Positions 1 to 64,000 of a stretch of 64,000 bases of DNA are shown piece by piece (within the stretch, counting starts at the first letter, position 1; every line of letters begins with the position of its first letter). The notes under the pieces were generated by a model that ran no database searches, was not told the DNA's origin, and was given only the letters and a program-made list of their open reading frames with translations. The stretch lies in NCBI RefSeq assembly GCF_008868175.1, contig NZ_WBKT01000010.1, forward strand, positions 1 to 64,000, in the 5' to 3' direction. The DNA comes from Micromonospora sp. AMSO31t (GTDB taxonomy: Bacteria; Actinomycetota; Actinomycetes; Mycobacteriales; Micromonosporaceae). The position numbers and the translations under genes are program-made.

Positions 1-464
1 GTCGGGCTGGTCGGGGTCGGCGTCGGGTTCGTGGTGCCGCCGTTGCAGACCGTGCCGTTCAACGTGAACTGGGCCGGCTTCGGGTTGCTGCCGCTCCAGG
101 CGCCGTTGAAGCCGATGCTGGTGCTGGCGCCGGTGCCCAGCGAGCCGTTGTAGGACTCGTTCTGCGCGGTGACGTTCTGGCCGCTCTGCGACCACTTGGC
201 CGACCAGCCCTGCTGCACCCGCTGGCCGCTGTTCGGGAAGGTGAAGCCGAGGTTCCAGGAACTGAGCGGGTCGCCGAGGTTCCTGATGGTCACCGAGGCG
301 GTGAAGCCACCGGGCCAGTCGCTGGTGGTGTAGTCCACGCTGCACTGGGTCGCGGCCTGCGCCGCGGTGACCGGGAGGGTCACCAGTCCACCGGCGACCA
401 GGACGCCGGCGCCGGTCAGCGCGAGCGCCCGGCTGCGGCCGGACAGCCTTCTCCACAGATTCAT
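1..464 (-). CDS. Secreted CBM2 (cellulose-binding) protein, 5' part only
   Basis: The gene runs off the left edge, so only about 154 N-terminal residues are visible. They form a signal peptide (MNLWRRLSGRSRALA, hydrophobic core, cleavage likely after AAQA), a family 2 carbohydrate-binding module (about residues 40-140) and the start of a Pro/Thr linker (NPTPTPTSPT). The CBM2 shows the flanking cysteines (TQCSVDY and GTVCNGG) and the usual surface tryptophans (SSWNLGF, QGWSAKW, GAWSGSN). A catalytic domain, probably a glycoside hydrolase or polysaccharide monooxygenase, should lie beyond the window; its type cannot be told. The start was chosen because AAGGAG sits 9 nt upstream. A CebR-like box lies about 250 bp upstream, fitting cellobiose-controlled expression. 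The CBM2 call is secure; the full enzyme is unknown. Confidence 0.88.
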   Translation of the reverse strand, partial: MNLWRRLSGRSRALALTGAGVLVAGGLVTLPVTAAQAATQCSVDYTTSDWPGGFTASVTIRNLGDPLSSWNLGFTFPNSGQRVQQGWSAKWSQSGQNVTAQNESYNGSLGTGASTSIGFNGAWSGSNPKPAQFTLNGTVCNGGTTNPTPTPTSP

Positions 465-1048
465 GCCACTGATCTCCTTGGGCGAGACCGGATCCGCGTA
501 CGGCCCGGTGGAAGGGCGCTCGGGCGTCCGCCGGGGGACGGATCGCCGGCGCCACGGGTGTGTTCGGGGGTGCCCGACCCGGACGGGCGTGACGGTGGTG
601 GTGGAGGCCGGCCCGCACGGGACCGGTCGAGGAGTCGGACGCCGTCCGGTGACCCGGCTGCCCTCGACATCTGAACTCGCGGTGTGGCTCCCCGAACCGC
701 GTGCAGTGATTCTTGCATGGGAGCGCTTCCATGGCAATGGCTCGATGCGAGGCGTCCCGACTGCGCAGAACCGAACCGCGCGCCGACCCCCAGAGCGGTG
801 CCGACGGCCGGAAGACGGCACACCGGCGAAGTCCGCCACGCCACGGTACGGCGCGGCCCAGTCCACGCGGGCCCGTCCGACCCGACACGTCCCGGCCTCC
901 AGCTGCGAGAGGCCAACAAAAGCGGCGTAGCACTCGTAACGCTCCCACCGCCCTTAAACTCCTAAACACGAATCTTTCCCCGGATAAGTCATGAACCGGT
1001 CTAACGTCGGTCGTAGCTCGACTGAAGGCGGGCTCAGGACAAAAAGGG
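465..1048. other. Intergenic region between divergent genes
   Basis: About 580 bases with no convincing gene. Open frames here lack actinobacterial codon bias and family resemblance. It holds the CebR-like box at 718-731 and must carry the promoters of both flanking genes. The stretch 935-985 is less GC-rich than its surroundings, as expected close to the promoter of the rightward gene. Confidence 0.6.
718..731. promoter_or_regulatory. CebR-like operator (14 bp)
   Basis: TGGGAGCGCTTCCA differs by one base from the palindrome TGGGAGCGCTCCCA, the box bound by the LacI-family cellobiose repressor CebR in Streptomyces. It lies upstream of the leftward CBM2 gene, the kind of gene CebR controls. 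Distance to the start codon is about 250 bp, which is long, so the transcript may have a long leader or the operator may act from upstream. No cebR gene is in the window. Confidence 0.7.
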
Positions 1049-2284
1049 ATGGAGTTGACGCAGGTCATGGCTAAGAAGATGCTCGGGAAGGTCGTTGCGG
1101 GTGCCGCTCTCGGCGGTGCCGGCCTCCTCGTGTTCACCCCGGGGATGGCCTACGCGGGCGGGCACGACGACGAGGGCAAGGTCATCGCCAAGCCGCACGT
1201 GGTCAAGGCGGGCGAGACGGTCAAGCTGCTCGAGATCTGCCCGGAGGCGCAGGAGCACGCCTTCGTCTGGTCGAAGGTGACCGGAAAGGTCAAGCTCGAG
1301 CCCGTGCGCGAGCACGGCGACGAGCACGGCGACTGGAAGGACCGCGACAAGGGCGAGGACCGCGGCGACGAGCACGGCGACTGGAAGGACGCGGACCAGG
1401 GCCCCGACGGCAAGGACCGGCACGGTCGCGACGAGGAGAGCCGCGGCGACGAGCAGGGCAACCGCGACGAGCACGGCAAGGACGGCAAGGACGAGCACGG
1501 CAAGGACGACAAGGCCAAGGACGAGCACGGCAAGGACGAGCACGGCAAGGACGACAAGGACAAGGGCAAGGACGAGCACGGCAAGGACGACAAGGGCAAG
1601 GACGAGCAGGGCAAGCCGGGCGGCATGGGCGGCGGCGTGACCGCCGACTACGGCGACCAGGCGGCGGACCCCAAGGCCAACGGCGAGTACGGCCAGGGCG
1701 AGGAGTCCGGCTACGGCCGCGACAGCAAGGACCAGAAGGACAACAAGGACCAGAAGGACCACGGCCGCGAGGACGGGTCCAAGGGCGGCGACTACTCCGG
1801 CCACGACGAGTACAGCCAGGGCGGGGAGTCGGACTACGGCCGCGACGCCAAGGACGAGCACGGCAAGGACGACAAGGGCAAGGACGAGCACGGCAAGGAC
1901 TGGCAGGACGGCTCCGACTACGGCCGCGACGGCAAGGACGAGCACGGCAAGGACGAGCACGGCAAGGACTGGCAGGGCGGCAAGGACGACGAGTCGGACT
2001 ACGGCCGCGGCGAGGACAGCTGGGAGCACGGCAAGGACTTCGTCTACTTCGGCGAGGCCAAGGTCTCCAAGGACGCCCGTCCGGGCAAGTACGAGCTGGA
2101 GGGCTCCTGCGGCGAGGGCGAGCTGGTCGTCCTGCCGCGGGGCGGGGTCGACGGCGGTGACGGTGGCCTGACCACCACGAGCACCGACCGCGGCATGGCC
2201 GCCGGTGGGGCGGGCATGATCGGCGCTGCCGCCCTGGGCGGCCTGGTCCTGCTGCGTCGGCGGCGGGGCAATGGTCTCGTCTGA
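1049..2284 (+). CDS. Secreted, membrane-anchored Lys/Asp/His-rich repeat protein
   Basis: 411 residues, not recognised as a named family. An N-terminal signal sequence (VMAKKMLGKVVAGAALGGAG, ending near GMAYA) precedes a short globular part (VIAKPHVVKAGETVKLLEIC, residues about 45-90). Then comes a roughly 240-residue low-complexity tract with nine copies of DEHGKD and four of the S/GxYGRD type. After a second short globular part (FVYFGEAKVSKDARPGKYEL, GSCGEG) there is one hydrophobic helix and a basic tail (LVLLRRRRGNG), the layout of a wall-sorting signal but without LPXTG. Two cysteines, in LEIC and GSCGEG, may form a disulfide across the repeat tract. The next gene, a sortase, overlaps it by 14 nt, suggesting this is its substrate. 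Start 1067 (MAKKMLG) is an alternative; 1049 has AGGA 9 nt upstream. Confidence 0.75.
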   Translation: MELTQVMAKKMLGKVVAGAALGGAGLLVFTPGMAYAGGHDDEGKVIAKPHVVKAGETVKLLEICPEAQEHAFVWSKVTGKVKLEPVREHGDEHGDWKDRDKGEDRGDEHGDWKDADQGPDGKDRHGRDEESRGDEQGNRDEHGKDGKDEHGKDDKAKDEHGKDEHGKDDKDKGKDEHGKDDKGKDEQGKPGGMGGGVTADYGDQAADPKANGEYGQGEESGYGRDSKDQKDNKDQKDHGREDGSKGGDYSGHDEYSQGGESDYGRDAKDEHGKDDKGKDEHGKDWQDGSDYGRDGKDEHGKDEHGKDWQGGKDDESDYGRGEDSWEHGKDFVYFGEAKVSKDARPGKYELEGSCGEGELVVLPRGGVDGGDGGLTTTSTDRGMAAGGAGMIGAAALGGLVLLRRRRGNGLV

Positions 2285-3014
2285 CCAGACGGCGACACGG
2301 GCCGGCGGCCGTCACGGGAGACCGTGGCGCGCCGCCGGCGCGGCCGTCGTCGTCCTGCTCGCCATGGTGGGCGCCGGCCTGATCGGCGCGTCCTTCCGCA
2401 CCGTGCCCCCACCGCAACCACCGCAGCCGCTCGCCCAGTCCGGGCCGGCCGACCCGGGCACCGTCTCCCCCGACGGCACGCACACGACTGACCAGCCGCC
2501 GGTGGAACCGGCCCCCGACGGCCCGGCCCTCTCCGGCGCGGCGACACCGGCCGGGATGTCCCGGTCGGCCCCCACCACCATCTCGATCCCGAAGATCGGC
2601 GTGCAGGCCGAGATCATGACCCTGGGCACCAACCCGGACGGCACCGTCGAGGTGCCCCCGCTGGACCAGGCCATGAAGGCCGGCTGGTACTCCCCCGGCG
2701 CCAGCCCGGGCGAGGCCGGCAACGCGGTCATCGTCGGTCACGTCGACTCCGCCGCGCTCGGCCCAGCCGTCTTCTTCAACCTCGGCGCGCTCCAGCCCGG
2801 CGACACCATCGACGTGGCCCGGCAGGACGGCTCGACCGCCACGTTCACCGTCAACGAGGTGAGGTCGTACCCGAAGACCTCCTTCCCCACGGAGGAGGTC
2901 TACGGCCCGTCGGACGCGCCCGGACTGCGGGTGGTCACCTGCGGCGGGGTGTTCGACCGCGGCGCCGGCAGCTACCTGAACAACATCGTGGTCTACGCCG
3001 ACCTGGCCGGCTAG
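2271..3014 (+). CDS. Class F (E-like) sortase
   Basis: 247-residue transpeptidase predicted to attach proteins to the cell wall. Residues about 18-42 form the single N-terminal membrane anchor, followed by a Pro-rich extracytoplasmic linker (PPPQPPQP) and the sortase beta-barrel from about residue 100 (ISIPKIGVQAEI). The catalytic His is in VIVGHVDS, the nucleophilic Cys in LRVVTCGG, and the likely Arg in FDRGAGSYLNN, all in the right order and spacing. The start codon lies inside the last codons of the preceding repeat-protein gene, so the two are translationally coupled and probably act together. A strong hairpin follows the stop codon. Class assignment rests on the TCGG context and small size; its sorting motif is not known from the sequence. 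Confidence 0.88.
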   Translation: MVSSDQTATRAGGRHGRPWRAAGAAVVVLLAMVGAGLIGASFRTVPPPQPPQPLAQSGPADPGTVSPDGTHTTDQPPVEPAPDGPALSGAATPAGMSRSAPTTISIPKIGVQAEIMTLGTNPDGTVEVPPLDQAMKAGWYSPGASPGEAGNAVIVGHVDSAALGPAVFFNLGALQPGDTIDVARQDGSTATFTVNEVRSYPKTSFPTEEVYGPSDAPGLRVVTCGGVFDRGAGSYLNNIVVYADLAG

Positions 3015-3027
3015 GCGCCGCGAACGG

Positions 3028-3070
3028 GCGCGCGGCCCGGTGGTCGGTCACCCGACCACCGGGCCGCGCC
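3028..3070. terminator. Bidirectional hairpin terminator
   Basis: GGCCCGGTGGTCGG, a TCAC loop and CCGACCACCGGGCC form a perfect 14-bp stem that is extended by GC pairs on both sides. It sits between the convergent sortase and glutamate dehydrogenase genes. There is no T-run, as is common in high-GC actinomycetes. Confidence 0.75.
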
Positions 3071-3087
3071 GGTGTTGCGCGTACGCG

Positions 3088-6000
3088 TCAGGCCGCCGCC
3101 GAGGTCCGCACCAGGGTGCGGATCTGCCGCAGCAGCACCGACAGGGCGGACAGGTCGGCCCGGGACTCGTCGAACTCCCCCATCGCCCGATGCGCCCGGT
3201 GGATCGAGGTGGCGTTCGCCTGTTCCCACTCCTGCACCCGCTCGACCGGCGGGAGGCTGTCCGGAGTGGAACCGAGGACCTCCGCGGTGAGCGCGGCCAA
3301 CGCGGCGTACAGGTCGTAGCGCAGGGCCATCCGGGCCAGGGTCTGCCAGCGGTCCTCCCGCGGCAGCAGGGAGATCTTCGACAGCAGGGCGTCCACCCGG
3401 AACCGGTCGGAGAGGACGAAGTAGACCGAGGCCACCTCGCTCACGTCCCGGCCGGTCGACTGGGCGGTCTCCACCACGTCGAGCAGGCCGAAGCTGTACA
3501 TCAGCCGGGTCGCCTGCTCGGCCAGGTCGCGGGGCAGCCCCCGGCCGGTCAGCGAGTCGATGTGGGCGGCGATCGCCTCCCGCTCGGTGCCGTAGAAGAG
3601 GTTCTCCAGCCCCGGCAGGAGCCGGGCCACGCCGTCGCGCAGGCGGGCGATCTCCCCCGGCACGTCGATCGGCGAGCGCCGGTTGGTGACCAGCCAGCGC
3701 ACCGCGCGGTCGAGCAGCCGGCGGGTGTCCAGGTAGACACTGGTCTGCAGGTCGGGCGAGACCTTGTTGTCCAGCGCCTCGACCGCGTCCCACAGCTCGC
3801 GCAGCCCGAACACCTCGCGGACCACCACGTACGCCCGCAGCACGTCCGCCGCCGAGGCGGCCGTCTCCTCGACCACCCGGAAGAGGAACGTGATGCCACC
3901 CCGGTTGATCGCCTCGTTGACCAGGACCGTGGTGACGATGTCCCGGCGCAGCCGGTGCTGGCCCATCCGGTCGGCGAACCGCTCCCGCAGCGGGGTCGGG
4001 AAGTAGTTGACCAGGACGTCGGTCGTCCACTCCTCGTCCGCCAGCCCCTCGGCGACGATCTCCCGCTCCAGCACGATCTTCACGTACGCCAGCAGCACCG
4101 CGAACTCCGGCGCGGTCAGCCCGGTCTCGCCGCGCACCGCCAGTTCCTCGTCCGGCGGCAGCGCCTCCAGCGCCCGGTCCAGCTGACCGGCCCGCTCCAG
4201 CTCGTTGATCATCCGGCGGTGCACCGGGAGCAGCGAGGCGGCCTGGGCCTGGGCGTTGTTCAGCGCCCGGGCCTGGTCGTAGTTGTCCCGCAGCACCAGC
4301 TCGGCGACCTCGTCGGTCATCTGGGCCAGCAGCTCGTCGCGGTGCGGCGTGTCGAGCACGCCGTCGGCGACCGCCGTGTTCAGCAGGATCTTGATGTTCA
4401 CCTCGTGGTCGGAGCAGTCGACTCCGGCCGCGTTGTCGATGAAGTCGGTGTAGATCCGCCCGCCGGCCGCCGCGTACTCGATCCGGCCGTGCTGGGTGAA
4501 GCCCAGGTTGCCGCCCTCGCCGACCACCCGGCAGCGCAGGCCCTTGCCGTCCACCCGGATGGCGTCGTTGGACTTGTCCCCGACCTCGGCGTTGGTCTGC
4601 GTCGACGCCTTCACGTAGGTGCCGATGCCGCCGTTCCAGAACAGGTCCACCGGTGCGGTGAGAATCGCCTTCATCAGCTCCTGCGGGCTGAGCTGCGTGA
4701 CATCGTCGTCGAGGCCGAGCACCGCACGCACCTGCGGCGAGACCGGCACCGACTTGGCGGTACGCGGGTAGATCCCACCGCCGGCCGAGATCAGCTCGGC
4801 GTTGTAGTCCTCCCAGGACGACCGGGGCAGGTCGAACAGCCGCTTCCGCTCGTCCCACGAGGTGGCCGCGTCCGGATCCGGGTCCAGGAAGATGTGCCGG
4901 TGGTCGAAGGCGGCCACCAGCCGGATGTGCCGGGACAGCAGCATCCCGTTGCCGAACACGTCGCCGGACATGTCGCCGACGCCGACCACCGTGAAGTCCT
5001 GGGTCTGGGTGTCGTGCCCCAGCTCCCGGAAGTGCCGCTTCACCGACTCCCAGGCGCCCCGGGCCGTGATGCCCATCTTCTTGTGGTCGTAGCCGGCCGA
5101 ACCGCCGGAGGCGAACGCGTCGCCCAGCCAGAAGTTGTGCGCGGCGGAGATCTCGTTGGCGATGTCCGAGAACGTCGCCGTGCCCTTGTCCGCCGCCACC
5201 ACCAGGTACGGGTCGTCGGCGTCGTGCCGGACCACGTCCTGCGGCGGCACGATCTGGCCGCTGGAGATGTTGTCGGTGACGTCGAGCAACGCGCCGACGA
5301 ACTCCTTGTAGCAGGCCACCGCCTCGTCCCGGTCGCCCGGCTTCTGCTTGAGCACGAAGCCGCCCTTGGCGCCCACCGGTACGATCACGGCGTTCTTCAC
5401 CATCTGCGCCTTGACCAGGCCGAGCACCTCGGTGCGGAAGTCCTCGCGCCGGTCGGACCAGCGCAGGCCGCCCCGGGCCACCGGCCCGAACCGCAGGTGC
5501 ACACCCTCGAACCGGGGCGAGTAGACGAAGATCTCGAACTTGGGCCGCGGCGCCGGCAGCTCCGGGATCGCCTGCGGGTCCAGCTTGAACGCCACGCCCG
5601 ACTTGGGCCGCCCACCGGCCGGCTTCTGGTAGAAGCTGGTGCGCAGGGTGGCCTGGATCAACGTCAGGAAGGACCGCAGGATCCGGTCCTGGTCGAGGCT
5701 GGCCACGTCGTCCAGCGCCTCGCCGATCGCGGTGACCAGCTCGCCGCTGCGCTGCCGGCGCTCGTCCAGCGTGGACGCGCCCGGCCGGAACCGGGTCTCG
5801 AAGAGGTCCACGAGCAGCGAGGCGATCGTCGGGTACGCGATGAAGGTCTGCTCCATGTACTCCTGCGAGAACACGGTGCCGGCCTGCCGCAGGTACTTCG
5901 CGTACGCCCGCAGCACCACCACCTGCCGCCAGGTGAGACCGGCCCGGAGCACCAGCTCGTTGAAGCCGTCCACCTCGGCCTCGCCCCGCCAGGCGGCGGC

Positions 6001-8151
6001 GAAGGCGTTCTCCACGTGCGGGCGGACCTCGGCCAGCTCCTGGTGCGCCTCGGGCAGTTGCAGCCCGAAGTCGTAGAGCCAGATCCGGCCGTCGACGCGC
6101 TCCACCTCGTACGGGTGCTCGTCGACCACCTTGACGCCGAGGGAGTGCAGCACCGGCAGCACGGCGGAGAGCATCATCGGCTCGCCGTACCGGTAGACCT
6201 TGAACCGCACGTCCATGGTCTCGTCGACCTGGACGGCCCGCCCGGCGCCGTTGGTGCGCGGGGCGAGCTGCTTGCGGAACAGGTGCATCTCCAGCTGGCC
6301 CGACTCCTCCAGCAGCTCCAGCTTGGCCAGGTCCTTCATGGCCTCGTACGGCGTGTGGCCGTCCTTGTAGCCCTCCGGGAAGGCGTCGGCGTACCGGGCG
6401 AACAGGTGCTTGGCCTGCTCGTCGCCGAGCTTGCGCTCCAGCACCAGCCGGTAGTCGTCGTCCCACAGCCGGGTCGCGTCGGCCAGCTCCTCGGCGAGCA
6501 GGTCGGCGTCGATCTCGCCGGGCGGGCTGCTCGGGTCGGTCCGGACGATGAAGTGCACCCGGGCCAGCATCGACTCGGTCACCCGGGTCGTGTAGTCGAC
6601 GCCGACGCCGTTCAGCTCGCGCAGCAGGATGTCCTGCATGCGCAGCCGGTTCTGGGTGGTGAAGCGGTCCCGGGGCAGGTAGATCAGGCAGGAGATGAAC
6701 CGCCCGTACGCGTCCCGGCGCAGGAACACCCGCAGCTGCCGGCGGCCGGCCATGCGGAGCACACCGATCACCGCGTGGTAGAGGTCGTCGGTCTTGATCT
6801 GGAACAGCTCGTCGCGGGGGTAGGTCTCCAGGATCTGCAGCAGGTCCTTGCCGGAGTGGCTGCGCAGGCTCAGGCCCGAGCGGTCCAGCACCTCGGCGAC
6901 CTTCCGCCGGACCACCGGCAGCTCCTGCACGCTGGTCCGGTAGGCCGCCGTGGAGAACAGGCCCAGGAAGCGCCGCTCCCCGACCACCTCGCCGGCCTCG
7001 TTGAAGATCTTGAAGCCGATGTAGTCGAGGTAGGCCGAGCGGTGCACGGTGGCCCGCGAGTTGGCCTTCGTGATGATGAGCAGGCGCTTCTCCAGCACCT
7101 TCTCGTGCGCCTCGGGCGTCATCGAGTTCAGCGACCGGGCCTCCGGCGAGTCGGACCGCAGGATGCCCAGCCCGGTGCCGAGGACGGCCTCCAGGGCCTG
7201 GCCGCCGTCCGCGCCGTCGGTGTCGACCAGCCGGTACTCCCGGTAGCCGAGGAAGGTGAAGTGGTCGTGCGCCAGCCAGCGCAGCAGCTCCACCGAGTCG
7301 GTGATGTCCTTCTCCGGCACCGGCGGGCGGTTGTCCGAGGTGCGCGCCGAGGCCAGCTCGTCGGCGAGGGCCAGGGCACGCTGCCGCATCTTCGGCCAGT
7401 CCTCGACGGCCTCCCGCACGTCGGTGAGCACCCGCTGCAGCTCCCGGCGCAGCTTCTCCCGCTCCGCCGCGTCGCGCACCGGGTCGATCTCGATCCGCAT
7501 CCAGCTCTCGACCAGGTCGCCGGCGATCGCGTCGTCCGGCTCCACGTCCGCCGAGACCTCGGTCAACCGGCCCAGCGGCTCGCGGCGGACCACCACCAGC
7601 GGGTGCACCAGCAGGTGCACGTCGAGGTGGTGCGAGTTCAGCAGCGCGGTCACCGAGTCGACCAGGAACGGCATGTCGTCGGTGACGATCTCGATCACCG
7701 TGTGGTGCTGCTCGGCGTCCGGCTCGTGGATGCGCAGCTTCAGCTCGCCCGGCACCCGCTGCTGGGCGAGGTCCCGGTGGGCCCGCGCCGCGTCGAGCAT
7801 CTCCTCGGCGGTGAAGCCGATCAGCTCCTCGTCCGGCGCGAACCGCCAGAACCGGCCCACCAGGGTGGCCGCGTCGTGGTCGTCACCGGCCAGCGCGACC
7901 GCCTGGGCGACCAGGCGCTCCGCGTTGGGAACCGGCTCGTCCAGCTCGTCCTCGGTCTCGTCGCCCAGCGCCTGCGCGGGCAGGCCCAGGTCGTAGAGGG
8001 TGTCGATGCTGGAACCGGTCATCCCGGTCACTCCTGTGTCGAGACGGCTGAAACCGTCCCCGTCGGTCGCCGAATCGAAGCTGTCATCGTCCCGGCTGGT
8101 GTCAGCCTGCCGGAGGTCGGGTCCCGGTTTGATCGCCGGACGCCGGTCCAT
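3088..8151 (-). CDS. gdh: NAD-specific glutamate dehydrogenase, large form
   Basis: About 1687 residues, the size of the large (around 180 kDa) NAD-GDH first described in Streptomyces. It oxidises glutamate to 2-oxoglutarate and ammonia with NAD+, a catabolic cytoplasmic role. The N-terminal half carries ACT-like regulatory segments (VIEIVTDDMPFLVDSVTALL). The catalytic part is marked by GGLRWSDRREDFRTE, the active-site lysine in PVGAKGGF (about K929), and the dinucleotide-binding segment VVGVGDMSGDVFGNG. The C-terminal helical domain follows. ATG at 8151 was chosen because GAGGGGA is 9 nt upstream; the GTG at 8160 would touch that site. MTGSSIDTLYDLG further in is another possible start. It is divergent from the penicillin-binding lipoprotein gene and seems monocistronic. 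Confidence 0.93.
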   Translation of the reverse strand: MDRRPAIKPGPDLRQADTSRDDDSFDSATDGDGFSRLDTGVTGMTGSSIDTLYDLGLPAQALGDETEDELDEPVPNAERLVAQAVALAGDDHDAATLVGRFWRFAPDEELIGFTAEEMLDAARAHRDLAQQRVPGELKLRIHEPDAEQHHTVIEIVTDDMPFLVDSVTALLNSHHLDVHLLVHPLVVVRREPLGRLTEVSADVEPDDAIAGDLVESWMRIEIDPVRDAAEREKLRRELQRVLTDVREAVEDWPKMRQRALALADELASARTSDNRPPVPEKDITDSVELLRWLAHDHFTFLGYREYRLVDTDGADGGQALEAVLGTGLGILRSDSPEARSLNSMTPEAHEKVLEKRLLIITKANSRATVHRSAYLDYIGFKIFNEAGEVVGERRFLGLFSTAAYRTSVQELPVVRRKVAEVLDRSGLSLRSHSGKDLLQILETYPRDELFQIKTDDLYHAVIGVLRMAGRRQLRVFLRRDAYGRFISCLIYLPRDRFTTQNRLRMQDILLRELNGVGVDYTTRVTESMLARVHFIVRTDPSSPPGEIDADLLAEELADATRLWDDDYRLVLERKLGDEQAKHLFARYADAFPEGYKDGHTPYEAMKDLAKLELLEESGQLEMHLFRKQLAPRTNGAGRAVQVDETMDVRFKVYRYGEPMMLSAVLPVLHSLGVKVVDEHPYEVERVDGRIWLYDFGLQLPEAHQELAEVRPHVENAFAAAWRGEAEVDGFNELVLRAGLTWRQVVVLRAYAKYLRQAGTVFSQEYMEQTFIAYPTIASLLVDLFETRFRPGASTLDERRQRSGELVTAIGEALDDVASLDQDRILRSFLTLIQATLRTSFYQKPAGGRPKSGVAFKLDPQAIPELPAPRPKFEIFVYSPRFEGVHLRFGPVARGGLRWSDRREDFRTEVLGLVKAQMVKNAVIVPVGAKGGFVLKQKPGDRDEAVACYKEFVGALLDVTDNISSGQIVPPQDVVRHDADDPYLVVAADKGTATFSDIANEISAAHNFWLGDAFASGGSAGYDHKKMGITARGAWESVKRHFRELGHDTQTQDFTVVGVGDMSGDVFGNGMLLSRHIRLVAAFDHRHIFLDPDPDAATSWDERKRLFDLPRSSWEDYNAELISAGGGIYPRTAKSVPVSPQVRAVLGLDDDVTQLSPQELMKAILTAPVDLFWNGGIGTYVKASTQTNAEVGDKSNDAIRVDGKGLRCRVVGEGGNLGFTQHGRIEYAAAGGRIYTDFIDNAAGVDCSDHEVNIKILLNTAVADGVLDTPHRDELLAQMTDEVAELVLRDNYDQARALNNAQAQAASLLPVHRRMINELERAGQLDRALEALPPDEELAVRGETGLTAPEFAVLLAYVKIVLEREIVAEGLADEEWTTDVLVNYFPTPLRERFADRMGQHRLRRDIVTTVLVNEAINRGGITFLFRVVEETAASAADVLRAYVVVREVFGLRELWDAVEALDNKVSPDLQTSVYLDTRRLLDRAVRWLVTNRRSPIDVPGEIARLRDGVARLLPGLENLFYGTEREAIAAHIDSLTGRGLPRDLAEQATRLMYSFGLLDVVETAQSTGRDVSEVASVYFVLSDRFRVDALLSKISLLPREDRWQTLARMALRYDLYAALAALTAEVLGSTPDSLPPVERVQEWEQANATSIHRAHRAMGEFDESRADLSALSVLLRQIRTLVRTSAAA

Positions 8152-8438
8152 CGGTGCCACTCCCCTCGACCCACCGCGTTGTGGGTCACTCTGCCGCCCA
8201 GCCTAGGCCTGCCGCTGTGCCCCTTCGTCGGCGGACCACTGGCCGGACGTCCGGATCGGGACTCTGTCCTTTCACCCGTTGCGGGTCCGTGGTCGGCCGG
8301 TCGCGGAGTACCCGGACTGGCGATGTTCATCACACTGCCACACGGCACTCTTTGCCTGCGCAAGGGCCGTGCCGGGGCGGTGGCGAGCCGCGCGTCGTAC
8401 TAGCGTGCAGAGCAGTTTCGTACCGGAGGGACCGCTTC

Positions 8439-10406
8439 ATGCTCCTGTCGTACCCCGTCCACCGCCGCCTCTCCCCTCCCCGTCGGGCCCTCGTGGCGCT
8501 GGCCGCCACCGTGCTGGCGGCGGGCGCGCTGACCGCGTGCTCGGGCGAGGACGGGCCGGAGCGGAGCGTCGACGCCTTCCTGAAGGGCTGGCGCTCCGGC
8601 GACCTCCAGGCGGTCGGCTTCATCGACCCGACCGGCGCCAAGGTGCCGGCGGCCGAGGTGACCAAGGAGCTCCGGTCGCTCGCCGGCGAGCTGGCCGGCA
8701 GCCCGCCGAAGCTGGAGCGCACCGGCGACGTGAAGGTCGAGGCCGACATCGCCACCGCGCGGGTCCGGCTCACCTGGCCGCTGCCCGGTGCCACCACCTG
8801 GACCTACGAGAACCCGGTACGCCTCCGGCACGGCTCCGACGACCAGTGGCAGGTCATCTGGGAGCCGAGCGTCGTGCACGAGAAGCTGGAGTCCGGCGAC
8901 CGGTTCGCGCTGCGCCGGGAGGCCGCGCCCCGGGCCGGCGTGCTGGACGGCGCCGGAGCCCCGCTCGTCGCGCCCCGCCCGGTGGTCCGGGTGCAGGTGA
9001 ACCCCGCCGGGGTCAAGGACGCCAAGGCCCTGGTCCGGCAGCTCGACGCCGCGTTCAAGGCGGTCCGGCCCGCGCTCACCCCGCCGGTCGACCTGTCCGA
9101 CCTGCCGAAACGCCTGAGCGAGGCGGAGCGGGGGTCGCTCGTCGAGGTGGTGACCCTGCGCGACGAGGCGTACCGGCAGATCAAGCCCCGGATCTACGAC
9201 CTGCCCGGCACCCAGTTCCACTCCGACAAGCTCTTCCTGGCGCCGACGCGGGAGTTCGCCCGGGCCCTGCTCGGCTCGGTCGACCCGGCCCAGGCCGACG
9301 ACCTCAAGGCCCACCCCGACAAGTACGTGCGCGGTGACCTGGTCGGCCACGGCGGCCTCCAGGGCCGCTACGACGACCGGCTGCGCGGCACCCCCGGGGT
9401 CACCGTGATCACCGAGCGCCCCGCCCCGGACGGCACCACCGCACCCAGCGGGGTCGAGGCGTACCGCAGCGAGCCCAGGGCCGGCCAGCCGCTGAAGACC
9501 ACCCTCGACGTGGCCACCCAGAACGCCGCCGACGCGGCGCTGCGCGGGCAGGCCCGGCGTTCCGCCCTGGTGGCCGTCCGGATCAGCGACGGCGCCGTGC
9601 TGGCCGCCGCCAACGGCCCCGGGGCGGCCGGCGAGAACCTCGCCTTCACCGCCCAGGTGCCACCCGGCTCGACCTTCAAGATGGTCAGCGCCCTGGGCCT
9701 GCTCGACCGGGGCGCGGTCACCCCGGAGGCGACCGTGCGCTGCCCGAAGACGTTCGAGGTCGACGGGCGGTCCTTCAAGAACTCGGACAACTTCGAGCTG
9801 GGCGACGTCCCGTTCACCACCGACTTCGCCAAGTCCTGCAACACGGCCTTCACCTTCCTGGCCCCGAAGCTCGGTCCGGACGGGCTGGCGCAGGCGGGCC
9901 GCACGCTCGGCCTGGAGGCGCCCTGGGACCTGGGCACCGACGTCTTCACCGGCAAGGTCTCCGTCAACGGCTCGGCCACCGAACAGGCCGCCGCCGCGAT
10001 CGGCCAGGGCACCACCGTGGTCAGCCCGCTCGCCCTGGCCGGCGCCACCGCCGCCGTGGCCCGCGGCCACTGGGAGCAGCCCAAGCTGCTGCTCGACCCG
10101 GCCCCGGCGAAGGCCGCCCCGGCCGGCGCGGCGCTCAAGCCGGAGTCGGTGACGGCGTTGAAGACGATGATGCGCGCGGTGGTCACCGGCGGCACGGCCG
10201 GCGTCCTGGCGGACGTCCCCGGCGAGCCGGTGTACGGCAAGACCGGCACCGCCGAGTACGACAACAACCCGGCGCACACCCACGCCTGGTTCGTCGGCTG
10301 GCAGGGCGACGTCGCGTTCGCGGTCTTCGTCGAGCAGGGCGGTTCGAGCACCACCAGCGCGGTCCCGATCGCCGAACGCTTCCTGCGCGGCCTCGGCGCC
10401 CGCTGA
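8439..10406 (+). CDS. Penicillin-binding lipoprotein (transpeptidase)
   Basis: 655 residues. A lipoprotein signal ends in the lipobox LTAC-S. Next comes an NTF2-like MecA_N domain (about residues 45-150, ERSVDAFLKGWRSGDL), a dimerisation domain, and a C-terminal transpeptidase. The three penicillin-binding motifs are present: S411-T-F-K, S466-C-N and K601-T-G. It would cross-link peptidoglycan D,D-peptides outside the membrane; MecA-like proteins of this shape often have low beta-lactam affinity, but that cannot be read here. ATG 8439 has GGAGGG 8 nt upstream. No partner gene is adjacent, and the divergent neighbour is the glutamate dehydrogenase. Specific PBP class is not assigned. Confidence 0.9.
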   Translation: MLLSYPVHRRLSPPRRALVALAATVLAAGALTACSGEDGPERSVDAFLKGWRSGDLQAVGFIDPTGAKVPAAEVTKELRSLAGELAGSPPKLERTGDVKVEADIATARVRLTWPLPGATTWTYENPVRLRHGSDDQWQVIWEPSVVHEKLESGDRFALRREAAPRAGVLDGAGAPLVAPRPVVRVQVNPAGVKDAKALVRQLDAAFKAVRPALTPPVDLSDLPKRLSEAERGSLVEVVTLRDEAYRQIKPRIYDLPGTQFHSDKLFLAPTREFARALLGSVDPAQADDLKAHPDKYVRGDLVGHGGLQGRYDDRLRGTPGVTVITERPAPDGTTAPSGVEAYRSEPRAGQPLKTTLDVATQNAADAALRGQARRSALVAVRISDGAVLAAANGPGAAGENLAFTAQVPPGSTFKMVSALGLLDRGAVTPEATVRCPKTFEVDGRSFKNSDNFELGDVPFTTDFAKSCNTAFTFLAPKLGPDGLAQAGRTLGLEAPWDLGTDVFTGKVSVNGSATEQAAAAIGQGTTVVSPLALAGATAAVARGHWEQPKLLLDPAPAKAAPAGAALKPESVTALKTMMRAVVTGGTAGVLADVPGEPVYGKTGTAEYDNNPAHTHAWFVGWQGDVAFAVFVEQGGSSTTSAVPIAERFLRGLGAR

Positions 10407-10484
10407 CGCCGGCTCAGCACCACCTCGCCGAGGTGGCGGTGTTCACGCCCAGCGGACACCCCCGCCTCGGCGAGCCGGTGTCGA

Positions 10485-11858
10485 TCAGGCGATGTCCACG
10501 CCCGGCCGGGCCGCATCCGGCTCCGCCACCGGCGTCGTGGGCTCGTCCTCGCCGCCGGCCACCCGCCGCAACAGGCCCGGCCCGGCGGCCGCCGCAGGCC
10601 CCACGGGCTCCGGCGCGGCCGATTCATCCGCCCCGGCCGCCCGGCGCAGCAACCCGGAGCCGACCGGCTGCGGCTCGTCCGCCTCATCCACGCCGACGAC
10701 CCGGCGCAACAGGCCCGGACCGGACTGGTCGGTGGCAGGCTCGACCGCCGGGCGGTCTCCGTCGGTGTCGGCGGGTTCGTCCCCGGCCCGGGTGGGGGCC
10801 GGGCCGATCGGCTCCACGGCCACCGCGGGCGCGGGGACGGCCGCCGGGCCGGGCAGCACGTCGCGCGCCGGTGGCCGGCCGTTGCCGGGGCGGGGCGCCG
10901 GGGCGACCGGGCCGGCCGGCAGCAGCCGGGGCGGTGTCGCGCCGGGTGCCGCGACCGGCGCGAGCCCGGCCACCACGGTGTTGACGATCTCGGCGGCGTA
11001 CGACCCGTCGGGGTCGTAGTCGGGGTCGAAGACGGTCAGCTCGACGCCGAGGCAGTGCGGGGTGTCCACCAGGCCGGTGAGCAGGATCTCCAGCTCGGCG
11101 AACGCGATCCCGCCCGGGTCCGGCGCGTCGACCGCGGGCATCACGGCCGGGTCGAGCACGTCCACGTCGATGTGCACCCAGTAGCCGGCGCAGTCGGCCA
11201 ACTGCTCGTGCGCCCACTGGGCGGTGCGGGCCGCGCCCTCGGCGCGCAGCGCCGGCACCGGCCGGGTGGTGATGCCGGCGGCCTGGAGGTCGAGCCGGTA
11301 CTCGTCCTGGGCGCGGATGCCGAGCACCACCACGTCGATGTCCCGGAAGTAGGGGCGCCGCCCCTCGATGGCGGCCAGGTCGGCCTGACCCCGGCCGGTG
11401 ACCAGGGCCAGGTCCTCCCCCGCCGCCGCGCCCACGTAGGAGGCGTTGCCGGGGTGCCGGAAGTCGGAGTGGCCGTCGACGAAGACCAGCCCGATCCGCC
11501 CGCCGACCGCCTCGCCGAGCCGGTGCATGGCCAGCGCCGAGCCGAGCAGGACCGAGCAGTCCCCGCCGAGCACCAGCGGGAACTCACCCCGGTCGATGAT
11601 CGCGCCGATCCGGTCGGCGAGCGCCACCGAGTAGCCGGAGATCTCCGGTGCGTGGCAGACCCCGTCGCCGGGGCGCCAGTCACCGGGGTCGTACCGGGGC
11701 GGGGTGAGGCAGCCGGCGTCGCGGGCCCGCAGCCGGGCGAGCAGGCCGTGGTCGCGCAGCGCGCCGGGCGCCTTGACGCAGCCCGGGACGGAGGTGGACG
11801 TGGGTGGGCGCAGGCCGAGGTTCGTCGGCGCGTCGAGGACGGCGATCCGGCGCATCAT
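10485..11858 (-). CDS. Arginase/agmatinase-family protein with LLRR-repeat tail
   Basis: 457 residues. The first 290 or so are a ureohydrolase fold: GGDCSVLLG, VDGHSDF, HIDVDVLDP and ELTVFDPDYD give the binuclear Mn centre. The usual GGDHS is GGDCS here, so one metal-ligand His is a Cys. The family hydrolyses guanidinium compounds (arginine, agmatine, formiminoglutamate); the substrate is not determinable. From about residue 300 a long Pro/Ala-rich, probably disordered extension carries three LLRR motifs at residues 383, 403 and 429, each followed by a Gly and Asp/Glu cluster. ATG 11858 has GGGAG just upstream; a second ATG follows at once. The thioredoxin/TPR gene ends 65 nt upstream and may be co-transcribed. 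Confidence 0.82.
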   Translation of the reverse strand: MMRRIAVLDAPTNLGLRPPTSTSVPGCVKAPGALRDHGLLARLRARDAGCLTPPRYDPGDWRPGDGVCHAPEISGYSVALADRIGAIIDRGEFPLVLGGDCSVLLGSALAMHRLGEAVGGRIGLVFVDGHSDFRHPGNASYVGAAAGEDLALVTGRGQADLAAIEGRRPYFRDIDVVVLGIRAQDEYRLDLQAAGITTRPVPALRAEGAARTAQWAHEQLADCAGYWVHIDVDVLDPAVMPAVDAPDPGGIAFAELEILLTGLVDTPHCLGVELTVFDPDYDPDGSYAAEIVNTVVAGLAPVAAPGATPPRLLPAGPVAPAPRPGNGRPPARDVLPGPAAVPAPAVAVEPIGPAPTRAGDEPADTDGDRPAVEPATDQSGPGLLRRVVGVDEADEPQPVGSGLLRRAAGADESAAPEPVGPAAAAGPGLLRRVAGGEDEPTTPVAEPDAARPGVDIA

Positions 11859-11923
11859 GGGCTCCCGTCCTCGGTGGTCGGGCGGGCCGGCCGGTACGCC
11901 GGCCCGCGCTGGCGTGCGTGAAC

Positions 11924-12844
11924 TCAGAACAGGGCGCTGGCCAGGGCGCGTCGGGCGGCCGCCACGGCGGGGTCGTCCGGCCCGGCGATCGTGAACAGCG
12001 ACACCAGGTGCTGGCGGACCTTCTCCCGGTCGTCGCCGGCGGTCCGGCGGACCAGGCCGACGAGCCGGGCGTACGCCTGCTCGGCCAGCCCGCTGAGCAC
12101 CTCGATGTCGGCGGCCAGGAGCTGGGCCTCGATGTCGTCGGGCGCCTGCTCGGCGGCGGCGAGCGCGGCGCGCGGGTCGGCGCCGGCCACCCGGCGGGCC
12201 ACCCCGACCTGGGCCAGGCCGGCCTCGGCCGCGCTGTCCGCCGGGCTCTCGGCCAGGATCTTCCGGTACGCCGCCTCGGCGGCCTCCAGGTCGCCGGACA
12301 TCAGGGCGTCGTCGGCCTCGGTGAGCCGGGGGTCCTCCGGCTCGGCGACGGTGACGCCACCGGCCTTGAGGATGGCCTGGATCCACTGGCGGAGCTGGGC
12401 CTCCGGCACCACGCCGGAGAAGGCGTCGATCGGCTGCCCGCCGACCACCGCGTAGACCATCGGGATGCCCTGGACCCGGAACATCTGGGCGAGCCGCGGG
12501 TTGGCGTCGACGTCGACCCTGGCGAGCACCCAGGCGCCCTCGCCCTCGGCGGCCAGCCGCTCCAGCACCGGCGAGAGCTGCTTGCAGGGCTCGCACCACT
12601 CGGCCCAGAAGTCCACGACCACCGGGGTCGTGAGCGACCGCTCCAACACCTCGGACTGGAAGGTCGCCTCGGTCACGTCGATGACGGCGACGCCGCCACC
12701 CGCCGGGGGGCCACCGGGCACGCCGGCCGGCGGGCCGGCCTGGCTCGGGGCGGTGGGACGGGAGGGTTCCGGGGTGCCGCGCAACGCGCTGAGGTCGACC
12801 GCGCCGCGGGTGAAGATCGACGAGGTGATCCGTGGGTCGCTCAT
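11924..12844 (-). CDS. Thioredoxin-domain TPR protein (CnoX/YbbN-like)
   Basis: 306 residues. A Pro/Ala-rich N-terminal stretch precedes a thioredoxin fold (about residues 55-160) with the redox motif WCEPC and the conserved cis-Pro (QGIPMVY). A C-terminal helical tetratricopeptide region ([20 protein letters not shown], about 170-306) completes the CnoX layout, a holdase-type chaperedoxin that works with GroEL/DnaK in E. coli. Unlike E. coli CnoX it keeps both active-site cysteines, so true oxidoreductase activity is possible. The start lacks a clear Shine-Dalgarno; ACTAGATAACC lies just upstream, so it may be leaderless or nearly so. Confidence 0.85.
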
Positions 12845-12926
12845 GGTTATCTAGTCTCGCACGTGCCCCGCGGAACTCGGATCAACCGCCACGGCGGCAG
12901 TTGCGACTCTCACGCCTGGTCGGGAT

Positions 12927-12980
12927 GCACCGAGGGGCCCCTTCCCGACGCCTCGCGTCCGGAAGGGGCCCCCTCGGTGC
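12927..12980. terminator. Hairpin terminator after icmA
   Basis: GCACCGAGGGGCCCCTTCC (12927-12945) pairs with GGAAGGGGCCCCCTCGGTGC (12961-12980), a 19-bp stem with one bulge, starting 2 nt after the icmA stop. The arms are near-perfect, so it is likely functional on both strands. Confidence 0.8.
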
Positions 12981-12982
12981 GC

Positions 12983-14671
12983 TCAGAAGCGGGCGGGCTC
13001 GCGGTAGACGCCCCACTCGCCCCGCAGCGCGTCGCAGATCTCGCCCAGGGTGGCCTCGGCCCGGACCGCGTCCAGCATGGCCGGGATCATGTTCTCCCCG
13101 GTCCGGCTGACCTCGACCATCCGCTGCACGGCGGCCTTGACGGCGGCGTCGTTGCGGCCCGCCTTGCGCTCGGCCAGCACCCGGCGCTGCTCCAGCTCGA
13201 CCTCGTGCGAGATGCGCAGGATCTCCAGGTCCTTGGCGACCGTGCCGGTGTGGCAGTTGACCCCGACGATCCGCTTGTCGCCCTTCTCCAGCGCCTGCTG
13301 GTAGACGAACGCCGACTCGGCGATGTGGCCGGTGAACCAGCCGTCCTCGATGCCGCGCAGGATGCCCGAGGTCATCGGGCCGATCTTGTGCGGACCCTCA
13401 CCGCCGAGCTGCCGGATCCGGGCGAAGATCTCCTCCGCCTCGGCCTCGATCTTGTCGGTCAGCGCCTCGACGTACCAGGAGCCGCCGAGCGGGTCGGCGA
13501 CGTTGACGACACCGGTCTCCTCCATGAGCACCTGCTGGGTGCGCAGGGCGATCTCGGCGGACTCGTCGGTGGGCAGGGCCAGGGTCTCGTCCAGGGCGTT
13601 GGTGTGCAGCGAGTTGGTGCCGCCGAGCACGGCCGCCAGGGCCTCCACGGCGGTCCGCACCACGTTGTTGACCGGCTGCTGGGCGGTCAGCGACACCCCG
13701 GCGGTCTGGGTGTGGAACCGCAGCCACTGGGCCTTCTCACTGGTGGCGCCGTAGACGTCGCGCAGCCAGCGGGCCCAGATCCGGCGGGCGGCCCGGAACT
13801 TGGCGATCTCCTCGAAGAAGTCCACGTGGGAGTCGAAGAAGAAGCTCAGGCCCGGGGCGAAGACGTTGACGTCCAGCCCGCGCGAGAGTCCCAGCTCGAC
13901 GTAGCCGAACCCGTCGGCCAGCGTGTACGCCAGCTCCTGCGCGGCGGTCGAGCCGGCCTCCCGGATGTGGTAGCCGGAGACCGACAGCGGCTTGTAGCGC
14001 GGGATCTCCCGGGCGCAGTACTCCATGAGGTCGCCGATGAGGCGCAGGTGCGGCTCCGGGTCGAAGAGCCACTCCTTCTGCGCGATGTACTCCTTGAAGA
14101 TGTCCGTCTGGAGCGTGCCGTCCAGGGTGGACAGGTCGGCGCCCTGCCGCTCGGCGGCGACCAGGTACATGCAGAACACCGGGACGGCCGGGCCGGAGAT
14201 GGTCATCGAGGTGGTCACGCCGGCCAGGTCGATGCCGTCGAAGAGCACCTCCATGTCGGCGGCCGTGTCGATCGCCACGCCGCAGTGGCCGACCTCGCCG
14301 AGCGACTGCGGGTCGTCGGAGTCGCGCCCCATGAGGGTCGGCATGTCGAAGGCGACGGAGAGCCCGCCGCCGCCGGCCCCGAGGATCATCTTGTAGCGCT
14401 CGTTGGTCTGCTGGGCGTTGCCGAACCCGGCGAACTGCCGGATGGTCCAGGTGCGCCCGCGGTAGCCGGTCGGATAGAGCCCCCGGGTGTACGGGAACTC
14501 GCCCGGCCAGCCGATCCGCTCGAAGCCCGGGTAGGGCACCCCCTCCGGCGGCCCGTAGACCGGGTCGACGGCCATCCCGGACAGCGTGGTGAAGTCCGCG
14601 TCGCGCTTGCGGGCGGCGTCGTAGCGGGCCTGCCAGCGGGCCCGACCGGCGGCGATCTCGTCGGCGTCCAT
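12983..14671 (-). CDS. icmA: Isobutyryl-CoA mutase large (substrate-binding) subunit
   Basis: 562 residues, a TIM-barrel acyl-CoA mutase without the C-terminal cobalamin domain, as in IcmA (566 residues in Streptomyces). The two residues that separate isobutyryl- from methylmalonyl-CoA mutase are Phe80 (IRQFAG) and Gln198 (YIAQKE), the IcmA state; methylmalonyl-CoA mutases have Tyr and Arg there. It should interconvert butyryl-CoA and isobutyryl-CoA together with a small B12-binding IcmB subunit, which is not in the window. Signature [11 protein letters not shown] and [13 protein letters not shown] are present. GAGGAGG precedes the ATG. Upstream are a TACACT -10 box and the shared acyl-CoA operator at 14726-14739; a strong hairpin follows the gene. 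Confidence 0.92.
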
Positions 14672-14725
14672 TCGCGGAGCTCCTCCTCGAGTCCTGGGAT
14701 GCAGACCGAGTGTAGAACGCCAGCC

Positions 14726-14739
14726 TGAACGATCGCTAA
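14726..14739 (-). promoter_or_regulatory. Acyl-CoA operator, site A (icmA)
   Basis: TTAGCGATCGTTCA read on the minus strand, 55 nt before the icmA start and 11 nt before a TACACT -10 box (14709-14714), so binding would cover the -35 region. One of five related dyads in the window. Confidence 0.65.
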
Positions 14740-14766
14740 GCTTGCGCCTACCGACCGGTAACCTGA

Positions 14767-15180
14767 TCAGGCCGAGGGGACCAGCGGCCCGCCCAGCGCC
14801 ACGTCGTCGACCCGGATGTTGATCTCGTCGACCCGCAGCCCGTACGCCTCGACCGCCGAGGTCACGGCGGCGCGGACCCCGTCGGTCACCTCGGGCACCG
14901 GCCGGCCGCCGTCGATGACGATCACCAGGTTGACCACCGCCGCGCCGTCGGTGACGTGCGCCGAGCAGCCGCGCCGGGCGTCGCCCACCTGGTCCAGACC
15001 GACCCGGTCCAGCACGGCGTTGAAGAAGCGGGCCACGTCGCCGCCCAGCTCGGCCACCCCGGGCACCGACTTCGCGGCGGCCACCGCGATCTTCTCCACC
15101 ACCTCGTCGGAGACGTGCGTCGCACCGCCCGCCACCGCGCTCGGGGTCACCGACAGCTCCTGGGTCGCCTCGTCAGCCAT
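14767..15180 (-). CDS. Asp23/Gls24-family protein
   Basis: 137 residues. The Asp23 domain spans nearly the whole protein (VSDEVVEKIAVAAAKSVPGV, then VVNLVIVIDGGRPVPEVTDG and VDEINIRVDDV). Family members are small envelope-stress or membrane-associated proteins, several linked to cell-wall stress; the molecular role is poorly known. In actinomycetes they often occur in clusters with DUF322 paralogs, but this copy is alone between icmA and meaB. GGGAGAG lies just upstream of ATG 15180. The block meaB, asp23 and icmA is on one strand, but icmA has its own promoter. Confidence 0.85.
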   Translation of the reverse strand: MADEATQELSVTPSAVAGGATHVSDEVVEKIAVAAAKSVPGVAELGGDVARFFNAVLDRVGLDQVGDARRGCSAHVTDGAAVVNLVIVIDGGRPVPEVTDGVRAAVTSAVEAYGLRVDEINIRVDDVALGGPLVPSA

Positions 15181-15265
15181 GCTCTCCCACCACAGACGCG
15201 CACCGCCCCACGGGTCCGTGAGACGGTGCGAGCGTACTAGGCGCGGTTGCTCCGCAGTGGACCCG

Positions 15266-16270
15266 TCAGGCGCCCAGCTGCGCCAGCAGCTCGCCGGCCG
15301 CCGCGTACGGGTCGACCGTGCCCTCGGCCACCCGGGCCGCGAGCGTCGGCAGCTGCGTACCGTCGCGCAGCGAGCCGATCCGGTCCCGCAGGGTGCCGAG
15401 CGCGATCGCCTCGATCTCGGCGGCGGCCCGCGCCTCCCGGCGGCGGCGCAGCTCCCCGTGGCGCTCCAGCCAGTCGCGGTGCTTGTCGATCGCGGCGGCG
15501 ATGTCGTCGATGCCCTCGCCACGGGCGGCGATGGAGCGCACCACCTGGGGCCGCCACTCGCCCGGCCCGCGCTCACCCAGCGCGATCATGCCCTGGATGT
15601 CGCGCACCGTGGCGTCGGCGCCGTCCCGGTCGGCCTTGTTGACCACGAAGACGTCGGCGATCTCCAGGATGCCGGCCTTCACGGCCTGGATGGCGTCGCC
15701 CATACCCGGTGCGAGCAGCACCAGCGTGGTGTCGGCCAGCGAGGCCACCTCCACCTCGGCCTGGCCGACGCCGACGGTCTCCACCAGCACCACGTCGCAG
15801 CCGGCGCCCTCCAGCACCCGCACCGCCTGCGGCGTGGCCGCGGAGAGCCCGCCGAGGTGACCCCGGCTGGACATCGAGCGGATGTAGACGCCGGGGTCGG
15901 TGGCGTGGTCCTGCATCCGGACCCGGTCACCGAGGATCGCGCCGCCGGTGAACGGGCTCGACGGGTCGATGGCCAGCACGCCCACCCGGTGGCCGCGCGC
16001 CCGCAGCGCCCGGACCAGCTCGTTGGTCGTGGTGGACTTGCCCACCCCCGGCGAGCCGGTCAGGCCGACCACCTGGGCGTGCCCGGCGTAGGGCGCGAGG
16101 GCCGCCGCGACCTGCGGCAGCACCTCGTCGCCGGACTCGACCAGGGTGATCAGCCGGGCCACCGCGCGGGGGTCACCCGCGCGGGCCCGCTCGACCAGCA
16201 GGGGTACGTCCCGGCTGCGGCGCACCGAGCCGGCGGCCGCCGCCGGGACGTTCTGGACACTGTTGTTCAC
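15266..16270 (-). CDS. meaB: MeaB-type GTPase chaperone of acyl-CoA mutases
   Basis: 334 residues. P-loop GTPase of the MeaB/ArgK family: Walker A GSPGVGKST (residues about 70-78), switch region IDPSSPFTGGAILGDRVRM, VETVGVGQ, and NKAD for guanine recognition. MeaB loads or protects B12-dependent mutases (methylmalonyl-CoA mutase, Icm) and is regularly found beside them. Here it starts with GTG 2 nt after the thiolase stop, so the two are coupled; icmA lies 0.6 kb further downstream. The older ArgK name (arginine transport kinase) is a misnomer for this family. Confidence 0.93.
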   Translation of the reverse strand: MNNSVQNVPAAAAGSVRRSRDVPLLVERARAGDPRAVARLITLVESGDEVLPQVAAALAPYAGHAQVVGLTGSPGVGKSTTTNELVRALRARGHRVGVLAIDPSSPFTGGAILGDRVRMQDHATDPGVYIRSMSSRGHLGGLSAATPQAVRVLEGAGCDVVLVETVGVGQAEVEVASLADTTLVLLAPGMGDAIQAVKAGILEIADVFVVNKADRDGADATVRDIQGMIALGERGPGEWRPQVVRSIAARGEGIDDIAAAIDKHRDWLERHGELRRRREARAAAEIEAIALGTLRDRIGSLRDGTQLPTLAARVAEGTVDPYAAAGELLAQLGA

Positions 16271-16272
16271 AG

Positions 16273-17466
16273 TCAGCTCTCGGCACCGTTCGGGACGTGG
16301 ATGATCAGCGCGTCGCCCTGGCCACCGCCGCCGCAGAGCGCGGCCGCGCCGGTGCCGCCGCCGCGCCGCTTCAGCTCCAGCGCCAGGGTGAGCACCAGCC
16401 GGGCGCCGGACATGCCGATGGGGTGGCCGAGCGCGATCGCGCCGCCGTTGACGTTCACCTTGTCGGTGCTGATCCCGAGGTCCCGCGCGGACTGGATGCC
16501 CACCTGGGCGAACGCCTCGTTGATCTCGATGAGGTCGAGGTCGGAGACGCTGAGCCCGCCCTTCTTCAGCGCGTGCTGGATGGCGTTCGACGGCTGCGAG
16601 TGCAGGGAGTTGTCCGGGCCGGCCACGTTGCCGTGCGCGCCGATCTCGGCCAGCCAGGTGAGCCCCAGCTCCGTGGCCTTGGCCTTGCTCATGACGACCA
16701 CCGCGGCGGCGCCGTCGGAGATGGGCGAGGAGCTGCCGGCCGTGATGGTGCCGTCCTTCGTGAACGCCGGGCGGAGCTTGCCGAGCGACTCGGCGGTGGT
16801 GTCCGGGCGGATGCCCTCGTCCTCGCCGACCACCAGCGGGTCGCCCTTGCGCTGCGGGATGATCACCGGGGTGATCTCGTCGGCGAAGTGGCCGTTCTTC
16901 TGGGCGGCGGCGGCGCGCTGGTGGCTGGCCGCGGCGAACGCGTCCTGCTCCTCGCGGGTGATGCCGTGCTTCGCCCCGAGCCGCTCGGTGGACTCGCCCA
17001 TCGAGCAGCAGTCCCAGGCGTCGGTGAGACCGTCCAGGGCCATGTGGTCCTTGATCGTCACGTCGCCGTACTTGTAGCCGGAGCGCTGGCCGAGCATCAG
17101 GTGCGGGGCGTTGGTCATCGACTCCATGCCGCCGGCCACCACGATGTCGAACTCGCCGGCCCGGATGAGCTGGTCGGCCAGGGCGATCGCGTCCAGCCCG
17201 GAGAGGCAGACCTTGTTGATGGTCAGCGCCGGGGTGGACATCGGGATGCCCGCCTCGACGGCGGCCTGGCGGGCCGGGATCTGACCCGCGCCGGCCTGGA
17301 GCACCTGACCCATGATCACGTACTGGACCTGGTCCGGTGCCACGCCGGCGCGCTCCAGCGCTGCCTTGATCGCGACGCCACCGAGCTTCGTCGCCGGGAG
17401 GTCCTTGAGGTTGCCCAGCAGGCGCCCCATCGGGGTCCGCGCGCCGCTGACGATCACCGAAGCCAT
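16273..17466 (-). CDS. Acetyl-CoA C-acetyltransferase (thiolase)
   Basis: 397 residues, a degradative/biosynthetic thiolase of usual length. Catalytic residues are visible: acylated Cys in [10 protein letters not shown] (about residue 89), His in GHPIGMSG, and the second Cys in ALCGGGGQG. It would condense two acetyl-CoA to acetoacetyl-CoA, or cleave it, feeding 3-hydroxybutyryl-CoA dehydrogenase and Ccr in the same window. GGAGG sits 6 nt before ATG 17466. The shared operator (17501-17514) lies 35 nt upstream, inside one of the two 31-bp direct repeats. meaB follows in the same transcript. Confidence 0.93.
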
Positions 17467-17484
17467 GCCTGCCTCCGAGGGGGG

Positions 17485-17515
17485 TGCCGACCTGTACACC
17501 TTAACGATTGTTAGG
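17485..17515 (+). repeat. 31-bp direct repeat, left copy
   Basis: Matches 18721-18751 at 29 of 31 positions (TGCCGACCTGTAC, one difference, CCTTAACGATTGTT, one difference, GG). It contains the thiolase operator. Together the copies bracket a 1.2 kb segment with two small genes. Confidence 0.9.
17501..17514 (+). promoter_or_regulatory. Acyl-CoA operator, site B (thiolase/meaB)
   Basis: TTAACGATTGTTAG, 12 of 14 positions matching the ideal palindrome TTAACGATCGTTAA. It lies 35 nt upstream of the thiolase start, where it would block the promoter. Confidence 0.65.
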
Positions 17516-17610
17516 ACGCACCATATCTGCCCGGGAACCGCGACAGCACGGTGACCCCGAGCACGTCCGCAATGTGATCCAGTCACGACGGTCGATAGCT
17601 GTTCGGACGT

Positions 17611-17937
17611 TCAGCCCTGGCGCGGGCGGCGCCGGCGCGGCGGCACCGGGCCCCTGGGCAGCGACGCCAGGGACGGGCGCGCCCCTCGGGCGGCCACCTC
17701 GATCCGCGGCGTCCGGTCCGGCGGGAGGTGCTCCCGTTCCGCGACCACCACCACGTCGACCTTCCCGTCGATCATCATCTGCCTGACGTCGTCCCACGGT
17801 GCCGTGGTGATGATCCCGAGGAGGCCGTAGCGGCAGCATCTGGCGTGGTCCAGGCAGGCCATGAGGTGGGGTTCGATCGGGTCGACGTGGGAGGGGATCC
17901 AGATCGCGGCAACGGGACGTGACAGTGAACTCACCAT
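17611..17937 (-). CDS. Small resolvase-like protein
   Basis: 108 residues. The core (VAAIWIPSHVDPIEPHLMAC, CRYGLLGIITTAPWDDVRQM, GKVDVVVVAEREHLPP) resembles the N-terminal alpha/beta core of serine recombinases. The nucleophilic serine of the R-V-S-T motif is not evident and the DNA-binding part is missing, so it is not an active recombinase. Such short proteins occur widely in Micromonosporaceae with no known job. ATG 17937 was chosen; no good ribosome site is visible. It lies inside the segment bracketed by the 31-bp repeats. Confidence 0.55.
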   Translation of the reverse strand: MVSSLSRPVAAIWIPSHVDPIEPHLMACLDHARCCRYGLLGIITTAPWDDVRQMMIDGKVDVVVVAEREHLPPDRTPRIEVAARGARPSLASLPRGPVPPRRRRPRQG

Positions 17938-18039
17938 CCGTACTCTTCACCGTGTGCAAGTTGCAGATCAACCGCGCACCGTCCGGGTTCGCATATGCCG
18001 AACGATCGATGAGCTGGGGCTACTCCGGCTCACCACGGG

Positions 18040-18372
18040 TCACCCGTCGGGCCTTCCACCCTGTTGCGCGCCGAGGTGGTCGTCGAGGCGGCTCTCCACG
18101 TCCTTGAGACGGCGCTCCGCATCGTTGACCGCGTCCCGCAGCGTCCCGCGTCCGTTCGGGTGCAGCTCCGTCTCGATCCGCCGCAACCGCTCCGGCACCC
18201 CCGGGATGGCGTCGTGGCCCGGTCGGGCCGGCACCCCGTACCAGTCCTGCCGGAACTCCTCGTTCTGCCGGGCCAGGCGGCGCAACGGCCGGCTCACCGT
18301 CACGGCCAGGGTCAGCGCGCTGAGGATCGCGCCCAACACGACGCCTGCTGCCGCCCACTGCTCCAGCGTCAT
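18040..18372 (-). CDS. Small membrane protein with coiled coil (DUF2746-like)
   Basis: 110 residues: one N-terminal transmembrane helix (WAAAGVVLGAILSALTLAVT), a basic stretch, then a charged, probably coiled-coil C-terminus (RLRRIETELHPN, AERRLKDVESRLDDHLG). The layout matches phage-associated DUF2746 / holin-like proteins, but there are no other phage genes nearby. ATG 18372 has GGGAG 8 nt upstream; GTG 18381 would leave no room for it. Function unknown. Confidence 0.6.
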   Translation of the reverse strand: MTLEQWAAAGVVLGAILSALTLAVTVSRPLRRLARQNEEFRQDWYGVPARPGHDAIPGVPERLRRIETELHPNGRGTLRDAVNDAERRLKDVESRLDDHLGAQQGGRPDG

Positions 18373-18720
18373 GCCGACCACTCCCGAGCCCGGCCGCCTG
18401 CGACGGTGACGTCCGGCGCGTTCGCGCCCTTCTTCGGTAGCGTGCGCACGGCTCGACCCTCCCGAGTCCGCTCGAGGCCCCCGCGCCCGGGCCGCGAGCG
18501 CCGGCCGGGGGCGACCATTGCTGATGTGCGTGCCCGTTCGAATCCTGCTCGCGACCTGGTCATCGGGGCATCGCCCGTCCAGCAGGACGATCGGAGCGCG
18601 GCCGGCCGCCGGCTCGGGTGTACGGCGGATGTCGGCCCGGTGACCTCGTTCGGGGTAGCCCGTTCGGCTGAGGCTCGGGGCGGAGACGTTCGGGCGGGGT
18701 CCGATCCGGCGGCGTGAGAT

Positions 18721-18751
18721 TGCCGACCTGTACGCCTTAACGATTGTTCGG
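18721..18751 (+). repeat. 31-bp direct repeat, right copy
   Basis: Second copy of the 17485-17515 sequence in the same orientation, placed directly upstream of the epimerase gene. It carries operator site C. Confidence 0.9.
18737..18750 (+). promoter_or_regulatory. Acyl-CoA operator, site C (mce)
   Basis: TTAACGATTGTTCG ends 14 nt before the epimerase ATG and directly precedes the possible -10 box CACACT (18753-18758). Binding would occlude the promoter. Confidence 0.65.
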
Positions 18752-18764
18752 CCACACTGGCGCC

Positions 18765-19241
18765 ATGGCTGAGAACTCCCCCGTCGAGCCCGCCGCCGAC
18801 CATGTCACCGACATCGGCCTGCGCCGCATCGACCACGTCGGGATCGCCGTGGCCGACCTGGACGCCGCGATCGACTTCTACGGGCGCACCTTCGGGATGC
18901 GCTGCGTGCACACGGAGACCAACGAGGAACAGGGCGTACGCGAGGCGATGCTCGCGGTCGGGCCGACCACCGAGGGCGGCTGCCTGCAGTTGCTCGCCCC
19001 GCTGTCGCCGTCCTCGACGATCGCCAAGTTCCTGGAGCGCAACGGGCCGGGCGTGCAGCAGGTCGCGTACACGGTGACCGACATCGACGCGGCCTGTACG
19101 GCGCTGCGCGAGCGCGGCGTGCGGCTGCTCTACGAGAAGCCGAAGCGGGGCACCGCCGACTCGCGGATCAACTTCGTGCACCCGAAGGACGCCGGCGGCG
19201 TCCTGGTCGAGCTGGTCGAGCCGGCCGCGACCGGGCACTGA
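18765..19241 (+). CDS. mce: Methylmalonyl-CoA epimerase
   Basis: 158 residues, vicinal-oxygen-chelate fold in two halves (RRIDHVGIAVADLDAAIDFY, then VQQVAYTVTDIDAACTAL). It interconverts (R)- and (S)-methylmalonyl-CoA and often ethylmalonyl-CoA. Metal ligands seen are His in DHVGIAV, Gln in CLQLLAP and Glu in VLVELVE; the family's second His appears as Gln (GVQQVAY). There is no Shine-Dalgarno, and CACACT lies 6 nt before the ATG, so the mRNA is probably leaderless. A TTG at 18744 could extend it by seven residues. The operator upstream links it to thl, ccr, icmA and hbd. Confidence 0.92.
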   Translation: MAENSPVEPAADHVTDIGLRRIDHVGIAVADLDAAIDFYGRTFGMRCVHTETNEEQGVREAMLAVGPTTEGGCLQLLAPLSPSSTIAKFLERNGPGVQQVAYTVTDIDAACTALRERGVRLLYEKPKRGTADSRINFVHPKDAGGVLVELVEPAATGH

Positions 19242-19250
19242 GCCACGCCG

Positions 19251-19282
19251 AGGGGCTCCGGCCGAGGCGTCCGGAGCCCCTT
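19251..19282. terminator. Hairpin terminator after mce
   Basis: AGGGGCTCCGG and CCGGAGCCCCTT form an 11-bp stem with a 9-nt loop, 10 nt after the mce stop, followed by TCC. Confidence 0.75.
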
Positions 19283-19381
19283 CCTGCTCGCTGGGACACA
19301 GCGCGGCACTGCGCGGTTTCACGTTCCCACGGACACCTCCACGCATCGGCGGATGCAGTTTTTCACAGAGGACTTCCCGCC

Positions 19382-19395
19382 CTAGCTACCGTTCA
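19382..19395 (+). promoter_or_regulatory. Acyl-CoA operator, site E (ccr)
   Basis: CTAGCTACCGTTCA keeps both arms of the shared dyad (TAGC and CGTTCA, as in the icmA and hbd sites). It lies 137 nt upstream of the ccr GTG, further than at the other genes, implying a 5' leader of roughly 100 nt. Confidence 0.5.
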
Positions 19396-19531
19396 GTAAC
19401 GTCCGGGCCCACAGGAGTGCGACCGGTGCCGGATGTGTCGATTGCCGACATGGCGGTCCCGTCGCACCGGCGCCGACGATGGCAGCACCCCTGCCCGCCC
19501 GGTGCGGGTGCGCAACGAACGGGAGGTCACC

Positions 19532-20887
19532 GTGCAGGACATCCTCGAAGCGATCATGGCGGCGGAGGGCTCCGCGCAGCCGGAGAGGGAACTCGCCGGC
19601 ATCGCCGGCCTGCCGGTACCGGAGACCTACCGGGGCGTGGTGGTCCGCGCCGAGGACACCCGGATGTTCGACGGCATGGCCACCCGGGACAAGGACCCGC
19701 GCAAGGCACTGCACGTCCAGGAGGTGCCCACCCCCGAGCTGGGCCCCGGCGAGGCGCTCGTCGCCGTGATGGCCAGCGCCATCAACTACAACACCGTGTG
19801 GACCAGCATCTTCGAGCCGCTGCCCACCTTCAAGTTCCTCCAGCGCTACGGCCGGCTCTCCGAGCTGACCCGCCGGCACGACCTGCCGTACCACGTGGTC
19901 GGGTCGGACGCGGCCGGCGTGGTGCTGCGGACCGGGCCGGGCGTGACCCGGTGGAAGGCGGGCGACGAGGTGGTCGCGCACTGCCTCTCCGTCGAGCTGG
20001 AGGACGCCGCCGGCCACGACGACACCATGCTCGACCCGCAGCAGCGGATCTGGGGCTTCGAGACCAACTTCGGTGGGCTGGCCGAGATGGCCGTGGTCAA
20101 GGCCAACCAGCTCATGCCGAAGCCCCGCCACCTGAGCTGGGAGGAGGCGGCCAGCCCGGGGCTGGTCAACTCCACGGCGTACCGGCAGCTGGTCTCCCAC
20201 CACGGGGCGAACATGAAGCAGGGCGACGTGGTGCTGATCTGGGGCGCCTCCGGCGGCCTGGGCGGCTACGCCACCCAGATGGCGCTGGGCGGCGGGGCCA
20301 TCCCGGTCTGCGTGGTCTCCTCCCCGGAGAAGGCCGAGCTGTGCCGGAAGATGGGCGCCGAGCTGGTCATCGACCGCACCGCCGAGGGCTTCCGGTTCTG
20401 GAAGGACGAGGAGACCCAGGACCAGGACGAGTGGCGCCGCTTCGGGGAGCGCATCCGCGAGCTGACCGGTGGCGAGGACCCGGACATCGTCTTCGAGCAC
20501 CCGGGCCGGGAGACCTTCGGCGCCAGCGTCTACGTCGCCAAGAAGGGCGGCACCATCGTCACCTGCGCCTCCACGAGCGGCTACCTGCACCAGTACGACA
20601 ACCGCTACCTGTGGATGCACCTGAAGCGGATCGTCGGCAGCCACTTCGCCAACTACCACGAGGCGTGGCAGGCCAACCGGCTCGTGGCGCTCGGCAAGGT
20701 GCACCCGACCGTGTCGCGGACCTACCCACTGGAGCAGACCGGCCAGGCCGCGTACGAGGTGCACCGCAACGCGCACCAGGGCAAGGTCGGCGTGCGCTGC
20801 CTGGCGCCCACCGACGGTCTCGGCGTGCGGGACACCGAGCTGCGCGCCCGGCACGAAACCGCCATCAACCGGTTCCGCGGGCACTGA
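19532..20887 (+). CDS. ccr: Crotonyl-CoA carboxylase/reductase
   Basis: 451 residues, medium-chain dehydrogenase fold. It reduces crotonyl-CoA with NADPH while fixing CO2, giving ethylmalonyl-CoA (butyryl-CoA without CO2), the key step of the ethylmalonyl-CoA pathway and a supplier of polyketide extender units. CO2-pocket residues of characterised Ccr are matched by N85 (AINYNTVW) and F176-E177 (GFETNFGG), with the later His probably in GSHFANYHEAW. The nucleotide site is IWGASGGLGG. GTG 19532 was chosen because GGGAGG lies 5 nt upstream and homologs start MQ/KDILEAI; longer frames run into the promoter. A good terminator follows. Confidence 0.95.
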   Translation: MQDILEAIMAAEGSAQPERELAGIAGLPVPETYRGVVVRAEDTRMFDGMATRDKDPRKALHVQEVPTPELGPGEALVAVMASAINYNTVWTSIFEPLPTFKFLQRYGRLSELTRRHDLPYHVVGSDAAGVVLRTGPGVTRWKAGDEVVAHCLSVELEDAAGHDDTMLDPQQRIWGFETNFGGLAEMAVVKANQLMPKPRHLSWEEAASPGLVNSTAYRQLVSHHGANMKQGDVVLIWGASGGLGGYATQMALGGGAIPVCVVSSPEKAELCRKMGAELVIDRTAEGFRFWKDEETQDQDEWRRFGERIRELTGGEDPDIVFEHPGRETFGASVYVAKKGGTIVTCASTSGYLHQYDNRYLWMHLKRIVGSHFANYHEAWQANRLVALGKVHPTVSRTYPLEQTGQAAYEVHRNAHQGKVGVRCLAPTDGLGVRDTELRARHETAINRFRGH

Positions 20888-20940
20888 GCGACGGCATTGC
20901 CTTTCCGGTAGGACGCAACACCATTCGATTGCCGCACGAC

Positions 20941-20973
20941 AAAGGGCCGCGGGCACCCACCCGCGGCCCTTTT
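20941..20973. terminator. Rho-independent terminator after ccr
   Basis: AAAGGGCCGCGGG and CCCGCGGCCCTTTT form a 13-bp stem with a 6-nt loop and a short T-run, about 50 nt after the ccr stop. Confidence 0.85.
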
Positions 20974-21130
20974 CGCGTCCTTCCCGTGGGGTCGCCCGAC
21001 CCGCCCGGGACCTGCCAAGATCGCCAGTTGGTCCGGTCCCGGCACGCGGCGAAGTTGACCATGTAAACAGGACACGAAAGCTGCGGACCGCTCTTGCGAA
21101 GCACCCTGGGGCGTCTGCGAGTATGTCCCA

Positions 21131-22387
21131 ATGCCCCAGCAGCAGTCCTCCCCTCTTGCGTTCTTCGATAACGCGAACTCACAGCCCGATTTCACCGTTG
21201 GCCTGCGTGGTTACAACACCAACCAGGTCGACGACTTCATCGGCCGGCTGACCGCCGCCCTGAGCCAGTCCGAGCAGGCCCGCGCCGAGGCCGAGCAGCG
21301 GATGAACGACGCGCAGCGCCGGCTGCGCCAGGCCGAGCAGCGCCAGGGCGCGCTCGAGCAGAAGCTCACCGAGACCAACAAGCAGCTCGAGGAGAACAGC
21401 CGGCCGACCCTCTCCGGCCTGGGCACCCGCGTCGAGCAGATCCTCCGGCTGGCCGAGGAGCAGGCCAACGACCACCGCAACGAGGCCAAGCGCGAGTCGG
21501 AGGGCATCCTCTCCGCCGCCCGCCTCGAGGCCCGGGAGATCACCGACAAGGCCCGCGCCGAGGCGGCCGCCATGAAGGCCACCGCCGAGCGCGAGGCCGG
21601 CAGCGTCCGCACCGCCGCCGAGCGCGAGGCCGCCGAGGTCCGGGTGCAGGCCCGCCGCGAGGCCGACACCCTGCGCGCCGACGCCGACCGGGAGACCAAG
21701 CAGCTGCGCACGGTCACCGCCCACGAGGTGGCCGAGCTGAAGTCCACGGTCGAGCGCGAGGTCGCCACCCTGCGCGCCACCGCCGAGCGGGAGATCACCC
21801 AGCAGCGCGCGAAGGCCGCCCGCGAGGCCGAGGAGAAGCGGGCCGAGGCCACCAAGCTGCTCACCGACGCGCGGGACAAGCGCGACAAGGACCTCCAGGC
21901 CCTGGAGCTCCAGCTCGCCGAGCGGCGCGAGAAGGCCGAGCGCGAGGAGTCCCAGCGGCACGCCGCCCAGGTCGCGCAGACCCAGAAGCTGGTCAGCGAG
22001 GCCGAGCAGCGCGCCCATGCCGCCCAGGAGCGGGCCAAGGAGATCGAGCAGCGGGCCGAGGCCCGCCGGGTCGAGTCCGAGCGCACCGCCACCGACACCG
22101 TCGAGAAGGCCAAGGCGCTGGCCGACAAGACCGTGTCCGAGGCCAGGGCCGAGGCGCAGCGACTGCTCAGCGAGGCCCGCACCGAGGCCGAGCTGACCAC
22201 CCAGGCGGCCCGCCGCGAGGTCGAGGACCTCACCCGGCAGAAGGACGCGGTCACCTCGCAGCTCGGGCAGATGCTCTCCGGCCTGGCCGGCATCGTGCCG
22301 GGCGTGCCGGCGGCGGGCGCCAACAAGCCGGAGGCCCCGAAGGCCGACGGCGCCGACAAGAAGGTCACGGCCGAGTCGGCCAGCTGA
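21131..22387 (+). CDS. DivIVA/FilP-like polar coiled-coil protein
   Basis: 418 residues. A short DivIVA-type N-terminal motif (FTVGLRGYNTNQVDDFIGRL) is followed by an almost continuous coiled coil to about residue 370 (Ala/Glu/Arg-rich, 7- and 11-residue periodicity) and a short disordered tail. The layout is that of FilP and Scy, filament-forming proteins that organise polar growth in Streptomyces with DivIVA. Such proteins were once labelled cellulose-binding. GAGTAT lies 6 nt before the ATG and there is no Shine-Dalgarno, so it may be leaderless. The next gene is a longer paralog, 172 nt downstream. Confidence 0.85.
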   Translation: MPQQQSSPLAFFDNANSQPDFTVGLRGYNTNQVDDFIGRLTAALSQSEQARAEAEQRMNDAQRRLRQAEQRQGALEQKLTETNKQLEENSRPTLSGLGTRVEQILRLAEEQANDHRNEAKRESEGILSAARLEAREITDKARAEAAAMKATAEREAGSVRTAAEREAAEVRVQARREADTLRADADRETKQLRTVTAHEVAELKSTVEREVATLRATAEREITQQRAKAAREAEEKRAEATKLLTDARDKRDKDLQALELQLAERREKAEREESQRHAAQVAQTQKLVSEAEQRAHAAQERAKEIEQRAEARRVESERTATDTVEKAKALADKTVSEARAEAQRLLSEARTEAELTTQAARREVEDLTRQKDAVTSQLGQMLSGLAGIVPGVPAAGANKPEAPKADGADKKVTAESAS

Positions 22388-22559
22388 CCCCACCACCCGC
22401 AGACGGGGCATGAGCCGCGGCGCGGGGTGACACCGGGTGACCGGTGCCGCCCCGCGCCGTCATGCTTTCCCGCACGTTTCGCCAGTTCAGTGGGGTGCAC
22501 CTCCCAACAGGGGCGTCCGTATCGCCCCAGCAGGGCCGGATGCGTGTGAGGATGGGGGC

Positions 22560-24575
22560 ATGTCGCACGGCGAGGAACTGTTCGCCCTCGGCGGGGACGT
22601 GACCACGGAGCCCAGCTTCGAGTCCGCTCTGCGGGGGTACGACAAACGACAGGTCGACCGTTACGTCGCTCGTGCGGAGCACGAGATCTCCGCGCTGACG
22701 ACCGAGCGGGAACAGGCGTACACCCAGATCCACAAGCTGGCCGGCCAGGTCGAGGTGCTGCAACGCGACCTCGCCCAGGTGCGCAAGCAGGTGGGTGTGG
22801 TGGACCGGGCCTCGTTCCGGCATCTCGGTCCCCGGGTCGAGCAGATCCTCACCATGGCCGAGGAACAGGCCGACGACATCCTGGCCGCCGCCAACGAGGA
22901 GATCGAGGCGCGGCGGGCGGCCGCCGAGCACATCATCGAGGAGGCCCGGGAGCAGGCGGCCCAGGCCCTCAAGGACTTCGAGATCGCCCTGGCGGCCCGC
23001 CGGGCCGAGGAGGAGCGGCACACCGCCGCCCGCAAGGCCGAGGCGGAGTCCACCCTCTCCGCGGCCCGGGCCGAGGCCCAGTCCACCCTCTCCGCGGCCC
23101 GGGCCGAGGCCGAGAAGCTGCGGAAGGACGCCCAGGACGCGCTGGCCAGGGCGCAGCAGGAGGCCACCCAGCTCCGGGACACCGCCAAGGAGATCCACAC
23201 CCGCGCCCAGCAGGAGTCCACCCGACTGCGCGAGGCGGCCAAGGAGGCGCTGGCCAAGGCCCAGCAGGAGGCCACCCAGCTCCGCGAGGCGGCCAAGGAG
23301 GTGCACGCCAAGGCCCAGCAGGAGGCCAAGCGGCTCACCGACTCCGCCGCCGAGGCCGGCCGGGCCACCCACGCCAAGGCGCTCGCCGAGGCCAAGAAGA
23401 TCGTCGACGACGCGGAGGAGGCGGCGAAGGTCACCCGCGGCCGGGCCCGCACCGAGGCCAACCGGCTCACCACCGAGGCCGCCGAGGCCGGCAAGCGCAA
23501 CCGCGCCGAGGTCGAGACCTACGTGCAGCGGATGCGGAGCGAGACCGAGGCGTACGTCCAGCAGGCCCGTGCCCAGACCCAGCAGGAGCTGGGCGCCTGG
23601 CGGGCCGGCGTGGAGAAGGAGGTCAAGGCGCGGCAGGAGACGGCGGACAAGGAGCTGGCCCAGCGCCGCGCCACCGCCGAGCAGGAGTTCGCCAAGCGCC
23701 GCGACGAGCTGGACAAGCAGCACACCAGGCGGCAGGACGAGCTGGAGAAGGCCTACACGGCCCGGCGCGCGGAGATCGAGCAGGGCGCGGCGGAGCTCCG
23801 GCAGGCCGCCGAGCAGGACGCGCTCACCATGCGCCAGCGGGCCGAGGAGGAGGCCACCGAGCTGCTGCGCCGGGCCGAGGCGGACGCCGCCGACAAGCGC
23901 CGCAAGGCCGACGAGCACGTGGCCGCCTCGCGGCGGCAGTTCGAGGAGTACGCGGCCACCACCCAGCAGCACCTGGCCACCACCCAGCAGCACCTCGCCG
24001 CCACCCAGCAGGAGGTGGCCGCCGGCCGGCAGCAGCTCGCCCAGGTGATGCTGGAGATCGCCAACGCGCAGCAGGAACTGGCCGACCTGCGCACGGAGAC
24101 CTGGAAGTCCCGCCAGGAGTCCGACGACCTCCAGCGCCGGCTCGCCGAGCTGCGCACGGAGGCCGGGCCGGCCGGCCTGGCCGCCACTCCCGTCGACCCG
24201 GCCGAGCTGGCCACGGCGGCGGGCGGCCGCGAGGCGAACGGCACGCCGGCGGGCGACCGGGCGCCGGTGCCCGCCACCGCCAAGGGCACCGCGACGGTCT
24301 CCCCCAACGGCGGCGCCCCCGCCGAGGCCGGGGAGCCGTCGGCGGACGCCGCGAAGTCCCGCCCGGTCGCCGAACCCGTGACCACCGTGGACGGTTCGGG
24401 CGCCAACGCCGGGGTGGACGGCGAGCCCACCGTGGCCGCCGTGCCGGGCGAGGGCGGCCGGGGCGCCACCCCCACGAAGATCACCAGCACCGGCGAGAAC
24501 GGCAAGCGCCCGACGAAGCCGACCACCGACGAGCGCAGCGCCAAGCCGAGCACCGTCACCGTCGACAAGGACTGA
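22560..24575 (+). CDS. Scy-like polar scaffold coiled-coil protein
   Basis: 671 residues. The same DivIVA-like start (FESALRGYDKRQVDRYVARA) leads into a coiled coil to about residue 545, then a 125-residue disordered Pro/Ala/Thr tail. Within the coil there is a 33-bp tandem repeat (23049-23114, one 11-residue hendecad each) and a 54-bp repeat in three full copies plus a partial fourth (from 23151, beginning AQQEATQLRDTAKE at residue 198, 18 residues each). It resembles Scy, the long hendecad-repeat polarity scaffold. With its shorter upstream neighbour it probably forms a tip-organising assembly. ATG 22560 was chosen at the conserved MSHGEELFAL start. Confidence 0.83.
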   Translation: MSHGEELFALGGDVTTEPSFESALRGYDKRQVDRYVARAEHEISALTTEREQAYTQIHKLAGQVEVLQRDLAQVRKQVGVVDRASFRHLGPRVEQILTMAEEQADDILAAANEEIEARRAAAEHIIEEAREQAAQALKDFEIALAARRAEEERHTAARKAEAESTLSAARAEAQSTLSAARAEAEKLRKDAQDALARAQQEATQLRDTAKEIHTRAQQESTRLREAAKEALAKAQQEATQLREAAKEVHAKAQQEAKRLTDSAAEAGRATHAKALAEAKKIVDDAEEAAKVTRGRARTEANRLTTEAAEAGKRNRAEVETYVQRMRSETEAYVQQARAQTQQELGAWRAGVEKEVKARQETADKELAQRRATAEQEFAKRRDELDKQHTRRQDELEKAYTARRAEIEQGAAELRQAAEQDALTMRQRAEEEATELLRRAEADAADKRRKADEHVAASRRQFEEYAATTQQHLATTQQHLAATQQEVAAGRQQLAQVMLEIANAQQELADLRTETWKSRQESDDLQRRLAELRTEAGPAGLAATPVDPAELATAAGGREANGTPAGDRAPVPATAKGTATVSPNGGAPAEAGEPSADAAKSRPVAEPVTTVDGSGANAGVDGEPTVAAVPGEGGRGATPTKITSTGENGKRPTKPTTDERSAKPSTVTVDKD

Positions 24576-24742
24576 CCCTCCCGGTCGGCGCCACCGCACG
24601 GCGTGATCGAGCAGGGGATGGCCGGGGCGGACGCCGACCGCTAACGTGCGGGGCACGGGCTGCACCGCCGAGGACTCGTCCGGTGCGCACGGTCCGCCGC
24701 AGGGCGCTCCGCCGGGCCGGAGCGGGAGCCGGGGAGGCACGG

Positions 24743-25963
24743 GTGTCGCAGGACGGATCCGCCGGCCCGGACGACGACCCGCGCCCCGACCCCGATCCGC
24801 CCGGCGCGAGCGCCACACCCCGCCGCAGCGGCACCCGGGAACCGGCCGCCGCACCAGCGCCGGCCGGCACGCCGTCACTGACCGAGGTCGCGGTCGAGAC
24901 CGAGTTCGAGCCGAGCGGGCGCTTCGGCGTGCCGGGTCGGCCGCTGCGGCGCAGCAGCTTCCTGATCGGCTTCACCGGGGCGCTCGGCGTGCTGCTGGCG
25001 TACACGGTGTTCCTGGGCGTCCGGAACTCGGCCGGCATCCTGGTCCTGGTGGTGATCGCGCTCTTCCTCGCCGTCGGCCTGCACCCGGCCGTGGTGCGGT
25101 TGCGCCGGTGGGGGCTGCCGCAGGGGCTGGCCGTGGCGGTGGTGACACTGACCGTCGTGCTGCTGATCATCGGCGGGCTGCTGGCGCTGGTGCCGCCGGT
25201 GGTGACCCAGTCCGGGCAGTTCATCGACCACCTTCCCGGCTATGTCGACGAGCTGCGCCGCAACCCCACCGTCAACGACTTCGTCGAGCGCTACGACGTG
25301 ATGCAGCGCGTCCAGTCGGCGGCGAACGCGGACACCATCGGCCGGGCCCTCGGCGGCGTGCTGGGCGGGGCGCAGCTCATCTTCGGCACCATCTTCCGGG
25401 CGCTGACCGTGCTGGTGCTGACCATCTACTTCCTGGCCTACTTCAACAAGCTGCGCGACCTCGGATACGCGCTGGTGCCCCGGACCCGCCGGGAGCGGGT
25501 CCGCCTCATCGGCGACGAGATCCTGGCCCGGGTCGGCGCGTACATGGTGGGCGCCCTGGCCATCGCGGTGCTGGCCGGGGCGAGCACCTTCGTGTTCGCG
25601 CTGGTGGTCGGCCTGCCGTACCCCTTCGCCCTGGCCGTGGTGGTCGCGGTGACCGACCTGATCCCGCAGATCGGGGCGACCCTGGGCGCCGTGGTGGTGA
25701 CCCTGGTCGGGCTCGCCACCGACCTACCGGTCGGCATCGCCTGCCTGGTCTTCTTCCTCATCTACCAGCAGGTCGAGAACTACCTGATCTACCCGAAGAT
25801 CATGCGCCGGGCGGTCTCGGTGAACGAGGTGGCCGCGCTGCTGGCCGCCCTGCTCGGGGTGTCGCTGCTGGGCGTGGTCGGCGCCCTGATCGCCATCCCC
25901 ACGGTGGCCGCGCTCCAGCTCATCCTGCGCGAGGTGGTGCTGCCCCGGCAGGAGTCCCGTTGA
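24743..25963 (+). CDS. AI-2E-family transporter
   Basis: 406 residues. A disordered Pro-rich cytoplasmic N-terminus of about 70 residues is followed by eight predicted membrane helices in the AI-2E pattern, including FIDHLPGYVDEL, the central periplasmic-type helix region, and the C-terminal VENYLIYPKIM and GVVGALIAIPTVAALQ motifs. Members export autoinducer-2, or act as Na+/H+ antiporters or unspecified permeases; the substrate cannot be inferred. GTG 24743 has GGGGAGG 5 nt upstream. It follows the polar scaffold gene by 167 nt, and the convergent hydrolase stop lies 3 nt after its own, with no hairpin between them. Confidence 0.88.
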   Translation: MSQDGSAGPDDDPRPDPDPPGASATPRRSGTREPAAAPAPAGTPSLTEVAVETEFEPSGRFGVPGRPLRRSSFLIGFTGALGVLLAYTVFLGVRNSAGILVLVVIALFLAVGLHPAVVRLRRWGLPQGLAVAVVTLTVVLLIIGGLLALVPPVVTQSGQFIDHLPGYVDELRRNPTVNDFVERYDVMQRVQSAANADTIGRALGGVLGGAQLIFGTIFRALTVLVLTIYFLAYFNKLRDLGYALVPRTRRERVRLIGDEILARVGAYMVGALAIAVLAGASTFVFALVVGLPYPFALAVVVAVTDLIPQIGATLGAVVVTLVGLATDLPVGIACLVFFLIYQQVENYLIYPKIMRRAVSVNEVAALLAALLGVSLLGVVGALIAIPTVAALQLILREVVLPRQESR

Positions 25964-25966
25964 CCG

Positions 25967-26776
25967 TCAGCCGGCGCGGCGCTGTTCCGGGCCGGGCACC
26001 GGGGTGTCGGCGAAGGCGGCCACCGTCCGGTCGGCGTACGCGCTGGCGTCGCCGGTCTCCATGGGGCCGTCCCAGGTGGTCGGCAGCGGGACCGGCACGG
26101 ACGGGTTGACCCGGCTGACGATCTCGTTGAGCACGGTCTCCGCGTCGCCGACCCAGAGGTGCTTGGCGCCGGGCACCCCGACCACCTCGGCCTGCGGCAC
26201 CGCGGCGAAGCGCTGCCGGGCCTCCTCGGGGCGCAGGTAGTCGTCGAACTCGGGGACCAGGGCGGTGAGCGGCCGGCCCGACTCGGCCCAGACGGTCAGG
26301 TCGGCGGGCGCGGAGTAACGCAGCGGCGGGGAGAGCAGGATGGCACCGGCCACGGCCGGGTCGCAGCCGTACTTCAGCGCCAGGTCGGTGCCGAACGACC
26401 AGCCGACCAGCCAGATGTTCGGCAGCTCGTGGAACTCGGCGTACTCGATGGCGGCGGCCACGTCGAAGCGCTCGCCGACCGCCCCGTCGAAGGTCCCCTC
26501 GCTGGTGCCGCGGACGCTGCTGGTGCCCCGGGTGTTGAAGCGGAGCACGGCAAGGTCGGCCAGCGCGGGCAGCCGCCAGGCCGCCTTGCGGAACACATGG
26601 CTGTCCATCATCCCGCCGTGGGTGGGCAGCGGGTGCAGGCAGACCAGGGTGCCGACCGGCTCCCGCTCCAGCGGCCGGGCCAGCTCGCCGACCAGCGTCA
26701 GCCCGTCGGCGGTGTGCAGCTCGATGTCCTCCCGGCGGCCGGGCAGGATCGACGACGCACGGATCGGTGTGCTCAC
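25967..26776 (-). CDS. Alpha/beta hydrolase
   Basis: 269 residues of the short dienelactone-hydrolase/YfhR-like type. The nucleophile elbow is GWSFGTD, an oxyanion segment is HPLPTHGGMM, and the catalytic His is probably in PGAKHLWVG. The substrate is unknown. GTG 26776 was chosen; GGAG lies 2 nt upstream and a GAGACT box 6 nt upstream, so it may be leaderless. It converges with the AI-2E transporter gene, with only 3 nt between stops. Confidence 0.82.
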   Translation of the reverse strand: MSTPIRASSILPGRREDIELHTADGLTLVGELARPLEREPVGTLVCLHPLPTHGGMMDSHVFRKAAWRLPALADLAVLRFNTRGTSSVRGTSEGTFDGAVGERFDVAAAIEYAEFHELPNIWLVGWSFGTDLALKYGCDPAVAGAILLSPPLRYSAPADLTVWAESGRPLTALVPEFDDYLRPEEARQRFAAVPQAEVVGVPGAKHLWVGDAETVLNEIVSRVNPSVPVPLPTTWDGPMETGDASAYADRTVAAFADTPVPGPEQRRAG

Positions 26777-26842
26777 CGCTCCAGTCTCCCGCGCCGCCGT
26801 CCGCGCCGCCCGCCGGGGCGGAAACAGGGTGATCCAGATCGC

Positions 26843-27169
26843 TCAGCCGTGCCGGGGGGCGCCCCGGCCGCGCTGGAGGTTCGGTCCGCGCCGGTCCCGG
26901 GCCCGCCAGCAGCCGCTGTGCCAGTGCCGGCGGTCGGTCAGGTCACCCCGGTCGTCGGCCGGCCAGGCCACCACGTGCGCCACACCGGGACGGATCTCCT
27001 GGTCACAGCCGGGGCACCGGTACGTCTTCACCGACGCCCCGCCGGTGATCCCGCGCACCTGCCAGTCGCCGTCGCGCCACTGCTGGACGGTCGGCACGCC
27101 CTGGCGGGCCCGCTCGGAGTCCAGGTGGGCGGTCTCGTCCCGGCGGGGACGGTTGCGACGGGGGCTCAC
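26843..27169 (-). CDS. Small zinc-ribbon protein (often labelled ATP/GTP-binding)
   Basis: 108 residues, conserved in actinomycetes. It starts MSPRRNRPRR; the middle has YRCPGCDQEI and the end HWHSGCWRARD, a Cys2-His-Cys set that should bind one zinc. No nucleotide-binding motif is seen, so the common ATP/GTP-binding label is not supported. GTG 27169 was chosen because homologs begin MSPRRNRP; TTG 27178 and GTG 27175 are in-frame alternatives. Function unknown, perhaps nucleic-acid binding given its basic ends. Confidence 0.7.
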   Translation of the reverse strand: MSPRRNRPRRDETAHLDSERARQGVPTVQQWRDGDWQVRGITGGASVKTYRCPGCDQEIRPGVAHVVAWPADDRGDLTDRRHWHSGCWRARDRRGPNLQRGRGAPRHG

Positions 27170-27236
27170 GGTCACCAAGCGTACGGTCCGCCGGCCGGGG
27201 CGGCCCGGGTCGGGCGGCTCCGGCCGGCGGACCGGC

Positions 27237-28310
27237 TCAGTCCCAGGTCGCCGGATCGGTCAGGTCCTTCGCCACCTGCGCCCCGGCCAGCACGCCCGCC
27301 ATGTCTGCCTCGGTGAACGTCGGCTGGTCCTTGAGAACTCCGTCCGTCCACGGCCCCCCGACATCGGCGGTCAGGTGCGCTTTCGGAAAACCGAGCAGTT
27401 CCATCTTCGTACCGGCCGGGTAGAGGTAGGCGGGACGGCCCCCCACCGTGCGGTTGCTCTCCGTGGAGCTTCCGGAGATCTGCGACCCGTAGAGCAACTG
27501 CACCCACATGGTCGCCGACGGCTCCCGGCTGATGGTGAGCTGGACCTGGAGACTTCTCGGGAAGACGGTGGCGTCGACGGAGCAGAAGCCGACGGACGCG
27601 CCCACCGGCAACGAGGTCAGCCGCAGCGGCGCCGCGCACCGGCGCGCCTCGTCCCACCGCACCGCGCTGAGCGCGCGGGTGAGCGCGGACACGTCTCCCC
27701 CGCGCATGCTCGCCCGGGCGTAGAGCCCGGCTGCCGGTCGCCACCAGGTGACATACCCGTGGCTGCCGCTGCCCAGCGCCACCCGTTGGATGCTGCCGTC
27801 GAAGGTGGGCTTCGGCAGTGCGTCCACCGGCCACCCCTCGATGCCGCTCCCGGCGAACGCCGCGGAACCGGACAGCTCGACGGTGACCGCTCGACCACCA
27901 CCGGCGTCGAACCGGACCGACTCGACCTGTCGGCCCTGGACCGCCCAGCCGAGGTAGCGGCCCTTCGCCGGGTCGACGGAGAAATGCAGCACCTGCGGGT
28001 CGGTGCCGACCAGTTCGGGGTGCTGGGCCGCACCCGGCACCCCGTCGGCGCGGGGCGGCACCGGTGCGGCGTCGGCCGGCGAGGCAGCCGTCGACGGCCC
28101 TCGCCCGGTGAGCCCGGCGAGGTCCGTACCGGTCGCCCCGAGGAAGCCGAGGACGCCGGCCAGGGCCAGCGCCGTTCCCGTCGTGGCACGCCGGCGCAGT
28201 TGGCGGCGGCGACCCCGGGTGCGGGACTGCCGGATCAGGCGGTGGACGTCGGTCTCCCCCTCGGCGTGCTCCCGCAGCACCGAGGTGATCCGCTGGTCGA
28301 GGTCGGTCAC
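27237..28310 (-). CDS. Membrane-anchored probable anti-sigma partner
   Basis: 357 residues. A cytoplasmic N-terminus of about 40 residues (MTDLDQRITSVLREHAEGE, then a very basic RQSRTRGRRRQLRRR) precedes one membrane helix (ALALAGVLGFLGATG) and a large extracytoplasmic domain with no family I recognise. Its ATG overlaps the sigma-factor stop (ATGA), so the two are made together. That context and topology suggest a regulator of the sigma factor, although no ZAS zinc motif (HX3CX2C) is seen. The role is inferred from context only. Confidence 0.6.
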   Translation of the reverse strand: MTDLDQRITSVLREHAEGETDVHRLIRQSRTRGRRRQLRRRATTGTALALAGVLGFLGATGTDLAGLTGRGPSTAASPADAAPVPPRADGVPGAAQHPELVGTDPQVLHFSVDPAKGRYLGWAVQGRQVESVRFDAGGGRAVTVELSGSAAFAGSGIEGWPVDALPKPTFDGSIQRVALGSGSHGYVTWWRPAAGLYARASMRGGDVSALTRALSAVRWDEARRCAAPLRLTSLPVGASVGFCSVDATVFPRSLQVQLTISREPSATMWVQLLYGSQISGSSTESNRTVGGRPAYLYPAGTKMELLGFPKAHLTADVGGPWTDGVLKDQPTFTEADMAGVLAGAQVAKDLTDPATWD

Positions 28311-28801
28311 GGCCGGCTCCCCTTGGTCGTCGGGACGCCGCAGCGCTCCCGGAGCTGGGCGAGCGCCCGCATCGCGTGGGTGCGGACGGTGACCGGCGAG
28401 CAGTCGAGGATCTGGGCGATGGTCGCGTCATCCAGGTCCTCGTAGTAGCGCAGCACCAGCACGGCGCGCTGCCGGTCCGGGAGGGCGCGGATCAGCCGCC
28501 ACATCTCGTCCCGGTCGGCCGCCTCGCCGCCGAGGTCACCGCGCTGGGGCCGCTCGGCGAAGGTGTCCACGGCCAGCTCCCGGCTGGACCGCCGGCGCCA
28601 CCACGAGCTGTTCGCGTTGACCAGCATCCGCCGCACGTACACGTCGGGCCGGTCGGCCCGGGCGATCTTCCGCCAGTGCACGTACGCGCGGGCCAGCACG
28701 TCCTGGGTGAGGTCCTCGGCGCGGTGCGCGTCCCCGGTCAGCAGCCGGGCCAGGCGCAACAGGGCCGGGCCGCGGCTGCCGACGTACTCCTCGAAGGTCA
28801 C
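28307..28801 (-). CDS. SigE-family ECF RNA polymerase sigma factor
   Basis: 164 residues. Region 2 (LLRLARLLTGDAHRAEDLTQ, DVLARAYVHWRKI, DVYVRRMLVNANSSWWRR) and region 4 (LPDRQRAVLVLRYYEDLDDA, TIAQILDCSPVTVRTHAMRA) are complete, the hallmark of short actinobacterial SigE-type ECF factors. The WWRRR motif is typical of that group. GTG 28801 begins MTFEEYV. The downstream membrane protein overlaps by 4 nt and is the likely signal-sensing partner. Its target promoters cannot be read from this window. Confidence 0.93.
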   Translation of the reverse strand: MTFEEYVGSRGPALLRLARLLTGDAHRAEDLTQDVLARAYVHWRKIARADRPDVYVRRMLVNANSSWWRRRSSRELAVDTFAERPQRGDLGGEAADRDEMWRLIRALPDRQRAVLVLRYYEDLDDATIAQILDCSPVTVRTHAMRALAQLRERCGVPTTKGSRP

Positions 28802-28842
28802 GCCCTGAAGACGCCGTCACCGGCGCCCGGCGTTGACCCGGA

Positions 28843-30633
28843 TCAGCGCTTGGTGTGGTCGCGGAACCCGCGGCCGCTCTTGCGGCCCAGGTAGCCGGCG
28901 GTGACCAGGTGCTCCAGCAGCGGCGCGGGGGCGAAGCCCGGCTCGCGCAACTCCAGGTAGAGCTCCCGCTGGATGGCCAGCGAGACGTCCAGGCCGACCA
29001 CGTCCAGCAGCTCGAAGGGCCCCATCGGGTAGCCGCAGCCGAGCTTCATGGCGTAGTCGATGTCGTCGGCGGTCGAGTAGCTCGCCTCCAGCATCTTCAC
29101 CGCGTCGTTCAGGTACGGGAAGAGCAGCGCGTTGACGATGAACCCGGACCGGTCGCCGCAGACCACCCCGGTCTTGCCGAGCCCCGCGCAGACCGCCCGG
29201 GCCGTGGCGGCGGTCTCCGCCGAGGTGCGGATGGTCTGCACGATCTCCACCAGCGGCATGATCGGCGCCGGGTTGAAGAAGTGCAGGCCGATCACGTCGG
29301 CCGGCCGCTGGGTGGCCATCGCCACGTCGATCACCGGCAGCGACGAGGTGGTGGTGGCCAGCACGACGCCCGGCTTGCAGATCTCGTCGAGGCTGGCGAA
29401 GAGGGCCTTCTTGACGCTCAACTCCTCGACGACCGCCTCGACCACCAGGTCGACGTCGGCCAGGTGGTCGAGGGTGGCCGACCAGGTGACCCGACCCAGC
29501 GCGGCGTCCCGGTCGCCCTCGCTCAGCTTGCCCCGCACCACGCCCTTGTTCAGCGAGGTCTTGACGGCCTCGCAGACCTTGGCGGACTTCTCCGCGCCCC
29601 GGGTCACCGAGATGACCTCGTAGCCGGCCTTGGCGAAGACCTCGATGATGCCGGTGGCCATGGTCCCCGAGCCGACCACGCCGACCTTGGCGATCGCCCG
29701 GGCGCCGTCGGCGAGCGCGGCGCCCGTGCTCACCGGGGTGTGCTCGTCGGGTACGACCACCGGGGAGCCCGGCCGCTCATAGGTGTAGAAGCCGCGGCCG
29801 GACTTCCGGCCGAGCAGGCCGGCGGTGACCATCTGCTTGATCAGCGGCACCGGGGCGTGCCGGCGGTCGCGGCCGCCGCGCCGGTACATGGTGTCCAGGA
29901 TCTCGTACGCGGTGTCGAGGCCGATCAGGTCCATCAGCGCGAGCGGGCCCATCGGCAGGCCGCAACCGAGCTTCATGGCGGCGTCGATGTCCTCGCGGGT
30001 GGCGTACCGGGACTCGAACATGCCGACCGCGTGGTTCAGGTAGCCGAACAGCAGCGCGTTGGCGATGAAACCGGCCCGGTCGTTGATGGTGACGTCGACC
30101 TTGCCGAGCCGTGCGCAGAGCGCCTCCACGTCGGCCACCACGTCGGCGGAGGTGACCACGGTGCGGACCACCTCGACCAGCTTCATGACCGGCGCCGGGT
30201 TGAAGAAGTGGATGCCGATGACCTGGTTCGGCCGGGTGGTGGCGACCGAGATCTCGGTGACGCTCAGGGAGGAGGTGTTGGTGGCCAGGATCGCCTCGGG
30301 CCGGCAGACCCGGTCCAGCTCGGCGAAGATCCGCTGCTTCAGGTCCAGGTGCTCGGGCACCGCCTCGATCACCAGGTCCACCGAGTGCAGGGCGTCCAGC
30401 CCGACCTGCCAGTCGATCCGGGCCAGCAGGGCGTCCCGGTCGGCCTCGGCGAGCTTGCCCTTGGCGACGGCGCGGTCCGTGGAGCCGGTGAGGGTGGCCC
30501 GGCCGCGCTCCAGGGCGGTCGCGGAGATCTCGACGGCCACCACGTCGATGCCGTTGCGGGCGAACACCTCGACGATGCCGGCACCCATGGTGCCCAGACC
30601 CACCACACCCACACTGGTGAACTCGCGCGCCAC
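28843..30633 (-). CDS. Tandem-duplicated 3-hydroxybutyryl-CoA dehydrogenase
   Basis: 596 residues, two complete 3-hydroxyacyl-CoA dehydrogenase units joined by a linker near residue 295-312. Unit 1 has VGLGTMGAG at the N-terminus and unit 2 VGSGTMATG near residue 315. Each has an IHFFNPAP/LHFFNPAP catalytic-His motif and the C-terminal GCGLPMGP/GCGYPMGP and GRKSGRGF motifs. It would interconvert acetoacetyl-CoA and 3-hydroxybutyryl-CoA. Single-unit Hbd enzymes are about 285 residues and work as dimers, so this is a covalent pseudo-dimer. GTG 30633 follows GGGGAGG by 6 nt. The shared operator lies 38 nt upstream. Confidence 0.92.
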   Translation of the reverse strand: MAREFTSVGVVGLGTMGAGIVEVFARNGIDVVAVEISATALERGRATLTGSTDRAVAKGKLAEADRDALLARIDWQVGLDALHSVDLVIEAVPEHLDLKQRIFAELDRVCRPEAILATNTSSLSVTEISVATTRPNQVIGIHFFNPAPVMKLVEVVRTVVTSADVVADVEALCARLGKVDVTINDRAGFIANALLFGYLNHAVGMFESRYATREDIDAAMKLGCGLPMGPLALMDLIGLDTAYEILDTMYRRGGRDRRHAPVPLIKQMVTAGLLGRKSGRGFYTYERPGSPVVVPDEHTPVSTGAALADGARAIAKVGVVGSGTMATGIIEVFAKAGYEVISVTRGAEKSAKVCEAVKTSLNKGVVRGKLSEGDRDAALGRVTWSATLDHLADVDLVVEAVVEELSVKKALFASLDEICKPGVVLATTTSSLPVIDVAMATQRPADVIGLHFFNPAPIMPLVEIVQTIRTSAETAATARAVCAGLGKTGVVCGDRSGFIVNALLFPYLNDAVKMLEASYSTADDIDYAMKLGCGYPMGPFELLDVVGLDVSLAIQRELYLELREPGFAPAPLLEHLVTAGYLGRKSGRGFRDHTKR

Positions 30634-30670
30634 GACCGGCCTCCCCTGGTTGACTCCGCCGTCGCCGACG

Positions 30671-30684
30671 TGAACGGCGGCTAA
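30671..30684 (-). promoter_or_regulatory. Acyl-CoA operator, site D (hbd)
   Basis: TTAGCCGCCGTTCA on the minus strand differs from the icmA site only at the three central positions; both arms are identical. It lies 38 nt upstream of the dehydrogenase start. Confidence 0.6.
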
Positions 30685-30757
30685 GGTTATGCGCCGGAGT
30701 CTGCCATGTGACGCTGCGTTGTCGAGACGCCGTGGGATATTTCACGCACCGCGTCGG

Positions 30758-31822
30758 TCAGACCCCGGAGGGCACCTCCGTGAGCGCCAGCAGCTCGGCC
30801 ACGAACTCGGCCGGCCGCTCCAGGTGCGGGCTGTGGCCGCAGCCGGGCAGCACCACCTCCCGGTACGTCCCGCCGGCCGCCGCGTACCGGTCGAGCACCG
30901 CCCGGGTCTGCCCGACCATCGGCTGCGGCGGGCAGTCCGCCGCGCCCGGCCAGCCCGGCACCATTCCGAGCGACCCCAGGTACGCCAGGTCGAACAGCGA
31001 GGTGTCCGAGACGATCACGTCGGCGTCGCCGCGTACCCAGGTCACCGGCCGCTTGGCCGCGACGGCGACCAGCTCGTCGGCGAGCCGGAAGTGGGCGGGC
31101 GCCAGCGCGTTGAGCACGCCCCGCTCCCCCGCCGCCATGCCCGGCCAGTGCGCCGAGGCCACCGCCGTGCCGGGGTAGTTGTCCTCGCCCGTGGCGGTGG
31201 TCAGCATGCTCTCCAGCAGCAGTTCCTCGTCCCCACCCAGCGATGCCGGGTCGGCCACGTACGCCGAGCGCAGCACGTTGCGCGGGCTGGTCGGGCCGTC
31301 GGCGTCCCGGTCGCGTGCCGCCAACCGCGCCACGAAGTCGGGGTTCGCGGTGCCCGCGCCGGTCCCGGCGAAGTCGGGCGTGGTGGGGGTGCCGTCGAGA
31401 TCCCGGGTCCCACCGAAGCCGTACGGGGAGACCGGCGCCTCCAACAGCAGCCCGGCCACCCGGTCGGGGTGGTCGACCAGCAGCCGCATCGCCACCCCAC
31501 CGCCGAGCGAGTGCCCCACCACCACGGGCCGGGCGCCGGGGGCGAACAGGCCGGGGGCGTCGAGCAGGGCGGCCACGTCGTCGGCGAAGTCGCCGAGGCC
31601 CCGGGTGGCGTCGACCGGGGCGGTGTCGGTGTCGCCGTAGCCGCGCAGGTCGGGGGCCACCACCCGGAGCGTCTCCGGCAGCCGGGGCAGCAGTGGCTCC
31701 CAGAAGGCGGCGGACGACACGTTGCCGTGCACCAGCAGCACCGGCACGCCGTCCGGCGGGCCGGCCACCCGGACCGCCTGGACGATGCCGTTGGCCCGGA
31801 CGGTGTGTCGCTCGCTCCCCAT
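30758..31822 (-). CDS. Alpha/beta hydrolase
   Basis: 354 residues with the canonical fold: HGNVSSAAFW oxyanion loop, DLRGYGDTD, nucleophile GHSLGGG, acid in VRGDADVIV and His in GCGHSPHLERP. A lid insertion of about 100 residues (GFGGTRDLDG to GMAAGERG) lies after strand 6, as in haloalkane-dehalogenase- or epoxide-hydrolase-like members; the true substrate is unknown. ATG 31822 (MGSERHTV) was chosen. CAGCAT lies 6 nt upstream and no Shine-Dalgarno is seen. It stands alone between hbd and the FHA gene. Confidence 0.83.
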   Translation of the reverse strand: MGSERHTVRANGIVQAVRVAGPPDGVPVLLVHGNVSSAAFWEPLLPRLPETLRVVAPDLRGYGDTDTAPVDATRGLGDFADDVAALLDAPGLFAPGARPVVVGHSLGGGVAMRLLVDHPDRVAGLLLEAPVSPYGFGGTRDLDGTPTTPDFAGTGAGTANPDFVARLAARDRDADGPTSPRNVLRSAYVADPASLGGDEELLLESMLTTATGEDNYPGTAVASAHWPGMAAGERGVLNALAPAHFRLADELVAVAAKRPVTWVRGDADVIVSDTSLFDLAYLGSLGMVPGWPGAADCPPQPMVGQTRAVLDRYAAAGGTYREVVLPGCGHSPHLERPAEFVAELLALTEVPSGV

Positions 31823-31908
31823 CCGCGCATGCTGGCACGGCCACCCGCGACCGGTCCATGTGGGCCGGCCCCATGCGAGGCCGGTGGCCGGTGTGGCCGA
31901 ACTCAGGG

Positions 31909-32367
31909 TCAGCGGTGCGCCTCGACCGCCAGCGGCAGGGTGCCGCGCGACTCGACCGGCGTGCGCGGCGAGGGCGGGACCGGCAACGGCAGGGTGGGCC
32001 GCTGGTCGCGGCGCGGCTGCCCGAAGCTCATGCCGACCGGGTCGGTGCGGGCCACGCCCGGGTCGAAGAAGCGCAGGTCGGTGCGGCCCAGCCGGATCAC
32101 GTCGCCGTCGGTGAGCGCCACGCTGCCGACGATCCGCTGGTCGTTGAGCCAGGTGCCGTTGGTCGAGCCGAGATCGGTGAGCACCACCCCGTCGGAGGTG
32201 GCCTGCACCGTGGCGTGCCGCCGGCTCAGATGCGGGTCGGCGAGCACGATGTCGGCGCTCGGCGCCCGACCGACCAGCTGTGGATCCCGGCCGACCCGGA
32301 AGCTCAGCCCCCGCATCGTCCCACCCGACACCGTCAACAGCGGCATCAGTTCCGGATGCTCCTCCAT
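31909..32367 (-). CDS. FHA-domain protein
   Basis: 152 residues. The forkhead-associated domain (about residues 10-105) has its phosphothreonine-binding residues in VGRAPSADIVL, LSRRHATV and STNGTWLN. A Pro-rich C-terminus follows. FHA proteins read Ser/Thr kinase output; no kinase gene is adjacent. MEEHPEL at 32367 has GGAGG about 11 nt upstream; an upstream in-frame extension of 35 residues is Arg/Gly-rich and unlikely to be real. Confidence 0.87.
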   Translation of the reverse strand: MEEHPELMPLLTVSGGTMRGLSFRVGRDPQLVGRAPSADIVLADPHLSRRHATVQATSDGVVLTDLGSTNGTWLNDQRIVGSVALTDGDVIRLGRTDLRFFDPGVARTDPVGMSFGQPRRDQRPTLPLPVPPSPRTPVESRGTLPLAVEAHR

Positions 32368-32620
32368 GGACAGTCGACCTCCACCCCACCGTCGCTCCGC
32401 GGCGTCAGCCTGCCACCTCACCGTAATCGGTCCCACCACCGCGCGGTCACCCCCGGGACCCCGGCCGGCCATCTCCTGTTCGCCGTTTCGGCGGGCGCCG
32501 CCGGTTCAAGGGGCGGCACGTCCGTCGATCCCGCCGACCCCGCGACACCGCCGACCTGGGCAGAGGGTACGACTCCCGCGGGGCCTACCGGTGAGTAACG
32601 CTCGGGTCTAGACTCCGGCC

Positions 32621-34123
32621 ATGACGGCTGTGCGTGTCCCCGGGACCCCGCTCATCGAGGACGGCCGACTCGTGTCGACCAGTCCGGCGACCGGCGCGGA
32701 GGCCGGCCGGCTTCCCGTCGCGACCGAGGCGGACGTGCGGGCCGCGGTGGAGCGGGCCCGCACCGCCGCCGACTGGTGGGCCGGGCTCGGCTTCGCCGGC
32801 CGGCGCGACCGGCTGCTGCGCTGGCGCGGCGTGCTCGCCCGCCGGATGGAGGAACTGGCCGACCTGGTGCACACCGAGGGCGGCAAACCGGTCGGCGACG
32901 CCGTGGTGGAGATCCTCACCGCGCTGGAGCACATCGACTGGGCCGCCCGCAACGCCCGCCGGGTGCTCGGCCCGCGCCGGGTCCGCTCCCGGCTGATCCT
33001 CGCCGAGTTCACCGCCCACCTCGAATACCAGCCGTACGGGGTGGTCGGCGTGATCGGCCCGTGGAACTACCCGGTCTTCACCCCGATCGGCTCCGCCGCC
33101 TACGCCCTCGCCGCCGGTAACGCCGTGGTGTTCAAGCCGAGCGAGTACACCCCGGCCGTCGGGCAGTGGCTCGTCGACCGGTTCGCCGAGGTGGTGCCCG
33201 AACAGCCGGTCCTCCAGGCCGTGCACGGGCTCGGCGACGTCGGCGCGGCCCTGTGCCGCTCGGGAGTGGCGAAGCTGGCCTTCACCGGCTCGACCGCCAC
33301 CGCGAAGAAGGTGATGGCCGCCTGCGCCGAGACGCTCACCCCGGTGCTGCTGGAGGCCGGCGGCAAGGACGCCATGATCGTGGACTCCGACGCCGACCTG
33401 GACGCCGCCGCCGAGGCGTGCGTCTGGGGCGCGCTGACCAACGCCGGGCAGACCTGCATCGGCATCGAGCGCGTCTACGCGGTCGACCAGGTCTTCGACG
33501 CCTTCGTCGACAAGGTGGTGACGAAGGCCGGCCGGCTCACCGTCGGCCCCGACGGCGCCGACATCGGGCCGATCACCATGCCGTCCCAGGTCGACGTCAT
33601 CCGGCGGCACATCGACGACGCCGTGGCGGCCGGCGGCCGGCCGGTGCTCGGCGGCCCCGAGGCGGTCCAGCCGCCGTACGTGCACCCGACCGTGCTCGTG
33701 GACGTGCCGGAGGACTCGGCCGCCGTGCGCGAGGAGACCTTCGGGCCGACGCTGACCGTCAACCGGGTCCGCGACGTGGACGAGGGTGTCGAACGGGCCA
33801 ATGCCCTGTCGTACGGCCTCGGGGGTTCGGTCTTCGGCCGCAAGCGGGCCGTGGCGGTCGCGCGGCGGCTGCGCTCCGGCATGGCCGCGGTCAACTCGAC
33901 GCTGACCTTCGCCGGCATGTCCACCCTGCCGTTCGGCGGCGTCGGTGACTCCGGCTTCGGCCGCATCCACGGCGAGGACGGGCTGCGCGAGTTCGGCCGG
34001 GCCAAGTCGATCACCCGCCGCCGGGCCCGCTCGCTGCTCCCGTCGATGACCTTCGAACGCACCCCCGCCGACGTCGCCCGCCTGGTCAAGGCCGCCAAGC
34101 TGATGTACGGCCGGGGCCGCTGA
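32621..34123 (+). CDS. Aldehyde dehydrogenase
   Basis: 500 residues, NAD(P)+-dependent ALDH superfamily. The catalytic Cys is C279 (NAGQTCIG) and the general base E245 (LLEAGGKDAM); GPWNYPV and FTGSTATAKK are the cofactor loops, and FGGVGDSGFGR closes the fold. The C-terminus (SLLPSMTFERTPADVARLVK) resembles long-chain or succinate-semialdehyde/benzaldehyde types, so the substrate is open. The ATG has no Shine-Dalgarno but TAGACT 6 nt upstream, so it is predicted to be leaderless. Nearest neighbours (FHA, nucS) give no pathway hint. Confidence 0.9.
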   Translation: MTAVRVPGTPLIEDGRLVSTSPATGAEAGRLPVATEADVRAAVERARTAADWWAGLGFAGRRDRLLRWRGVLARRMEELADLVHTEGGKPVGDAVVEILTALEHIDWAARNARRVLGPRRVRSRLILAEFTAHLEYQPYGVVGVIGPWNYPVFTPIGSAAYALAAGNAVVFKPSEYTPAVGQWLVDRFAEVVPEQPVLQAVHGLGDVGAALCRSGVAKLAFTGSTATAKKVMAACAETLTPVLLEAGGKDAMIVDSDADLDAAAEACVWGALTNAGQTCIGIERVYAVDQVFDAFVDKVVTKAGRLTVGPDGADIGPITMPSQVDVIRRHIDDAVAAGGRPVLGGPEAVQPPYVHPTVLVDVPEDSAAVREETFGPTLTVNRVRDVDEGVERANALSYGLGGSVFGRKRAVAVARRLRSGMAAVNSTLTFAGMSTLPFGGVGDSGFGRIHGEDGLREFGRAKSITRRRARSLLPSMTFERTPADVARLVKAAKLMYGRGR

Positions 34124-34142
34124 CCACCCCGGCCCGGCCGGC

Positions 34143-34802
34143 TCAGAACAGGGTCAGCTCGTCGCGTTCGATGCCGCGCAGCTTGTCGTAGTCGACCACC
34201 ACGCACCGGATGCCCCGGTCGGTGGCGAGCACCCGCGCCTGCGGCTTGATCTCCTGCGCGGCGAACACCCCGGCGACCGGGGCGAGCAGCGGGTCCCGGT
34301 TCATCAGTTCGAGGTAGCGGGTGAGCTGCTCCACCCCGTCGATCTCGCCGCGCCGCTTCACCTCGACCGCCACCGCGCGCTGGTTGGCGTCCCGGCAGAG
34401 CAGGTCGACCGGGCCGATCGCCGTCATGTACTCGCGCCGCACCAGCGTGAACCCCTCGCCGAGGGTCTCCGGGTTGGCCGCCAGCAGCTCCTGCAGGTGC
34501 GCCTCGACGCCGTCCTTGCGCAGGCCCGGGTCGACACCCAGCTCGTACGAGGTGTCCTGGAAGATCTCCTCCAGGGTGATGCGCAGCTCCTCGCCGGCCT
34601 TGTTGACCACCCGCCACACACCGGGGGCCTCCTCCAGCCGGCACGGGGGGCTCATCCAGTTCAACGGCTTGTAGGCCCGGTCGTCGGCGTGGATCGACAC
34701 CGACCCGTCCGCCTTCACCATGAGCAACCGGGTGGCCAACGGCAGATGCGCCGACAGTCGTCCGACGTAGTCCACCGAGCACTTCGCAATCACCAACCGC
34801 AC
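34143..34802 (-). CDS. nucS: Mismatch-specific endonuclease NucS
   Basis: 219 residues, actinobacterial/archaeal NucS (EndoMS), which replaces MutSL by cutting both strands at mismatches. The N-terminal DNA-binding/dimer domain starts [16 protein letters not shown]; the C-terminal RecB-like nuclease shows GPVDLLCRD and [20 protein letters not shown], carrying the D-E-K catalytic set. The C-terminus DELTLF resembles the beta-clamp contact tail of the family. GTG 34802 was chosen because homologs start at MRLVIA and TACCCT lies 6 nt upstream, a leaderless layout; a longer frame adds 15 residues. It is divergent from the DUF4126 gene. Confidence 0.95.
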
Positions 34803-34873
34803 CCGACGAGGGTAGCGGAGCACCCGGCAGTCGCCGACGAGCGCCACTGGCGTACCGGTGCGATATTGAGATC

Positions 34874-35491
34874 GTGCTCGAAGTTCTCACCGGTTCCGGT
34901 CTCGCCGCGTCGGCGGGCCTGAACGCCTACATCCCCCTCCTGCTGATGGGTCTGCTCGCGCGCTACACCGACCTCATGGACCTGCCGAGCGGCTGGCAGT
35001 GGCTGGGCAACGGCTGGGTCCTGCTGATCCTCGCCGTGCTGCTCGCCGTCGAGGTGGTGGCCGACAAGGTGCCGGTGGTCGACCACGTCAACGACGTGGT
35101 GCAGACCGTGGTCCGGCCCACCGCCGGGGGCCTGGCCTTCGGCGCCGGCTCCAGCTCGGAGACGGTGACGGTCAGCGACCCGGACACCTTCTTCTCCACA
35201 CACCAGTGGGTGCCGGTCGTGGTCGGCGTGCTCCTCGCGCTCGGCGTGCACCTGCTCAAGTCGGCGGCCCGCCCGGTCATCAACGCGACCACCGCGGGCT
35301 TCGGCGCCCCGGTGGCCAGCACCGCCGAGGACGCGACCAGCGCGATCATGTCGGTGGTGGCCATCCTGCTGCCGGTGCTCGTGCTGGTGTTCCTGCTCGG
35401 GTTCGTGGCGTTCCTCTTCTGGTTCCTGCGGCGGCGCCGAGAGCGCCGTCGCGAACGTCAGGCGGCTCGGGCTGCCGGGTTCCGGGTCTGA
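34874..35491 (+). CDS. DUF4126 membrane protein
   Basis: 205 residues with about five hydrophobic helices: [20 protein letters not shown] at the start, [20 protein letters not shown], a central loop ([20 protein letters not shown]), then two further helices and a strongly basic cytoplasmic tail ([11 protein letters not shown]). The family is conserved in actinobacteria with no known function. GTG 34874 follows a GATATT box by 6 nt with no Shine-Dalgarno. Its start and that of nucS are 71 bp apart on opposite strands, so the two leaderless promoters are back to back. Confidence 0.85.
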
Positions 35492-35550
35492 GTTCCGCTT
35501 CCTTCGTGGTTGCGGTGGGGGCCGTCCGCCGTCCTTCCCTTTCGGATACG

Positions 35551-35590
35551 CCGCTGGCCGGCACCCCGTGTTGGGGGTGCCGGCCAGCGG
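35551..35590. terminator. Strong bidirectional terminator
   Basis: CCGCTGGCCGGCACCCC and GGGGTGCCGGCCAGCGG form a perfect 17-bp stem with a 6-nt loop, then TTGTTTGGG. It separates two convergent genes (DUF4126 and the secreted lysozyme-fold protein). Confidence 0.9.
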
Positions 35591-35599
35591 TTGTTTGGG

Positions 35600-36142
35600 T
35601 CAGCTGTTCCAGTGCTGGTGGACGATGTCGGTGGCCTGCTGCTCCCACTGCGCGTACGCGTCCGGGTAGGCCGAGACCTGCACGGTCTGGGCGGCCTCGG
35701 TCAGCGGCATGTCCTGCCAGCCGTCGACCTGCTTCAGACCCTTGAGGAACGCCAGCGTCGAGTACTCCGGGTCGGTGATCTGCTCCGGCGTGCCCCAACC
35801 ACTGGTCGGGCGCTGCTGGAACAGGCCCAGCGAGTCGTGGTCATTGGCGTCGCCGAGGTGGCCCAGGTTCTCCAGCTTCGACTCCTGCAGGCTCGTGGCG
35901 ATCGAGATGACCGCGGCCCGCTCCGGCAGGCCGGCCTTCTTCGTCGCCGCGATGATCGCCTTGGCGTTCGCGGTCTGCTCGTCGTTCAGGTCGATGTGCG
36001 ACTGGGCGCCCTGCACACTCACCGCCACCGGCGCGGTATGCACCGGCTCAGCAGCGTGGGCGGCGATCGGACCGGCGAAGACACCACCGGTGAAAGCCAG
36101 ACCAGCAATACCCAGCACACTCTTACGCAGCATCGTGTTCAT
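35600..36142 (-). CDS. Secreted lysozyme-fold (transglycosylase-like) protein
   Basis: 180 residues. Signal peptide MNTMLRKSVLGIAGLAFTGG with cleavage near AHA-AEP. The mature part has an SLT/lysozyme-like core: ISIATSLQESKLENLGHLGD (candidate catalytic Glu), NDHDSLGLFQQRPTSGWGTP and AQTVQVSAYPDAYAQW. Such proteins are thought to cut or bind peptidoglycan glycan strands; activity is unproven for this subgroup. MNTMLRK was chosen over a longer frame because GGAG lies 10 nt upstream and the signal peptide starts there. The upstream minus-strand leader has no ydaO-type riboswitch that I can see, although such switches precede similar genes elsewhere. Confidence 0.8.
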   Translation of the reverse strand: MNTMLRKSVLGIAGLAFTGGVFAGPIAAHAAEPVHTAPVAVSVQGAQSHIDLNDEQTANAKAIIAATKKAGLPERAAVISIATSLQESKLENLGHLGDANDHDSLGLFQQRPTSGWGTPEQITDPEYSTLAFLKGLKQVDGWQDMPLTEAAQTVQVSAYPDAYAQWEQQATDIVHQHWNS

Positions 36143-36488
36143 CCGGATGGCTCCATTCGGGGGTCGGCGCACACGCCGATGGGGGTCGGCTGTGTGTGCG
36201 CAAGCACCGTCAGGCGCTCAAGAAAGTCTTAGGGGGATCATCCAGCACGCGGGGCAGAGCCTCTACGTCGCCGCCGGGACCATGTACAACGACCGGCCGG
36301 CCACCGTCATTCCCGGCCGGGCAGTCCCGCCTCGCGGGGCGGTCGCTCTCGGCGGGTCACCCCGGGAGGCGGGGCGTGGTCCTCCGCCGTTCACCCGGAT
36401 ACAACGACCCCCACCCGCCGGCCATTCCACCGCCAGGATGCCGCCGGTCACCCCGGAACCGGACACCGCGCCCAGGTCGGGACCGTCG

Positions 36489-36539
36489 GTGGAACGCTAT
36501 GGATGTATCCGGACCCGGGAGACACACATAGCGTTCCAC
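36489..36539. repeat. 13-bp perfect inverted repeat
   Basis: GTGGAACGCTATG (36489-36501) and CATAGCGTTCCAC (36527-36539) are perfect complements 25 nt apart. They could form a hairpin or be a protein-binding dyad. No T-run follows and no gene ends nearby, so a terminator role is unlikely. Confidence 0.8.
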
Positions 36540-36600
36540 TCAACGCCCGCGCAGGGCACAACCGGACACTGACCCCACACCGAAGCTGCCTGGGTGGGCG

Positions 36601-37183
36601 GCTACGAACGTGATGACGTAAACGGATCGGCGCGCTGGGGCACCCCAACCGTCTCCGCGCCAGCGCCTTTCGAGCTGATGTCGGGAACGACTCACTCGTG
36701 GACGCCATCCGGTCCGCTCCTGCCGGCCCTGCCGGCCCTGCGGGCGCGCCGGCGAGTGCGACAGCGGTGAGTCGTCCTCGATATCAGCTCGAAAGGCGTG
36801 CTCCGGTGACGGCCGGGCCGCCACCTCCTCGCCCACGCCTACCAACTTGATGACGCAGGCGGATCACTCGCGCCAATCGGGTGCCTGCGCGAACTGAGTC
36901 GTCCACGTCATCAAGTTCGTTGCGGCTTACGACATCTCCGCAAGTTCAGCCGGCCAGGTGCGTTCCGGCGTGCGGCACGGTCAGAGGCGTTCACGTCATC
37001 AAGTTCGTAGCGGCTCACGGCCTCTGCCAGTTCAGGCGGCGAGTGTTTGGTGCCGGCGGGCGGCACGGTCAGGGGGTGCGTCTCATCGACGTCGTGGCGC
37101 TCGCGGCCCGCCGGCGAACGTGTTCGTGCCGGCGTGCGGCGTGGTCACGGTCGTTCACGGCATCAAGGTCGTCGGGCTCACGG
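36601..37183. repeat. Diverged intergenic repeat family (six copies)
   Basis: Core TCACGTCATCAAGTTCGTAG with flanking GCGGCT(C/T)ACGG. Plus-strand copies are at 36903-36933, 36991-37020, 37076-37108 (poor) and 37155-37183; minus-strand copies are near 36601-36625 and 36838-36866. Plus copies recur every 76-88 bp together with an upstream GTGCCGGCGTGCGGCACGGTCA segment. It is not a CRISPR: copies are imperfect and spacers are related. Confidence 0.75.
36664..36798. mobile_element. MITE-like element with 32-bp inverted ends
   Basis: Left arm 36664-36695 (CGCCTTTCGAGCTGATGTCG...) and right arm 36767-36798 are inverted with 29 of 32 positions matching. The 71-bp centre is GC-rich with a CTGCCGGCC direct repeat. 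The length of 135 bp and lack of coding potential fit a miniature inverted-repeat element, but no target-site duplication is evident; it could instead be a long hairpin. Confidence 0.5.
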
Positions 37184-37193
37184 GCCCGGCCGG

Positions 37194-38897
37194 TCAGCCG
37201 CCGAGGGTGTAGGTGCCGGCGTGGGGGACCGTCACGGTCGTCCACTCGCCCGAGGGGGCGAGGGTGGCGCCGCCGGAGACGGTGAGCCAGCGGTCGTGGC
37301 GTACCCGCAGCGGCACCGGGCCGGGGCCGGGGGCATGGAAGGTCACCGTGGCGGCGTCCTGGCGGACCAACTCGCCCGGCGTGCCGACCAGCGGGGTCGG
37401 GTCGGCCACCGCGTAGAGCCGCCAGTGCGGGTCCGACCAGACCTCGGTGAGGTAGGGCAGGCCGGCGCTCACCAGGTCCGCCTCGGGCCGCCCGACCCAG
37501 GACAGCTCGACGTCGGGCACGGCGACGTACTGCACGGCGTTCTCCGCCAGCCAAGTGCGGTAGGTGTCGGCGGTCAGCGGGACCCCCGTGCCGGGCGCGC
37601 CGGGGACGGTGGCGAAGAAGAGCGGGTTGCGGGCGATGTCGGCCTGGCGCAGCCAGCCCCGGGCGAGGGGCACCTCGCCGAGGTGGGCGGCCTCCCAGTA
37701 GTTGCGGGTCGGCGGCACCTCGACCCGCCCGGTGAGCCCGCGCCGGTCCAGCTCCGCCCGCAGCGGCGCGAAGTACGCCGGGTCGGCCGTGGGGTCGTCC
37801 GCGCTGGCTACATCGGCGACGACCACCGGCGGCTGCCACACGCAGACCGCCACGAGCAGCGCTGCCAGGGCCACCGCCGCTGCCGCCCGCCGTCGCCATG
37901 CCGACGCCGCCGGCCTGAGCACACCCACGGGCTTAGGGCCGCCCTCCGGGCTCGGTTCGACCGCCGACGCCGGTTCGCCTGCCGGCGTGGGCTGGCCCGC
38001 TGCGTTGGCGGGGTTGCGTCCGGATCGCCAGTTGGTCAGGCGGCGGGGGAGCGTCGCGGATGCGGCCAGCACGGGCAGCGCGAACATCACCACCAGGCGG
38101 GTGGCGTTCAACCCGACCGGGGTGTGCAGCAGGGCCGCGGCCAGCACCCCGGCCGCGGACAGCAGCGCGCCGACCCGCACCGGCCGGTGGGCCACCAGCG
38201 CGGCCACCAGGAGGCTGGTCACCACGGCGTGCACGGTGTCGGTGCGGCTGATGTTCATCCAGCCGCCCTCGCCGAAGAGCAGGCCGGTCACGGCGAGAGG
38301 CGCGGCGGCGGGCACGGCGAGCAGCAGGCCGTCGGCGTACCGGCGGGTGAGCAGCAGCGCGACCCCGGCGAGGCCGACGAAGAGCCCGGCCACCGGGCTG
38401 GCCGCGGAGGCGAGCAGGGCGGCCGCGGCGGCCAGCACGGCCCGCCACCACCGGGCCCGGCCGGCGCCTCCGGTGGGCAGGGTCAGCGCGAGCAGCGCGG
38501 CCAGGCCGAAGGCGACCCCGAGGGCGTACGTGACCCGGCCGGAGACCAGGTTGCCGGCGATCGTGAGCACCCCGACGAGGCTGCCCAGCAGCGGGCGGGG
38601 CACGCGGGTGCGGACCAGCAGGGCGGCGAGCGCGCTGGCCGAGGCGAGCAGGGTGAGCGCGCCGGTGGGGCGGACCCCGAGCAGGGCCATGAGCGGCGGC
38701 GAGACCAGGCTGTAGCCCCACGGGTGGACCCCGCCGTACCAGCGCAGGTCGACCAGGGCGGGCCCGTGTGCGGCGAAGAAGCCGGCCCGGGCCACCTGGG
38801 CGGACAGGTCCGATCCGGTGGCCGGCAGGGTGAGATACAGCACGGCGAGGACCAGCGCGGACGCGGCGGACACCGCCACCACACGACCGCCCCGCAT
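37194..38897 (-). CDS. Polytopic membrane protein (GT-C-like, unknown)
   Basis: 567 residues. About 10-11 hydrophobic helices fill residues 1-350, with an inserted Pro-rich cytoplasmic loop (AGQPTPAGEPASAVEPSPEG). A 200-residue extracytoplasmic C-terminal domain (DDPTADPAYFAPLRAELDRR, VAVPDVELSWVG, ending GTYTLGG) follows. Often labelled MFS transporter, but the topology and large soluble C-terminus fit GT-C-type glycosyltransferase or oligosaccharide proteins better. AGGAGGT lies 6 nt before ATG 38897. It is divergent from the mannosyltransferase gene, 36 bp away. Its 3' end resembles the repeats immediately downstream. Confidence 0.65.
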   Translation of the reverse strand: MRGGRVVAVSAASALVLAVLYLTLPATGSDLSAQVARAGFFAAHGPALVDLRWYGGVHPWGYSLVSPPLMALLGVRPTGALTLLASASALAALLVRTRVPRPLLGSLVGVLTIAGNLVSGRVTYALGVAFGLAALLALTLPTGGAGRARWWRAVLAAAAALLASAASPVAGLFVGLAGVALLLTRRYADGLLLAVPAAAPLAVTGLLFGEGGWMNISRTDTVHAVVTSLLVAALVAHRPVRVGALLSAAGVLAAALLHTPVGLNATRLVVMFALPVLAASATLPRRLTNWRSGRNPANAAGQPTPAGEPASAVEPSPEGGPKPVGVLRPAASAWRRRAAAAVALAALLVAVCVWQPPVVVADVASADDPTADPAYFAPLRAELDRRGLTGRVEVPPTRNYWEAAHLGEVPLARGWLRQADIARNPLFFATVPGAPGTGVPLTADTYRTWLAENAVQYVAVPDVELSWVGRPEADLVSAGLPYLTEVWSDPHWRLYAVADPTPLVGTPGELVRQDAATVTFHAPGPGPVPLRVRHDRWLTVSGGATLAPSGEWTTVTVPHAGTYTLGG

Positions 38898-38933
38898 GCC
38901 CACCTCCTGATCGCGACCCACCGTACTGGCAGC

Positions 38934-40358
38934 ATGTCCGGCGTGCCTCACCACCTCTCGCGCTGGATCGGCCTGGCGGGCTCGGTGCTGCTCGCCGTCG
39001 CCGCCTACCTCGGCGGCGCGCTGCCGCACGGAGACCTGCGACCCACCCCGGTCAGCATCTGGCAGGGCCCGAACGGGCCCCTGATCATCGGTCTCTGGCT
39101 GGTCGGTACCGCCCTGCTGGCCGGGGCCTGGTGGTCGCTGCGCGACCGGGCGCCCTCGACCCGCTGGGTGCTCGTCACGGTCGCCCTCTGGCTGCTGCCG
39201 ATGCTGTTCACCCCGCCGCTGGGCAGCCGGGACGCCTACGCCTACGCCTGCCAGGGTGCCAGCTACTCGGCCGGGATCAACCCGTACGAGCAGGGCGTGT
39301 CGGCGCTGCCCTGCCCGTGGCTGGACACCATCTCCTACATCTGGCGGGACACCCCGGCGCCGTACGGGCCGCTGTTCGTGGTGCTCTCCGGCGCCGTGGT
39401 GTCGGCGGCCGGGTCGCTGGCCGGCAGCGTGGCGCTGTTCCGGCTGCTCGCGGTCGCCGGGGTCGGGCTGACCGCCTGGGCCCTGCCGGTGCTGGCCCGC
39501 CGCTGCGGGGTGCCGCCGCAGCGGGCGCTGTGGCTGGCGCTGGCCTGCCCGCTGGTGCCCGTGCACCTGATCTCCGGGGCGCACAACGACGCGCTCATGG
39601 TGGGCCTGCTCATCGCGGGGCTGGCCGTGGTGGCGGCCCGGCCGGGCCGGCCGCTGCCGCTGCTCGCCGGTGGGGTGCTGCTCGGCCTGGCCGCCGCCGT
39701 CAAGGTCACCGCGCTGGTGGTGGTGCCGTTCGCCGCGCTGGCCGCGATCGTCGGGCCGTACCGGATCCGGGCGCTGGTCCGCGACGGCGCCTGGGTGGTC
39801 GGCGCGGCCGTCGCCACCGTGGTGGCCGTGACCCTGGCCGCCGGCCTCGACTTCGGCTTCATCAGCGGCCTGGAACAGGGCGGCCTGGTGGTGGCCTGGA
39901 CCTCGCCGCCCACCGCGGTCGGGCAGAGCGCCGGGTACGTGGCGGCGCTCTTCGGCGCGCACATCGACGCGCTGCCGGTCACCCGGGGGATCGCCGTGGT
40001 GGTCCTCGTGGCGGTGCTGGTCTGGCTCTGGTTCCGGGCGCTGCGCCGCGGGGAGCCGTTCTGGCACGCCGGTCTGGCGCTGACCGCGACCGTCGCGCTC
40101 TCGCCGCTGTTCCACCCCTGGTACTGGATCTGGCCCCTCACCGTGCTCGCCGCCACCGCCCGCCGGACCAGGTGGTTCGCGCTGGTGGCGCTGGTGTCGG
40201 CGTTCCTGGTGCTGGCCGACGGCACCGGCCTGCCCCGGTGGTCCAAGATGCCGGGCGCGCCCCTCATGACGCTGTTGGTGATCGTGGTGGTGGTCCGGTT
40301 GGTACGTTCGGCTCGGGCGGCCCGCCGGCCGGTCCCCGCCGACCGAGGAGCCGACTGA
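38934..40358 (+). CDS. MptB-like polyprenol-phosphomannose mannosyltransferase 1
   Basis: 474 residues, about 12 membrane helices. The signature set of the MptB family is present: LGSRDAYAYACQG with the acidic residue after the first helices, INPYEQGVSALPC, WRDTPAPYGPLF, SGAHNDALMVGL, and FHPWYWIWPL near the end. MptB adds alpha-1,6-mannose from polyprenyl-phosphomannose to lipomannan/lipoglycan cores on the outer face of the membrane. A paralog follows 11 nt downstream, so they form an operon. The start ATG has no strong Shine-Dalgarno. Exact acceptor unknown. Confidence 0.87.
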   Translation: MSGVPHHLSRWIGLAGSVLLAVAAYLGGALPHGDLRPTPVSIWQGPNGPLIIGLWLVGTALLAGAWWSLRDRAPSTRWVLVTVALWLLPMLFTPPLGSRDAYAYACQGASYSAGINPYEQGVSALPCPWLDTISYIWRDTPAPYGPLFVVLSGAVVSAAGSLAGSVALFRLLAVAGVGLTAWALPVLARRCGVPPQRALWLALACPLVPVHLISGAHNDALMVGLLIAGLAVVAARPGRPLPLLAGGVLLGLAAAVKVTALVVVPFAALAAIVGPYRIRALVRDGAWVVGAAVATVVAVTLAAGLDFGFISGLEQGGLVVAWTSPPTAVGQSAGYVAALFGAHIDALPVTRGIAVVVLVAVLVWLWFRALRRGEPFWHAGLALTATVALSPLFHPWYWIWPLTVLAATARRTRWFALVALVSAFLVLADGTGLPRWSKMPGAPLMTLLVIVVVVRLVRSARAARRPVPADRGAD

Positions 40359-40369
40359 GAGAGGTGCCG

Positions 40370-41863
40370 GTGAGCGAGCCCGGCGCGCTGCCCGACGGAC
40401 CGGTCCGGCCGGTGGCGCCCGCGCTCGCCCGGTACGCCGGGCTCGCCGGGGCGGTGCTGCTGACCGTCGCCGGCTGGCTCGGCGGCGCGCTGCCCGACGC
40501 CCCCGCCGTGACCAGCCTCGGCGACGCCTGGCGCGCCCCGCACGGGCCGGCGGTGCTCGGCTGCTGGCTGGCCGGCACGGTGCTGCTCGTCGGGGCCTGG
40601 TGGTCGCTGCGCTGGGGCCCGCCGTCGGGCCGCTGGGTGTACGCGACCGCCGGGCTCTGGCTGCTCCCGCTGCTGGCCGCGCCGCCGCTCGGCAGCCGGG
40701 ACGTCTACTCGTACGCCTGCCAGGGCTGGTCGTGGACGCACGGCGTCGATCCGTACCGGGTCGGGGTGGTGGCGGCCGGCTGCCCGTGGGCGGAGAGCGT
40801 GTCGCCGATCTGGCGGGACACGCCAGCCCCGTACGGGCCGTTCTTCGTACTGCTCGCCGGCCTGGCCGTGGTGCTCGGGGGCGGCCTGGTCGGCGCGATC
40901 GTGGTGTTGCGCGTGCTGGCCCTGGCCGGGGTGCTGCTGGCCGCGGTCTGCCTGCCCGGGCTGGCCCGGGCCGTGGGGGTGCCGACCCGGCGGGCGGCCT
41001 GGCTGACGCTGGCCTGCCCGCTGGTCGGGGTGCACCTGGTGGCCGGCGCCCACAGCGACGCGGTCGGCCTCGGGCTGCTGCTGTTCGGCCTGCTGGTGGT
41101 GGTCCGCCGGCCCGGCCGGCCGCGGGCCCTGGTCGTCGCCGGGGTGCTGTTCGGGCTGGCCGTGGCGGTGAAGGCGGTCGCCGTGGTGGTGCTGCCGTTC
41201 GCGGTGCTGGCCGCCGTGCCGGGCCGGCACACGTGGCGGGCGCTGCTGCGCGACGGCGGTTGGCTGGCCGGGGGACTGCTGGGCGCGCTGGCGATCAGCA
41301 GCCTGCTCACGGGTCTGGGCCTCGGCTGGGTGCGCGGCCTGGCCCGCAGCGGCGACTCCGAGCAGTGGACGTCTCCACCGACCGCGGTCGGTCTGGTCGT
41401 CGACTACGCGGGCGCGCTGGCGGGCCGGGACCCGCAGGCCGTGCCGGTGGTCCGCGCGGTCGCGCTCGCCGTGCTCGCCGTGCTGCTGGTGGTCCTGTGG
41501 TGGCGGTCGTGGACGGCGTTGCGCCGGCTGGGCGAGGTCCGGCAACCGGTGGTTCGCCCGGCCGCCGTCCGGCCCCGGGTGGCCCTGGCCGGGGCCGGCC
41601 TGGCCCTGGCCGCCACCGTGCTGCTCGCGCCGGTCTTCCACCCCTGGTACGCGACCTGGCCGCTGGCGCTGCTCGCGGTGGCGACGGTCGCCGTGGCCCG
41701 GACGGTGTGGTTCGTGGCGCCCTGCGCGGTGGCCTCGCTGCTCGCCCTGCCCGACGGCACCAACCTGGCCCGGTTCACCAAGGCGCCGGGCGCGATAGTC
41801 ATGACGGCGCTGGTGGTGGCCGTCGTGGTGGTGGCCGCGGTCCGGGCCCGCCGCGCCCGCTGA
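40370..41863 (+). CDS. MptB-like polyprenol-phosphomannose mannosyltransferase 2
   Basis: 497 residues, clear paralog of the preceding gene with the same order of motifs: LGSRDVYSYACQG, VDPYRVGVVAAGC, WRDTPAPYGPFF, AGAHSDAVGLGL and FHPWYATWPL. It differs by a longer N-terminus and a positively charged loop (RRLGEVRQPVVRPAAVRPR) before the last helices. GTG 40370 has a GAGAGAGG site 6 nt upstream. The tandem pair probably arose by duplication and may extend the same lipoglycan at different steps, as MptA and MptB do in corynebacteria. Confidence 0.87.
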   Translation: MSEPGALPDGPVRPVAPALARYAGLAGAVLLTVAGWLGGALPDAPAVTSLGDAWRAPHGPAVLGCWLAGTVLLVGAWWSLRWGPPSGRWVYATAGLWLLPLLAAPPLGSRDVYSYACQGWSWTHGVDPYRVGVVAAGCPWAESVSPIWRDTPAPYGPFFVLLAGLAVVLGGGLVGAIVVLRVLALAGVLLAAVCLPGLARAVGVPTRRAAWLTLACPLVGVHLVAGAHSDAVGLGLLLFGLLVVVRRPGRPRALVVAGVLFGLAVAVKAVAVVVLPFAVLAAVPGRHTWRALLRDGGWLAGGLLGALAISSLLTGLGLGWVRGLARSGDSEQWTSPPTAVGLVVDYAGALAGRDPQAVPVVRAVALAVLAVLLVVLWWRSWTALRRLGEVRQPVVRPAAVRPRVALAGAGLALAATVLLAPVFHPWYATWPLALLAVATVAVARTVWFVAPCAVASLLALPDGTNLARFTKAPGAIVMTALVVAVVVVAAVRARRAR

Positions 41864-41906
41864 ACTTTCCCGAAGTGGTTGACGCGCGCCCACCCGGCCT
41901 CTATGT

Positions 41907-41938
41907 TTAACGCATCCGTTAATTAACAGGATGGTTAA
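41907..41938. promoter_or_regulatory. Tandem ArsR-type operator
   Basis: Two adjacent 16-bp dyads, TTAACGCATCCGTTAA (41907-41922) and TTAACAGGATGGTTAA (41923-41938), both TTAAC-N6-GTTAA and inverted to each other. They end 3 nt before the ArsR GTG, so they overlap the promoter/start. This is the classic autorepression layout. Confidence 0.8.
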
Positions 41939-41941
41939 GCA

Positions 41942-42286
41942 GTGGCCGAGGACCGACTGAGCGTCATCTTCGCGGCGCTGGCCGACCCGACCCGCCGGGG
42001 GATCCTCGCCCGGCTCGCGGAGGGGGACGCCACCGTCTCGGAGCTCGCCGAACCGTTCGCGATCAGCCTGCCGGCGATCTCCCGGCACCTGAAGGTGCTG
42101 GAGCACGCCGGGCTGATCACCCGCAGCCGGAGCGCGCAGTGGCGGTCCAGCAGCCTCAACCCGGAGCCGCTGCGCGAGGCGACGGCCTGGATGGAGCGCT
42201 ACCGGCAGTTCTGGGACGCCAACTTCGACCGGCTCGACGCGCACCTCAGGCGGGTCCAGGCGCAGACCGAACGGAAAGACCGATGA
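41942..42286 (+). CDS. ArsR-family transcriptional regulator
   Basis: 114 residues, winged helix: LADPTRRGILARLAEGDATV, SELAEPFAISLPAISRHLKVLE recognition helix, HAGLITRSRSAQWRSSSLN wing. It lacks the ELCVCDL-type metal motif, so it is of the non-metal ArsR class that pairs with SRPBCC proteins. The GTG overlaps or abuts its own operator and no leader RNA is likely. The SRPBCC gene starts 14 nt after its stop and is co-transcribed. The inducer is unknown. Confidence 0.92.
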   Translation: MAEDRLSVIFAALADPTRRGILARLAEGDATVSELAEPFAISLPAISRHLKVLEHAGLITRSRSAQWRSSSLNPEPLREATAWMERYRQFWDANFDRLDAHLRRVQAQTERKDR

Positions 42287-42300
42287 GAGAGGACAGCAGC

Positions 42301-42765
42301 ATGACCGACACGCAGGCGACCCAGGAACTCGTCATGACCCGGGTGTTCGACGCTCCGCGGGAGCTGGTCTGGCGCGCGTTCACCGACCCGGACCAGTTCG
42401 CCGAGTGGTTCGCCCCGGTCGGCTGGTCCGTGCCGCGGGACACCGTCGACATGGACGTCCGGGTCGGCGGCCACCAGCGCTTCGTCATGGTCAACGACGA
42501 GGACCCGGCGATGACCTCGCCGGCCGACGGCACCTTCAGCGAGGTGGTGGAGCACGAGCTGCTGGTGGGCTACGAGGAGGCGCACGGCGTGCCGGGCGTG
42601 CCCGACGGCACCCGGTTCACGCTGCGGCTGGAGTTCCACGCCGAGCCCGGTGACCGGACCCGGCTGGTGCTGCGCCAGGGCCCGTTCGCGCCGGAGATGC
42701 GGTCCGGTGCCGAGCAGGGCTGGGGCAGCTCCTTCACCAAGCTGGACGCGCTGCTCACCCGCTGA
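42301..42765 (+). CDS. SRPBCC (AHSA1-like) protein
   Basis: 154 residues. AHSA1/START-like fold: MTRVFDAPRELVWRAFTDPD, FAEWFAPVGWSVP, DMDVRVGGHQRFVM, SEVVEHELLVGY, LVLRQGPF and GWGSSFTKLDALL. Such proteins bind hydrophobic ligands and are almost always co-transcribed with an ArsR repressor; the ligand is unknown. Start 42301 has GAGAGGA 7 nt upstream; an in-frame ATG at 42283, overlapping the ArsR stop (ATGA), would add six residues. Confidence 0.9.
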   Translation: MTDTQATQELVMTRVFDAPRELVWRAFTDPDQFAEWFAPVGWSVPRDTVDMDVRVGGHQRFVMVNDEDPAMTSPADGTFSEVVEHELLVGYEEAHGVPGVPDGTRFTLRLEFHAEPGDRTRLVLRQGPFAPEMRSGAEQGWGSSFTKLDALLTR

Positions 42766-42779
42766 GGCGGACCCGCGAA

Positions 42780-42821
42780 CCGGCCGGGTCGGCCCCGCTG
42801 TCGCGGAGCCGGCCCGGCCGG
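42780..42821. terminator. Bidirectional hairpin terminator
   Basis: CCGGCCGGGTCGGC and GCCGGCCCGGCCGG, a 14-bp stem with one mismatch and a 14-nt loop, between the convergent SRPBCC and glnA genes. Confidence 0.7.
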
Positions 42822-42849
42822 TGCTGTGGAGTGTGTCGCGCCGAGGAGC

Positions 42850-44274
<1,425 letters not shown>

Positions 44275-44333
44275 AGGTCCTCCTGGCGGGTCCACTCCGG
44301 TCGCTGTCTTCCTGGCGACGCTATGGCCGCGGG

Positions 44334-44371
44334 GTTGCCCGGCCGTGTCTCCTCTGTTTCCGCCGTGTTAC
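44334..44371 (-). promoter_or_regulatory. GlnR box upstream of glnA
   Basis: On the minus strand: GTAAC-N6-GAAAC-N6-GACAC-N6-GCAAC, four 5-mers with exact 6-nt spacers, matching the actinobacterial GlnR consensus (GTnAC-n6-GaAAC repeated). It ends 60 nt upstream of the glnA start. Confidence 0.9.
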
Positions 44372-44505
44372 GTCCCTCGCGGAGCGTCATCCCGGCCGCT
44401 CAACACCCCGGTCTGGCGCTGTTTGACGGTTTGGTCCTGTTCCCCGCTCCGTGCCGACCGGCGTACCCGGCGGCCCCCGGCCGGCCGCTGGCTACCCTGG
44501 CCGCT

Positions 44506-44916
44506 GTGACCGATACCGCCGCCGTGCCGGTGCCGCCCGCCGCGGACCCGACCTTCACGCCCCCGAGCCTCGGCCGCCGCTTCGGTGCGCTGCTCGTCGA
44601 CTGGCTGCTCTGCCTGCTGATCGCCAACATCTTCGCCGACCCGGTCCGGGACGGCTGGGCCCCGGTCCTGGTGCTGATCCTGGAGTACGGCTTCTTCCTC
44701 GGCCTCTTCGCCCAGACCCCCGGCATGTACCTCACCCGGATCCGCTGCCTGTCCTGGGCCGACGGGGGCCGGATCGGGCTGCTCCGGGCGCTGCTGCGCG
44801 GCGTGCTGCTGGCCCTCGTGGTGCCCGCTCTGATCATGGACGGGCACCGGCGCGGCCTGCACGACCGGCTCACCGGGTCGGTTGTGGCCGATGCCCCCCG
44901 CCCCGCCCGCCGCTGA
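44506..44916 (+). CDS. RDD-family membrane protein
   Basis: 136 residues. The RDD domain begins at LGRRFGALLVDWLLCLLIAN (Arg and Asp of the family name visible), with two to three more helices (VLVLILEYGFFLGLFAQTPG, LRALLRGVLLALVVPALIMD) and the closing Asp in GLHDRLTGS. Function unknown; some members take part in ion exchange. GTG 44506 lies 7 nt after TACCCT with no Shine-Dalgarno, so it is predicted to be leaderless. Divergent from glnA and convergent with DUF4191. Confidence 0.87.
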   Translation: MTDTAAVPVPPAADPTFTPPSLGRRFGALLVDWLLCLLIANIFADPVRDGWAPVLVLILEYGFFLGLFAQTPGMYLTRIRCLSWADGGRIGLLRALLRGVLLALVVPALIMDGHRRGLHDRLTGSVVADAPRPARR

Positions 44917-44933
44917 TCCCCGCCCGGCACGAC

Positions 44934-44966
44934 GAAGGAGCCGGCCCGCGTGGGACCGGCTCCTTC
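44934..44966. terminator. Rho-independent bidirectional terminator
   Basis: GAAGGAGCCGG and CCGGCTCCTTC, an 11-bp perfect stem with an 11-nt loop, between the convergent RDD and DUF4191 genes. Confidence 0.85.
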
Positions 44967-44982
44967 TCGCGTACGACGAGGG

Positions 44983-45672
44983 TCAGCGACCCCGGGTCTG
45001 GCGGAACGCGCCCCGCGGCGGCCGCATGTTCTTCGGGACCGCGCCCTTGGGCATCTGCGGGCGGGCGGTGAGCGCCTTGAGCCGCTTGTCGAGGGCGTTG
45101 ACGTCCTTCGGGGCGAGGCTGCGGGGCAGCCGCATCAGCGTCATCCGCAGCTTGCGGATCGGCAGTTCACCCTCGCCCTGGCCGATCACGTAGTCGTGCA
45201 GCGGCGCGGAGCCGATCACCTTGGCCAGCCGGCGCTTCTCCTGGCCGAGCAGGCCCCGCACCCGCTGCGGGTTGCCCTCGGCCAGCAGGATCACGCCCGG
45301 CCGGCCGATCACCAGGTGCACCATGTCCATCTGGGTGGTGGAGCTGACCGCCGGGGTGACCCGCCAGTCGCCGCGCATGCTCTCCATGATCTGGGCCGCC
45401 GCGCCGGGCTGCCCCTCGGCGGCGTTCATCATCGCCTTGTTGGACCGCAGGTTGAGCACGATCAGCACGGCGAGCAGGATGAACAGGATGCCGATCGGCA
45501 GCCAGATCCAACCCCACAGGAGCACCGCCACCACGGTGAGCGCGAGCGGGATCAGCACCGCCGCCGCGGTCAGCGGCGCGAACCACCGGTCCTGCTTGGC
45601 GGTGAACTGGAACACCATCCCGATCTGCTTCAGCCGCTGGCCGAACGAGACCTTCTCCTGGGGCTTTGCCAT
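44983..45672 (-). CDS. DUF4191 integral membrane protein
   Basis: 229 residues with two adjacent membrane helices (residues about 32-75, PLTAAAVLIPLALTVVAVLL and IGILFILLAVLIVLNL), then a cytoplasmic domain (MESMRGDWRVTPAV, MVHLVIGRPGVILLAEG, ending RQTRGR). Conserved in actinobacteria, very often beside lipA; here lipA lies 6 kb away. Function unknown. ATG 45672 lies 7 nt after TAGACT and lacks a Shine-Dalgarno, so it is probably leaderless. Confidence 0.87.
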   Translation of the reverse strand: MAKPQEKVSFGQRLKQIGMVFQFTAKQDRWFAPLTAAAVLIPLALTVVAVLLWGWIWLPIGILFILLAVLIVLNLRSNKAMMNAAEGQPGAAAQIMESMRGDWRVTPAVSSTTQMDMVHLVIGRPGVILLAEGNPQRVRGLLGQEKRRLAKVIGSAPLHDYVIGQGEGELPIRKLRMTLMRLPRSLAPKDVNALDKRLKALTARPQMPKGAVPKNMRPPRGAFRQTRGR

Positions 45673-45886
45673 GCCGCAGAGTCTAGTGGTCGCCGCCCGG
45701 TCCGTTGATCCGTGGCTGCCCCTCCACCGCCGAGCTGAGTACCTTACGTCGCCGCCGGGCTCCTGAGGCCCCGCGGTAAGGAGGGGGAGCGGCCGAAGAT
45801 CAGGCTGCGCACCCATGCCCCGGGGGCACCTTCGCGCGGAAAGTCAGTGTCGACAGCGACAGACACCGCACGACAGGAGAACCGAG

Positions 45887-46057
45887 ATGTTCGGCAACGA
45901 CGCAGACCTGCTCCTCAGCATCCACCGCAGCCACGCCTCCGAGCTGCAGGCCGACGCGGCCCGCGACCGGCTCGCCCGGTCCCTGCCCCGCCGCCACCCG
46001 CGCGGCTGGCTCGGCCGCCGGCAGCACGCCGCCCGCGTCTCCGACGCCCGCCGGTGA
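45887..46057 (+). CDS. Short conserved hypothetical protein (56 aa)
   Basis: MFGNDADLLLSIHRSHASEL is followed by a basic stretch (ARDRLARSLPRRHPRGWLGR). It resembles short Micromonosporaceae proteins of about 55-60 residues found beside large LuxR-type regulators. An AGGAGA site precedes the ATG by 6-7 nt. Amphipathic helix followed by an Arg-rich tail; no known domain. It precedes the LuxR regulator gene on the same strand, and an in-frame GTG overlapping its stop (GTGA) could start that gene, though a later start is preferred. Confidence 0.65.
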   Translation: MFGNDADLLLSIHRSHASELQADAARDRLARSLPRRHPRGWLGRRQHAARVSDARR

Positions 46058-46086
46058 CCGCCCCGGCGCTGCCGGCGCCCCCGGTC

Positions 46087-46194
46087 GGTCCGGCCGTCTC
46101 CGACGGGAGTGGTGCGGCCAGGTCGGGTTCCAGCGACGTCGGTCCGGCCGTCTCCGACGGGAGTGGTGCGGCCGGTCCGGGTTCCCACGACGTC
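46087..46194 (+). repeat. 54-bp tandem repeat (two copies)
   Basis: 46087-46140 and 46141-46194 are identical at 49 of 54 positions (GGTCCGGCCGTCTCCGACGG...), with a third, partial copy after them. They sit between the small gene and the LuxR gene. If the LuxR gene began at GTG 46054 they would encode an 18-residue repeat (VGPAVSDGSGAA); more likely they are non-coding. Confidence 0.85.
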
Positions 46195-46284
46195 GGTCCG
46201 GCCGTCACAGGGGCGGCCGGGCCGGCGGGGAACCGGCCGGTCGGCCGGGACGGCGCCGGCGTACGCCATGGCATGCTCGACGGC

Positions 46285-49185
46285 GTGACCGCACGCGCCG
46301 CCAGCACCGTCCTCGTCGGCCGCCAGTCCGAGCTGACCGGGCTGCGCGAGGCGCTCGGCCGGGCCCGGGCCGGTGACCCGGCGACCGTCCTGGTGGGCGG
46401 CGAGGCCGGGGTCGGCAAGACCCGGCTGCTGGAGGAGTTCGGCGCGCACGCCACCGCGACCGGGGCGCGGCTGCTCATCGGCCAGTGCCTGGAACTCGGC
46501 GAGGCCGGCCTGCCCTTCGCGCCGTTCGCCGCCGCGCTGCGCGACGTGCTGCGCCACGACGGCCCGGCCGCCTTCGCCGGCTACGAGGCGGAGTTCGCCC
46601 GGCTGCTGCCCGAGCTTGCCCGGGTGCCGGCCGCAGCCGCGCCGACCGGACTGCCCGTCTCCGACACCCCGCGCGGCTACCTGTTCGACCTGGTCGCCGA
46701 CCTGTTCCGGCGGCTCGCCGAGGAGCGGCCGCTGGTGCTGGTGATCGAGGACCTGCACTGGGCCGACCGGTCCACCCGGGATCTGATCGACTTCCTGGTC
46801 CGGGCCGCCCGGTCCACCCGCCTGCTGCTGGTCTGCACCTACCGCACCGACGAGCTGCACCGCGGCCACCCGCTGCGTCCCTTCCTCGCCGAGCTGGACC
46901 GGGCCCGGGGCGTGGGGCGGGTCGAGCTCGGCCGGCTGGACCGGGACGGCACCGCCGCCGTCCTCGCCGACCTGCTCGGCGTCGAGCCCGCGCCCCGCGC
47001 CGTCGACGACGTGCACGGGCGTACCCAGGGCAATCCGTTCTTCATCGAGGAGCTGGCCGCGGCCGGCGACCCGGTCGGCTGCGCGGTGCTGCCGGAGACG
47101 CTGCGCGACCTGCTGCTGGCCCGGGTGGACCGGCTGCCCGAGCCGGCCCAGCGGGTGCTGCGGATCGCCGCGGCCGGCGGCACCCGCTTCGCCCACGAGC
47201 TTCTCGCCGAGGTGGCCGGCCTGCCCGAGAACGAGCTGGAGGACGCGCTGCGTGCCGCCGTGGCCGGCCAGCTCGTGGTGGCCGACCCGGACGGCGACTA
47301 CGAGTTCCGGCACGCGCTGGTGCGCGAGGCCGTCCACGACGACCTGCTCCCCGGCGAGCACGCCCGGCTGCACGCCCGGTACGCCGCCGCCATCGAGGCG
47401 CAGCCGCACCTGGTGGCCGCCGGCCGCGCCCCGGCCGAGATCGCCCACCACTGGTACGCGGCACACGACCACCCGCGCGCCCTGATCGCCGCCCGGGAGG
47501 CCGCCGGTGCCGCCGGCGACCGGTACGCGTACGCGGAGCAGAGCCGGCTGCTGGAACGGGTCCTCGAACTGTGGGAGCTGGTGCCCGACGCCGGCGACCG
47601 GCTCGGCATGGACCACCTGCGGGTGCTGGAGGAGACCCTGGCCGCGGCCACCACGGCCGGCGACTACAGCCGGGCGCTCACCCTGACCCGGGCCGGGCTC
47701 GCCGAGGTGGACACCGCCGCCGAGCCGCTGCGCGCCGCCCGCCTGCTCCACCGGCGCGGCCGGCTGCTCGCCCTGCTCGGCAAGAGCGACGGCACCGTCG
47801 AGGTACGCGAGGCGTACCGGCTGGCGGGCGGGATGGCGGACGCGCCGGAGCGGGTGCGGCTGCTCGCCGACATCGCCGCGCACCTGGTCAAGATCGACCC
47901 CGCGCAGGCCGCCTCGGTGGCCGACGAGGCGATGGCCGCGGCCGAGGCGATCGGCGAGGACGTGGCCCTGCTGCCCACCCGGATCGCCCTGCTCTGCCGC
48001 ACCGACAACGCCCCCGACCTGGGGTTGGCCGAGCTGCGCCGGGCCGAGGCGCTGGCCCGGGCGACCGGCAACGCGCCGGCGCTGGTCAGCGCGCTGGTAT
48101 ACCTCTCCGACGTGCTCTACGAGCTGGGCCGGTACGCCGAGAGCGAGGAAGCGGCCGCGGCCGGGGTGAGCGAGGCGCGCCGGGTGGGGATCAGCCGCTC
48201 CACCGGGGCGTACCTGCTGTCGAACCGGGCCGAGGCGCTGATCGCGCTGGGCCGCTGGGACGAGGCCGACGCGGCCTGCGCCGAGGCGGCCCGGATCGAC
48301 CCGCCGGGCGTCTCCGGGCTGCACTGGCTCCAGCTCCGGGCGGGCCTGCGGCTGGCCCGCGCACACCCCGCCGCCGACGAGCTGGTCGGCCGGGCGCTGG
48401 CCTTCCTGGCCCGGCCGTACCTCTGGCCGAACCACCGGCTGCCGCTGCACGAGCTGCGCATCGAGGCCGCCCTGGCGGCGGACGACAAGGTGGCCGCGCT
48501 CGCCGCGAGCCGGGCCGCCCTGGCCGACGAGCGCCTGGTCGACCTGCCCCGGGAGGGCTGGCCGGTGCTCAGCGCCGTGGCCTCCGCGGCCGCGCGGGTC
48601 GGCGACGCCGATCTGGCCGCCGAGGCGTCCGCGGTGGCCGCCGTGCTGCCCGTCCGCTATCCGGCGGAGCAGGCACACGCCGCCCAGGTCACCGCGATCC
48701 CCACCGGCGGCACCCCCGCCGCGCTGCCGGCGTGGCGGGCGGCCGTGGCGGAGTGGCGGGCGGTGGGGCAGCCGTACCCGCTGGGCCGGGCCCTGCTCGC
48801 GCTGGCCGAGGCCGCCGCGGCGGCCGGCGAGCGGGACGAGGTGGCCGCCGCCGTCCGCGAGGCCGCGGACATCGCCACCCGGCTCGGCGCCGCCCCGCTG
48901 GGCGAGCAGGCCGCCACCCTGGCCCGCCGGGTCGGGCTGCGCGGCGCCGGCCGGCCCGGCCCGGACCTGCTGACCAGCCGGGAACAGGAGGTGCTCCGGC
49001 TGGTCGCCGAGGGGCACAGCAACAGCCGGATCGCCGAGCGGCTCTTCATCTCGCCGAAGACGGCGAGCGTGCACGTGTCCCGGATCATCGCCAAGCTGGA
49101 CGTCACGAACCGGGTGGAGGCCGCCGCACTGGCCCACCGCCTCGGCCTGCTCGACCCGGTGCCGCCGGCCCAGCGGCGAGGGTAG
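46285..49185 (+). CDS. LuxR-family ATP-binding transcriptional regulator (LAL type)
   Basis: 966 residues. The N-terminal AAA/STAND ATPase has Walker A GGEAGVGKTRLL and Walker B LVLVIEDLHWAD; the centre is a TPR-like helical array (about residues 400-880); and the C-terminal HTH is LTSREQEVLRLVAEGHSNSR, IAERLFISPKTASVHVSRII. Large LAL regulators of this kind activate transcription in response to a small ligand bound by the helical part, and many sit in antibiotic clusters; no cluster is evident here. GTG 46285 (MTARAASTVLVGR) was chosen because the conserved VLVGR starts near it and CATGCT lies 7 nt upstream. Alternatives are ATG 46273 and GTG 46054. Confidence 0.85.
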   Translation: MTARAASTVLVGRQSELTGLREALGRARAGDPATVLVGGEAGVGKTRLLEEFGAHATATGARLLIGQCLELGEAGLPFAPFAAALRDVLRHDGPAAFAGYEAEFARLLPELARVPAAAAPTGLPVSDTPRGYLFDLVADLFRRLAEERPLVLVIEDLHWADRSTRDLIDFLVRAARSTRLLLVCTYRTDELHRGHPLRPFLAELDRARGVGRVELGRLDRDGTAAVLADLLGVEPAPRAVDDVHGRTQGNPFFIEELAAAGDPVGCAVLPETLRDLLLARVDRLPEPAQRVLRIAAAGGTRFAHELLAEVAGLPENELEDALRAAVAGQLVVADPDGDYEFRHALVREAVHDDLLPGEHARLHARYAAAIEAQPHLVAAGRAPAEIAHHWYAAHDHPRALIAAREAAGAAGDRYAYAEQSRLLERVLELWELVPDAGDRLGMDHLRVLEETLAAATTAGDYSRALTLTRAGLAEVDTAAEPLRAARLLHRRGRLLALLGKSDGTVEVREAYRLAGGMADAPERVRLLADIAAHLVKIDPAQAASVADEAMAAAEAIGEDVALLPTRIALLCRTDNAPDLGLAELRRAEALARATGNAPALVSALVYLSDVLYELGRYAESEEAAAAGVSEARRVGISRSTGAYLLSNRAEALIALGRWDEADAACAEAARIDPPGVSGLHWLQLRAGLRLARAHPAADELVGRALAFLARPYLWPNHRLPLHELRIEAALAADDKVAALAASRAALADERLVDLPREGWPVLSAVASAAARVGDADLAAEASAVAAVLPVRYPAEQAHAAQVTAIPTGGTPAALPAWRAAVAEWRAVGQPYPLGRALLALAEAAAAAGERDEVAAAVREAADIATRLGAAPLGEQAATLARRVGLRGAGRPGPDLLTSREQEVLRLVAEGHSNSRIAERLFISPKTASVHVSRIIAKLDVTNRVEAAALAHRLGLLDPVPPAQRRG

Positions 49186-49256
49186 CCGAGGCGGCGGCGT
49201 CGGCTCGGGCCGGCTGGGCCGCGCGCGGCGTCGGCTCGTGGCGGGCGGAGGGTCGC

Positions 49257-51173
49257 TCAGCGTCGGGGCAGGTAGATCCGCCAGCCGGCGGCGGTGACCA
49301 CCTCGAGCGCGCCCGGGCCGGATCCGACCCGCCCGTCCAGCCGGGCGGCCAGCGGGGACCCGGCCGGAGCCACCCACGCCGCGCCGGGGTCGGCGTCCAC
49401 GGCCCGCCGGTACGCCGGCAGCCGGTCGAACCCGGGGCGCAGCTCGTCGTCGACCACGGCGCAGCGCACGTCCTCGCCGGTGGCGAAGGTGAGCCGGTTG
49501 CACGTCCAGTAGCCGGCGCGCACGTGTCGCACGCCCAGCGCGCCGAGCGTGTCGACGAGCGCCCGGTGCCGGTCGGCTTCCGCGTGGGTGGCCGGCACGG
49601 TCCCGATCGCGTCCGCCGTCGCGACCGCTCCGGTGCCGAGCATCCCCGCCAGCACGGCGACCGCCGCCGCCCCGGCCGCCCGGACCCGCGCCCGGCCGCC
49701 CGTCGACCGGTCGATCGGCTCCGCCTCGCCGACCTGGCGCGCTTCCGGCGGGTCGGATACCGCCAGGTCGCCGAGGTGGTGGCCGGTCCGGTGGGATTCC
49801 GGCAGCTCGTCGAGGTCCTGATCACGTCGGTCGGAGTCCGCCGCTTCGCCGGGGCCGTGGGGCGGCTCGGCGGATCGGGGCCACCGGCCGGCGCGGCGGG
49901 CGGCGGACCAGAGGGGCCAGAGCAGGGCCGGCGTGGCGACCGCCAGGACCGAGAGGTAGCGGGCGCTCTCCACCGGGGTCCGCCCCGCGGCGTTGCTCGC
50001 CGCGTAGGCCGCCAGCACCGCCGCCGCCCCCGCGAGCAGCGCGAGCCGCACCGCCGCCGACACCCGCCGGTCCGCTGTCACAGCGGGATCCTCGCCGGAT
50101 CTTGGAGAGTTGTCGTTCGCGGCGAACGGAAAGTCGCCAAGATCCGGAGACGACGAGAGCGGGGCGGGCGACACGGGCCGGCGGAGGGTGCGCCCGGCGG
50201 TGATCGCCGCGAGCAGCAGCAGGACAAGGAACGCCGGGGCCCACCAGAGTTGCCACCCGGCGCAGTGGCCGGGGGAGCAGAAGCCCATCGCCAGGGGCGG
50301 GCCGAGTACGAGCGCGCCGTGCAGCCGCTCGCCCCAGCTCGCCGCCGCGTCGGCGCCGCTGGCGGCCAGCACCGCGGCGAGCGGGTCGCGGCCGTGCCGG
50401 AGGCTGTCCAGCAGCATCGGCGCCGCGCCCAGCAGCAGCCCTCCGGCCAGGGCTGCCCCGGCCCGCCCGACCAGCTCTCGCCCGCGCCGCCCCACCAGCA
50501 CCGCGCCGAGCGCCAGCACGAACGGCAGGATCAACGGATCGACCCAGAGCAGCAGCCCGGAGACGAGCCCCCAGGCCCCCCAGCCGGACAGCCGCACCGC
50601 CGGCCGGGACGCGGCCGCCCGAAGCGGCGGCCGCACTCCCGGGCTGGCAGCGCACAGCCCCACGGTGAGCAGCGCCAGCGCCGCAGCGGCCGGGTTCAGT
50701 TCCGGGTAGCCGCCGCCGGCGATGAGCTGGTTCTTCACCACCCGGTCGGCGCCGAGCGCGAGCACGGCCACGACCAGCAGGGCGTACCAGCGGTCGCCGC
50801 CGAGCCGGCGGGTGAGCCGCCAGGACAGGGCGAGGAAGAGGGCGTAGAGGGCCAGGGTGGGCAGTCGCAGGGCGAGCACCGAGGGCCCGGCCAGGGCGAC
50901 CAGCGGCGCGGCCAGGTACGCCTCCAGCGTGCCCATGTACGCCTGGCCGTAGAACCAGACGGGGAAGTCCGCGCCGCCAGCGATGTGCAGGGCGGCCAGC
51001 CCCATGGTCGCCTCGTCGCTGTTGGTGGGTGGTGCGTCGGCGAGCAGGAGCGCCAGCCGGTAGCCGATCCCGGCGAGCCCGACCAGCAGGGCGAGCAGCG
51101 CCGGAAGTCGGGGACGCCGGGGCGTGCGCGGGCGGGTGGCCTCGCGCGGCTGCTGGCGTACCCCGGCGGTCAT
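49257..51173 (-). CDS. GT39/ArnT-like membrane glycosyltransferase with inserted palindrome
   Basis: 638 residues, about 11-12 membrane helices. The first loop has NSDEATMGLAALHI, matching the acidic catalytic motif of GT-C enzymes (PMT/ArnT), followed by WFYGQAYMGTLEAYL. It would transfer a sugar from a polyprenyl-phosphate donor on the outer face; the acceptor is unknown. Two hydrophilic loops look added: residues about 343-360 (LGDFPFAANDNSPRSG) correspond to a 53-bp palindrome in the DNA, and about 440-485 is a polar stretch (DSDRRDQDLDELPESHRTGH). ATG 51173 was chosen; CATGAT lies 7 nt upstream. A start at 51185 adds four residues. Confidence 0.72.
   Translation of the reverse strand: MTAGVRQQPREATRPRTPRRPRLPALLALLVGLAGIGYRLALLLADAPPTNSDEATMGLAALHIAGGADFPVWFYGQAYMGTLEAYLAAPLVALAGPSVLALRLPTLALYALFLALSWRLTRRLGGDRWYALLVVAVLALGADRVVKNQLIAGGGYPELNPAAAALALLTVGLCAASPGVRPPLRAAASRPAVRLSGWGAWGLVSGLLLWVDPLILPFVLALGAVLVGRRGRELVGRAGAALAGGLLLGAAPMLLDSLRHGRDPLAAVLAASGADAAASWGERLHGALVLGPPLAMGFCSPGHCAGWQLWWAPAFLVLLLLAAITAGRTLRRPVSPAPLSSSPDLGDFPFAANDNSPRSGEDPAVTADRRVSAAVRLALLAGAAAVLAAYAASNAAGRTPVESARYLSVLAVATPALLWPLWSAARRAGRWPRSAEPPHGPGEAADSDRRDQDLDELPESHRTGHHLGDLAVSDPPEARQVGEAEPIDRSTGGRARVRAAGAAAVAVLAGMLGTGAVATADAIGTVPATHAEADRHRALVDTLGALGVRHVRAGYWTCNRLTFATGEDVRCAVVDDELRPGFDRLPAYRRAVDADPGAAWVAPAGSPLAARLDGRVGSGPGALEVVTAAGWRIYLPRR
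50095..50147. repeat. 53-bp palindromic element inside a coding gene
   Basis: Left arm 50095-50120 (CCGGATCTTGGAGAGTTGTC...) and right arm 50122-50147 are inverted with 22 of 26 positions matching and a single central base. The frame of the glycosyltransferase gene stays open through it, in a hydrophilic loop between membrane helices. It resembles palindromic repeats that I associate with Micromonospora intergenic regions, but that link is from memory. Confidence 0.75.
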
Positions 51174-51233
51174 CCCTGGGATCATGGCATCCGGCGGGTG
51201 GCCGGCGGTGGGTGACGCGGTGGACGGCCGGCC

Positions 51234-52223
51234 TCAGCCGGCGGCGACGACCTCGTCGCGGGCGGCGAGCGCCTGCTGGTAGAGCCGCCCGGCCCGATAC
51301 GACGAGCGCACCAGCGGGCCGCTCATCACGCCGGCGAAGCCGATCTCCTCGGCCTCCTCGCGCAGCTCGACGAACTCCTCCGGCTTGACCCAGCGGGTGA
51401 CCGGGTGGTGCCGGGGGGAGGGGCGCAGGTACTGCGTGATGGTGATCAGCTCGCAGCCGGCCTCGTGCAGGTCGCGCAGCGCCTGGGAGACCTCGGCCCG
51501 CTCCTCGCCCATGCCGAGGATCAGGTTGCTCTTGGTGACCAGGCCGTCGGCGCGCGCCTGGCGGATCACGTCGAGGGAGCGCTCGTAGCGGAACGCCGGG
51601 CGGATCCGCTTGAAGATCCGCGGCACGGTCTCCACGTTGTGGGCCAGCACCTCCGGGCGGGAGCCGAACACCTCGGCGAGCTGCTCGGGCACCGCGTTGA
51701 AGTCGGGGATCAGCAGCTCGACGCCGCAGCCGGACTGGAGGGCGTGGATCTGCCGGACCGTCTCGGCGTAGAGCCAGGCGCCGCCGTCGGGCAGGTCGTC
51801 GCGGGCCACGCCCGTGATGGTGGCGTAGCGCAGGCCCATGGCGGCGACGGACTCGGCGACCCGGCGGGGCTCGTCGGCGTCGAACTCGGCCGGCTTGCCG
51901 GTGTCGATCTGGCAGAAGTCGCAGCGCCGGGTGCACTGGTCGCCACCGATGAGGAAGGTGGCCTCCCGGTCCTCCCAGCACTCGTAGATGTTGGGGCAGC
52001 CGGCCTCCTGGCAGACGGTGTGCAGCCCCTCGCGCGAGACGAGCCCGCGCAGCTGGGTGTACTCCGGGCCCATCTTGGCCTTGACCTTGATCCACGGCGG
52101 CTTGCGCTCGATCGGCGTCTCGGCGTTGCGCGCCTCGATCCGCAGCATGCGCCGCCCCTCGGGTGCGACAGTCGCGGTTGGCGCGGCCTGCTCGGTCGTC
52201 GGCGCGGAGGGCTCGATCGTCAC
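51234..52223 (-). CDS. lipA: Lipoyl synthase
   Basis: 329 residues, radical-SAM enzyme inserting two sulfurs into octanoyl groups on E2/GcvH. Both Fe-S clusters are marked: auxiliary CX4CX5C in [12 protein letters not shown], radical-SAM CX3CX2C in CTRRCDFC. The closing [12 protein letters not shown] segment is also present. GTG 52223 was chosen: TACGCT lies 7 nt upstream and no Shine-Dalgarno exists, so it is probably leaderless. A longer frame would add 30 residues of non-conserved sequence. lipB lies 3 kb away on the same strand. Confidence 0.95.
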
Positions 52224-52360
52224 GAAACCGAGCGTACGCCGGTCGGCGGCCGTCGATGAACGTCGGGCGACCGGCGTCACGCCCCGAATGATGTGACACC
52301 GGACACGAGCCACCAGAAATCCCCGTCACACGTGCCGGCGGCGGGTGCTACCGTGCCCGG

Positions 52361-52634
52361 CAGAGCTGCGACGGAGCCGAGTAGCGGGCCGATCCGCCAG
52401 CGCAGAGAGCCGCCGATGTGCTGGAAGGCGGTCTGGCGCCGGCCCACGAAGACCCTCCCGAGCTGCGGGAAGAACGGCGTCCGCGCCCAGTAGACCCCGC
52501 CCGGCTGGCCCCGGTGAAAAGGCGACGAACGAGGCCCCCGCTCCGGCGGGGGCGAAGGTGTGGTGGCACCGCGAGGTTTCCCGCTCGCCCACACCTCCCG
52601 GGGATCGCGTTGCGATTGATCGAGGAGGTAACCG
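52361..52634 (+). promoter_or_regulatory. T-box riboswitch (translational) upstream of aspS
   Basis: The leader has GAGTAG at 52379-52384 and a Stem I apex of T-box type (CAGAGAGCCGCC, GATGTGCTGGAA, GGCGGTCTGG, 52401-52436). The specifier-side strand CACGAAGACCC has GAC at 52451-52453. A GCCCCCG-CGGGGGC hairpin (52533-52553) precedes the T-box sequence AAGGTGTGGTGGCACCGCGA (52555-52574). Downstream, CCACACCTCC (52589-52598) can pair with either AGGTGTGG in the T-box arm or the Shine-Dalgarno GGAGGT (52624-52629), a translational switch as in actinobacterial ileS. The bulge UGGC calls for tRNA ending GCCA, discriminator G73, as in tRNA-Asp and tRNA-Asn. A possible -10, TACCGT, is at 52349-52354. 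Specifier GAC reads Asp. Confidence 0.85.
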
Positions 52635-52636
52635 CC

Positions 52637-53923
52637 GTGCAACGCATCCTGTCCTCCCAGCTCACCCACCATGTCGGCGAGTCCGTTCGGATCGCCGGCT
52701 GGGTGCACCGCCGCCGGCTGCTCAAGTCGGTGGCCTTCCTGATCGTCCGGGACGCCGCCGGCCTGGCCCAGGTGGTGGTCACCGACCCCGCCGCGCGCGC
52801 GGCCGTCGAGTCGCTGCCCGAGGAGACCGTCGTCGAGGTCACCGGCACGGTGGTCGCGAACGCCACGGCGCCCGCCGGGGTCGAGCTGGCCGAGCCGACG
52901 GTACGCCCGCTCGGCCCGCCCGCCGTCCCGCCGCCGTTCGACCTGTACCGGCCGGCGCTCACCGCCACCCTGCCCACCCAGCTCGACCACGCGCCCACCG
53001 CGCTGCGCCACCCGACCCGCTCCGCCGCGCTGCGGATCTCGGCGGCGGCGGTGGCCGGCTTCCGGGCCGCCCTGGACGCCCGCCAGTTCGTGGAGATCCA
53101 CACCCCGAAGGTGGTCGCCTCGTCCACCGAGAGCGGGGCGAACGTGTTCGCGCTGGACTGGTTCGGCCGGCCCGCGTACCTGGCCCAGTCGCCGCAGTTC
53201 TACAAGCAGCTCATGGTCGGCGTCTTCGAGCGGGTCTACGAGGTCGGGCCGGTGTTCCGCGCCGAGCCGCACGACACCGTCCGGCACCTGGCCCAGTACA
53301 CGTCGCTCGACGTCGAGCTGGGCTTCGTGGCCGACCACCGGGACGTGATGGCCGTGCTGCGGGAGACCCTGGCCGGGATGCTGGCCGAGGTCGCGGCCCG
53401 GGCCGGCGGGGCCGTCGCCACCCTCGGGCTCACCCTGCCGGAGGTGCCCGCCGAGATCCCCGCCGTGCACTTCACCGAGGCGCTGAAGATCGCCGGGGCG
53501 CCGGTCGACGAGCCGGACCTCGCCCCGGCGCACGAGCGGGCGCTGGGGGAGTGGGCACTGCGCGAGCACGGCTCGGACTTCCTCTTCGTCACCGGCTATC
53601 CGATGGCGAAGCGGCCGTTCTACACCCACCCGGACCCGGCGCGGCCGGCCCACTCCAACGGCTTCGACCTGCTGTTCCGGGGGTTGGAGCTGGTCACCGG
53701 CGGGCAGCGGCTGCACCGGCACGAGGACTACCTGGCCGCCCTGGCGGCGCGCGGCGAGCCGGTCGAGCCGTACGCCGGGTACGTGGACGCGTTCCGCCAC
53801 GGCATGCCGCCGCACGGGGGCTTCGCCATCGGGCTGGAACGCTTCGTCGCCCGGCTCACCGGCGCGGCCAACGTCCGGGAGGTGACCGCCTTCCCCCGGG
53901 ACCTGCACCGGCTCACCCCCTGA
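52637..53923 (+). CDS. aspS: Archaeal-type aspartyl-tRNA synthetase, probably non-discriminating
   Basis: 428 residues, the short AspRS form of archaea and some actinobacteria, without the bacterial GAD insertion. The OB-fold anticodon domain (SVRIAGWVHRRRLLKSVAFL, about residues 15-105) is followed by the class II core with motif 2 RAEPHDTVRHLAQYTSLDVE and motif 3 GGFAIGLERFVARLTG. His in GWVH, where discriminating enzymes have Trp, and Pro in TAPAGVEL suggest it also charges tRNA-Asn. Asp-tRNA-Asn would then be amidated by GatCAB, which is not in the window. GTG 52637 follows GAGGAGGT by 7 nt. A T-box leader controls it and a perfect palindrome follows. Confidence 0.9.
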   Translation: MQRILSSQLTHHVGESVRIAGWVHRRRLLKSVAFLIVRDAAGLAQVVVTDPAARAAVESLPEETVVEVTGTVVANATAPAGVELAEPTVRPLGPPAVPPPFDLYRPALTATLPTQLDHAPTALRHPTRSAALRISAAAVAGFRAALDARQFVEIHTPKVVASSTESGANVFALDWFGRPAYLAQSPQFYKQLMVGVFERVYEVGPVFRAEPHDTVRHLAQYTSLDVELGFVADHRDVMAVLRETLAGMLAEVAARAGGAVATLGLTLPEVPAEIPAVHFTEALKIAGAPVDEPDLAPAHERALGEWALREHGSDFLFVTGYPMAKRPFYTHPDPARPAHSNGFDLLFRGLELVTGGQRLHRHEDYLAALAARGEPVEPYAGYVDAFRHGMPPHGGFAIGLERFVARLTGAANVREVTAFPRDLHRLTP

Positions 53924-53930
53924 GGAGGAA

Positions 53931-53954
53931 GGGGCCCCGGTCGACCGGGGCCCC
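53931..53954. terminator. Bidirectional hairpin terminator
   Basis: GGGGCCCCGGTC and GACCGGGGCCCC form a perfect 24-bp palindrome between the convergent aspS and nadE genes. Confidence 0.8.
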
Positions 53955-53972
53955 TGTCCGGCGGGCGTCGCG

Positions 53973-54797
53973 TCAGGGTGCGACCGGGAGCTGGCGCTTG
54001 TGGTCGGTGGCCTGGTAGCGGGCCACCAGCGCCGCCTCCACCTCGGCGGGCACCGGCCGGCCCTCCAGGTAGTCGTCGATGTGCTCGTAGGCCAGGCCGA
54101 GCGCGTCCTCGTCGAGCTTGCCCGGGGCGAGGGTCTCCAGGTCGGCTGTGGGCGCCTTGCCGACCAGCTCGGTGGGGGCGCCGAGCGCCGCGGCCAGTGC
54201 CCGCACGCGCCGCTTGGTGAGCCCGGTCAGCGGGATCACGTCGGCCGCCCCGTCGCCGTGCTTGGTGAAGAAGCCGGTGACCGCCTCGGCGGCGTGGTCG
54301 GTGCCGACCACCAGCCCGCCCGCCGCGCCGGCCACCGCGTACTGGGCGATCATGCGCTGCCGGGCCTTGATGTTGCCGAGCACGAAGTCCTGCTGGGCGG
54401 CATCGCGGAAGGTCAGCCCGCCGGCGACAAGCGCGGCCAGGGCGGCGTCGGCGGCCGGCTTGACGTCGACCGTGAGCACCCGGTCGGGGCGGATGAACTC
54501 CAGCGCGGCCTGGGCGTGGTGCTCGTCGGCCTGCACGCCGTAGGGCAGGCGCATGGCGACGAAGACGGCCGGGTGGCCGGCGGAGCGGGCGCGCTCCGCG
54601 GCGAGCTGGCAGAGCCGGCCGGCGGTGGTCGAGTCGACGCCGCCGCTGATGCCCAGGACCAGCGTGGTGAGGCCGGTGTCGACGAGGCGGTCGGCGAGGA
54701 AGACGACCCGGCGCTCGATCTCCTCGGCGGCGTCGAAGGTCGCCGGCACCCGGAGCTCCTCGGCGATCCGTTGCTGGGTCGACATCACGTCGGTCAT
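53973..54797 (-). CDS. nadE: NH3-dependent NAD synthetase
   Basis: 274 residues, the short ammonia-dependent form (no glutaminase domain). It converts nicotinic acid adenine dinucleotide to NAD+ with ATP. The pyrophosphatase P-loop is LGISGGVDST. Also seen are KARQRMIAQYAVAG, the conserved NaAD-site loop GTDHAAEAVTGFFTKHGDG and GLTKRRVRALAAALGAP. ATG 54797 has GAGAGGA upstream; MSTQQ at 54785 is an alternative. It lies 17 nt downstream of the VOC gene in a lipB-VOC-nadE cluster. Confidence 0.95.
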   Translation of the reverse strand: MTDVMSTQQRIAEELRVPATFDAAEEIERRVVFLADRLVDTGLTTLVLGISGGVDSTTAGRLCQLAAERARSAGHPAVFVAMRLPYGVQADEHHAQAALEFIRPDRVLTVDVKPAADAALAALVAGGLTFRDAAQQDFVLGNIKARQRMIAQYAVAGAAGGLVVGTDHAAEAVTGFFTKHGDGAADVIPLTGLTKRRVRALAAALGAPTELVGKAPTADLETLAPGKLDEDALGLAYEHIDDYLEGRPVPAEVEAALVARYQATDHKRQLPVAP

Positions 54798-54814
54798 CGG
54801 GGGTCCTCTCCTCG

Positions 54815-55207
54815 TCAGGCGGGACCGAGCAGGTCCCAGGGGTTGCCGGCGAGGTCGCGGAACACGGCGACCCGCCCGTACGGCTCGGTGCGCGGGGGCT
54901 TCACGAACTCGACCTTCGCCTCGACCATCCGCCGGTAGGTGGCGTCGAAGTCGTCGACCTGGAGGAAGAAGCCGACGCGGCCGTGGGTCTGGTCGCCCAC
55001 GGCGGCCGCCTGCCGCTCCCCGTCGGCGCGGGCCAGCAGCAGCCCGGTCCCGCCACCCGGCGGGCGGACGACCACCCAGCGCTTCGGCCGGCCGTCGTTG
55101 GTCAGCGAGGGCTTGTCCTCCACCAGCTCGAAGCCGAGCACCTCGGTGAAGAAGGCGATCGCCGGGTCGTAGTCGGCGACGACGAGGGTGACGAGGTCGA
55201 TCCGCAC
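54815..55207 (-). CDS. VOC-family (glyoxalase-like) protein
   Basis: 130 residues. Two beta-alpha-beta-beta-beta units: VRIDLVTLVVADYDPAIAFF and GRVGFFLQVDDFDATYRRM, with YGRVAVFRDLAGNPWDLLGP at the end. Typical of glyoxalase/bleomycin-resistance/dioxygenase superfamily members, but the metal-ligand pattern does not point to one activity. The GTG start lies 5 nt after the lipB stop, so they are probably one transcript. Substrate unknown. Confidence 0.85.
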   Translation of the reverse strand: MRIDLVTLVVADYDPAIAFFTEVLGFELVEDKPSLTNDGRPKRWVVVRPPGGGTGLLLARADGERQAAAVGDQTHGRVGFFLQVDDFDATYRRMVEAKVEFVKPPRTEPYGRVAVFRDLAGNPWDLLGPA

Positions 55208-55212
55208 CGGGG

Positions 55213-55854
55213 TCAGACCTGGATCAGGGTGGGCAGGTGCCGCTCGACCACCGGCAGCACGTCGGCGACCGTGATCGGGCGGCCCAGTTCGGCGGTGAGC
55301 GAGGTGACCCCGGCGTCCCGGATGCCGCACGGCACGATCCGGTCGTAGTGGCCGAGGTCGCAGTCGCAGTTGATCGCGAAGCCGTGCAGGGTCACGCCCC
55401 GGGCCACCCGGATGCCGATGGCGGCGACCTTGCGGGCCGGCCCCCGGTCGTCCTCCGGCACCCAGACGCCGCTGCGCCCCTCGACCTGGCCGGCGACCAG
55501 CCCGAACTCGGCGCAGACGTCGATCAGCAGCTGCTCGGTGCGCCGGACGTACGCCACCACGTCGACCGGGTCGGGCAGCCGGACGATCGGGTAGCCGACC
55601 AGCTGCCCCGGGCCGTGCCAGGTGATCTTGCCGCCGCGGTCCACGTCGACCACCGGGGTGCCGTCCATCGGCCGGTCCCACGGCTCGGTCCGCTTGCCGG
55701 CGGTGTAGACGCTGGGGTGCTCCAGCAGCAGCACGGTGTCGCCCTGCTCGCCGGCCACCACGGCCTCGTGCACCCGGCGCTGCTCGTCCCAGGCGGCCTG
55801 GTAGTCGATCAGGCCGGCGCGGACGGCGGTCAGCCCGGAAGTCGTCACGGTCAC
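55213..55854 (-). CDS. lipB: Octanoyl-[ACP]:protein N-octanoyltransferase
   Basis: 213 residues. It moves octanoyl from ACP to lipoyl domains, giving LipA its substrate. Conserved parts are [51 protein letters not shown] and the catalytic Cys in IVPCGI with its Lys in RKVAAIG. GTG 55854 lies 6 nt after TAGGCT without a Shine-Dalgarno, so it is predicted to be leaderless. It heads a cluster with the VOC protein and nadE. lipA lies 3 kb downstream on the same strand with its own promoter. Confidence 0.95.
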
Positions 55855-55932
55855 CCGCCCAGCCTAGTCCCGCCGGCACCGACCGGCCCGCGTGAGCCTC
55901 GTCGCAGGAACAACGTCCTGACCGGCAGCCGG

Positions 55933-57750
55933 TCAGGCCGGCGGCACCCGCCAGACCCAGACGTCCTCGACCCGCTCGGGCGCGCCGAGCAGGGCCGTGG
56001 CGGTGCGCCGCACCGCCTCCTCGTCGACGTCGAACTTCGCCCCGTGCACCCGGTCGGCCAGCACCACCGTCTCGACTCCCCAGTAGTGCAGGTCGGCCCG
56101 GGACTCCCGGATGCTGCCGTCGGTGATGATCGGGACCAGCCCGGTCCGCCCCGCCTGGTCCATGAGGGCGCTGAAGGTGCGCGGGACGGGCCCGATCCGG
56201 CCCCGGCCGTCCGGCCCGCCCGGGCCCAGGAAGAAGCCGGCCGGGATGCGGAACTCGCCCTGCCGGTGCGCCAGGGCGTACGCCTGCCAGCGCTGGCCGT
56301 CGGGATAGATGTCCACGGTCAGCGGCAGCGGGGTGAGCACCCCGCCCGGGGAGACGTAGCGCTGCCAGGCGCCGGTGGTGATGAACGCCGGCACCGGCTC
56401 CCGGACGCTCGTCAGCAGCGGGGTGGGCAGGAGCGGCAGCAGCGCGGCGGCGAAGCCGAGCGCCCAGGCCAGCTCGGTGGAGCGGTGCCGGGGCGGCCGG
56501 GCGCGCAGCGAGTCGACCGCGTACGCCAGCAGCAGCCCGATCACCGGGGCCACCACGAGGGCGAGCCGTGAGGGCAGCGCCGCGTTGACCACCGGCAGGT
56601 TGTCCAGCACCCCGAACGGCAGCAGTTGGTCGGTCTGCCGGCCGTTCCACTTGGCCGTGGGCCCCCAGGAGAGCACGGCGAAGACCAGCGCGGTCACGCC
56701 GAGCGCGGTGAGCGTGGCCCGGAACGCCCGGTCGGCGCGCCGCCGGAGCAGGACGAAGCAGGCCACGGCGAGCAGCAGCAGCGGGATGCCGAAGAAGGAG
56801 TTCTCCTCGGTCGGGTTGGGCGCCAGCGAGGTGCCCAGCCCGGCCCAGCCGGCCAGGGACCGGCGGGGGTACGACCCGAACGCCGCGATGTCCTCGGAGT
56901 GGATCATCGGGTCGAAGCCGGTGCCGTGGAACCGCTGCGGCCCGGCGAAGTGCAGCCACAGCGGGTACGCGAGCAGCACCCCGGAGACGAGCGCGGTCAC
57001 GCCGAGGCCGCGCAGGAAGCTCGGCAGGGCCGCCCGCGCCTCGGCCCGCCGGGCCGGGTGCAGCGCCCACACCAGGAGAAACAGGGCGAGCGCCAGCGCC
57101 GTGAAGAAGAGCCCCTCGGCGGCGATCGAGAACGCGACGGCCACCAGTACGCCGAGCACGACGCCGCCGGCGACCGCGCGCCCGGGGCGGCGCAGCCGGA
57201 GCACGCCCCAGACGAGCAGCGGCACGAGCCAGCCGGCGGTCCAGTTCAGGTGCGCGTTGGCGTGCGACACCATGGCCGGGCAGTAGGCGATGAAGAGCGC
57301 GCCCACCCCGGCGGCCAGCCGGCTGGCGACCAGGTGCCGGCTGAGCAGCCAGTACCAGGCCACCGCGGTGGCCGCGAGGTTGAGCGTGAGGATCACCAGG
57401 AACGTCGCGGGCGGCCCGATGAGGTACGTCAGCGGCGCGAAGACCACCGCGTACGCGGTGATCGAGGTGTTGACCGCGAGGTTCACCCCGTCCGGGACGT
57501 TGATCAGGTGGGTGAAGAGCGGGTTCTCCCCGTGGGTCACGGCGTGCCCGCCGAAGGCCAGCAGCCACTCGAAGAGGGCCTGGTCGCTGGAGTTCACGGT
57601 GATCGTGAGGGCGTTCGGGTCCCGCCACATCCCGCTGGTCACCCAGAGCGCGAGGGCTACCGCGGCGAGCACCAGCACCAGGTCGGCCCGCCGGTTCCGG
57701 GTGGCGGGCGCGGTCGACGGGCCGGTGGCCAGGGACGGGGAGGACGGCAC
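55933..57750 (-). CDS. Polytopic membrane protein, GT-C-like
   Basis: 605 residues, about 11-12 membrane helices and an extracytoplasmic C-terminal domain (YVSPGGVLTPLPLTVDIYPD, RTFSALMDQAGRTGLVPIIT, HYWGVETVVLAD). An early external loop with DQALFEWLLAFGGHAVTHGE and HLINVPDGVNLAVNTS matches the acidic-residue loop of GT-C glycosyltransferases and YfhO-like proteins. The sugar and acceptor are unknown. GTG 57750 lies 7 nt after TAACGT, a leaderless layout. Divergent from the secreted esterase. Confidence 0.7.
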   Translation of the reverse strand: MPSSPSLATGPSTAPATRNRRADLVLVLAAVALALWVTSGMWRDPNALTITVNSSDQALFEWLLAFGGHAVTHGENPLFTHLINVPDGVNLAVNTSITAYAVVFAPLTYLIGPPATFLVILTLNLAATAVAWYWLLSRHLVASRLAAGVGALFIAYCPAMVSHANAHLNWTAGWLVPLLVWGVLRLRRPGRAVAGGVVLGVLVAVAFSIAAEGLFFTALALALFLLVWALHPARRAEARAALPSFLRGLGVTALVSGVLLAYPLWLHFAGPQRFHGTGFDPMIHSEDIAAFGSYPRRSLAGWAGLGTSLAPNPTEENSFFGIPLLLLAVACFVLLRRRADRAFRATLTALGVTALVFAVLSWGPTAKWNGRQTDQLLPFGVLDNLPVVNAALPSRLALVVAPVIGLLLAYAVDSLRARPPRHRSTELAWALGFAAALLPLLPTPLLTSVREPVPAFITTGAWQRYVSPGGVLTPLPLTVDIYPDGQRWQAYALAHRQGEFRIPAGFFLGPGGPDGRGRIGPVPRTFSALMDQAGRTGLVPIITDGSIRESRADLHYWGVETVVLADRVHGAKFDVDEEAVRRTATALLGAPERVEDVWVWRVPPA

Positions 57751-57939
57751 GCAGCGGACGTTACCAACCGGACCTGGACCCGCCGGGCAGACACGAAACC
57801 CGGTGGGCGCGGCCTCGGCCGCACACTTCGGCGTTCGTGAATGTGTGACCGGCGGCCATTCCGGGAGCGTGAAACACGGACGTAACGTCGCGGCAACTCG
57901 ACAGTGACCCAGTTCACAATTCGTCGTCAGGAGGTCGCC

Positions 57940-59151
57940 GTGCGCCGCTCCTCATCCCTTCTCACCCGCCTGGCCGGGGTGGCGGCCGGGGTCGTGCTGG
58001 CCGCGGCCGCCGTCCTCGTCGCCGCCCTGCCCGCGCAGGCCGCCACGCTCTCCCAGGTCACCGGCTTCGGCTCGAACCCCGGCAACCTGGCCATGTACGC
58101 CTACCGCCCGGACGGCCTGCCGGCCAACGCCCCGGCCGTGGTGCTGCTGCACGGCTGCACCCAGAACGCCTCGACCTACTTCACCAACTCCGGCTGGCAG
58201 AAGTACGCCGACCAGTGGAAGTTCACGGTCATCGTGCCGCAGCAGCCCTCGGCCAACAACGCCAACTCCTGCTTCAACTGGTTCGAGACCGGGGACACCG
58301 CCCGGGGCCAGGGCGAGGCGCTGTCCGTGAAGCAGATGGTGGACCACGCCAGGGCCAACTACGGCACCGACGCGAGCCGGGTCTACGTCAGCGGGCTGTC
58401 CGGCGGTGGGGCGATGAGCGCCGTCATGCTCGCCACCTACCCGGACGTGTTCGCCGCCGGCTCGGTCATCGCCGGCATCCCCTACCGCTGCGCCACCAGC
58501 ATGGTCAATGCCTTCTCCTGCATGAACCCGGGCGTCGACAAGACCCCGGCGCAGTGGGGCGACCTGGTCCGCAACGCCTACGCCGGCTACACCGGCAAGC
58601 GCCCCCGGGTGGCCATCTGGCACGGCACCTCGGACACCACGGTCGCGCCGCTGAACGCCGCCGAGTCGCGGGACCAGTGGACCAACGTGCTCGGCGTCTC
58701 GCAGACCCCCACCAGCACCGCCGCCCTGCCGGCCGGCACGAGCCTGGAGGTCTACGGCAGCGACCAGGTGCGGCTCTACCGGGTCTCCGGCATGGGCCAC
58801 GGCACCCCGGTCGACCCGGGCTCGGCGACCGACCAGTGCGGCACCGCCGGGGCGTACTTCCTCGACACCATCTGCTCGACCTACCGCGACGCGCTCTTCT
58901 TCGGCCTGAACGGCGGGGGCGGCACGCCCAGCCCGACGCCGACGGCCACCACGTCGCCGACCCCGACCCCGACCACCGCGCCGGTCTGCGTCACCGCGAG
59001 CAACTACGCGCACGTGACGGCCGGCCGCGCCTACCAGTCCGGCGGCTACGCCTACGCGCTGGGCAGCAACCAGCGGATGGGCCTCTACAACACCTTCTAC
59101 ACCAGCACCCTCAAGCAGACCGGCCCCGCCTACTGGGTCATCGGCTGCTGA
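57940..59151 (+). CDS. Secreted PHB-depolymerase-type esterase with C-terminal binding domain
   Basis: 403 residues. Signal peptide to about residue 38 (PAQAA), then an alpha/beta hydrolase of the PHB depolymerase/feruloyl-esterase group: oxyanion HGCTQNAS, nucleophile S154 (GLSGGGAM), Asp probably in WHGTSDTTVAP, His in GMGHGTPVD. A Pro/Thr linker (SPTPTATTSPTPTPT) leads to a 50-residue C-terminal domain (ASNYAHVTAGRAYQSGGYAY, QTGPAYWVIGC) like the substrate-binding domain of extracellular PHB depolymerases. It could act on polyhydroxyalkanoate or on acetyl/feruloyl esters of plant polymers. GTG 57940 has AGGAGGT 6 nt upstream. Confidence 0.88.
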   Translation: MRRSSSLLTRLAGVAAGVVLAAAAVLVAALPAQAATLSQVTGFGSNPGNLAMYAYRPDGLPANAPAVVLLHGCTQNASTYFTNSGWQKYADQWKFTVIVPQQPSANNANSCFNWFETGDTARGQGEALSVKQMVDHARANYGTDASRVYVSGLSGGGAMSAVMLATYPDVFAAGSVIAGIPYRCATSMVNAFSCMNPGVDKTPAQWGDLVRNAYAGYTGKRPRVAIWHGTSDTTVAPLNAAESRDQWTNVLGVSQTPTSTAALPAGTSLEVYGSDQVRLYRVSGMGHGTPVDPGSATDQCGTAGAYFLDTICSTYRDALFFGLNGGGGTPSPTPTATTSPTPTPTTAPVCVTASNYAHVTAGRAYQSGGYAYALGSNQRMGLYNTFYTSTLKQTGPAYWVIGC

Positions 59152-59176
59152 CCGCGCCGCCGCCGCCCTCGCCGGC

Positions 59177-60076
59177 TCAGTCGGTGAGGGCGGCGTGCAG
59201 CGCGCCCGGCAGGTCCGGGTGGGTCCAGGTGAAGCCGGCCCTGCCGAGCACGCCGGGCAGGACCCGCGTGCTGGTGAGCGCCTCGTGGGCGAAGCCGCCG
59301 AGGGCGACCTTCAGGGCCAGCGCGGGGACCGGCATGACCGCCGGCCGGTGCAGTTGGCGGGCGAGTTCCCGGGTGAACTCGGCGTTGGTGACCGGGGCCG
59401 GACCGACCACGTTGACCGGACCGGCGAGGTCGTCGCGCGCCAGCAGGAAGGCCACGCCGTCCAGCCAGTCCCGCAGGGCGATCCACGGCACCCACTGCCG
59501 GCCGTTGCCCAGCTTGCCGCCGACCCCGAGCCGGAACGGCAGGAGCTGCGGCTTGAGCATGCCGCCGTCGCGGTGCAGCGGCAGCCCGGTACGCAGCCGC
59601 ACCACCCGGGTCCCGGCGTCCTCGGCCGGGCGGGTGGCGGCCTCCCACACCCGGCAGACGTCCGCCAGGAAGCCCTCACCGGCCGGCGAGTCCTCCTCGA
59701 CCGTCCGGTCACCGGTGTTGCCGTACCAGCCGACCGCCGAGGCGTTGAGCAGCACCGCGGGCCGGTCGGCGGCGGGCAGCCCGGCGATGGTGATCGCCAG
59801 CGTGGTGGTGCTGTCCACCCGGCTCGACCGGATCAACCCCTGGTACGCGTCGTTCCAGCGCTTGTCGCCCACTCCGGCGCCGGCCAGGTTCACCACCGCG
59901 TCGGCGTCGGCCATCACCTGCGGGTCGAGCTGCGCGGCGGACGGGTTCCAGCGCCGCTCGTCGGGGGTGCGAGGTGCGCGGCGGACCAGGCGGGTGACCT
60001 GGTGCCCGTCCGCGGTGAGTCGGTCGACCAGTCGGGTGCCGAGGAAGCCGGACACTCCGGCCATGAGGATCCGCAT
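59177..60076 (-). CDS. TIGR01777-family NAD(P)-binding epimerase-like protein
   Basis: 299 residues, extended SDR (SulA/YfcH type). Rossmann motif GVSGFLGTRL at residues about 7-16, then VVNLAGAGVGDKRW, the family signature SAVGWYGNTGDRTVEE, WVPWIALRDWLDGVAFLL, and the C-terminal DUF1731 region (MPVPALALKVALGGFAHEAL, ending TWTHPDLPGALHAAL). Function is not established. ATG 60076 (MRILMAGVSG) was chosen; a GAAGAT box lies 6 nt upstream. It converges with the esterase gene. Confidence 0.88.
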   Translation of the reverse strand: MRILMAGVSGFLGTRLVDRLTADGHQVTRLVRRAPRTPDERRWNPSAAQLDPQVMADADAVVNLAGAGVGDKRWNDAYQGLIRSSRVDSTTTLAITIAGLPAADRPAVLLNASAVGWYGNTGDRTVEEDSPAGEGFLADVCRVWEAATRPAEDAGTRVVRLRTGLPLHRDGGMLKPQLLPFRLGVGGKLGNGRQWVPWIALRDWLDGVAFLLARDDLAGPVNVVGPAPVTNAEFTRELARQLHRPAVMPVPALALKVALGGFAHEALTSTRVLPGVLGRAGFTWTHPDLPGALHAALTD

Positions 60077-60202
60077 GCGCATATCTTCGGGTACGGACGC
60101 CGGATCGGATGCGTTGAGCGAAATCACTCACTCGTCGTTCCCGACTCCTGCCCCCTGACCTTCGCTCCGGCACCGACGGGACTCCCGTGAGTGAGCCACG
60201 GT

Positions 60203-60709
60203 TCACTCCCCGGTCCGGCCGTCGACCGCCTCGCGCAGGATGTCGGCGTGCCCGAGGTGGCGGGCGTACTCGTCGGTCATGTGCGCGAGGATCCAGCGCA
60301 GGGAGTGGGCGCTCCCGGTGCCGGGATGGTGGCCGACCGCGTCCAGCGGGCGTTCGGCGGTGATCCGCCGTGCGGTGGCCACCTCCGCCCGCCAGAGCGC
60401 GAACGTCTCCGCGCCAGTGGCCCGGGCGACGTCGGTGAACGGGGCGTCCGGATCGTCGGTGAGGTCGAAGAGGTCGCCCGGGAAGGCGCCGGCGAGCACC
60501 GCCTGGAAATACCACCGCTCCACGGTGGCCAGGTGCCGGACCAGGCCGATCAGGGACAGGCCGGACGAGGGCACCGGCCGCAGCCGCAGTTGCGCGTCGG
60601 TGAGCCCGGCGCACTTGCGGACCAGGGCGTCCCGCTGGAAGTCCAGGAAGGTCTCCAGCAACGTCCGCTCGTCCACGGTGGCCGGCAACGCGAAACGTTC
60701 ATCGATCAT
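60203..60709 (-). CDS. DinB/DUF664-family protein
   Basis: 168 residues, four-helix DinB fold: ETFLDFQRDALVRKCAGLTD, LSLIGLVRHLATVERWYFQA (metal His), and SLRWILAHMTDEYARHLGHA (second and third His). Some DinB proteins are mycothiol-dependent transferases; metal ligands are in place, but the activity is unknown. ATG 60709 was chosen because TACGAT lies 7 nt upstream and no Shine-Dalgarno is present; MRTM at 60718 is an alternative. Confidence 0.85.
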   Translation of the reverse strand: MIDERFALPATVDERTLLETFLDFQRDALVRKCAGLTDAQLRLRPVPSSGLSLIGLVRHLATVERWYFQAVLAGAFPGDLFDLTDDPDAPFTDVARATGAETFALWRAEVATARRITAERPLDAVGHHPGTGSAHSLRWILAHMTDEYARHLGHADILREAVDGRTGE

Positions 60710-60788
60710 CGTTCGCATCGTACGCGCGTTCGACCCCTGGTGGTCGCCCCCGGCTCGGTCAACCGGTCGCGGCTCCACGAGGGTTGTC

Positions 60789-61571
60789 TCATTCCTGGCT
60801 GGTCAGTGCGGCCGCCACGGCCAGGGCGAACCGCGCCGGGTTGTCGACCATGATGTTGTGGCCGCAGTCCGGGATGGCCACCGCGCCGACACCCGCGGCC
60901 GCCAGCCGGTCCGCGTCGAACCGCGGGGCGTCGGCCGCCGGATACAGCACCGTGCGCGGCACGGGGAGCCTCGCCAACTCCTCGCGCACGCCCGGGGTCG
61001 TGCCGCGGAGCAGGCTCATCGCCGTGCGGTAGAGCGCCTCCCGTCCGGCCAGGCGCATGGTGGCCGCCCACTCCGGCCCGACGAAGGCCAGCGTCTCGTC
61101 CCAGCCGTGGTCCAGGAACGCCTGCTCGGTGTGGTAGACGCTGATGCCCGAGCTGCCGGGCCGTTTCGTGGTCGGCAACGTCTGCACCGCGTCGAGGGCG
61201 GGATCGACGAGCACGAGGCGGCGCACCAGCCGGGGGTGGCGCGCCGCCAGCAGGACCGCGACGGCGCCGCCCGCGCTGTGCGCGATGACGTCGGCGTCCT
61301 TCACCGCCGCCTGGTCCAGCGCGTGGGCCAGCAGGTCCGCGTGCATGTCCAGGGTGTACGCCGCGTGCGCCGGCCGGTCGCTGATCCCGAAGCCCAGCAG
61401 GTCCATGAGCAGTGAGCGGTGCCCGGTCAGCGCGGGATGTGCGACGGCCTCCCCGTAGTAGGGCGCGGAGCTGGCACCGAGTCCGTGCAGGTAGACGCGG
61501 GTGGGTTCGGTGCCGGGGAGCTCGACCCAGCGGATGCGGGAACCATCCGGGGTCACGAGGGCGCTATGCAT
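60789..61571 (-). CDS. Alpha/beta hydrolase under probable PadR control
   Basis: 260 residues: HGLGASSAPYY oxyanion loop, DLLGFGISDRP, nucleophile in AHSAGGAVAV, acid likely in YPAADAPRF, and His in PDCGHNIMVD. Substrate unknown. The ATG lies 7 nt after TATCTT (61579-61584 on the minus strand), so it is leaderless, and that box overlaps an inverted repeat. The divergent gene encodes a PadR regulator 73 bp away, so this hydrolase is the likely target. Confidence 0.85.
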   Translation of the reverse strand: MHSALVTPDGSRIRWVELPGTEPTRVYLHGLGASSAPYYGEAVAHPALTGHRSLLMDLLGFGISDRPAHAAYTLDMHADLLAHALDQAAVKDADVIAHSAGGAVAVLLAARHPRLVRRLVLVDPALDAVQTLPTTKRPGSSGISVYHTEQAFLDHGWDETLAFVGPEWAATMRLAGREALYRTAMSLLRGTTPGVREELARLPVPRTVLYPAADAPRFDADRLAAAGVGAVAIPDCGHNIMVDNPARFALAVAAALTSQE

Positions 61572-61580
61572 AGAACGGAA

Positions 61581-61602
61581 GATACCTTGTATCCGAGGTA
61601 TC
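61581..61602. promoter_or_regulatory. Probable PadR operator
   Basis: GATACCTTGTATCCGAGGTATC has 7-bp arms (GATACCT, AGGTATC) that are perfect inverted repeats around an 8-nt centre. It overlaps the -10 of the hydrolase and lies 29-50 nt before the padR-like promoter. A weaker related sequence, GATATCTCGACGAGAGGGTA, follows near 61613-61632. Confidence 0.7.
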
Positions 61603-61643
61603 AAGGCAAGAGGATATCTCGACGAGAGGGTATGATCTGGATC

Positions 61644-62168
61644 ATGTTGGAACTCGCGACCCTCGGATTCCTCTACGACGAACAGCTGCACGGTTATGAC
61701 CTGCGCAAGCGCATCGCCGCCCTGACCGGACACGTGCGGCCGATCGCCGACGGCACGCTCTACCCGCTGCTCAAGCGTCTGGAAGCGGCCGGACTGCTGA
61801 CCCGCGAGCTCCAGCCCGGCCAGGTGGCCGCACCGCGACACGTGCTGTCGCTGACCGCCGCCGGCCGCCAGGCCCTGCTCGACCGGCTGCGCGAGCCCGA
61901 CGAACTGTTCGTCACCGACGAGAACCGCTGGTTCACCCTGCTCGCGTTCCTGCGGCACCTCGACGACCCGGCCGCCCAGGCGGCGGTCCTGCGGCGGCGC
62001 CTGACCTTCCTCACCCAGCCGGCCAGCTTCTTCTGGGACGGCGACCGGCCGCTGCGCGCCGCCGACTTCGACGACCCGTTCCGGCAGGGGCTGTTCACGA
62101 TCGCGACGGCAACGACACGTACCGAGCTGACCTGGCTGCGTGAGACGCTCGCCGACCTCGACGGCTGA
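61644..62168 (+). CDS. PadR-family transcriptional regulator
   Basis: 174 residues. Winged helix MLELATLGFLYDEQLHGYDL, GTLYPLLKRLEAAGLLTREL, VLSLTAAGRQALLDRL, then a C-terminal helical part (WFTLLAFLRHLDDPAAQAAV) of the Vir_act_alpha_C type. The PadR start consensus MLELA was used; a near-consensus -10, TATGAT, lies exactly 7 nt upstream, so the mRNA should be leaderless (ATG 61632 is the alternative). Likely represses itself and the divergent hydrolase gene. Confidence 0.9.
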   Translation: MLELATLGFLYDEQLHGYDLRKRIAALTGHVRPIADGTLYPLLKRLEAAGLLTRELQPGQVAAPRHVLSLTAAGRQALLDRLREPDELFVTDENRWFTLLAFLRHLDDPAAQAAVLRRRLTFLTQPASFFWDGDRPLRAADFDDPFRQGLFTIATATTRTELTWLRETLADLDG

Positions 62169-62205
62169 GCAACCCGGGCGCCGCACCGGGGCGGGCCGGA
62201 GTCGG

Positions 62206-63129
62206 TCAGGCGACGGCGGCCAGGCGGGGGAGGAACGGGGACAGCTGATCGACGGCGTCGGCGCGTACCACGAAGCGGGTGACCCCCCAGCGGCGCCGGT
62301 GCTCGGCGACGGCGGCGACGATCTCGTCGGCCGTGCCGATGAGCACGAACGGGGTGGCCAGCAGGTCGGCGACGCGCAGCCCGGTCTCGGCGGCGATCGG
62401 GGCGGCGGCGGCCTCCGCGTCGTCGGTCACGGTCACCTGCTGGACCAGGGCCTCCAGCGCGGGCGGCGCGTCCCGCCCGGCTGCCCCGGCCGCCACGTGC
62501 GCGAGCTGCGCCTCGATCTCGTCGCCCCGCCACCGCACGTCGTGCTGGTGACCGTCGGCGAGGGTACGCCCGAAGCCGGTCAGGCCGACCACGTCGGCGT
62601 GCGCGCCGGCCCAGCGCAGCAGCGTCGAGTTGGCCGTACCCATGGTGAGGGGAACCCGGCCCTGCACCGGTCGCAGCTCGGTGAGCCGGGCGGCCCGGGC
62701 GACCAGTTCCGGGATGTCCACGGTGACCTCTTTCCCGGCCAGCAGGTCGCGCACGGCCTCGGCGACCGCGACGCAGCGGCGGACCCGGGCGGCGACGTCG
62801 GGGCGCTCGCGCCCGACGGCCCGCCATTCGGCCGGGGTGTGCCCGGCGCCGAGGCCGAGCCGGGCCCGCCCGCCGGAGACCACGTCGAGGGTGGCCACGT
62901 CGGTGGCGAGCAGGATCGGCTCCCGCACACCGGCGTTCGACACGTACGAGCCGAGGCCGAGCGTCGACGTGACCGCCGCCGCGGCGGCGAGGGCCACGAA
63001 CGGCGACGCGCCGTGACCCGGGTGGTCGGAGGCCAGCAGCGCGTCGAAGCCGGCGGCCTCGACCCGCCGGGCCAGGCCGGTCCAGCCGGCCGCGTCGGTG
63101 GGCCGGGCCTGCACGGAGAAGATCGCCAT
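62206..63129 (-). CDS. LLM-class F420-dependent oxidoreductase
   Basis: 307 residues, luciferase-like TIM barrel. Conserved stretches are MAIFSVQARPTDAAGWTGLA, FDALLASDHPGHGASPFVAL, ATLDVVSGGRARLGLGAGHT and FVLIGTADEIVAAVAEHRRR. The fold and TIGR03621-like layout suggest coenzyme F420 use rather than FMN; the substrate is unknown. An AATGCT box lies 6 nt before the ATG with no Shine-Dalgarno. It ends 37 nt from the padR stop (convergent). A terminator of the upstream aldo/keto reductase gene lies between. Confidence 0.85.
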   Translation of the reverse strand: MAIFSVQARPTDAAGWTGLARRVEAAGFDALLASDHPGHGASPFVALAAAAAVTSTLGLGSYVSNAGVREPILLATDVATLDVVSGGRARLGLGAGHTPAEWRAVGRERPDVAARVRRCVAVAEAVRDLLAGKEVTVDIPELVARAARLTELRPVQGRVPLTMGTANSTLLRWAGAHADVVGLTGFGRTLADGHQHDVRWRGDEIEAQLAHVAAGAAGRDAPPALEALVQQVTVTDDAEAAAAPIAAETGLRVADLLATPFVLIGTADEIVAAVAEHRRRWGVTRFVVRADAVDQLSPFLPRLAAVA

Positions 63130-63212
63130 CAGCCCAGCATTCCCGCAGCACCACGGTCCCAGCCAGCCCGCGGGGGCCGATTCTGCCGACGGCCGAACCC
63201 GGCCCGGATGTC

Positions 63213-63260
63213 AGGAGGGGCCCCCTGTACAACGCCAGGCGTTGACCGGGGGCCCCTCCT
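63213..63260. terminator. Rho-independent terminator after aldo/keto reductase gene
   Basis: AGGAGGGGCCCCC (63213-63225) and GGGGGCCCCTCCT (63248-63260) form a 13-bp perfect stem; the loop contains a second small stem (AACGCC/GGCGTT). Read on the minus strand it starts just after the reductase stop. Confidence 0.8.
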
Positions 63261-63262
63261 TT

Positions 63263-64000
63263 TCAGGCGGACTCGTGTACGGCGGCCAGGCGGGACAGGT
63301 CGTCGTCGGTGAGCCGCAGGGTGGCCGCCGCGACGTTCTGCTCCAGGTGCGCCGGGTTGCCGGTGCCCGGGATGGCGAGCACGTTCGGCCCCTGCCGCAG
63401 CGTCCACGCCAGCCGGACCTGCGCCGGGGTCACCCCGTGCGCCCCGGCCACCGCGCGCACCTCGTCGTGCTCCTCGCCGCTCGCCCCGGCCTCCCGCCCG
63501 CTGGTGGCGAGGGAGAAGAACGGCACGAACGCGGTCCCGTGCGCGGCGCAGTCCCGGATCAGCGCGTCGTTGCTCCGGCGGTAGCCCAGACCCCACGAGT
63601 TCTGCACGCAGACCACCGGGGCGATGGCACGCGCCTCGGCGACCTGCTCCGACGTCACGGCCGAGACGCCGAGGTGACGGATCAGGCCGGCGTCGCGCAG
63701 TTCGGCGAGCGCGCCGAAGTGCTCGGCCAGCGGCTCCGGGCCGTACACCCGGAGGTTGACCACGTCGAGGTGGTCCCGGCCGAGCTGGCGCAGGTTCTCC
63801 TCGACCTGGCCGCGGAGCTGGTCCGGCCGGGCCATCGGCAACCACCGGCCGGACGGGTCCTTGCCCGGCCCCACCTTGGTGACGATGACCAGATCCTCCG
63901 GGTACGGCGACAGCGCCCGGTTGATCAGCTCGTTGGCCGAGCGCAGCGGCGAGAAGTAGAACGCCGCGGTGTCGATGTGGTTGACCCCCAGCTCGACCGC
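63263..64000 (-). CDS. Aldo/keto reductase, 3' part
   Basis: About 245 C-terminal residues; the N-terminus lies beyond the right edge. The first visible residues (VELGVNHIDTAAFYF) contain the catalytic Asp-Tyr region (D in HIDTA, Y in AFYF), then VTKVGPGKD, DVVNLRVYGPEPL, GVSAVTSEQVAEA, CVQNSWGLGYR and the NADPH-binding end IPGTGNPAHLEQNVAAA. In this family H-bond catalysis needs D-Y-K-H; K is in VTKVG, but the usual H (HRVD) is replaced by NLRVYG, so the active-site His is missing. Substrate unknown. Confidence 0.85.
   Translation of the reverse strand, partial: AVELGVNHIDTAAFYFSPLRSANELINRALSPYPEDLVIVTKVGPGKDPSGRWLPMARPDQLRGQVEENLRQLGRDHLDVVNLRVYGPEPLAEHFGALAELRDAGLIRHLGVSAVTSEQVAEARAIAPVVCVQNSWGLGYRRSNDALIRDCAAHGTAFVPFFSLATSGREAGASGEEHDEVRAVAGAHGVTPAQVRLAWTLRQGPNVLAIPGTGNPAHLEQNVAAATLRLTDDDLSRLAAVHESA

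Follow-up and report, generated by a model that had tools for sequence, protein, structure and literature searches.

The leader of aspS2, the gene for an archaeal-type aspartyl-tRNA synthetase (AspRS) in Micromonospora sp. AMSO31t, is very likely a translational T-box riboswitch for tRNA-Asp, judging from its sequence and from those of its relatives. It lies in the window, the 64,000-nt stretch of DNA that was analysed. The T-box mechanism is ordinary, the target and the anatomy are unusual, and what is new is an anatomical variant; no claim is made to the first Asp T-box in Actinomycetes. A T-box had been proposed at this place in the initial annotation, and this identity is borne out by a full-length, though sub-threshold, match to the Rfam T-box model (RF00230) together with covarying Stem I, T-arm, and sequestrator.

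The aspS2 locus and its product

The product of aspS2 scored 534.2 bits against NF003483 (cut-off 353) and 341.8 bits against TIGR00458, below the cut-off of 368.4; its best PDB match was AspRS2 (1n9w; E 2.5e-116), and the NF003483 score and this match uphold the archaeal type first assigned to the downstream gene. Among the nearest 80 of 358 relatives, the most similar enzyme was AspRS2 of Micromonospora sp. MA102 (97% identical). The neighbors, lipA and nadE, are divergent from and convergent with aspS2, respectively (Table 1). The inverted repeat past the aspS2 stop has a TCGA loop and lacks a U run.

Profile searches found in the same genome a bacterial AspRS (848.6 bits; contig C27), so that aspS2 encodes a second AspRS beside the housekeeping enzyme, as well as GatB, whose gene is on a different contig from aspS2. 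AsnRS was not found in this genome, the top asnS match being aspS2 itself (188.8 bits; cut-off 342.6); because GatB is present and AsnRS was not found, Asn-tRNA must come by amidation, from Asp-tRNA-Asn plus GatCAB. AspS2 is probably a non-discriminating AspRS: it resembles AspRS2 of Thermus thermophilus (1n9w), which is likewise archaeal-type and is non-discriminating, and shares with it the His in GWVH (Trp in 3nel) and the Pro in NATAPAG (Lys in 3nel), residues that we take to be significant for discrimination by AspRS. To our knowledge, no T-box is known on the T. thermophilus AspRS2 gene.

Identification and anatomy of the leader

The T-box hallmark motifs first listed for the leader were all found again at or near their original positions (Table 1), and the covariance-model search that had been proposed as a check gave a full-length match to RF00230 (52359-52595; model positions 1-219 of 219; E 2.6e-8 in 401 nt), though its 42.8 bits lie below the gathering cut-off of 93 bits. 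The same match had an E-value of 9.8e-8 in a search of the whole genome. It is because of this cut-off that the scan of the window at the gathering threshold returned no match; 51 of 61 genomes of the family matched RF00230 at E ≤0.5 and none passed the cut-off, so the sub-threshold score of the window is weak as counter-evidence.

Table 1. Features of the aspS2 locus and its leader (positions in the window; a dot marks a feature without strand).
Feature	Positions	Strand	Basis
lipA, divergent neighbor of aspS2	51234-52313	-	
-10-like element TACCGT; putative transcript start ~52361, foot of Stem I	52349-52354	+	comparison of leaders
T-box leader, whole	52360-52639	+	RF00230 match and motifs
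Stem I, long type; K-turn GA 52370-52371 / GA 52460-52461	52360-52463	+	RF00230 alignment, pair changes
GAGTAG	52379-52384	+	sequence
Stem I head: AGAGAG bulge 52404-52409, GCUGGAA loop 52420-52426	52404-52426	+	sequence
AGAGAG	52404-52409	+	sequence
GCTGGAA	52420-52426	+	sequence
GAA directly before specifier	52448-52450	+	sequence
Specifier GAC; next base C52454	52451-52453	+	RF00230 specifier position
Stem II GCGGG/CCCGC; S-turn strands AAGAAC 52470-52475, CAGUAGA 52488-52494	52465-52500	+	sequence, RF00230 alignment
Stem IIA/B region; F-box-like stretch CCCCGGUGA rather than CCGUCA	52501-52527	+	position only
GAACG string; Stem III hairpin 52534-52553; AA 52555-52556	52527-52556	+	hairpin in fold
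Antisequestrator (T-arm): helix A1 52557-52563/52589-52595, bulge UGGCACC 52564-52570, helix A2 52571-52575/52584-52588	52557-52595	+	pairing in relatives
TGGTGGCACCGCGA	52561-52574	+	sequence
CCACACCTCC	52589-52598	+	sequence
Sequestrator: ACCUCC 52593-52598 with GGAGGU 52624-52629; ACC 52593-52595 common to helix A1	52593-52629	+	fold, energy, co-evolution
GAGGAGGT	52622-52629	+	sequence
aspS2, archaeal-type AspRS, 428 aa; GTG start 52637, stop TGA 53921-53923	52637-53923	+	profile matches
10-bp perfect inverted repeat directly past the aspS2 stop, between aspS2 and nadE; possible 3' end	53931-53954	.	sequence
nadE, convergent neighbor of aspS2	53973-54797	-	

A generic promoter scan found no promoter at the leader. 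The sequence TANNNT stands 18-26 nt ahead of the K-turn GA in 119 of 121 parsed long-Stem-I leaders, where base shuffles lead one to expect about 4.8, and the transcript therefore probably begins at Stem I. The head of Stem I would, by analogy, form the double T-loop that binds the tRNA elbow; within its AGAGA, AG is invariant and the remainder nearly so among 41 leaders. Positions 52527-52556 fit the RRRxG-Stem III-AA motif described in an excerpt of PMC7583486, and a loose form of this motif occurs in 105 of 126 long leaders, a count made without a control. Both putative S-turn strands of Stem II are in place, and the F-box-like stretch of the IIA/B region departs from the canonical sequence; known T-boxes may have or lack the S-turn and the IIA/B pseudoknot.

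Folding energies, expressed as z-scores against shuffles, were 0.04 for the leader, -0.04 for Stem I, -0.84 for the sequestrator, and -1.81 for the T-arm; folding energy was dropped as main evidence, most values being no better than those of shuffles, and the case for a T-box thus rests on comparison among relatives.

Covariation of Stem I and the T-arm

A pairing scheme derived manually from the Rfam alignment was scored on 46 hand-picked, diverse leaders; L234 failed parsing, which left 45 for the T-arm alignment, and removal of L083, L181, L212, and L226 for length left 41 for Stem I. Against shuffles that ignore relatedness, Stem I had 93.1% of cells paired (76.0% in shuffles), 178 cells with double changes (62 in shuffles), and a covariation of 0.491 (0.191 in shuffles), and none of 500 shuffles was as high on any of five measures; in 22 of its 26 pairs, at least one sequence has both bases changed. 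Slid controls, which keep relatedness, gave a covariation of only 0.07-0.12 with 39-44% paired. For the T-arm, against shuffles of the same kind, the paired cells amounted to 98.0% (92.0% in shuffles) and the covariation to 0.236 (0.127 in shuffles); 0/500 shuffles were as high on four measures, and 4/500 on the count of pair types. Double changes occur in 6 of the 12 T-arm pairs, and one A1 pair is UA in 23 leaders and CG in 20.

The tRNA probably read

The initial assignment of GAC as the Asp specifier agrees with the specifier position of the RF00230 alignment and with the presence of GAC in all 133 parsed long-Stem-I leaders, a count for which the search pattern demanded GAAGA plus C or T. 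Together with 3 leaders without Stem I and 11 in which it is short or unclear, these make up the 147 leaders with an arm. As expected of a T-box, the specifier, in a covarying Stem I, matches the anticodon of the tRNA served by the regulated synthetase, the gene being that of an AspRS. According to an excerpt on TBDB, GAC accounts for 0.94 of Asp specifiers (PMC7778990).

The UGGC of the bulge (52564-52567), in an arm that covaries, is compatible with the G73 of the genome's own tRNA-Asp; its own tRNA-Ile has A73. This much of the initial reading of the bulge stands, and its stricter part, a fixed tie between UGGC and G73, does not: the bulge reads UGGC in 135 of the 147 aspS2 arms and UGGU in the other 12, as it does in 14/14 ileS arms, and because UGGU can wobble with G73, the rule that UGGC means G73 is weakened. 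Furthermore, G73 is found in both tRNA-Asp and tRNA-Asn (in eight relatives, tRNA-Asn has G73 and U1-A72), so that the bulge fits both and the specifier alone excludes tRNA-Asn. A tRNA-Asn gene was not found in the 377-contig assembly of this genome, though relatives have one; this is most likely an assembly gap.

That the leader senses tRNA-Asn, or tRNA-Asp and tRNA-Asn together, is very improbable. Such sensing would suit an AspRS that looks non-discriminating in a genome where no AsnRS was found and Asn-tRNA needs Asp-tRNA-Asn plus GatCAB, the G73 of tRNA-Asn in the eight relatives is compatible with it, and a T-box of Clostridium acetobutylicum with two codons, Asn/Asp, is said to have been described by Saad in 2012 and 2013. 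Against it, AAC stands at the specifier in none of the 133 parsed long leaders, GAC is maintained across changes of Stem I architecture, and gatB sits on another contig. An Asn specifier was rejected, GAC alone rather than AAC plus GAC being found at the site.

Probable control of translation

If the leader is a T-box for tRNA-Asp, Stem I would hold the tRNA, with GAC pairing to the anticodon GUC and the head contacting the elbow, and Stem II would brace the codon-anticodon helix. The 3' G73-CCA of uncharged tRNA-Asp would pair with the UGGC bulge and hold the T-arm; CCACACC would then be consumed in helix A1, leaving the SD free, and AspS2 would be made. With charged tRNA-Asp the arm would not be held, ACCUCC would pair with GGAGGU, and translation would be low. 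Since the genome has a housekeeping AspRS as well, the switch would make AspS2 an on-demand copy for periods of empty tRNA-Asp; we guess that the natural trigger might be aspartate shortage or a poisoned first AspRS.

Translational control had been proposed at the outset, and it is favored by the alternative pairing of T-arm and SD, by a sequestrator that appears to co-evolve, and by the lack of a recognizable terminator, the combination that defines class II T-boxes. Taken alone, the T-arm (52552-52598; -19.9 kcal/mol) and the sequestrator (52585-52640; -20.8 kcal/mol) have nearly equal energies. In the fold of the whole leader without tRNA, a check suggested earlier, the ACCUCC-GGAGGU sequestrator is formed and the SD hidden, in a fold with an energy z of 0.04. 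For the test of the sequestrator, 104 of 136 leaders were parsed, and 49 remained after Micromonospora had been thinned. Beyond the core, the SD and its partner form 3.06 outer pairs (2.24 by permutation) and 1.10 inner pairs (0.40 by permutation) in these 49 leaders, and 0/2000 permutations, which ignore relatedness, were as high. The best SD-helix score across 127 leaders was 16.2 for native, 14.7 for swapped, and 12.7 for shuffled sequences; no SD helix was found by this scoring in L073 and L119. Matched changes on the two sides occur in L222 (AUCUCC/GGAGAU), L134 (CACCUCCGA/UCGGAGGUG), L125 (ACCUCCUC/GAGGAGGU), and L183 (ACCUCCAG/CUGGAGGU). There is one outer pair only in 9/49 leaders (L085, L086, L174, L175, L209, L212, L213, L216, and L225, of which L225 has four inner pairs in addition).

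In Firmicutes, T-boxes generally act on transcription, and a Rho-dependent end would leave no trace in sequence scans; nevertheless, a transcriptional T-box, whether it uses a terminator or Rho, is very improbable here, since the SD pairing co-evolves with its partner, a run of five T between arm and gene is absent in 136/136 leaders, and no terminator-like site was found in 52200-52760. A terminator was rejected on the latter two counts.

It is also scarcely credible that the element has decayed and no longer controls aspS2 in this genome. Loss does happen, Micromonospora L018 being without the element and L044, L071, and L081 without Stem I, but the window has every element save a canonical F-box and a purine past the specifier, and the T-arm is present in 80 of 81 rows of the first set (the window and its 80 nearest loci). 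The translational T-box of the window is very probably intact and functional, as far as its sequence allows one to judge.

Distribution of the element and possible purpose

Collected loci bear L numbers, and counts are of rows rather than genomes; two pairs of rows are identical (L083/L133 and L127/L185), and 80 of the 162 rows represent the closest members of a set of 358 relatives. The 162 rows hold 147 arms: 142 in the 147 collected aspS2 genes at least 60% identical to that of the window, and 5 in the 15 below 60% identity. The genes at or above 60% identity without an arm are L018, L201, L228, L229, and L230 (the last near a contig end). The family-wide search yielded 30 fetched T-box loci, 16 before aspS2 and 14 before ileS, the latter assigned by TIGR00392 in 13/14 (N-terminal parts) and, for L144, as IleRS by eye. 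The initial description of an Asp T-box as unusual thus holds against the published picture, in which an excerpt of PMC1262725 describes actinobacterial T-boxes on ileS with an SD-sequestering hairpin, and does not hold against the genomes, given the 16 of 30 loci on aspS2 and the 142 of 147 arms.

Across the class, an archaeal-type AspRS was found in 36 of 394 genomes, and in further family surveys in 23/80, 21/81, and 2/8 genomes. The class-level count covers 30 of the 36 loci, six loci of family f43 having been left out: 21 have an arm, 8 do not, and one (L201) is not judgeable. A bacterial AspRS is also present in 21/21 of these genomes with an arm and in 0/8 without one, the latter all belonging to family f43 and thus representing few events. 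In the family surveys, L214, L215, L228, and L229 have no arm although the genome has a bacterial AspRS.

With regard to purpose, it is conceivable, though rather doubtful, that induced AspS2 serves mainly for resistance to the natural AspRS poisons that soil actinomycetes make (e.g., nucleoside sulfamates), and not as a reserve for aspartate hunger; either purpose is compatible with the T-box mechanism. The analogies come from excerpts reporting that second synthetases protect the producers of albomycin, mupirocin, and indolmycin (PMC9437257) and that dealanylascamycin, a Streptomyces product, hijacks Plasmodium synthetases, AspRS included (PMC12262901). T-boxes also sit on second copies, in that, among the 29 judged class-level genomes, a bacterial AspRS accompanies every one of the 21 T-box-bearing aspS2 genes and is found in none of the 8 genomes without a T-box. 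Weighing against resistance, the reported hijacking concerns Plasmodium synthetases and not bacterial AspRS, the 8 T-box-less genomes are all of one family, and at L214, L215, L228, and L229 the archaeal-type AspRS has no T-box even though the genome also encodes a bacterial AspRS. The locus would amount to a spare AspRS that is probably controlled by tRNA-Asp and that may be connected with natural poisons of AspRS.

In family f43 (L192, L194-L200), the archaeal-type AspRS has no T-box in the 8 loci read, and a bacterial AspRS was missing at E 1e-60 in 14 f43 genomes.

Relation to known T-boxes

In Clostridium acetobutylicum, a T-box reportedly described by Saad in the same two accounts precedes genes of tRNA-dependent amidation, in an operon with gatCAB. 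It is tied, like the leader in the window, to an extra AspRS in a GatCAB-using bacterium; it is reported to differ in belonging to a gatCAB operon, in its two Asn/Asp codons, and in its Firmicute host, whereas the element in the window serves a single gene, has GAC only, is apparently translational, and occurs in Actinomycetes.

The actinobacterial ileS T-boxes, including that of the same genome, share with the aspS2 leader a T-arm, a UGGN bulge, an SD sequestrator in place of a terminator, and a Stem II with AGUAGA. They differ in that Stem I is ultrashort in 11/14, its apical loop holding AUC (in 3/14, L118, L122, and L145, it is long), and that all have UGGU and A after AUC, whereas the aspS2 leader of the window has a long Stem I, GAC, UGGC, and C after the specifier. 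The genome's own ileS T-box (L157; G000:C159:6710-6769) has the ultrashort Stem I CCGG-CCAUCA-CCGG and UGGU, and scores 18.3 bits with RF00230. The long-Stem-I T-boxes of L118, L122, and L145 (GAAGAUCA or similar) precede ileS genes that form a second sequence type within the family.

In excerpt, a 2008 survey of 19 actinobacterial genomes counts 32 T-boxes, spread over 12 of them, and mentions one T-box-regulated aspS of three in C. acetobutylicum (PMC2494555), a later paper lists extra AspRSs in Actinomycetales (2014; PMC4206432), and a few translational T-boxes are said to have a long Stem I (PMC7583486). In titles and the opening lines of abstracts, no Asp T-box in Actinomycetes was recognized, and excerpts of PMC10651847 and PMC12452182 contributed nothing on Asp; TBDB, which applied a class II model of its own to actinobacterial reference genomes (excerpt of PMC7778990), may therefore already list some aspS2 leaders. 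Actinobacterial T-boxes are not confined to ileS, and the Rfam cut-off hides them.

Variation among aspS2 leaders

On balance, we lean toward the view that the aspS2 leaders are one T-box lineage that has been rebuilt lawfully: a canonical S-turn would relax the need for a purine after the specifier and allow C, loss or decay of Stem II would go with a purine, Stem I would have shrunk several times to a hairpin with GAC in its apical loop, convergent with ileS, and one group would have swapped its synthetase under a conserved leader. If so, with tRNA and gene unchanged, an Asp T-box can be built either like a Gly T-box or like an Ile T-box. Structural T-box work rests on few models, glyQS, tyrS, and ileS (excerpt of PMC7583486), each with its own tRNA, so that parts are hard to compare with the tRNA fixed. 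The aspS2 leaders combine one tRNA and one gene with a Stem I that is long or apparently ultrashort, a Stem II present or absent, and C or a purine after the specifier, and would let the contributions of Stem II, the elbow clamp, and the stacking base be tested directly.

The C after the specifier in the window, and its tracking of Stem II within aspS2 leaders, had been overlooked initially. A purine at this place, found in only part of the aspS2 leaders, is described in excerpt as conserved, its stacking mattering much in glyQS (no Stem II) and little in ileS (Stem II), and the ribosome has C at the matching place, rC1400 (PMC7583486). The distance from Stem I to the arm in long leaders falls into groups of 36-52, 69-83, and ≥89 nt, since some of these leaders lack Stem II and IIA/B or have reduced forms of them. 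Among 126 long-Stem-I aspS2 rows, with the C/purine question and the limit for a full Stem II (85 nt) fixed after the leaders had been seen, C follows the specifier in 69/69 with an AGUA S-turn, in 14 of 19 with RAUG (the other 5 have a purine), and in 7/7 with other S-turn forms; where Stem II is absent or reduced, A follows in 31/31. The rows with a full Stem II and a purine are thus 5 of 95, all RAUG (A in L207, L208, and L212; G in L209 and L213). A protein tree, built by a quick method and with SH-aLRT support only, covers 136 of the 147 arm-bearing rows, after removal of near-duplicates, short proteins, and 4 rows without a type; it requires at least 6 changes of Stem II, 9 of the base, and 5 of Stem I type. 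Of 5 independent pairs on the tree, an average of 4.7 have the base in step with Stem II and 0 have it opposed (p 0.0625, the minimum that 5 pairs can give).

A rule that Stem II gives C was rejected, since it fails on the 5/95 rows above and on ileS, where A follows AUC in 14/14 leaders despite AGUAGA, including the three with a long Stem I; the S-turn thus permits C and does not demand it. Within the aspS2 lineage the association of base and Stem II appears strong, its direction was foretold by structures, and Stem II would be permissive rather than decisive. The Actinoplanes-type aspS2 leaders (36-52 nt from Stem I to arm) resemble glyQS T-boxes in having a long Stem I without Stem II, and differ in serving Asp rather than Gly. 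The lack of Stem II in glyQS has been explained by the all-G/C glycine codon (excerpt of PMC7583486), whereas these leaders lack it with GAC.

In several lineages, Stem I seems to have shrunk from that of a long Asp T-box to an apical GAC hairpin. L178, sister to the long leader L176 (SH-aLRT 99), keeps the K-turn and GGAG/CUCC with only a CAGACA loop between; L183, L187, L188, and L189 have GAGG, GAGG, GGAG, and GGGG hairpins around UGACA; and L184, L078, L080, and L084 have GUGACG loops. These ultrashort aspS2 leaders look like the ultrashort ileS form. Such a short hairpin arises in 13-23% of shuffles, so each alone could be chance; the best cases are L178 and the group of L183, L187, L188, and L189, and the hairpins of L186 and L237 are unconvincing as Stem I.

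In a comparison of 29 chosen leaders, those of L123, L190, L216, L217, and L218 are 79% identical to 15 leaders of family f23 (81% within f23), whereas their AspRSs are only 41% identical to those of f23 (75% within f23); the simplest reading of these sequences is that the coding sequence was replaced under a kept leader.

Among Micromonospora, the loss of the T-box in L018 and of Stem I in L044, L071, and L081 lies beside a palindromic repeat (TTAAC..GGTAGAG..GGGCCCC). In leaders where Stem I is retained, e.g., L011 and L065, a similar repeat lies downstream of Stem I and ahead of the 3' strand of Stem II.
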